Translations under genes and position numbers: made by a program
The notes under the pieces: model-generated
Databases searched by the model: none
Seen by the model: only the letters and a program-made list of their open reading frames with translations
What the model was told of the DNA's origin: nothing
Shown: positions 1 to 23,593 of the stretch, in pieces
Numbering within the stretch: position 1 is the first letter of the stretch
Layout: each line of letters begins with the position of its first letter
Origin: a virus
Virus record (IMG/VR): IMGVR_UViG_3300027906_000156
Coordinates: 1-23,593 of that record
Length of the DNA stretch: 23,593 nucleotides
Direction: 5' to 3' (one strand)

Positions 1-3
1 GAC

Positions 4-300
4 TCATGGTTTAGGATTGTCTGATTTTACTTTAGCAATGGCATCGACCCAAGTTGTTGTACCATTCTTTTTATCCCAATATTGCATATCTAATTGATCG
101 CCTATTGAGGGATAAGCATTAGTTCTATCTGTTTTATATTTAACAGCCGCTGCTTCTGTATCTAAAGTAGCTCTTGCTGTATCTACAGCAGATTGAACAA
201 TAGTTATTTTATTTCCATCTTTATCAAAAACACCTCTAGTATCACTAACACTAGTGGCATTTGAATAAGCCTTATAAATAGCTTGATGATCTAATCCCAT
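4..300 (-). CDS. Small tail-fibre-associated protein of unknown function
   Basis: A 98-residue protein starting MGLDHQAIYKAYSN. I chose the ATG at 298-300 because a strong ribosome binding site (GGAGG and TAGGAG) precedes it and its A is shared with the TAA of the upstream fibre gene (TAATG). A start nine codons earlier would run back into that gene. The C-terminal part (YPSIGDQLDMQYWDKKNG, then WVDAIAKVKSDNPKP) resembles short proteins often found beside phage tail-fibre genes, where a YPS/GDQLDM element precedes a helix ending in a KxxNPKP-like tail. No catalytic motif, signal peptide or membrane segment is visible. Its place as the last gene of the fibre block suggests a fibre accessory or assembly role, but that is inference. 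It is the leftmost gene and its stop lies 4 bases from the window edge. Confidence 0.8.
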   Translation of the reverse strand: MGLDHQAIYKAYSNATSVSDTRGVFDKDGNKITIVQSAVDTARATLDTEAAAVKYKTDRTNAYPSIGDQLDMQYWDKKNGTTTWVDAIAKVKSDNPKP

Positions 301-950
301 TATGCTCCTACCTCCATTAGTGTCCACTCGTTAGCACCTGCATATTGAGCAATAGAACCAGTATCATCTCGACCAAGATAAATGGTTCCGCTGTCTATTT
401 TCCACTGTAATTTATAAGTAATCGCTGTACTACCATCTCCACCAGGAGTAGCATCTACATGATGAAAACTCTGATGATAAATCTGGTTGGTCGGGTCACT
501 AGATCCTGTATAAGAAATCATCGACATCTCAGAACTAGTCGCTACACCGTGATAAGTTGTTGTACCGCTCTTAACTCTTGCAATTCTAAATTTCATTCCC
601 GTATTATCTGTATGTCCTAAGCATCCGCAAAACATAATCAAGACTTTACTACCAGTAGCAGGAGTAATATTCAAAGTCATGTTAGCGGTATCAGCCCAAG
701 AAGTAGAAGTGGATGAATCAACCCCTGCCTGATGAACACTTAATACTTGTAGAATCTTTCCTCCAGCATCAGCAGCCCATTCAAGTTCTGCGTTTGTTGC
801 AGAATGATTAGCACTCTTAACTTTAAGGACTTGACCAGCCGACCCAGTATCAGAGGGTAACTTAAGGACTGTATTAGCACTGCTACTTGGTGGCCCAGCT
901 ATTTCTGCTGAACCTCCACTAGCTGCTGCTGCAATCTTTACTCCTGCCAT
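300..950 (-). CDS. Tail fibre / receptor-binding protein
   Basis: A 216-residue protein with an excellent ribosome binding site (AGGAGGAGG) just before its ATG. The N-terminus is short and Ala/Ser/Gly-rich. Residues 37-61 hold a linker of the type GSAGQVLKVKSA...ELEWAAD, a module I know from fibre proteins of marine phages. From about residue 65 to the end the chain is Ser/Thr/Gly-rich and predicted beta (ILQVLSVHQAG, then MTLNITPATGSKVLIMF), as in small jelly-roll-like receptor-binding domains. There is no signal peptide and no enzyme motif. It lies between two small fibre-associated genes downstream of the main T7-type fibre, so it is probably a distal fibre or adhesin that sets host range. 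The fibre-like composition is seen directly; the receptor-binding role is inferred. Confidence 0.75.
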   Translation of the reverse strand: MAGVKIAAAASGGSAEIAGPPSSSANTVLKLPSDTGSAGQVLKVKSANHSATNAELEWAADAGGKILQVLSVHQAGVDSSTSTSWADTANMTLNITPATGSKVLIMFCGCLGHTDNTGMKFRIARVKSGTTTYHGVATSSEMSMISYTGSSDPTNQIYHQSFHHVDATPGGDGSTAITYKLQWKIDSGTIYLGRDDTGSIAQYAGANEWTLMEVGA

Positions 951-951
951 A

Positions 952-1377
952 TCAACCTCCTCCTAAAGCTGTTTTAATACCAGCTATATCAGTTGCATTA
1001 TCTATGTTAGTTTGCATGGTTTCATATTTTGTTCTTATCTTAACTCGTTCTGTCTCTGCTGCCGTAGCATCTGTCCCAGGTACGTTCAACATAATGATCT
1101 CATCATGAGGTATAAATTCAGTTAATCTTTTTTCACGGCGTATATCATGTGCTAATACCTTTGCCTTAGTCACATCTTCATTAACTACACCTGAACCTTT
1201 AACCCATGCGTTTCTAAACGTTCTATCTGAAGGAATTTGGGTATCCTCCACAATTTCATAAGACGTTCCACTAGGAACAACTTTTTTTGCTAAGTCTTCA
1301 AAACTTATGCTTTGGTTTGCTCGATGGACGATTGTTGCATGACCATCTGAGTTTTGATAAATAATTACTTTTGCCAT
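952..1377 (-). CDS. Fibre-block protein of unknown function (141 aa)
   Basis: This 141-residue protein begins MAKVIIYQNSDGHATIVHR. GGAG lies about nine bases before the ATG, and the start abuts the stop of the upstream gene. The centre holds a PSDRTFRNAWVKG segment and a charged helix around KAKVLAHDIRREKRL. I remember this combination from small phage proteins encoded next to tail fibres, where an RTFRNAW-like element precedes a helix of the KAxxIxRDxxR kind. The C-terminus (YETMQTNIDNATDIAGIKTALGGG) is helical and glycine-ended. There are no membrane segments and no enzyme signature. The function is unknown; a fibre assembly or attachment accessory is the likeliest role from position. Its TGA is followed after one base by the ATG of the next gene. 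Confidence 0.75.
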   Translation of the reverse strand: MAKVIIYQNSDGHATIVHRANQSISFEDLAKKVVPSGTSYEIVEDTQIPSDRTFRNAWVKGSGVVNEDVTKAKVLAHDIRREKRLTEFIPHDEIIMLNVPGTDATAAETERVKIRTKYETMQTNIDNATDIAGIKTALGGG

Positions 1378-1884
1378 TTACTGATCTCCAAATGCCACAA
1401 CGCAGACGTCCTTACAATCAACAGCAGTCCAAATAGTTCCGCCGTGTTCATTGTTTTCCTTTTTGATTTTAAATTCTAGATACGCTTCTTCATGGTCATA
1501 GATCCAAGGTGTTTCTACAAAACTAGCGTTGGGGTGATTCTCTTCATAACCTTGTGCAGTTTGAATAAAGTGAGCATAGTTTTCATTAGCAAAATCAGTA
1601 TCCCAATTTACTTTGTAATGACCAGTTCCTTCATCACTCACACTTGCAACATTATAGGAATCTCTAGCACCAAAAGTATCGCCGTTAAAATTGATCCATC
1701 CTTTTGCTACTGAATCATTAGAAACACTACTAATTGCTGCCCAACTATTATCTCCTCTTAAATAAGTAGAAGCACTTGCTGTACCCGTAGCATTTAAGTC
1801 ATCAATACCAACAGCATCTGCATTTAAGCCACCAGAAGCTATTCCTGAGATAGTATTATTTGATCCGTTGAATGTAAGTGCCAT
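1378..1884 (-). CDS. Short tail fibre-like structural protein
   Basis: A 168-residue protein starting MALTFNGSNNTISGIASGGL. This Asn/Ser/Gly-rich opening is common in marine phage fibre proteins. Residues 25-50 contain GIDDLNATGTASASTYLRGDNSWAAI, echoing the fibre linker modules in the neighbouring genes. The rest is a compact, aromatic and acidic domain (FNGDTFGARDSYNV, then HYKVNWDTDFANENYAHFIQ) ending CKDVCVVAFGDQ, plausibly a beta-rich tip domain. No ribosome binding site stands out before the ATG, so translation may depend on the upstream fibre gene, whose stop is 9 bases away. No signal or membrane segment is seen. The call rests on composition and context only. Confidence 0.7.
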   Translation of the reverse strand: MALTFNGSNNTISGIASGGLNADAVGIDDLNATGTASASTYLRGDNSWAAISSVSNDSVAKGWINFNGDTFGARDSYNVASVSDEGTGHYKVNWDTDFANENYAHFIQTAQGYEENHPNASFVETPWIYDHEEAYLEFKIKKENNEHGGTIWTAVDCKDVCVVAFGDQ

Positions 1885-1893
1885 AATAATATT

Positions 1894-4485
1894 CTAACTG
1901 ATAACCCAGCGTCCGTTAACAGTAACGGTAGCATTATTTGTAATTGGGCCAACCGAATGTGCTCCTTCCGTAGCACCTATCGTTACATCGTTACTGATCG
2001 TCAAGGTATTCTTATACATTGTTCCATCTGCTGAAGTACTTGATACATCTCCCCATTCAATATTTGCACCAGATCCTAGCTTTAAAGCTTGACCCTCACT
2101 ACCACCAGCAAGGTTTAAATAATAGGTTAAGGTATTTGCTAGTGCAGCAGGTGCATAGAATCTAATGGTATTAGTACCGTTAGCAGCATCTTCTGCTATT
2201 CCTAGATAATGTCTTTCACCAGATGTAGGTGATCCAACAACTAAGTCTGCATAAGAAATAAGTTGACCAGATTTAACTTGCACAGAAGCGGCATCTATCG
2301 CTACAGCATCAGTTAATGTAGATGTGCTTATTTTTAATGTGTCATTAACTGTTATCTGACCAAGTGCTCCATCACTTTTTATTTGTAAATCAGTAGCAGT
2401 AGTACCCCAGGTAGCAGTGACATTATCATTGAAAGCTACACCTGTAGCACCACCAACTCCTGCTGGTACATCAGCCCAAGTTAGGCCACCTGTATTGCCT
2501 GATTGTTTAGAAAGAAACTGACCATTAGTACCACTATTACTAATCTTTAATTTCTCTTCACTAACAGCATTTGTTTGAAGAATAGCTTCAGTAACTGTGT
2601 TATTACTTGGAGTTCCTACACTGACAGATGCACCAATAGTAACTATAAAGAAATCAGCCCCAGATGCAGGTGCAGTACTAAAGATTATGTCATTACCATT
2701 AATAGCGAAACCTTCTGATGGAACACCTGTACCTGAATTTGGTTTCTGAATTACACCTCCAACACTCACAATTAATTGTTGAGCTGTAGTTGGTGGGTTA
2801 GAAAGAGTAAACTTCTTTGCTGTTCCATTAAATGTTGCACTACCACCAGGAGGTGTATCACTATTAGAACCTGAACTAGCAAGAGTATTGATATAGAAAC
2901 TTCCAGTACTTGCGACTTCTCCCCATGCTGATCCGTCATAGACCATCATCTTATTTGTAGAAGTATCAAAGTAAAGATCACCATTATCATTACTTGATCC
3001 AGGTGCTGAACCTGCTACTCGATACCGTTCATTAAAGTCATTGATATCTCCACTTAACTGTTCTACATCAGCTTCTTTAGCAAGAATCTTATGGTAATCG
3101 TAAGTATGAAGTGTACTAGTTGTCTGTACTTGTAAACCTATACCAGCACCTAGAGTTTTGCTGTAGAGAGAAGAAGGAAATCCATTGATGGTGACAGTGT
3201 TTCCACTTCCTGCTCCATTAGCAACACTTGCAACACCACTACCATTAATTACAACACCACCTGCATCTGATACAGAAACCACTGTTCCTGCTCCTTCTGA
3301 TGGATCTGGATGTGTACCAGGGAATGAAGTCTCATTTGAAATTGCTACGAAACCACCTAAAGCATTTGTTACAGAAATAATCCGATCATTTACTGCTTTA
3401 GATGTTGGTATTGCTGTATCACTATTTGTAGTAAGACTTGTCTCACCTATTGTCTTACCGTCAAGCTGGTTAAGTTCAGCAGTTGTTGATGTTAATGCTG
3501 TACTTGATGCTAGTAATGAAGCAGTACCTGACTGCATACCAGCTAATGTTGATAATTCATCATCAGCAAGTTCTGAAGTTGTTACTGAATTAGCTGCTAA
3601 ATGTGAAGCATCTAAAGGTGAACTAGCTATAAGTGTTTTTATTTCAGCTGCTGTTTGGTCTGCTGTAGCAGAAGCCTCTATAGCATTTAGCTTTGTATGA
3701 TCAGCATCTGTAAAAACATTTGAATCTGTAGCTGACTCAACTAAAGTCCTTATCTCTGCTGCTGTTTGGTCTGCTGTAGCACTCGTTTCTATACCATCTA
3801 ACTTTGTTTTATCTGCTGCTGATAATGTCCCTGCTGCTGAAGTAGTTGCTGCTGTAATCTTTGATCCAGCTATCGCTGCTGAAGCATTAATATCTGAATC
3901 AACAATAGATCCTGCTTCTATCTTTGAACTATCTACTGAATCAGCAGCTAACATCGCCTTTGTTACAGCGCCTGTAGATCCTGTAGTAATAACAGTTCCT
4001 GATGAATCAGGTAACGTGATTGTTCTATCAGCAGTTGGATCTGTTATTGCAAGTGTTGTTTCGTGAGCATCATCAGTAGCTCCTTCAAATACAAGGTTGC
4101 CAGTTACTGTTGCACTTCCATCCCTTTTAACAGTGTCATTATTTAAGATGTCTACAAACTCTTGAAGACCAAATAAAACTTGATCACTATTGTTATCTAA
4201 ATCAGTTTCTGTAAGTACAGAACCATCTTGGAAATCAACTTTCTTAGCACTTATATCTGTATCTCTTTGAAATTTAATAGCAACACCATTGCCAGGATGA
4301 TTACCTGAAGTAAAGGAAATCGTAGTAGCACTAGGAAATGTATAGTGTGTTGTCTTGCTTTTTAGTACTCCACCAACTGTTACATCAATTTCATCCTCAG
4401 AGAGATAACTGAATGAGATTGAAAACGGTCCAGCAGTATTATTCCCTGTGTGGTTTGTAAAGGAAGCAGCGGTGTTAGTGGCCAT
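1894..4485 (-). CDS. Tail fibre protein with T7 gp17-like N-terminal domain
   Basis: An 863-residue fibre. Residues 1 to about 120 match the N-terminal tail-attachment domain of T7 gp17: an ISFSYLSEDEIDVTVGG core, FTSGNHPGNGVAIKFQRDTD, then a helix DNNSDQVLFGLQEFVDILNN. That domain docks the fibre to the tail. The central shaft is Ala/Thr/Ser/Asp-rich and carries two near-identical 19-residue copies of an ATADQTAAEI(R/K)TL-type repeat. Near residues 485-525 is an APGSSNDNGDLYFDTSTNKM module seen in many marine phage fibres. Two GQ(F/A)L...W(A/G)D linkers follow in the C-terminal third. The C-terminus (TNNATVTVNGRWVIS) is beta-like, and no self-cleaving chaperone domain is apparent. The gene sits directly after the gp16-like gene, as gp17 follows gp16 in T7. 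The first half is well supported; the receptor-binding role of the tip is inferred. Confidence 0.9.
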   Translation of the reverse strand: MATNTAASFTNHTGNNTAGPFSISFSYLSEDEIDVTVGGVLKSKTTHYTFPSATTISFTSGNHPGNGVAIKFQRDTDISAKKVDFQDGSVLTETDLDNNSDQVLFGLQEFVDILNNDTVKRDGSATVTGNLVFEGATDDAHETTLAITDPTADRTITLPDSSGTVITTGSTGAVTKAMLAADSVDSSKIEAGSIVDSDINASAAIAGSKITAATTSAAGTLSAADKTKLDGIETSATADQTAAEIRTLVESATDSNVFTDADHTKLNAIEASATADQTAAEIKTLIASSPLDASHLAANSVTTSELADDELSTLAGMQSGTASLLASSTALTSTTAELNQLDGKTIGETSLTTNSDTAIPTSKAVNDRIISVTNALGGFVAISNETSFPGTHPDPSEGAGTVVSVSDAGGVVINGSGVASVANGAGSGNTVTINGFPSSLYSKTLGAGIGLQVQTTSTLHTYDYHKILAKEADVEQLSGDINDFNERYRVAGSAPGSSNDNGDLYFDTSTNKMMVYDGSAWGEVASTGSFYINTLASSGSNSDTPPGGSATFNGTAKKFTLSNPPTTAQQLIVSVGGVIQKPNSGTGVPSEGFAINGNDIIFSTAPASGADFFIVTIGASVSVGTPSNNTVTEAILQTNAVSEEKLKISNSGTNGQFLSKQSGNTGGLTWADVPAGVGGATGVAFNDNVTATWGTTATDLQIKSDGALGQITVNDTLKISTSTLTDAVAIDAASVQVKSGQLISYADLVVGSPTSGERHYLGIAEDAANGTNTIRFYAPAALANTLTYYLNLAGGSEGQALKLGSGANIEWGDVSSTSADGTMYKNTLTISNDVTIGATEGAHSVGPITNNATVTVNGRWVIS
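3641..3808 (-). repeat. Two-copy 57-bp repeat in the tail-fibre shaft
   Basis: Two diverged copies lie at about 3641-3697 and 3752-3808, 111 bases apart and in the same reading frame. Each encodes a TKL(D/N)xIExSATADQTAAEI(R/K)T unit. The DNA core (GCTGCTGTTTGGTCTGCTGTAGC on the plus strand) is nearly identical in both copies, while the flanks differ. Such shaft repeats can change copy number by recombination and alter fibre length. Confidence 0.75.
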
Positions 4486-4490
4486 AGTCT

Positions 4491-7400
4491 TTAATCAGCA
4501 GAAAAGGATTGAAGGTCATTTATATATTCTTGTTGAATTGTAAGCTCTTTCTGACGTTGAGTCTTTATTCTAGCTCGTCCTTGCTCGTCAATCCACTTAT
4601 TTTCTCCTTGTTCTATGTAATAATTGTTGATTTCTTGTAATTTAGAATATATTTGTTTAACTGCTATATCTGCATTTAAGGCTCCACGTTTTTTTACTAT
4701 TGCTAAATTGTTATTGTAATGATCTGATTTTAGATAGGCTCTTAAAGTTTGATCTAGCGTTCTGTCACCGTACTTCTTAGTTGTAATAGTATTAACAATG
4801 CTGCGTAATTCTGCATATTGTTGTGTATTTAATCTGAAAGATTCTATTTGACTATCTGTTGCACTTCCGTTAATAACATCTGAAGGTTCTCTAAGTTCTT
4901 TCCCTATTGTTGCTAAAGCAGTAAAGATAGGATGACCTTTGCTAGTACTTGTTTTTACCCAGCTAAATAAATCTGGTCCTGGTTTTTGAGGATGGAGAAT
5001 AGGATCATTTGTTATGTGTTCTCTTAGGAAAGGAAGGTTGCCACCAAACCCAGGAACAGTTCTTGACAGTTCATTTAAATACTTTCTTAAAGCTCTTGCG
5101 TTTTCATCTTCTTCACGCTTTTCCTCATCCCATACATCTCCTGCTCTAACTTTTGTATCTCGTTTTTGCTTATATTTTGCTGAATCTTTTTCTGAAACAC
5201 CAGCCATACCTAATAAATCACCTGGAAGTTGTTTTGCGTATCTAAAGAAGTTTGCATAAGGAGCTCTGGCAGCGAGTTGTTTAGACCAGAAGTTCTCCCT
5301 TGATTCTCCTCCTCTTTCATCAGTAAGAGCTTTCATCGCATCATCAATCTGCGATAAATAAGACCTCTCAGTAAGAGTGCGGGCCATAAGTTTTCCATTT
5401 AAGAGACCAGCCCATCCCATTGTGAACTCATCGTATTCATCATCTGTCAACCACCCTGTCAGAACAGTAAAATCAACCATCAATCCTATCCAAGTAGACA
5501 GAGGATCTAACCTTTCATAGGAATAGTATTTATATGTTGGTTTTCCATCGTCTCCGAGTAAAGGAGATCCGTCTTCATTCTTTTGCAGGTATCCCACACT
5601 GTATGGTTGCCAGCCGTTCTTAAGCATATTCTTCCACACTGCTCTTCCTTCTTTTGTACTCCAATCAGGACCACCACCTGTAAGAATTACTGGAGGAACA
5701 AAGTTAGGATCTTGTTGCATTAAAACACCAGCACCAGTTAAAGCTGCAACTGTTAGACCTAAATCTTTAGCAACTTTCAACTGGCCTCTTGCCTGATTCC
5801 TAACTATTGGATCAGTGCTTTCTAAATCATTTGCTACTTCTCTTAACACCTTATTTAAAACTGGTGTTCTTCTTAGTTGTCTTTTGATGATGTTGGTAGG
5901 TGTTCTAATAAATGAAAGTAATGTTCTTACTAGAGGAATCTGACCAGCCAGATTATTAACACCCTTTGCTACTTTCCCGAAATAAAAGTAACCATCATCA
6001 CGAATGTCTTCAGTGAAGGTACTTCTCTTTGCAAATTCCTGTGATCTTTTTAAAATCTTTGCTGTAATAGGATCTTTTATTCCTTTACCGCTGTTAGAAG
6101 CGTAATATTCAAGGATTGCATCTAAATGGCCTTTTATATAGTTATCTAAATCCTTTCCTTTTAAACCTAGTTTTGTTCCTTCTATATGACCTTGATAATG
6201 TACTGAAGCTATTAAATTAGGAGCTTGAATCAAAGCATCAACAGAGGTCATTAACTGACTAGGGAATCTTATTATTTTGCCACTTCTGTCATAAGCTCTT
6301 GAAAGGATGTCTTTCCCTTCAGACGAAATAACAAACTTCTCTTGATAGTCAGCTTTTACAGCACCTCTATTAATCCAATTGTCTGAATTTTTAAATGACT
6401 CTTTAAAGGCTTTACGAGCAAAACTAGCATTAGAATGTAATGCAATTAAATGTCTAATAGCTGCATCCAGCTCTGTTCTACTACCAGCTCCTCTGATTAA
6501 TTCCCAAGAACCCATATAGGTTTCAAGAACACCTGAAATAAAGTTAACTTGATTTGTAGTAGGAGCAGAAAGTAAAGCGTTAATTCCTATTTCATTGAAG
6601 ATTCTATTAGCCTTATTAAATGTAGATAATGTTTTATGTAATAGTCCTGTTTCATATAAAGCAGATATTTTCTCTACGTTTCCATCTGCTCTTTTAATTG
6701 TATTAGTAAGTTTATTTAATTTGGAATAATCACCTGTTTGTTTTGCTTCCTCAAAAGCATTTAGAAGCTTTCCTTGTAAATCTTCTAATTTTGAGCCTTG
6801 TTCTGATGAACTAATACCAATACTGGATTGATCTACATTTTTGAGTTTATATTTTTCAGCTGGAGTCATCTTTGCAAATTCAGCTGGAGTAACGCCTTGC
6901 GTTGGTATTTGCATTGATCTAAGGCCACGGCCTTGTTCAGTCCTTAGAGGAATACCAAGACGTAACCAATCATCTATTTCACCAATAGATTTAATAAGTT
7001 CATTAATATTTTGTTCTATTGAAATTGGATCTTTTGAAATATTAATGGCATCAATTAATCTTTGATTTACTTCTGCTGAGTTCTTAGTAGCTAAAGTAAC
7101 TGCTTCTGCTAAAGCATAATTAAGTTCATCTGTAGGGACTAAGCCATATATTTTTGCGTACATTTGTGCATGTTCTTTAAGCTTATTGGTATCAGCCAGC
7201 ATTTTGATTCCACCGTCAATGGTGTCTGCTGTTGTTTTTACTTGAGAGAATGCACCTTCATCTTTTAGCTGCTTAATTCTTTTGACGATAAAGTTGAAGT
7301 TTCGTTGTCTATGTTTAATTTCTTTTGTGTCAACAGCACTAGTTACTTGATCTGGATTTATTTGATGAGGAGTTGTATCTGTACCTTTTAATGGACCTTT

Positions 7401-8909
7401 ACCTTGTGAAACACCTGGGGGAGTTTTAGGAGGAGGTGGACCTTCAAATTGTGATTTACGTGTTGCTGGATCAGTTGCAGCTGAAGGAAGTTTTGTTACT
7501 CCTGCTCCACCGTCACCTATATCTACTTTGTTTATATTTAATTGGTCTTGAGGATCCCAATAGATCTTTACTTTATGAAGACGTTTACCTTTACCAGCTT
7601 TTTTTCCTCCTTGATGAGTGAAACCACCAAAGCCTTTACTTCTTAAAAACTCTTCAAGATCAACAGTAATATTGTCTAATTCATCAATAGACATATTTTT
7701 ATTAGCTTTATTGTTTGCTCTTATTTCATCAATTATTTGAGCTAAAGAAGGATTTTCACCTGATGATTTATTGTATGAACCAATTTTAAATGTATCAAAG
7801 GTTCTTCCAATTACTTCGTCATAACCTTCAAAAGTACCTTGGATCTCTTCTAGTTTTGCAATTATATCTTGTGTTACAGGTTGATCTAAATCAAAGAATT
7901 TTACTGGTTGTTTTTCTGTAATTTTATAAACAACTTGATTTGCATTTTCTTTAACTAACTTTTTGTTTTTCTTTTGATATTTACCTGCTGTTGTTAAATC
8001 ATCAGTTGTATATAATCCCTGACCATATAAACCTCTAGCAGAGTAATGACTAGAAGAATCTAATTCAAATTCATCAGCAGCCCCATGATAGAACTCACCT
8101 TTACCTCTGGTATCTGTTGTTAAATCTAACTTGGGTGGTTGTTTACTACCAGTAATTTCACTTATTTTCTTTGGTGCTGTCTCAGATTCTGTTAATACCT
8201 TATCTATTATTTTCTTTTCTTTCTTTGTAACTAATTTATCTATCTCAGCAGCAGACTTGCCATTATATTTCTTATAGATACCTGAAAGACCATCTACTGT
8301 TCCTTTAAAACCAGCACCAAAGATAGTTCCAATTGTTCCTGAAACTGCGTACTCTTCTGCTGTAGGCCATCTGTTTTCATCAATCCTTGTTCTGATTGTG
8401 TGTTCTCCAGCAGCTGTAGTAGCACCTTGAAGACCTGCACCAGCTAAACCTTTAACTCCTTTACCTGTTGATCCATAAGGAATCATCTGGAAAAATCCAG
8501 CAGCTATTGCTTCTCCATAACTGAACTTATCTTCACCTCTGATTTTTTGAGCAGCTACGTTACTAGAATATCCAGACCCAAAATTGATAACTGCATAAGC
8601 AGCCCATCCTTTGGGACCAGCAAGTAATAAAGGTGCTGTTGCATAGTCTGTACCTATCCCTGTACCTATCTCTACACCTAAACCTGCTACGTTTTTAACA
8701 ACTTTATCCTTGGTACTTTCTTCTTCATCTACATAAGGAACATCGTTATCAGCTACATAAAACCTATTAATTGAGTCTTCCTTATTGATCGTTTGATTCC
8801 AATCAATAGAACTTGATGTATTAAAACCAAGGTTTGCAGGCGTATTTGTATAGAGACCTTCAAATGAAGGTGCTTCAGATTCTGGCTTCTTTAAAATTGA
8901 ATCTGTCAT
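4491..8909 (-). CDS. Large internal virion protein (T7 gp16 counterpart) with ART-like domain
   Basis: A 1472-residue protein placed between the gp15-like gene and the tail fibre, exactly where T7 has gp16, the largest ejected core protein (about 1300 aa). An Ala/Gly-rich amphipathic stretch at about 75-210 could insert in membranes. Residues about 273-460 resemble the ADP-ribosyltransferase fold of phage polyvalent proteins: FYHG at 273-276, ARGLYGQGLYTTDDLTTAGKY at 291-311, GFGGFTHQGG at 426-435 and HKVKIYWDP at 445-453. Further on are segments typical of large phage polyvalent or internal proteins: LLSAPTTNQVNFISG near 770 and LLSFIRTPTNIIKRQ near 990. The C-terminal third is helical and charged. 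The N-terminal transglycosylase domain of T7 gp16 is absent; a lysozyme-like domain lies in the upstream gene instead. The role is inferred: ejection with the genome, formation of the trans-envelope channel, and possibly NAD-dependent modification of a host target. Confidence 0.85.
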   Translation of the reverse strand: MTDSILKKPESEAPSFEGLYTNTPANLGFNTSSSIDWNQTINKEDSINRFYVADNDVPYVDEEESTKDKVVKNVAGLGVEIGTGIGTDYATAPLLLAGPKGWAAYAVINFGSGYSSNVAAQKIRGEDKFSYGEAIAAGFFQMIPYGSTGKGVKGLAGAGLQGATTAAGEHTIRTRIDENRWPTAEEYAVSGTIGTIFGAGFKGTVDGLSGIYKKYNGKSAAEIDKLVTKKEKKIIDKVLTESETAPKKISEITGSKQPPKLDLTTDTRGKGEFYHGAADEFELDSSSHYSARGLYGQGLYTTDDLTTAGKYQKKNKKLVKENANQVVYKITEKQPVKFFDLDQPVTQDIIAKLEEIQGTFEGYDEVIGRTFDTFKIGSYNKSSGENPSLAQIIDEIRANNKANKNMSIDELDNITVDLEEFLRSKGFGGFTHQGGKKAGKGKRLHKVKIYWDPQDQLNINKVDIGDGGAGVTKLPSAATDPATRKSQFEGPPPPKTPPGVSQGKGPLKGTDTTPHQINPDQVTSAVDTKEIKHRQRNFNFIVKRIKQLKDEGAFSQVKTTADTIDGGIKMLADTNKLKEHAQMYAKIYGLVPTDELNYALAEAVTLATKNSAEVNQRLIDAINISKDPISIEQNINELIKSIGEIDDWLRLGIPLRTEQGRGLRSMQIPTQGVTPAEFAKMTPAEKYKLKNVDQSSIGISSSEQGSKLEDLQGKLLNAFEEAKQTGDYSKLNKLTNTIKRADGNVEKISALYETGLLHKTLSTFNKANRIFNEIGINALLSAPTTNQVNFISGVLETYMGSWELIRGAGSRTELDAAIRHLIALHSNASFARKAFKESFKNSDNWINRGAVKADYQEKFVISSEGKDILSRAYDRSGKIIRFPSQLMTSVDALIQAPNLIASVHYQGHIEGTKLGLKGKDLDNYIKGHLDAILEYYASNSGKGIKDPITAKILKRSQEFAKRSTFTEDIRDDGYFYFGKVAKGVNNLAGQIPLVRTLLSFIRTPTNIIKRQLRRTPVLNKVLREVANDLESTDPIVRNQARGQLKVAKDLGLTVAALTGAGVLMQQDPNFVPPVILTGGGPDWSTKEGRAVWKNMLKNGWQPYSVGYLQKNEDGSPLLGDDGKPTYKYYSYERLDPLSTWIGLMVDFTVLTGWLTDDEYDEFTMGWAGLLNGKLMARTLTERSYLSQIDDAMKALTDERGGESRENFWSKQLAARAPYANFFRYAKQLPGDLLGMAGVSEKDSAKYKQKRDTKVRAGDVWDEEKREEDENARALRKYLNELSRTVPGFGGNLPFLREHITNDPILHPQKPGPDLFSWVKTSTSKGHPIFTALATIGKELREPSDVINGSATDSQIESFRLNTQQYAELRSIVNTITTKKYGDRTLDQTLRAYLKSDHYNNNLAIVKKRGALNADIAVKQIYSKLQEINNYYIEQGENKWIDEQGRARIKTQRQKELTIQQEYINDLQSFSAD

Positions 8910-8911
8910 GG

Positions 8912-11350
8912 TTACTTGAGTTTAGGTAAGAATTTCTTATATGACCCATTGGTGTAAGCTCCCCAAGCTTCAAACCCTTGCTGGTCAAAAATCATCTTAG
9001 CTGCCCTAACATTAGTAGCAGGATCATAAAGTTGCTCATCTCTATCTATTCCAAGTAGATTTCTCCTCTCAACACCATATTCTTCAATCATATTTATTTG
9101 CCATAATCCTATTGAAAATTCATTTCTTTTATCTGGATCTAAACCAGATTTCACTGTATCAATAGAAGCATCACCACCAGATTCAGCCATTGCAATAGCA
9201 GCCATAATCTTTGCTTGCTCAGGTGTAAAGCCTCCTTCTAATGCCAATTTTTCTAAATTTGGTTGAGCTATTGGTTTAGTAATATCTATTTCATCCAAGA
9301 CACTATCCTTAGGAAACTCTTCAGCTGCTGCTGAACCCATAAAAGTATTTAAAATTGAATCAACAAGACCTGTTTCTGATTCGCCTAAGTTTTCTTTTGC
9401 AGCATTTAATTGGCTGACAAGCTCATCATTATCTTTTCCTCTCAGTCCATCAAGAAGTAATTCAATCCAACTTTTCTTACCAGTATCTTCTTTTTCCTTT
9501 TCTTCCTCTTCTATTTTTTTATCACCTGGTTTGTTTTCTTGGCCTTGTTGTTCTTTTTCTTGGGAAGAATCAAATTTTGTTGGGTCTAAATTTTCATCAT
9601 AGATTTTTGTAGCATCCTCTAGTCCAAAGCCATAGTCGATCATCAGCTTATCGATTCCAGCTTTTCTTTCTTCTTCTTTTGCTTTTCTCTCCTTGGTTTC
9701 TGCTGAATCAAAAGTACCTGCTTCTACATAAGATTCATCATTTATAAGTTTTATTGACTCAAAATAATCTGCTTGAATTTCTCTCCACTTGTCTTCTTTT
9801 TCTTTATCACTTAGACCAGGTACATTTTGAATTTCATCAATTCGCCTCCTGTTAATTCTTCCCACTAAATCAACGTGCTGAATTGCCTTGTCTGCGTCTT
9901 TTTCCTTAAAGATGTCTCCAAATTCTCCTGTACCTCCTAATATTGTTTTTCCTTGCCTAAACATACGTTGTGCTCTTGTATCAAATTTACCGACATTACT
10001 AGAAGTACTTCTTCTGGCTATTTCAAAAGATCGATTATAATTATCTCTATCTTCTTCCGTAAATGTTTCACCAATTTGTTCTTTTATCAATGCTAAATCA
10101 ACAAACATTTGTGTGCGATTATTCGCATAATAACCAACTCCAACCTTATAATTAAAGTCATCAAAAAGATCATCTCTATTATCAGAATAGATTTCAATCT
10201 GGTCAAATAGAAATTCTCTCCTATTAGGATATTTTTCTAAAAGATTCTCTAGAGCTTTATTATCAGAAGAGAACTCTTTAACAGAATCCTCTATCGCTTT
10301 CTCTTCTTTGGCTTGTACTTGTTCTATTAATTTCTTCCTTATTTTATCATCCTGTTCTCCAAGTTTCACTCTAAGCTTGAGAATATCTTCAGCATAAGAA
10401 TCCCTTATTAAACGTTGTTTATAAGTACCATCTTTTTGCTTTTCCTTAGGTCCATGTTTTAACTGACCTACCATATCTAAATATTCCATAACAGCGTTAT
10501 AACCACGACCTGCTCCTGCCTTCTCATTAATCTCATATATTCTTGAAGCTTGGTTTTTTGCAGTTGCAATGATTACATCTGCTGTAACCGCTTCACTTAA
10601 ACCTATATTTACAGTGTCCTCTATATAATCTTGAATACTGTCAAGTGCTAATGCCTGATTGCCTTTTTGATATTGTGCCCAATTACTTAATAGAGATGTT
10701 GAAAATTCTCCCTTGTGTTTATCAACTTTATACTCATTATGATTTTTTATATGTGCTGTAGAAATGTTCTCAATAAGTGTTCCTTGCGCTCCCAAAAAGA
10801 GTTTTCTATTTGTAGCTCCCATCCTTTCTGATTCTGCATCACCTATCAATCCAGCTTCACCTAAAAATTCTTGAAACTGAGAACTCTTAATAGAAAAATG
10901 AGAAATTGGTTTTTCTACTTCTTCACCGTTGTCTTTTTTGACAGTATATGTTTTAGTTTCATATAAAGCTTTTACCTGCTCTTCAGTATTATTTACGATT
11001 GTTTGAGTTCTAGCTTTTCGATACGCACGATCAGAAAAAATACTACCTCCAATTAATTGTGTAGCAGCTTCATCACCTTCTTTTTTTCTTACCCCTGCTA
11101 CATACTTTTTAAATTCAGGTTGTAATTCTCCTACTTTTTCATCTCTCTCTATCTCTAATCCTATAGCTTCCTCTTCTTCAATAGCTTTTTGAGTCCTGTA
11201 AGCTAAAGCACTCTGAATACCTGGATTCACTTCAGCTAAAAGAGTAACGAATTGTCCAAAAGCACCACCTGAATGATCTACTGGAGCAACAGTACTAGGC
11301 TGAACAAAAGTATCTACTGCTCTAGCTTGTGGTTGATAACTATTTGTCAT
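8912..11350 (-). CDS. Internal virion protein (T7 gp15 counterpart) with C-terminal transglycosylase-like domain
   Basis: An 812-residue protein. The N-terminus (YQPQARAVDTFVQPS, then LAEVNPGIQSALA) matches gp15-like internal core proteins of cyanopodoviruses as I remember them. The middle is strongly charged and helical, with long Lys/Glu coiled-coil stretches and a low-complexity EEEEKEKE region near residue 615. From about residue 698 there is a lysozyme-like or lytic transglycosylase domain: AIAMAESGGDAS with likely catalytic Glu723, FSIGLWQIN at 745-753, LYDPATNVRAAKMIFDQQG, and a GAYTNGSYKKFLP end. This would cut peptidoglycan while the ejected proteins cross the cell wall. In T7 that activity sits at the N-terminus of gp16, so its position here is different. 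The start overlaps the gp14-like stop as ATGA, indicating coupled translation. The catalytic role is inferred from motifs. Confidence 0.85.
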   Translation of the reverse strand: MTNSYQPQARAVDTFVQPSTVAPVDHSGGAFGQFVTLLAEVNPGIQSALAYRTQKAIEEEEAIGLEIERDEKVGELQPEFKKYVAGVRKKEGDEAATQLIGGSIFSDRAYRKARTQTIVNNTEEQVKALYETKTYTVKKDNGEEVEKPISHFSIKSSQFQEFLGEAGLIGDAESERMGATNRKLFLGAQGTLIENISTAHIKNHNEYKVDKHKGEFSTSLLSNWAQYQKGNQALALDSIQDYIEDTVNIGLSEAVTADVIIATAKNQASRIYEINEKAGAGRGYNAVMEYLDMVGQLKHGPKEKQKDGTYKQRLIRDSYAEDILKLRVKLGEQDDKIRKKLIEQVQAKEEKAIEDSVKEFSSDNKALENLLEKYPNRREFLFDQIEIYSDNRDDLFDDFNYKVGVGYYANNRTQMFVDLALIKEQIGETFTEEDRDNYNRSFEIARRSTSSNVGKFDTRAQRMFRQGKTILGGTGEFGDIFKEKDADKAIQHVDLVGRINRRRIDEIQNVPGLSDKEKEDKWREIQADYFESIKLINDESYVEAGTFDSAETKERKAKEEERKAGIDKLMIDYGFGLEDATKIYDENLDPTKFDSSQEKEQQGQENKPGDKKIEEEEKEKEDTGKKSWIELLLDGLRGKDNDELVSQLNAAKENLGESETGLVDSILNTFMGSAAAEEFPKDSVLDEIDITKPIAQPNLEKLALEGGFTPEQAKIMAAIAMAESGGDASIDTVKSGLDPDKRNEFSIGLWQINMIEEYGVERRNLLGIDRDEQLYDPATNVRAAKMIFDQQGFEAWGAYTNGSYKKFLPKLK

Positions 11351-11928
11351 GCGCCTTTAAGAGAATAGTAAGAAGAAATACCACCACCAACAGTTTTACC
11401 AATAGCTCCTAATAAAGTAGGAGCTTGAGACATTATCTGATAACCTCTATTCCTAGCATCTAATGCTTGATTACGCCTAGTATCTCGTTTTGCCTCATAT
11501 CCTCTAATATCCCTTACATATTGACGACCTAAAGATACATCAGTTTGTGCTAAATCAACAGCTTCACCCCCTAGTTGCATTTCTTGATCCATCCCTAAAA
11601 GATCTAACAGTAAACCTGATCTTTCAGAAGCAACTGTTTTACCTCTTGCTTGTGCTCCTTGTACAGCAAGCTTTTGTCTCTTCTTAGCTAAAGCAACTTT
11701 ATCCTCTCTCAACCTTGCACCTGTAGCTTCCTGTTCTGCTGCAAAAGCTCTATCAGCATAAAGAGCAGTTCTTCTCGCTACTTCATATTGATAATCTGCT
11801 TGTTGTTTCGCTACCTTTCTTTGTTGTATTGTCTGAAAAATATTAGTGACACCTTTAATTGCTAAACCAGTCCAAAAAGAACCTGCTGCTTTCCCTAACC
11901 CTAAAGCTGGTAATGCTGCTACACACAT
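11347..11928 (-). CDS. Internal virion protein (T7 gp14 counterpart)
   Basis: This 193-residue protein begins MCVAALPALGLGKAAGSFWTG. A hydrophobic Ala/Gly-rich N-terminus is followed by a long helical, Ala/Gln/Arg/Glu-rich region at about 30-125 (QQRKVAKQQADYQYEVARR, then AAEQEATGARLREDKVALAKK). The C-terminus is glycine-rich (LLGAIGKTVGGGISSYYSLKG). Size, composition and place between the gp13-like and gp15-like genes fit T7 gp14, an ejected core protein thought to insert in the outer membrane. The start directly follows the gp13-like stop, and the 3' end overlaps the next gene by four bases. No enzyme motif is visible. The family assignment is fairly firm; the channel role is carried over from T7. 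Confidence 0.8.
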   Translation of the reverse strand: MCVAALPALGLGKAAGSFWTGLAIKGVTNIFQTIQQRKVAKQQADYQYEVARRTALYADRAFAAEQEATGARLREDKVALAKKRQKLAVQGAQARGKTVASERSGLLLDLLGMDQEMQLGGEAVDLAQTDVSLGRQYVRDIRGYEAKRDTRRNQALDARNRGYQIMSQAPTLLGAIGKTVGGGISSYYSLKGA

Positions 11929-12381
11929 TTAGGCGATCCTCACAAATTCATAGAACGGCTTATTTAAATGGCCATACTCAGGATGAAAATTGATGAAAGT
12001 AAATCCCAAAGCTTTTAACCACTTAATAGCAGACACATTCTCTGCATATACATGATTATATAAGATATCGTTCGTGGTCAACAAACTATTCACCCAAGCT
12101 CTTCCTTTTCTAATTAAATGAAGTCTATGTCTTTTCTGACTAAATAACTCATCAGTACCAACCATCCATATACAACCGTCATGACAAACACCACAAAGTC
12201 CCATTGGCTGATCTTCATCACCAGCAATAGCAAGATTTTTTTTAGCTGAGATATATGTAATCTTTACAGCATCTTCTGGTTGATATCCTGTTTGATACCA
12301 AGCTTCAATCTTATCCATAACTCTTAAGTTCTGACAGACATGATTAAGATCTTCTACCGTAGCTTTCCTTAAATGTGCCAT
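11929..12381 (-). CDS. gp13-like protein with GNAT acetyltransferase fold
   Basis: A 150-residue protein in the position of T7 gene 13, between tail tubular B and gp14. The N-terminus (MAHLRKATVEDLNHVCQNLR) is the usual first strand and helix of GNAT proteins. Residues 113-130 (AENVSAIKWLKALGFTFI) look like the Asn-(x)n-lysine/leucine-GF element near the end of the GNAT fold. The central acetyl-CoA loop is not a clear Q/RxxGxG; residues 88-96 (HLIRKGRAW) are the best candidate. T7 gp13-like proteins with this fold are known phage proteins of uncertain enzymatic function. The start overlaps the gp12-like stop by one base (TAATG). A virion-assembly role follows from context; acetyltransferase activity is only possible. 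Confidence 0.8.
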   Translation of the reverse strand: MAHLRKATVEDLNHVCQNLRVMDKIEAWYQTGYQPEDAVKITYISAKKNLAIAGDEDQPMGLCGVCHDGCIWMVGTDELFSQKRHRLHLIRKGRAWVNSLLTTNDILYNHVYAENVSAIKWLKALGFTFINFHPEYGHLNKPFYEFVRIA

Positions 12382-14834
12382 TAAACTCTTCTAGATCTCA
12401 TATGGAACATTGCCTCATATTCAGCACTAGATAATTGAGTTGGTAAATAAGTATCATTCTTTATATCTATATTAACTCGATCAGCTCTACTCATAATGGG
12501 AACTTTAAACGTTCCTGTTTCTAAATTAATCTGACCAATTGAACTAGAAGCAGCACCTAATAAACGACCCGTAAAATCATGTGTACTTGTATCTCTATTC
12601 TCTGGTGTTACTTCAACTTTGAAAAACCCTGTATCCTCATACTTGATATAAAAATGATGTAGTTGTAAACGTCCACTAATAAGTTCTCCACCTTTCCCTC
12701 CAGGTTGTTCTGTTAAACGTTGACTAGAAAATCTATAGTGCATTTCATAAGGTTCACCAATAATAAATTTAGAATTTCTATAATCTCCATCAGCAGTAAT
12801 CGTAGAAGTAGAACCATTTGCAGTATTAGTTGACTGTATTACTTGTCCAGGTTTTAAATTCACTGTTGTACCTTGTGTGCTGACATAAGTACTAGTTTCA
12901 CCATCAGCTAAATATCGACCAACTACAGTCATTGAGCCACGTAACCTATAAGGAACTGTGAAAGTACTAACGTCAGTAGTAGCGTTATAAGCAACAGAAA
13001 CACCAGTAGTTGCTTCAGTGACTTTATGATCTAGGTGGTATTCAAAATCAGCATTAGTTTCTCTATAATCAGCTTCAAAAGGTATCTTCTCTAAAGTAGT
13101 ACCATTAGCTTCTTCAATAACAAGATATAAATCAGTACCTATAAAATCAATATTTCTAATTGATCTAGATGAGTTCAAGCTAAATGTAGACCATGAATTT
13201 AATACTTTTTGGAAGTTCTCACCAAGTAACCAACGATTGATATAAAGCTTGTTTGGATTATCAGTACCTAAAAGAATCAGAACATCTTCATTAGTTGATA
13301 CTGCTATTTTAAAAACATTACTAGGAATGTACTTGGGAACATGAATAGTGATATCAGAAGCATCTTTAATAGCAACGTCTTCCTGAGCAATATATTCTCG
13401 TACACCTGCATAAGATCCTTTTTTCGTTAAAAATAAAATACTACTCCCAGCACCTACAGGTGCAGCCGCTGTACTGTTCTCAAACTCAGTGGTAACAATA
13501 ACGTTAGCGGTTTTTGGTGTTAATGAATCAGCAGAACTCTCTAATACAAACTGTGTTTGTTCAGAGAATAATATTAATTGTTCCCCCATAGTTACTGCAT
13601 GTTTCAAGATAGCAACTTTGGTATGAGAAGCAGCTACATCAATAGGATCACTATCAATAATTGTCGTTACTGTCTCACGGTAGAAATTAAAAAACTCAGA
13701 AACTCTAGAAAGAATGACGTTATCTTCTGCTAAAAAACCTAATCTATTTCTGAAGAAGAATACGTTATTTATATAAGTGCCTACAAAAGAAGCATTAGGA
13801 GCACTGTCAGCATCTCCAACTGTTCTTTCACCCCATTTCGGAAGCGTATAATCTGTACCACTTACCGTATAAGTATCACCATCCACCCTCGCAAATCTAA
13901 AATTACCATCAGCTTGTCTTAATAAGACATGAGGCATTTTGTCATAGTTATATTTATAAGTAATACCAGGAGCTAATGTTTCTTCCCATTGGCCTTCCTC
14001 AAAAGTACCACCGTTATTAGTGACAAACTTCACATAATAATTATCAAAATTAGTAGCATCATCACCTTTTATCTCACAAACAAAATTGTTAGGAGCAACT
14101 GTTGGAAGATCAGTAAAAGCCTGAACAGAATTTTTAACAATCGTTAACTGACTATTACCTTGTGTATCATTACCATCAATTGAAAAATTAGATCCATCAT
14201 TCTTTCTGATCCACAAAACTGGACCATTTTGAGTGATAGTAAAACCTGTTAAAGCTGAATCTAAACCTGACTTAAGACCCGCAGCAACTGTTGATGTACT
14301 TAAAGTAGAATCAGAAGTTGTGTCATCAGTAGCTGTATTCCCATCTACTGTTACTGAATAAGTTGTTTTATCTGTAACTTGATTAATAAAAACAATTGCA
14401 GCTGTTGAACTACCTTGACTAACTGCTGTATCCATCTCTACAGCAATACTGCTATTCACTACAAAAGTGTAATCAGCAATCGTTACTGTCTTGATTACAT
14501 CTCTTGGTGTTGATGTTGCTAAATACGTAACTCCATCAGGTTTAGTTACTGTCTTCTCGTTACCAGCAAGATCATAAACTTTAACGTCACCATTACTAAA
14601 AACAGCGATATACCTTTCATTAGCATCTCTATTAATCGTTTGTATATGAACGTTACCTACAGTTGAAGAACTCAATGAAGTAACAAACTGAGTACCAGAT
14701 CTTTTTGTTAATCCTTGTACAGGACTACTATTAGCATTAACTTGTATATCTGCATGATCTGCTTGTTTCGTAGAGTCAGCGGCTTGTGATACACCCCTTA
14801 AAAGAGTAGGGATAGACCTAGAAACAACACCCAT
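12381..14834 (-). CDS. Tail tubular protein B (T7 gp12 counterpart)
   Basis: An 817-residue nozzle protein. The N-terminus (SRSIPTLLRGVSQAADSTK, then a Lys-Arg-Ser-Gly-Thr-Gln element) is the hallmark of T7 gp12-like proteins, with the family's usual length of about 800. Internal stretches typical of the family include FFRNRLGFLAEDNVILSR, SEFFNFYRETVTTIIDSDPID and a beta-rich C-terminus around QRLTEQPGGKGGELISGRLQL. The protein forms the distal tail nozzle and binds the fibres. No signal peptide or enzyme domain is seen. The gene lies two bases after the gp11-like gene and overlaps the gp13-like gene by one base, as in other T7-like operons. Confidence 0.93.
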   Translation of the reverse strand: MGVVSRSIPTLLRGVSQAADSTKQADHADIQVNANSSPVQGLTKRSGTQFVTSLSSSTVGNVHIQTINRDANERYIAVFSNGDVKVYDLAGNEKTVTKPDGVTYLATSTPRDVIKTVTIADYTFVVNSSIAVEMDTAVSQGSSTAAIVFINQVTDKTTYSVTVDGNTATDDTTSDSTLSTSTVAAGLKSGLDSALTGFTITQNGPVLWIRKNDGSNFSIDGNDTQGNSQLTIVKNSVQAFTDLPTVAPNNFVCEIKGDDATNFDNYYVKFVTNNGGTFEEGQWEETLAPGITYKYNYDKMPHVLLRQADGNFRFARVDGDTYTVSGTDYTLPKWGERTVGDADSAPNASFVGTYINNVFFFRNRLGFLAEDNVILSRVSEFFNFYRETVTTIIDSDPIDVAASHTKVAILKHAVTMGEQLILFSEQTQFVLESSADSLTPKTANVIVTTEFENSTAAAPVGAGSSILFLTKKGSYAGVREYIAQEDVAIKDASDITIHVPKYIPSNVFKIAVSTNEDVLILLGTDNPNKLYINRWLLGENFQKVLNSWSTFSLNSSRSIRNIDFIGTDLYLVIEEANGTTLEKIPFEADYRETNADFEYHLDHKVTEATTGVSVAYNATTDVSTFTVPYRLRGSMTVVGRYLADGETSTYVSTQGTTVNLKPGQVIQSTNTANGSTSTITADGDYRNSKFIIGEPYEMHYRFSSQRLTEQPGGKGGELISGRLQLHHFYIKYEDTGFFKVEVTPENRDTSTHDFTGRLLGAASSSIGQINLETGTFKVPIMSRADRVNIDIKNDTYLPTQLSSAEYEAMFHMRSRRV

Positions 14835-14836
14835 GA

Positions 14837-15439
14837 TTACCTGATTAGAACACTAGAAGGAGAATAGGTGTCAAAAACGTTTGTTAACGCTGGATCACCT
14901 CTAAGAATATTATGGTCTGCATTGGATAAATCAGTTTCCATTAAAATTGATCTTGCTCTTACTTCATCTTGTTGTGTATAACTCCTTAAGCCATCATCAC
15001 TAACTAAACGATCTACAAAAACCCTTGCTGCTTTGATAGTAATGTAACGTCTTGCAGGTTCAGGAATCTCATCAAAAGGTCTGAAATAAACAATAGTGCT
15101 ATATAAATCATCATCAAATTCATACTTATGATTTTGTCTATCGTAAAGCTTTAATCCTCTTTGGATTGCATCAACAGTTGGATGCTGATGGATGTTTGGA
15201 TCAACTGTTAAAACGTTTGTTGATAAGGCAATGTGATCAGAACTATCTCTCGTTAACTTGACATCTATCTCTGTATTAAATGACCATCCTTCTGATTGAA
15301 CTTCTTTACTCGTTTCATTCAAAGTACTCTGAGCTAATTTTACATCTACAGGCAAAGTACCAGTAAGGCTATTAACAGGAGCCTCACCAATAGCAGCCAA
15401 CATAATGTTAATTGACTCTAGTTCAGTAGTTGCTGTCAT
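14837..15439 (-). CDS. Tail tubular protein A (T7 gp11 counterpart)
   Basis: A 200-residue protein opening MTATTELESINIMLAAIGEAPV, followed by TLNETSKEVQSEGWSFNTE. These are the recognisable elements of the T7 gp11 adaptor (gatekeeper) family, of similar length. A later ITIKAARVFVDRLVSDD helix is also typical. The protein would form the ring between portal and nozzle. The ATG lies immediately after the TAA of the 49-aa gene upstream with no separate ribosome binding site, so translation is probably coupled. Portal, its expected partner, is not in this window. Confidence 0.93.
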   Translation of the reverse strand: MTATTELESINIMLAAIGEAPVNSLTGTLPVDVKLAQSTLNETSKEVQSEGWSFNTEIDVKLTRDSSDHIALSTNVLTVDPNIHQHPTVDAIQRGLKLYDRQNHKYEFDDDLYSTIVYFRPFDEIPEPARRYITIKAARVFVDRLVSDDGLRSYTQQDEVRARSILMETDLSNADHNILRGDPALTNVFDTYSPSSVLIR

Positions 15440-15589
15440 TTAGTAACCAGGAGGAGTTGCTTGTTGTACTGATCTCCGATGTCGTTCTTCTCGTTTCTTT
15501 CTTTCCTCTTCTTGTAATCTTTTGTTATTCCTTTCAAAAGCAGCCGCTTGTTGCGCCTTCATATAACGTTTATAAGCTTGTTCATTCAT
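15440..15589 (-). CDS. Small highly charged protein (49 aa) between capsid and gp11
   Basis: A 49-codon frame starting MNEQAYKRYMKAQQAAAFER and ending TPPGY, with a GGAG ten bases before the ATG. Its TAA directly abuts the gp11-like ATG. The composition is unusual: residues 7-41 are almost entirely Lys/Arg/Glu/Gln/Asn/Ala, predicting one long charged helix (RLQEEERKKREERHRR). No hydrophobic segment or known domain is visible. The good ribosome binding site and tight fit in the operon argue that it is real. It might be a small virion or assembly protein, or a nucleic-acid-binding peptide, but the function is unknown. Confidence 0.7.
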   Translation of the reverse strand: MNEQAYKRYMKAQQAAAFERNNKRLQEEERKKREERHRRSVQQATPPGY

Positions 15590-15611
15590 AATAAATTTCT
15601 CCAAGTAATAG

Positions 15612-15639
15612 GAAGAGTACCCATTGCTGAGTACCCTTC
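15612..15639 (-). terminator. Strong hairpin after the capsid gene (possible attenuating terminator or processing site)
   Basis: On minus-strand RNA two 11-nt arms, GAAGGGUACUC and GGGUACUCUUC, pair over their full length with two G-U wobbles around a 6-nt AGCAAU loop. On the plus strand the same positions would be A-C mismatches, so the structure favours the minus-strand transcript. It lies 10 bases after the capsid stop. No U-tract follows, so it may be a partial terminator or an mRNA end/processing hairpin. The position equals that of T-phi, between genes 10 and 11, in T7. Confidence 0.6.
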
Positions 15640-15649
15640 TTTATTTGAT

Positions 15650-16636
15650 TTAAGAAGCAGATAGCTTAATTGTAGCTGCTGCCTCTGGACGTAGGATTCC
15701 ATGGCCAAGGGCATACTTGGAGACAAGTAATGTACCTTGGTACATGATTCCGTAGTCAGAGCCTGAGATCTCAGTTGTCATATCCATAAGCTTCACAGTA
15801 CCAACTGCTGACTTGTGGAATACTAAACCGATGGTCTTGCTGTCATCACCTGCGTAACTGTTATTTGTACCAGCTACCTCAGATCCAACGTTTGCTTGAG
15901 GTACGTTGTTGCTCATAAGAACAGGCATACCAGCAATTTGCTGAACACGACCTGATGCAAATGAACCGTTACCACCTGGGTTGTAGTCAGTATCAATAGT
16001 ACGAGTAGCTGACTCAGGTAATTTGTAATATTCGGCTGGTGGCAGAACAACAAATCTGTCTGTAGGTGGTATGTCACGCTCATCAAATGTCTGAGCGATG
16101 TCATAGATAGCTGCTGCTAACTCATCACCAGTAACGTTTGCTGAAGCAGTATTACCATTAGCAAGAGTTAAAACACTACCTCCACTACCTCCAGAGATAG
16201 TTGCTGCAGCACGAGACGCATTAGCAATAACCTTAGCTACGTTCTGGTCAAAAGTACGGGCTAAAGCCTTTCCTAATTCCTGAGCATAGGTCTGCCTTAC
16301 GTCATAATGATTCTTAAGCTCATCTAAATTTGAGATGAAAGCTTGAGATATGAGGAGATCATCTATGGAGATAATCTTTTCATTTGCTTTGATCTGGTTA
16401 GCACCTACCAGTGGGGTTCCCACTGTATGATATGCAGCTGTAGCAGTACCTAAAACGGGGAATTGTGCTGATTTTCCAGAAGAAATAGTTCTTGTGGAAT
16501 GTAGCTTTTCATTGAAAATGTTATTTTCAGAAAAAGCAGTCAGAACCTCTCCACTAAACACCTTGAGAAACAAGGCATCATAAGAAGTACCAGTATTGTT
16601 AACCAGACCAAGGCGTGAAACGGTGGCATTAGCCAT
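15650..16636 (-). CDS. Major capsid protein (T7 gp10 counterpart)
   Basis: A 328-residue protein beginning MANATVSRLGLVNNTGTSYD. It shows the HK97-fold features of T7-like capsid proteins: KVFSGEVLTAFSENNIF near residue 25, STRTISSGKSAQFPVLG near 47, and a long helix with AQELGKALARTFDQNVAKVI. It continues with the FDERDIPPTDRFVVLPPAEYYKL segment typical of cyanopodoviral capsids and DYGIMYQGTLLVSKYALGHG near the end. The length fits the family. AAGGA lies about eight bases before the ATG. The gene heads the minus-strand virion operon; upstream lie a 5' leader with a hairpin and a possible promoter, not the scaffold gene expected from T7. No frameshift signal for a longer second form stands out. 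Confidence 0.95.
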   Translation of the reverse strand: MANATVSRLGLVNNTGTSYDALFLKVFSGEVLTAFSENNIFNEKLHSTRTISSGKSAQFPVLGTATAAYHTVGTPLVGANQIKANEKIISIDDLLISQAFISNLDELKNHYDVRQTYAQELGKALARTFDQNVAKVIANASRAAATISGGSGGSVLTLANGNTASANVTGDELAAAIYDIAQTFDERDIPPTDRFVVLPPAEYYKLPESATRTIDTDYNPGGNGSFASGRVQQIAGMPVLMSNNVPQANVGSEVAGTNNSYAGDDSKTIGLVFHKSAVGTVKLMDMTTEISGSDYGIMYQGTLLVSKYALGHGILRPEAAATIKLSAS

Positions 16637-16695
16637 AGTTTTGTCCTTAGTTAATTAATAGATGTAAGCACTTCGTTGGCCTTTCCTTTTTCAAG

Positions 16696-16718
16696 GTGGT
16701 ATCCCTCGCAAGGGGCAC
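16696..16718 (-). promoter_or_regulatory. Leader hairpin upstream of the capsid gene
   Basis: In minus-strand RNA, CCCU-UGCG-AGGG forms a short GC-rich hairpin, with an outer GUG/CAC pairing across an asymmetric internal loop. It sits about 60 bases before the capsid ATG, in the untranslated leader. It could stabilise or process the capsid mRNA. The structure is seen; the function is inferred. Confidence 0.4.
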
Positions 16719-16749
16719 TTCAATATTTAGAAAACCTAGAAGTATTTAA

Positions 16750-16777
16750 ATAATAACAGTTATTCAGATTGTTGTAA
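16750..16777 (-). promoter_or_regulatory. Possible sigma70-like promoter for the capsid operon
   Basis: On the minus strand TTACAA is followed after 16 bases by TATTAT (5 of 6 to the -10 consensus), in an AT-rich stretch about 115 bases before the capsid ATG and just after the end of the small membrane-protein frame. The -35 match is poor (3 of 6). A phage-polymerase promoter could equally lie here. Confidence 0.3.
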
Positions 16778-16898
16778 CCTGTGATGTGCTTTGTTGTTTC
16801 ATACGAAATAAGATACCAGTCATAACATAAGCAGGCGCTAAACCTGCGATTAACAAAAGTACCATTATAGTCATTAGTGGTACTACCTTTTTCACCAT
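16764..16898 (-). CDS. Small membrane protein (44 aa) upstream of capsid gene
   Basis: A short frame encoding MVKKVVPLMTIMVLLLIAGL, then PAYVMTGILFRMKQQ and a polar end (SQVTTI). It is one hydrophobic segment with a Lys-rich start and an Arg/Lys stretch after it, suggesting a single transmembrane helix or uncleaved signal anchor. The ATG at 16896-16898 shares bases with the ATG of the plus-strand gene at 16897 (CATG). No good ribosome binding site precedes it. An internal ATG at 16872-16874 (MTIMVLLL) has an AAGG upstream and is an alternative start giving 36 residues. It lies between the envelope island and the capsid gene on the capsid strand. It could be holin-like or a small envelope protein; the function is unknown. 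Confidence 0.5.
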   Translation of the reverse strand: MVKKVVPLMTIMVLLLIAGLAPAYVMTGILFRMKQQSTSQVTTI

Positions 16899-17109
16899 GT
16901 TCCAGAAAATTGTAAACGGTGTAGCCATCCTTAGTTTAGTTCTCAGTGGAGGACTTGCAGGAAGTGCTTATTTTGGTTTGAAATATGTACAGAGTCCTCA
17001 ATTTCAAACGAAAGTAAAAAACTCTTTAATGAAAGAATTAAAAGGAGGTTTACCTTCTGCTATTGATAAACAACTTCCTAAAACAACTGGTCTAGGACTT
17101 CCACTTTGA
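16897..17109 (+). CDS. Small membrane-anchored protein (70 aa), conserved cyanophage type
   Basis: A 70-residue protein, MFQKIVNGVAILSLVLSGGL followed by AGSAYFGLKYV. One transmembrane helix spans about residues 8-29. A charged, amphipathic C-terminal part (TKVKNSLMKELKGGLPSAIDKQLPK) follows and ends in a short Gly/Leu/Pro tail. I remember small proteins with the same F-K-NGVA-hydrophobic opening from marine T4-like cyanophages, where they sit beside relatives of the next genes here; this was not checked by search. No ribosome binding site is evident. The stop overlaps the TTG start of the next gene by two bases. The function is unknown; an envelope location is likely. Confidence 0.7.
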   Translation: MFQKIVNGVAILSLVLSGGLAGSAYFGLKYVQSPQFQTKVKNSLMKELKGGLPSAIDKQLPKTTGLGLPL

Positions 17110-17282
17110 ACCCTCTTAAAGCAATTGGATCTCTTTTTGTTTATACAAGTCCTGATCCAATGGATGGTTATCGTAGGTTTCTTAGGTACAAATCTAATAA
17201 GGAACTACAACGTATCGCTGGTACAACAAGTCACTACAGCAAAACAATATTAATCAATATGATTGTCGATGACCATCCCTGA
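17106..17282 (+). CDS. Small basic protein (58 aa) of the envelope island, TTG start
   Basis: A 58-codon frame starting at a TTG with AGGA eight bases before it, overlapping the stop of the preceding gene. It encodes NPLKAIGSLFVYTSPDPMDG, then YRRFLRYKSNKELQRIAGTT and SHYSKTILINMIV. The YTSPDPMxGYxRF, KSNKELxxIAGT and SHYSK elements look like a conserved short domain I recall from the same gene cluster in marine cyanophages. Its 3' end overlaps the next gene by 14 to 20 bases, depending on that gene's start. The KELQRIAGT helix pair resembles a small DNA- or protein-binding fold, but no function can be assigned. Tight packing and the ribosome binding site support it as a real gene. Confidence 0.65.
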   Translation: MNPLKAIGSLFVYTSPDPMDGYRRFLRYKSNKELQRIAGTTSHYSKTILINMIVDDHP

Positions 17283-17919
17283 AATAAAGATCGAAGTTCC
17301 TCAGGTTAATAGTTACGTCATAAAAGCACCCCAAATAAATCCACCAAACGTACCTGTTCTTGTACCTATAGGATTTCCAGTAATACAGATGCCTTGTGTA
17401 GAAGCTAGAAGAGCTTCTTATGAAAATGAGGCATTAGTAAATAATGATCCAGATGGAAATGTTGTGTTATGTGACGGAGGTGTGCCGAGTTTCACACCAA
17501 TGGATTACACACCAGAAGAGATAATTCCTATACAAGATTCAAAGCCAGCAGAACCAGCAGAACAGGAGACACCACAAGCAGTTACACCTGATATTCCTAA
17601 TAATCAAAAAGAAGAAGAAGATATATTCTTTGTTGAATGTCCAGGTTCAAAAGATCAAAGAATAGGGGATTTTAGAAATGAAAAGAGATTAGAACGTGTC
17701 AAAGGACATGAACGTAGTGAAGATGGTAGTGAATGTATAACTCTCTATGAACCAGTCACATTCGTTGAACAGTACCTACCTTCTGCCGCTACTGCTTCAT
17801 TTACTGCTGCTACTGCTGTGGTTGCCGCCACTACTCCACTCATACTTAATATTATCAAGCCATTAGTAAAGAACTTAATTAAAAAGTTAACGACTAAAAA
17901 GAAAAAGGAAGATAAGTGA
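17263..17919 (+). CDS. Proline-rich, tail-anchored membrane protein, conserved cyanophage type
   Basis: A protein of 218 residues from a TTG at 17263, or 216 from the ATG at 17269; neither has a clear ribosome binding site. The N-terminal half is Pro/Val/Ile-rich (IPEIKIEVPQVNSYVIKAPQ, VPIGFPVIQMPC) and lacks a signal peptide. A CDGGVPSFTPMDYTPEEI segment at about 70-88 is followed by an acidic Pro/Glu linker. Four Cys lie near 45, 70, 126 and 158. Residues 174-198 form a hydrophobic Ala/Thr-rich helix, then a Lys-rich tail (KPLVKNLIKKLTTKKKK). I recall proteins of this design (Pro-rich front, C-terminal anchor, KPL(V/I)K tail) in marine T4-like cyanophages, function unknown. It may span from membrane to periplasm, perhaps linking envelope layers. 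It ends convergently with the minus-strand operon. Confidence 0.7.
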   Translation: MSMTIPEIKIEVPQVNSYVIKAPQINPPNVPVLVPIGFPVIQMPCVEARRASYENEALVNNDPDGNVVLCDGGVPSFTPMDYTPEEIIPIQDSKPAEPAEQETPQAVTPDIPNNQKEEEDIFFVECPGSKDQRIGDFRNEKRLERVKGHERSEDGSECITLYEPVTFVEQYLPSAATASFTAATAVVAATTPLILNIIKPLVKNLIKKLTTKKKKEDK

Positions 17920-17961
17920 ACTATATTAAATACAGGGAAGGAAGTTGGCCCTTCATTATAA

Positions 17962-17978
17962 GTACGTGAGACTCGTAC
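17962..17978. terminator. Small hairpin between convergent genes
   Basis: GTACG and CGTAC form a perfect 5-bp stem around a 7-base loop, in the 106-base gap between the convergent ends at 17919 and 18026. It could serve both strands, but no T-tract follows on either side, so termination is only a possibility. Confidence 0.3.
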
Positions 17979-18025
17979 CTCTATATATGGGGGATTGATC
18001 AGCTTATAAATAATCCCTTCTCGAC

Positions 18026-18622
18026 CTATTTGGAAACTGGGATAAGATTGTGTTTATGGGGAACGCCTGGCTTACTTGTTACTATTACATCTTCACATAA
18101 ATGATAGTACTGGCTGTTTTTTGAAAATTGGATGCCCTTCTGTTTTAGCTCACCACATTCACGTAATCTTGCTATATGCCAATTCAGTTGAGAGTCAATT
18201 AACATCTGCTCTGTTCTAGCGATCTGATTATCTACAGCTTGCTTACATCTTCTTTGCAGTGATTGATCTAATGGAATACTAAATGTCATTGAAAAACCTA
18301 AATTCAAAGCCATATTATCTTTCTGTCCAGTCCTCGTAGCCTGATGATGACTAATGCTTCCATCATCTGCATAGATTGGCGCATCATACCAATACTCTCT
18401 AGGGGTACTATATGTATGTGAATCAGTCACAAATGGACTGAAAGTTAACATTGGACCTTGACAAACAATATTCCCTCCGTACTGATTCTGTATTAGATTC
18501 CCTTGCAAGCTTTGGATCGCCATATTGGTTACAGAACCACTAGAATTAGCCACTGGAGCTGCGGTTTGAGAGGTATTTGCTAATACTTTAGGCGCTAAAA
18601 CAACGCTTATTATTGTGAAAAT
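18026..18622 (-). CDS. Exported protein with four cysteines, conserved cyanophage type; start codon unclear
   Basis: The frame is open from 18781, but the part before about 18625 lies inside the upstream gene. A signal-peptide-like stretch, IFTIISVVLAPKVLA followed by NTSQTAAP, begins at 18622. No ATG, GTG or TTG is available between the frame's overlap with the upstream gene and this stretch, so I place the start at an ATT (18622); nearby ATA codons are alternatives. The first ATG is at 18523 and would remove the signal. The mature part holds NIVCQGPMLTFSPFV, GQKDNMALNLGFSMTFSIPL, RRCKQAVDNQIARTEQ, ARLRECGELKQKGI and HLCEDVIV. Four Cys fit disulfides outside the cytoplasm. I recall this GFS-(x)n-PLD/RC/CGE/CEDV pattern from marine T4-like cyanophage proteins of unknown function. 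It is the last gene of the coupled minus-strand operon. Confidence 0.65.
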   Translation of the reverse strand: MFTIISVVLAPKVLANTSQTAAPVANSSGSVTNMAIQSLQGNLIQNQYGGNIVCQGPMLTFSPFVTDSHTYSTPREYWYDAPIYADDGSISHHQATRTGQKDNMALNLGFSMTFSIPLDQSLQRRCKQAVDNQIARTEQMLIDSQLNWHIARLRECGELKQKGIQFSKNSQYYHLCEDVIVTSKPGVPHKHNLIPVSK

Positions 18623-19035
18623 ACTGAGGTAGTTTCTGTAACGCTTTCTATAACTGACGTTCTTTGGATAATCGTCTGATTTGAAAGGCCAGGCCCAATA
18701 TAACTTTCTGCATATTGAAAAGCTTGACCAGGAGTTGTAATGGTTGCGTTTGGTTTTTGGTTTAAATTTGCACCAGTCCATGTATAACTTGTGCCATCAA
18801 TTACTTGTGTGGTCGCTGACGGAGGCGGGGCCATAGTCGCACCATCAATCGATATATTCGTTCCGTTAATCGTATAAGTATGCCCAGTATTATAGTCATT
18901 GCTGACAATAGTTTCAGTAACATTAGATGTAGTCCTTGTGGTGGAGGACATGGTTCCAGCCGAGAAGTTTGGTATGACGGGGACAGCATAAGCGGGAGAA
19001 AAATAAAGAAATAATAGGGGTAAAAGCCTCTTCAC
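18610..19035 (-). CDS. Exported protein with signal peptide (141 aa)
   Basis: A GTG-initiated 141-residue protein whose start overlaps the previous stop (TAGTG), so it is probably translated by coupling. MKRLLPLLFLYFSPAYA is a clear signal peptide with a probable cut after AYA. The mature chain is Thr/Ser/Ile/Asn-rich and beta-like (TTRTTSNVTETIVSNDYNTG, TYTINGTNISIDGATM), then APPPSATTQVIDGTSYTWTG and a C-terminal TETTSVFSQ. It has no Cys, no lipobox and no enzyme motif. The signal sequence closely resembles that of the gene upstream (MKKLVPFLFLLAAPAYA), suggesting a duplicated or co-evolving pair. The product should act in the periplasm or outer membrane of the infected cell. The function is unknown. 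Confidence 0.75.
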   Translation of the reverse strand: MKRLLPLLFLYFSPAYAVPVIPNFSAGTMSSTTRTTSNVTETIVSNDYNTGHTYTINGTNISIDGATMAPPPSATTQVIDGTSYTWTGANLNQKPNATITTPGQAFQYAESYIGPGLSNQTIIQRTSVIESVTETTSVFSQ

Positions 19036-19517
19036 TATTTAACAGTTACATTTGTCACTACAGAACCAATTGCAGAAGTACCTGCTCCACCTGCGGTTAA
19101 AGTAACAACACCCGCACTAGTAATTGTTCCCGCTAATGTATCTTTAGCACCAGCAGCTGTTGAAGTAACACTACCAAAATTAGGAACAGCACCTACCGAT
19201 GGGGCAGCAGTAGGTACAGCATCGCCTTGTGTATAACTCTGAGAGAAAGAAAAAGCAGCACCTGCTGTATCTTGTGTCGCTGCAATAGTCCCTGGAGCAT
19301 ATACACCAGAGGTGATAGTTCCTACCGATACGGTTGAGGCTGTTGTTCCATCAGTTGTATCGACATTATTCCCAGAGATACTAAAAGCACTACCTATTCT
19401 TTCTGCTTGGCTTGCAGCTGCATTTACATTCAACTGAGTTGAGGTTGTGATGCTATGGGAAAGATCTGCATAAGCAGGAGCAGCCAATAGAAACAAGAAA
19501 GGAACTAATTTTTTCAT
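19035..19517 (-). CDS. Exported Ala/Thr/Ser-rich protein with signal peptide (160 aa)
   Basis: A 160-residue protein with a classical signal peptide, MKKLVPFLFLLAAPAYA, probably cut before DLSHS. The mature protein is rich in Ala, Thr, Ser, Gly and Val with few charges: TTSTQLNVNAAASQAERIGS, SVSVGTITSGVYAPGTIA, AGAAFSFSQSYTQGDAVPT, and a C-terminus of repeated Thr/Val/Gly strands. This suggests a small beta-structured surface or periplasmic protein. No Cys or lipobox is seen. The start overlaps the upstream stop as ATGA, and its own stop overlaps the next start as TAGTG, so the three genes are translationally linked. I recall similar proteins from marine cyanophages, function unknown. Confidence 0.75.
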   Translation of the reverse strand: MKKLVPFLFLLAAPAYADLSHSITTSTQLNVNAAASQAERIGSAFSISGNNVDTTDGTTASTVSVGTITSGVYAPGTIAATQDTAGAAFSFSQSYTQGDAVPTAAPSVGAVPNFGSVTSTAAGAKDTLAGTITSAGVVTLTAGGAGTSAIGSVVTNVTVK

Positions 19518-19987
19518 TGCAATTTACCAGTAATAGGATCGATAGCTTTACCAGTAATAGGATCATATTTGGCCTGAGCTACTAATTCAGCACCTTCAAT
19601 CTTCAAAGGAGTCTGAACACGAATGATCTGTTCACCAACACTGGCTTGATTAGCAGCCATCATCTTCTGCATATCTTCTTTTGTTATTCCATTGCCACCT
19701 TTCTTAGATGCAGCTTGGACTCCAAAAGTAGTCAAAGTGCTCGTGAAAATCGAGGCAATAAATGTCGGATCGAAGGTTTGTTTAGCGAATCCTGGGATAT
19801 CTATGTATGCCAAAGTTAGGCAAAATCCACTCCAAACAACAATACCCAAACGTACCGCCACACCTATGATTTGAATCTGTTCATCTTTATCAGGTGTAAG
19901 TTCCTGAAGTTTATTCATTACACCCTTTTTCTTTTCTTCTGATTTTGTCTCTTCAGTTGTTTCCTCTGGTGGTTTAACGTCTGACAT
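19514..19987 (-). CDS. Two-helix membrane protein (holin-like topology), conserved cyanophage type
   Basis: A 157-residue protein. An acidic/Lys N-terminus (PPEETTEETKSEEKKKG) precedes two transmembrane segments at about 38-62 (IQIIGVAVRLGIVVWSGFCL, then TLAYI) and 75-93 (FIASIFTSTLTTFGVQAAS), joined by a short DIPGFAKQTFDPT loop. The C-terminal tail is soluble, with KEDMQKMMAANQASVGEQII and a duplicated DPITGK motif. Two close helices with charged ends fit a class II-type holin, but the long tail is unusual, and a membrane scaffold for the exported proteins is equally possible. The core (IQxIGxAVRLGxVxWSG, FDPTFIASxF) is one I recall from marine T4-like cyanophages. It is the first gene of the minus operon, starting one base from the divergent gene at 19989, so its promoter must lie inside that gene. 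Confidence 0.7.
   Translation of the reverse strand: MSDVKPPEETTEETKSEEKKKGVMNKLQELTPDKDEQIQIIGVAVRLGIVVWSGFCLTLAYIDIPGFAKQTFDPTFIASIFTSTLTTFGVQAASKKGGNGITKEDMQKMMAANQASVGEQIIRVQTPLKIEGAELVAQAKYDPITGKAIDPITGKLQ
19523..19564. repeat. 18-bp perfect direct repeat encoding duplicated DPITGK
   Basis: TTTACCAGTAATAGGATC occurs at 19523-19540 and again at 19547-19564, a 24-bp period. On the minus strand it encodes DPITGKAIDPITGKL at the C-terminus of the two-helix membrane protein. Recent duplication by slippage is likely. Confidence 0.85.
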
Positions 19988-19988
19988 A

Positions 19989-20276
19989 GTGTTTTATTAT
20001 GGGCATAATAAGAATATACCCATTTTTCCCAAAGTGGTAGAAGTTATTGCAGCCACAGCAGGTGCTTTGTTAACTGCTTGTTTTGTTAGTGTCGGTAGTA
20101 TTACTTTTCGTCACAGACAATCTCGTGATGATCTTGTTAGGCTTACAGCAGCTGTGGAAGCTTTAGGTACACGCATTGATGAAATGCATACTGATGTCAG
20201 AGACATCTATTCACGGCTTAATCATGTAGATGTAGAGATTGCAAAAGTAAGGCAAACACAACAAAACCCCCTCTAG
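19989..20276 (+). CDS. Membrane-anchored coiled-coil protein (95 aa), conserved cyanophage type
   Basis: A 95-residue frame from a GTG at 19989. Without a ribosome binding site the true start could be a GTG near 20031 (VVEVIAATAG). A transmembrane helix at about 16-40 (KVVEVIAATAGALLTACFVS, then VGSITF) is followed by a basic stop-transfer (RHRQSRDDL). A coiled-coil then runs through RLTAAVEALGTRIDEMHTDV, RDIYSRLNHVDVEIAKV and RQTQQ. This membrane-anchor plus coiled-coil plan resembles an inner-membrane spanin or a small anchored scaffold. I recall close relatives (AATAGALLTACFVSxGSITxRH) in marine cyanophages. It diverges from the minus operon with a one-base gap. Its stop lies inside the first arm of a terminator-like hairpin. 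Confidence 0.7.
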   Translation: MFYYGHNKNIPIFPKVVEVIAATAGALLTACFVSVGSITFRHRQSRDDLVRLTAAVEALGTRIDEMHTDVRDIYSRLNHVDVEIAKVRQTQQNPL

Positions 20277-20304
20277 TGTCCTAAGCATTTTGGAAGGGGG
20301 CTTT
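20267..20304. terminator. Terminator-like hairpin after the 95-aa coiled-coil gene
   Basis: CCCCCT (20267-20272) pairs with AGGGGG (20295-20300), with an inner TCC/GGA pair and a loop. On the plus strand CTTTG follows; on the minus strand GTTTTGTTGTG follows, which is the better T-rich tail. It may act in both directions, and it overlaps the end of the coding frame. Confidence 0.55.
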
Positions 20305-20386
20305 GTGTGGCCTCTGTATTGCATGGGGATCGGCCTAAGCCAAAATTAACAAGATTCTTTAAGATTGCAAGAACCAGGACATTTTT

Positions 20387-20563
20387 ATGCTTTCTATTTT
20401 CAAACCAATTCTTCTTGTTTTTGTTAAGACAAGAGCTTTTAAACGATTAATACTGGATTTACTAAAAGCCCTTGCCAAGCAAACAAATAACAATTTAGAT
20501 GATCAAGCAGTTCAATTCATTGAAGATCGACTCCTCAATGGTTCTATACAAAATTTACGATGA
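20387..20563 (+). CDS. Small membrane-associated protein (58 aa), possibly holin-like
   Basis: A 58-codon frame with AGGA seven bases before the ATG, whose TGA overlaps the next start as ATGA. MLSIFKPILLVFVKTRAFKR has a short hydrophobic N-terminal helix, followed by basic residues and a LILDLLKALAKQTNNNLDDQ helix and AVQFIEDRLLNGS. The ALAKQTNNNLDDQAVQ(F)I segment resembles one found in small phage holin-like proteins, but the hydrophobic part is only about 13 residues, short for a full transmembrane span. It is the first gene of the plus-strand run that leads to the terminase genes. The gene is well supported; the role is uncertain. Confidence 0.65.
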   Translation: MLSIFKPILLVFVKTRAFKRLILDLLKALAKQTNNNLDDQAVQFIEDRLLNGSIQNLR

Positions 20564-20784
20564 CTTCTTACAAAACTGAATGGATAGAAGAAGACAAACA
20601 ACGTGTCATGACTATGGATCGTTGGTACATCATCGATGGTAGGCATCGAAAATCTCATCCGTTACATGGACTTTATACAGGTCTTGCAGAAAAAGGAGAA
20701 AGCCTAGATCGCAAAGACGAGCTAGAAATAAGAATGTGTAACGCTTACGAAAGAAATGGCCTTTCTTCGAGACTTCATAAGTAA
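20560..20784 (+). CDS. Small charged protein of unknown function (74 aa)
   Basis: A 74-residue protein beginning MTSYKTEWIEEDKQRVMTMD, then RWYIIDGRHRKSHPLHGLYT. It is hydrophilic with Arg/His/Glu clusters and one Trp-Tyr-Ile-Ile strand, and has no membrane segment, signal or enzyme motif. The YxxDGRHRKxHPLHGLYTGL segment looks like a compact conserved core. The start overlaps the preceding stop by four bases (ATGA), and its last 29 bases overlap the next gene in another frame. Context is a plus-strand operon ending in TerS and TerL, so a packaging accessory role is possible but unsupported. Confidence 0.65.
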   Translation: MTSYKTEWIEEDKQRVMTMDRWYIIDGRHRKSHPLHGLYTGLAEKGESLDRKDELEIRMCNAYERNGLSSRLHK

Positions 20785-21022
20785 ACCACCTTTAGAAGAT
20801 GAGTTAGAAACAGAGAAACAGATCAGGGAGTTATTGAAATGTGATGATCGTGCAGAACTTAAAAGAATGTGCGCTGATCTTTTAAGAGAAAACTGTAAAT
20901 ATAATCATTTTGTTGTCCAATGTTTAGAGTCAATTGCCAATTTACAAGAACAATTAGTACATATTGAGAATAGAATAGAACCAAAAAAAGAGTTATGGTG
21001 GCATAAATTCATACCGCTATAA
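20756..21022 (+). CDS. Coiled-coil protein of unknown function (88 aa), cyanophage type
   Basis: An 88-residue protein: MAFLRDFISKPPLEDELETE, then KQIRELLKCDDRAELKRMCA, a LLRENCKYNHFVVQCLESIA helix and a LQEQLVHIENRIE coiled-coil. It ends in an aromatic tail (WWHKFIPL). The SKPPLxDxLETEKQIRELL opening is one I recall from small cyanophage proteins encoded just upstream of the terminase. It is largely helical and probably dimeric, with no membrane segment. The 29-base overlap with the preceding gene is larger than elsewhere here, but the ATG and the conserved-looking opening support this start. The function is unknown. Confidence 0.65.
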   Translation: MAFLRDFISKPPLEDELETEKQIRELLKCDDRAELKRMCADLLRENCKYNHFVVQCLESIANLQEQLVHIENRIEPKKELWWHKFIPL

Positions 21023-21043
21023 TCTTTTTAATTAGAACTCACC

Positions 21044-21262
21044 ATGGAAAAAGAAAAGCTATTAGATACTCTTCATACAGTTCTCATTCAAGAGCTATTA
21101 GGAAGGATACAAGGTGGTGAAGCCAAACCTGCTGACTTAAATGTAGCAAGACAGCTTTTAAAAGATAACGGGATAGAATGTGTACCTGCACCTGATTCAC
21201 CTTTTGGTGATCTCATGGCTTCTTTACCAGATTTAGAAGCTATTCATCCTCTAGAAAGATAA
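21044..21262 (+). CDS. terS: Terminase small subunit-like protein (DNA maturase A)
   Basis: A 72-residue protein, MEKEKLLDTLHTVLIQELLG, then RIQGGEAKPADLNVARQLLK and DNGIECVPAPDSPFGDL. The DLNVARQxLKDNGI segment with a preceding LLxxLHxVLIxELLxRI helix is characteristic of T7-like small terminase proteins in cyanopodoviruses, as I remember them, and the small size fits. It would bind the packaging substrate and recruit TerL. It lies directly before TerL, with its TAA abutting the TTG start of that gene. No obvious ribosome binding site precedes its ATG. Confidence 0.8.
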   Translation: MEKEKLLDTLHTVLIQELLGRIQGGEAKPADLNVARQLLKDNGIECVPAPDSPFGDLMASLPDLEAIHPLER

Positions 21263-22984
21263 TTGCAACCACTTCCTGAGAAATTACAAGACTTTAGATA
21301 TTTCCTAATTCTTACTTGGAGGCATCTAAATCTTCCTGATCCAACTCCTATTCAACTAGAGATAGCTGAATACTTACAACATGGTCCACGTAGAAAAATA
21401 ATCCAAGCTTTTAGGGGTGTAGGGAAATCATGGATTACATCTGCCTATGTTGTATGGCGTTTAAGAATGAATCCGCAATTAAAATTCTTAGTCGTTAGTG
21501 CATCTAAAGATCGTGCTGATAATTTCAGTACTTTCACAATGAGACTTATCAATGAGATGGATATTCTTGCTGATTTACGTCCAGATGCTTCTCAAAGGAA
21601 CAGTAAGATTAGTTTTGATGTAAGACCTGCTAGAGCTGATCACGCTCCTTCAGTTAAGAGTGTTGGTGTATTAGGTCAAATGGCAGGTTCTAGAGCAGAT
21701 GAAGTTGTTGCTGATGACGTAGAGGTTCCTAATAACTCTTTTACTCAACCAATGAGAGATAAACTTTCTGAAGCTGTAAAAGAATTTGACGCAATCTTAA
21801 AACCTAATGGAATGATTACTTTCTTAGGTACACCTCAAACTGAACAATCCCTATATAACACTCTAGAAGAACGTGGATATACAACACGTATATGGCCCGC
21901 TAGATACCCTGAACTTAAAAATAACTATGGAGATAGGTTAGCTCCAAAAGTTAATCAGAAGCTTATAGAAGAGCTTGTAAAACCTAAAGATCCTGTTGAT
22001 CCAGAACGATTTAGTTCTATTGATCTAATGGAACGTGAAGCTTCTTATGGTCGTTCAGGCTTTGCTCTCCAATTTATGTTGGATACTTCTCTTTCTGATC
22101 AAGATAGATATCCTCTTAAATTATCTGACCTAATTATTTCTTCTGTTAATCCTGACCATGCTCCTGAAAAAGTTATTTGGTCTAATTCTCCTGAATATTC
22201 TCTAAAAGATCTTTCTTGTGTTGGTTTTAATGGAGATCGTTATTACAGACCTGCTCAAGAATTTGGTGATTGGATTGAATATACAGGATCAGTTATGTTT
22301 ATCGACCCTTCTGGAAAAGGTAAAGATGCTACTGGTTATGCCATAGTCAAAATGCTTAATGGAAATCTTTTTGTTCCTGATGCTGGTGGTTTAGTTGGTG
22401 GTTATAACGACAATACTTTAGAAAAACTTGTCAAACTTGCTAGAGATCACAAGGTTAATACCATCCTTTGTGAAGAAAACTTTGGTGGAGGAATGTTTGC
22501 TGAACTCTTAAAACCTTTCTTAATGCACTATCACCCTTGTGAAGTTCAAAACGTCCGTAATAACAAAACTAAGGAATTTCGTATTATCGATACCCTTGAA
22601 CCTGTTATGAACTCTCATAGACTCATCATTGATAAAAAAGTTATAGAAAAAGATTATCGATCAAATCCTAATGAGGCTCCTGAACGAAAACTAAAACTTC
22701 AACTCTTCTATCAAATGTCCCGTATAACTCGTCATAAAGGCTCCTTAGTTCATGATGATATCCTTGATGCTCTCTCTGGTGCTGTTGCTTATTGGACTGA
22801 CTATATGGCTCAAGATGAAGATAGGAATATTAAGTCTAGAAAAGATGAATTACTAAGAGTTCACCTTGATAATTGGGGTAGCTCTTTAAACAATACAATT
22901 ACTCAAACTGCTATGGGTATGACCGCTGATCAGATAAAAAAAGCTGATGTATCTGAAACCTCATTCATAAGTTCTTCTTATTAG
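21263..22984 (+). CDS. terL: Terminase large subunit (T7 gp19 counterpart, DNA maturase B)
   Basis: A 573-residue protein starting at a TTG directly after the TerS stop. YFLILTWRHLNLPDPTPIQL opens the usual ATPase region. The Walker A motif is QAFRGVGKSW at residues 48-57, and ADEVVADDVE at 145-154 looks like Walker B. ITFLGTPQT at 185-193 is the coupling motif. The C-terminal nuclease domain shows MFIDPSGKGKDATGYA (Asp348 and Asp355), LCEENFGGGMF (Glu404-Glu405) and HDDILDALSGAV (Asp498, Asp499, Asp502), the acidic residues expected of an RNase H-like terminase nuclease. Length and motif order match T7-like large terminases. It drives DNA into the capsid and cuts the concatemer. It lies on the opposite strand from the capsid gene. 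A 600-base region without a substantial gene follows. Confidence 0.95.
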   Translation: MQPLPEKLQDFRYFLILTWRHLNLPDPTPIQLEIAEYLQHGPRRKIIQAFRGVGKSWITSAYVVWRLRMNPQLKFLVVSASKDRADNFSTFTMRLINEMDILADLRPDASQRNSKISFDVRPARADHAPSVKSVGVLGQMAGSRADEVVADDVEVPNNSFTQPMRDKLSEAVKEFDAILKPNGMITFLGTPQTEQSLYNTLEERGYTTRIWPARYPELKNNYGDRLAPKVNQKLIEELVKPKDPVDPERFSSIDLMEREASYGRSGFALQFMLDTSLSDQDRYPLKLSDLIISSVNPDHAPEKVIWSNSPEYSLKDLSCVGFNGDRYYRPAQEFGDWIEYTGSVMFIDPSGKGKDATGYAIVKMLNGNLFVPDAGGLVGGYNDNTLEKLVKLARDHKVNTILCEENFGGGMFAELLKPFLMHYHPCEVQNVRNNKTKEFRIIDTLEPVMNSHRLIIDKKVIEKDYRSNPNEAPERKLKLQLFYQMSRITRHKGSLVHDDILDALSGAVAYWTDYMAQDEDRNIKSRKDELLRVHLDNWGSSLNNTITQTAMGMTADQIKKADVSETSFISSSY

Positions 22985-23010
22985 GGCCTACTCTTGGATA
23001 ACTAACCCTC

Positions 23011-23035
23011 TTTTTTTGGGGGGGACTAGGGGGGG
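23011..23035 (+). other. T7-G7-ACTA-G7 block, potential G-quadruplex, 27 bases after TerL
   Basis: Seven T, seven G, ACTA and seven G lie in a row. Two G7 runs allow four G3 tracts with loops of 1, 4 and 1 bases, which satisfies the usual quadruplex pattern. The preceding AGGG...CCCT plus T7 could also serve as a weak terminator for TerL (short 4-bp stem). The base run is seen; any role in packaging, termination or replication is inferred. Confidence 0.55.
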
Positions 23036-23213
23036 TCGTTAACTTATTACCTCTGATCTCTCCTAAGTTCCTTCTTTCTGCTGATTTCTTAAGTAAAATA
23101 TTTATAAGTTAGATTCTTAAGGACTTTTCTCTATACCTCTGTTGATTTCTCTGGGCAAATCTTCAGGGGTTCCTTAAGGGGGTTGGTGGTGGGCTCTAAC
23201 TTTCTCTAAATGT

Positions 23214-23242
23214 TTTACTGCAAAAATCTGAAAGGGTATACG
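23214..23242 (+). promoter_or_regulatory. Candidate sigma70-like promoter
   Basis: TTTACT (4 of 6 to TTGACA) is followed by exactly 17 bases and TATACG (4 of 6 to TATAAT), which sits in a TATACGTATA palindrome with TATAT after it. It points toward the gene at 23585. Confidence 0.4.
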
Positions 23243-23344
23243 TATATATGGCAAAGTGAATTTTCCCCGTTCTATGTAAAAATCTAGGGAATAAAAGGAT
23301 TAGTTAGCTAGAAGCTATTGATATCATTAGGTTCCTACTGGATT

Positions 23345-23350
23345 TATAAT
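23345..23350 (+). promoter_or_regulatory. Candidate -10 element (TATAAT)
   Basis: A perfect TATAAT. The nearest good -35-like element (TTGATA, 5 of 6) is 21 bases upstream, too far for a standard promoter, so this may be weak or activator-dependent. Confidence 0.3.
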
Positions 23351-23387
23351 CTAGTGATGAGGCTGCAGGGTAGTTTTTAGGTAAATA

Positions 23388-23399
23388 ATACATATGTAT
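23388..23399. promoter_or_regulatory. 12-bp perfect palindrome, possible operator
   Basis: ATACATATGTAT reads the same on both strands and lies just upstream of the last promoter candidate. Dimeric regulators often bind such sites, but AT-rich DNA also gives chance palindromes. Confidence 0.3.
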
Positions 23400-23406
23400 C
23401 TATGTT

Positions 23407-23438
23407 TTTATTTCATCGATGCGCCCTTCTATTATAAC
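23407..23438 (+). promoter_or_regulatory. Candidate promoter upstream of the last gene
   Basis: TTTATT, 17 bases, then TATTAT (5 of 6), with an overlapping TATAAC (5 of 6). It lies about 150 bases before the ATG at 23585, just after the ATACATATGTAT palindrome. The -35 match is poor. Confidence 0.35.
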
Positions 23439-23530
23439 AGAGTGTTAAGAATAATTCACAAGATATTCACTAGATTATTTAGAGGAATCAAGATAGAGAA
23501 GGGTAAGAGATAACAGAGAGGAGAACCAAA

Positions 23531-23557
23531 GTGTCAGGCTTGCCAACTCTTACCTAA
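23531..23557 (+). CDS. Possible eight-residue leader peptide
   Basis: A GTG codon seven bases after a strong GGAG (within AGAGAGGAGA) opens a frame MSGLPTLT with TAA at 23555-23557, 27 bases before the next ATG. The ribosome binding site is better than that of most genes here. It could be a translated leader or a chance arrangement. Confidence 0.3.
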   Translation: MSGLPTLT

Positions 23558-23584
23558 CCAAGAAACACTACAAAGGTTTTATCT

Positions 23585-23593
23585 ATGACTACT
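23585..23593 (+). CDS. Start of a further plus-strand gene, cut by the window end
   Basis: An ATG preceded by AAAGG at an 8-base distance begins a frame MTT that runs off the window. Only three codons are visible, so the product cannot be named. The promoter candidates upstream and the position after TerL make an early gene plausible. Confidence 0.4.

Follow-up and report, generated by a model that had tools for sequence, protein, structure and literature searches.

The ejection proteins of short-tailed phages are viewed mainly as DNA conduits. In T7, gp16 comprises a first membrane-crossing part (TMH I, residues 243-410), a cytoplasmic part (411-1118) and a second membrane-crossing part (TMH II, 1119-1290), and refolds on ejection (PMC8954989). 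The peptidoglycan hydrolase is known to swap between ejection proteins, being carried on gp16 in T7 and on gp15 in K1E (PMC8954989). ADP-ribosyltransferases (ARTs) are already known from other delivered proteins, in several arrangements. T4 packs Alt, an ART of the R-S-E clade, in its head and injects it with the DNA, and in some giant ejected virion RNA polymerases of the N4 type, such as that of Roseovarius Plymouth podovirus 1, the polymerase is joined to ART and metallopeptidase domains (PMC5512222). The ARTs of polyvalent proteins, described in 2017 (ART-PolyVal PF18760, Tox-ART-HYD2 clade), lie within large multidomain proteins that are predicted to be injected, and their active sites are of the H-Y-D type, with a His on strand 1, a Tyr on strand 2 and an Asp on strand 5 (Iyer et al. 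2017, PMC5512222). An ART-fold domain is also present in the solved pre-ejectosome of cyanophage A4, in chain 9k3a_B, which is the 'tail protein' A4L_27 of Anabaena phage A-4L, encoded directly after the gene for the gp15-position internal protein.

Here we describe an ART-fold domain in the gp16-position protein of a marine T7-like phage. The window analysed is a stretch of 23,593 nt (IMGVR_UViG_3300027906_000156, positions 1 to 23,593). The carrier protein shares its gene position with T7 gp16, although T7 gp16 itself has no ART. Like the N4-type polymerases it would be an ejected giant protein with an ART, but it has no polymerase and a different backbone, and whereas Alt is a separate protein outside any channel protein, the domain described here is built into one.

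The structural gene block and the gp16-position protein

The minus strand of the window carries a T7-type structural block in the exact T7 order gp11-12-13-14-15-16-17. The capsid protein gene (16636-15650) is accompanied by the gp11-position (15439-14837) and gp12-position (14834-12381) genes, gp13 (12381-11929, with a Pfam Gp13 match), the gp14-position internal virion protein (11347..11928; PF24072 T7_gp14, E 5.6e-4, under the family cut-off), the gp15-position protein (8912..11350), the gp16-position internal virion (ejection) protein with the ART inside it (4491..8909) and the gp17 tail fibre (1894..4485; PF03906 T7_tail, E 6e-15), all on the minus strand. The gp15-position protein ends in an SLT_3 domain, which is lysozyme-like (residues 701-796, window 8963-9250; PF18896, E 6.4e-16), and in bearing this hydrolase-like domain on gp15, and not on gp16 as in T7, the phage resembles K1E.

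Gene order, a PHROG match and tblastn together identify the 1472-residue gp16-position protein as a member of the gp16-type internal virion protein D family. It lies between gp15 and gp17, PHROG 6651 ('internal virion protein') matches its residues 706-1219 (E 5.6e-12), and tblastn matches it to 'internal virion protein D' of pelagiphages and roseophages; its similarity to T7 gp16 itself, seen with hhalign, is weak. The protein has a Gly/Ala-rich conserved N-terminal region (residues 61-240; 8190..8729, minus strand), which, on weak but concordant alignments, probably corresponds to the last part of TMH I in T7 gp16, and a conserved gp16 C-terminal region (residues 519-1472; 4494..7355, minus strand), recognised in an alignment of relatives and in 195 relatives from viral contigs. 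The closest isolate is Prochlorococcus phage P-SCSP2, with a terminase 76% and a capsid 86% identical to those of the window. The gp16-position protein of P-SCSP2 shares ∼36% identity with the window counterpart, counted over the aligned parts only, and has no ART. The presumed internal virion proteins of P-SCSP2 were left unannotated by its authors, who could not annotate them (PMC9860041).

The ART-fold domain and its active-site residues

A preliminary description of this DNA had proposed an ART-like domain, recognised from a series of motifs, within a 1472-residue gp16 counterpart. The open reading frame exists, its gene order and PHROG 6651 match agree with the assignment, and every motif is found where the description had put it: FYHG (273-276), GLYGQGLYTTDD, AGKY, GFGGFTHQGG and HKVKIYWDP. 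Comparison with ART profiles, which the description had named as a check, succeeded in part. Two families were recovered, both below their curated cut-offs: DUF3990 (PF13151) matched residues 273-372, the N-terminal half of the domain only, at E 7.9e-6 and 26.1 bits (cut-off 32.2 bits), and ART-PolyVal (PF18760) matched at E 0.021 and 16 bits (cut-off 31.2 bits). In the ART regions of relatives, DUF3990 matched all 21 that were aligned and ART-PolyVal 8 of these 21, with a best E of 0.0012. PF18760 run against the window record alone gave 0 matches, as did its control, an uninformative outcome. Annotated phages searched by tblastn with the ART region gave no match at E<=1, nor did the PDB when searched with the single ART sequence; the profile matches in the PDB were designed helical proteins that fitted the helical insertion and were discarded.

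The AlphaFold2 model of the domain (residues 266-465; 7515..8114, minus strand), built on a 21-row alignment, has a pLDDT of 85.4 and a pTM of 0.82 and contains the split beta-sheet of the ART superfamily. In a Foldseek comparison with the PDB the best match was 9k3a_B from the cyanophage A4 pre-ejectosome (E 7.9e-7, query TM 0.60, 12% identity), followed by the ART-like RES toxins (E 0.012), which degrade NAD, and then, weakly, by ParT. Structural matches in BFVD included ART-PolyVal proteins, Pf-WMP3_26 of a Phormidium phage and one A-4L protein. On this model, residues ∼266-465 of the gp16-position protein form an ART fold, in keeping with the preliminary description. The arrangement has precedents, as the equivalent protein of cyanophages A-4L and Pf-WMP3 also has an ART-fold domain.

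Profile alignments with hhalign connect the ART family both to the A-4L and Pf-WMP3 ART regions (150 columns, E 9.5e-4) and to ART-PolyVal (45 columns, E 9.3e-5), and the latter, with the BFVD matches, upholds the proposed likeness to polyvalent ARTs. When the full-length A-4L and Pf-WMP3 proteins were searched, the best match, individually weak, fell in the ART region of each, and PHROG 832, annotated as 'RNA polymerase ADP-ribosylase', is matched by Pf-WMP3_26 (E 2.9e-24). The two cyanophage proteins share with the window protein an ART fold with a helical insertion and a position directly after the gp15-position protein. However, their ART lies near the C terminus, whereas that of the window lies in the N-terminal third, and there is no close sequence similarity between the domains (12% against 9k3a_B). 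Kinship with the KptA/Tpt1 RNA 2'-phosphotransferases was unsupported (hhalign E 0.077 over 17 columns).

Residue conservation was counted over 75 distinct full-length members of the ART family, all of which retain H275, G276, G296, G298, Y300, Y328, G426, G429, H445, V447 and I449. His275 on strand 1 (8085..8087, minus strand) and Tyr300 on strand 2 (8010..8012, minus strand), the Tyr of LYTTDD, are the His and Tyr expected of the ART superfamily, and both were among the candidates named beforehand as NAD-binding residues. The expected catalytic acid, which the description had left uncertain, did not materialise, as no D or E is conserved in strand 5 among the 75 sequences, and the family departs here from the Asp of the Tox-ART-HYD2/ART-PolyVal group. 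Instead, going by the sequence and the predicted strands, the acid's place appears to be taken by His445 (7575..7577, minus strand), the first residue of the strand HKVKIY (model strand 191-196), which is followed mostly by Q or K. Before it runs a long, basic and highly conserved loop, HQGGKKAGKGKRLH, that starts at His432 of FTHQGG (7614..7616, minus strand; 74 of 75), and just upstream of strand 1 lies Arg268 of DTRG (8106..8108, minus strand; 73 of 75). The strand-1 His and strand-2 Tyr are thus common to the window family and the polyvalent ARTs, but the invariant His in place of the strand-5 Asp and the long basic loop set the window family apart. A-4L and Pf-WMP3 also differ from it, with an Asp where strand 5 begins (GDTTLVINP and ADTVAIYNP, read by eye). 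A strand-5 His may not be unique to this ART family, because one ART-PolyVal member above the cut-off (L131) seems, read by eye, to have a His at the acid position.

Given that no strand-5 acid is conserved, ADP-ribosyl transfer is not assured, and the conserved H-Y-H triad raises the question of what role a His plays at the acid's place in an ART fold. The domain is under purifying selection (dN/dS of 0.08-0.60 in ten pairs), which together with the conservation of individual residues in the alignment argues against its decay.

A variable slot between conserved regions

The ART lies in a variable slot (about residues 249-500; 7410..8165, minus strand) between the conserved N- and C-terminal regions, the contents of which differ or are absent in relatives that share the flanks. 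Where the N- and C-terminal regions of relatives match, the slot holds an ART, a domain with an HExxH motif, a domain with a KxxPxYG motif, or little. It is occupied by the ART in the window and in L007, L019, L033 and L034, by the HExxH domain (HELWHSLSRYL ... EFFAEN) in L042 (8736-9464), L054, L056 and L071, and is nearly empty in L045, L058, L059 and L067. The commonest occupant is a PRYG-type domain of ∼120 residues with the motifs K-x-x-P-x-YG and FESDxDK, found in P-SCSP2 and ∼50 others (including L048, L060, L070 and L083). Pfam gave nothing convincing and no family for the PRYG-type domain. It also gave no support for the HExxH domain, which yielded no usable AlphaFold2 model (pLDDT 49), so that it is here called a putative zincin metallopeptidase by its motif. 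The comparison of gp16 homologues that had been suggested earlier has two sides: dozens of them carry the ART, but most of those examined, including P-SCSP2, do not, and the variability of the slot had been overlooked. Since it is missing from most of these gp16 relatives, the ART is dispensable for the core function.

Close pairs differ in the slot and little elsewhere. L033, which has the ART, is 90% identical in the N flank and 95% in the C flank to L058, which has none, and 89% and 91% identical, respectively, to L059, also without it; the difference between L033 and L059 is clean, keeps the reading frame and has its limits near the edges of the ART domain. L045, with an empty slot, and L056 and L054, with the HExxH domain, are mostly 82-100% identical in the C-terminal part; for L045 and L056 the figure is mostly 90-100%. 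There are also pairs in which the ART is 94-96% identical and the C-terminal regions are not (L001/L002, 96% against 29%; L020/L027, 94% against 29%; L016/L027, 95% against 28%), so that the ART has moved among divergent backbones, and there are single open reading frames in which the ART is followed by the HExxH domain (L041) or by the PRYG-type domain (L049, a Cyanobium contig). In L115 (6165-8915) just the last ∼26 residues of the ART are left, with the frame intact, an apparent deletion scar.

Homology to the gp16 C-terminal region is detectable in 52 of the 80 unique ART-bearing open reading frames, the others being giant proteins of up to 3930 residues. In L050 (a Delftia contig) the ART accompanies LPD37, LPD38 and ddrB-ParB domains, and L010 combines LPD22 with an ART-PolyVal match above the curated cut-off; from these partners it follows that the cassette also occurs in polyvalent-type proteins. 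Polyvalent proteins combine several unrelated enzymatic domains in one injected protein; the window protein has one ART, and its relatives L041, L049, L010 and L050 bring several domains together. Apart from strand 5 and the basic loop, the window ART differs from the polyvalent ARTs in its carrier, an ejection protein of the T7 type that has a cassette slot, and in a PF18760 score under the cut-off. The family is seldom met in whole genomes, a single scan of genome contigs having returned L049 and L050 only.

Judged from these sequence comparisons, the ART is an exchangeable cassette, inserted in frame, that occupies the variable slot of the gp16-position protein. Since the slot is empty or otherwise filled in relatives, the presumed DNA-entry channel protein may also serve as a vehicle for exchangeable effectors. 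We found no description of a slot with interchangeable contents in ejection proteins in the literature searched, the coverage of which was incomplete. Within that coverage, three points appear to be new: the H-Y-H subfamily, its location in gp16-type proteins from marine T7-like phages, and the evidence that the slot takes exchangeable cargo.

Proposed cytoplasmic delivery and alternative explanations

The position of the cassette relative to the host membrane was assessed from alignments with T7 gp16. With hhalign, the gp16 profile pairs its residues 145-226 with residues 346-424 of T7 gp16 (E 0.023, weak), and PHROG 342, to which T7 gp16 belongs, matches in a similar register (E 0.0032, also weak). 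As the two weak alignments are concordant, the slot, from ∼residue 249, is placed at the start of the cytoplasmic part of T7 gp16. KD hydropathy (19-residue window) shows no strong TM segment and no classic TM helix near the ART, and hence the cytoplasmic placement draws on the T7 gp16 alignment and not on TM prediction.

The explanation that we prefer, with a probability of roughly 0.6, is that the ART fold is an effector cassette within an ejected gp16-position protein and acts in the host cytoplasm early in infection. The protein would be packed in the capsid core and, by analogy with T7 (PMC8954989), ejected into the host ahead of the DNA. The cassette, directly after the region aligned with the end of the first membrane-crossing part of T7 gp16, would then emerge in the host cytoplasm, where it would bind NAD+ and modify a host component. 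Delivery of the ART domain is likely, and its arrival in the cytoplasm is what we infer from the alignments and the T7 analogy. The pre-ejectosome chain 9k3a_B provides a structural precedent for an ART fold in a packaged core. A wider proposal, which we hold only tentatively, is that ejection proteins of the T7 type serve as a general chassis for injection, with interchangeable effectors in a slot at the cytoplasmic entry point, and that the ART represents a distinct H-Y-H enzyme class, with a strand-5 His replacing the catalytic acid, delivered before phage gene expression. If ejection proteins do carry swappable enzymes, these marine phages would deliver an enzyme at the outset of each infection, ahead of gene expression and at the stage when early host defences act. 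The close pairs with and without the cassette (L033, L058 and L059) make the idea directly testable.

The lack of a conserved acid in strand 5 would also suit a catalytically dead, degenerate fold that is retained in the capsid core for binding or for structure, e.g. to hold DNA or other core proteins, and the ordered, related domain in the A4 pre-ejectosome indicates that an ART fold can be a built-in part of such a core. We consider such an inactive role less likely, because close relatives with 89-95% identical flanks manage without the domain and because H275, Y300, H445 and the glycines of strands 1 and 2 do not vary across 75 diverse sequences, which points to a functional site; the occurrence of the domain in polyvalent-type proteins also counts against it. 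On a chemical variant of the effector explanation, the domain would be an active NAD-dependent enzyme that spares proteins, either an NAD glycohydrolase or a transferase acting on nucleic acid or a small phosphate compound through its invariant His together with the basic HQGGKKAGKGKRLH loop. The ranking of the RES toxins next after A4 among the PDB matches, and the basic conserved loop with H432 and H445, lend this variant some weight, but KptA gave no profile match (hhalign E 0.077), and we think it no likelier than the structural role.

The ART might instead act earlier than cytoplasmic entry or in another place, for instance on phage proteins while virions are being assembled, or within the periplasm, in that the membrane placement depends on weak alignments. 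The periplasm is, however, not known to contain NAD+ at useful levels; polyvalent ARTs, moreover, are predicted to act inside the host cell (PMC5512222), and we regard this alternative as improbable. A contig-assembly artefact that put a foreign domain in frame might be suspected from a questionable junction in the window near 16.6-17.3 kb, but the reading frame is open throughout, the junction is ∼8 kb away and dozens of other contigs repeat the arrangement, by which an artefact is already refuted and deserves next to no credence.

At this junction (window 16637-17262) the structural block on the minus strand is opposed to the terminase block on the plus strand, and neither a portal nor a scaffold gene was recognised in between. 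In the relatives and in P-SCSP2 a single orientation is shared by the terminase, the gp16 block and the counterpart of ORF 17263-17919, and the window junction is probably a chimeric join or an inversion. Beyond it, positions 18026-19517 hold overlapping small open reading frames with signal-peptide-like starts that belong to PHROGs 848 and 564, both uncharacterised families.
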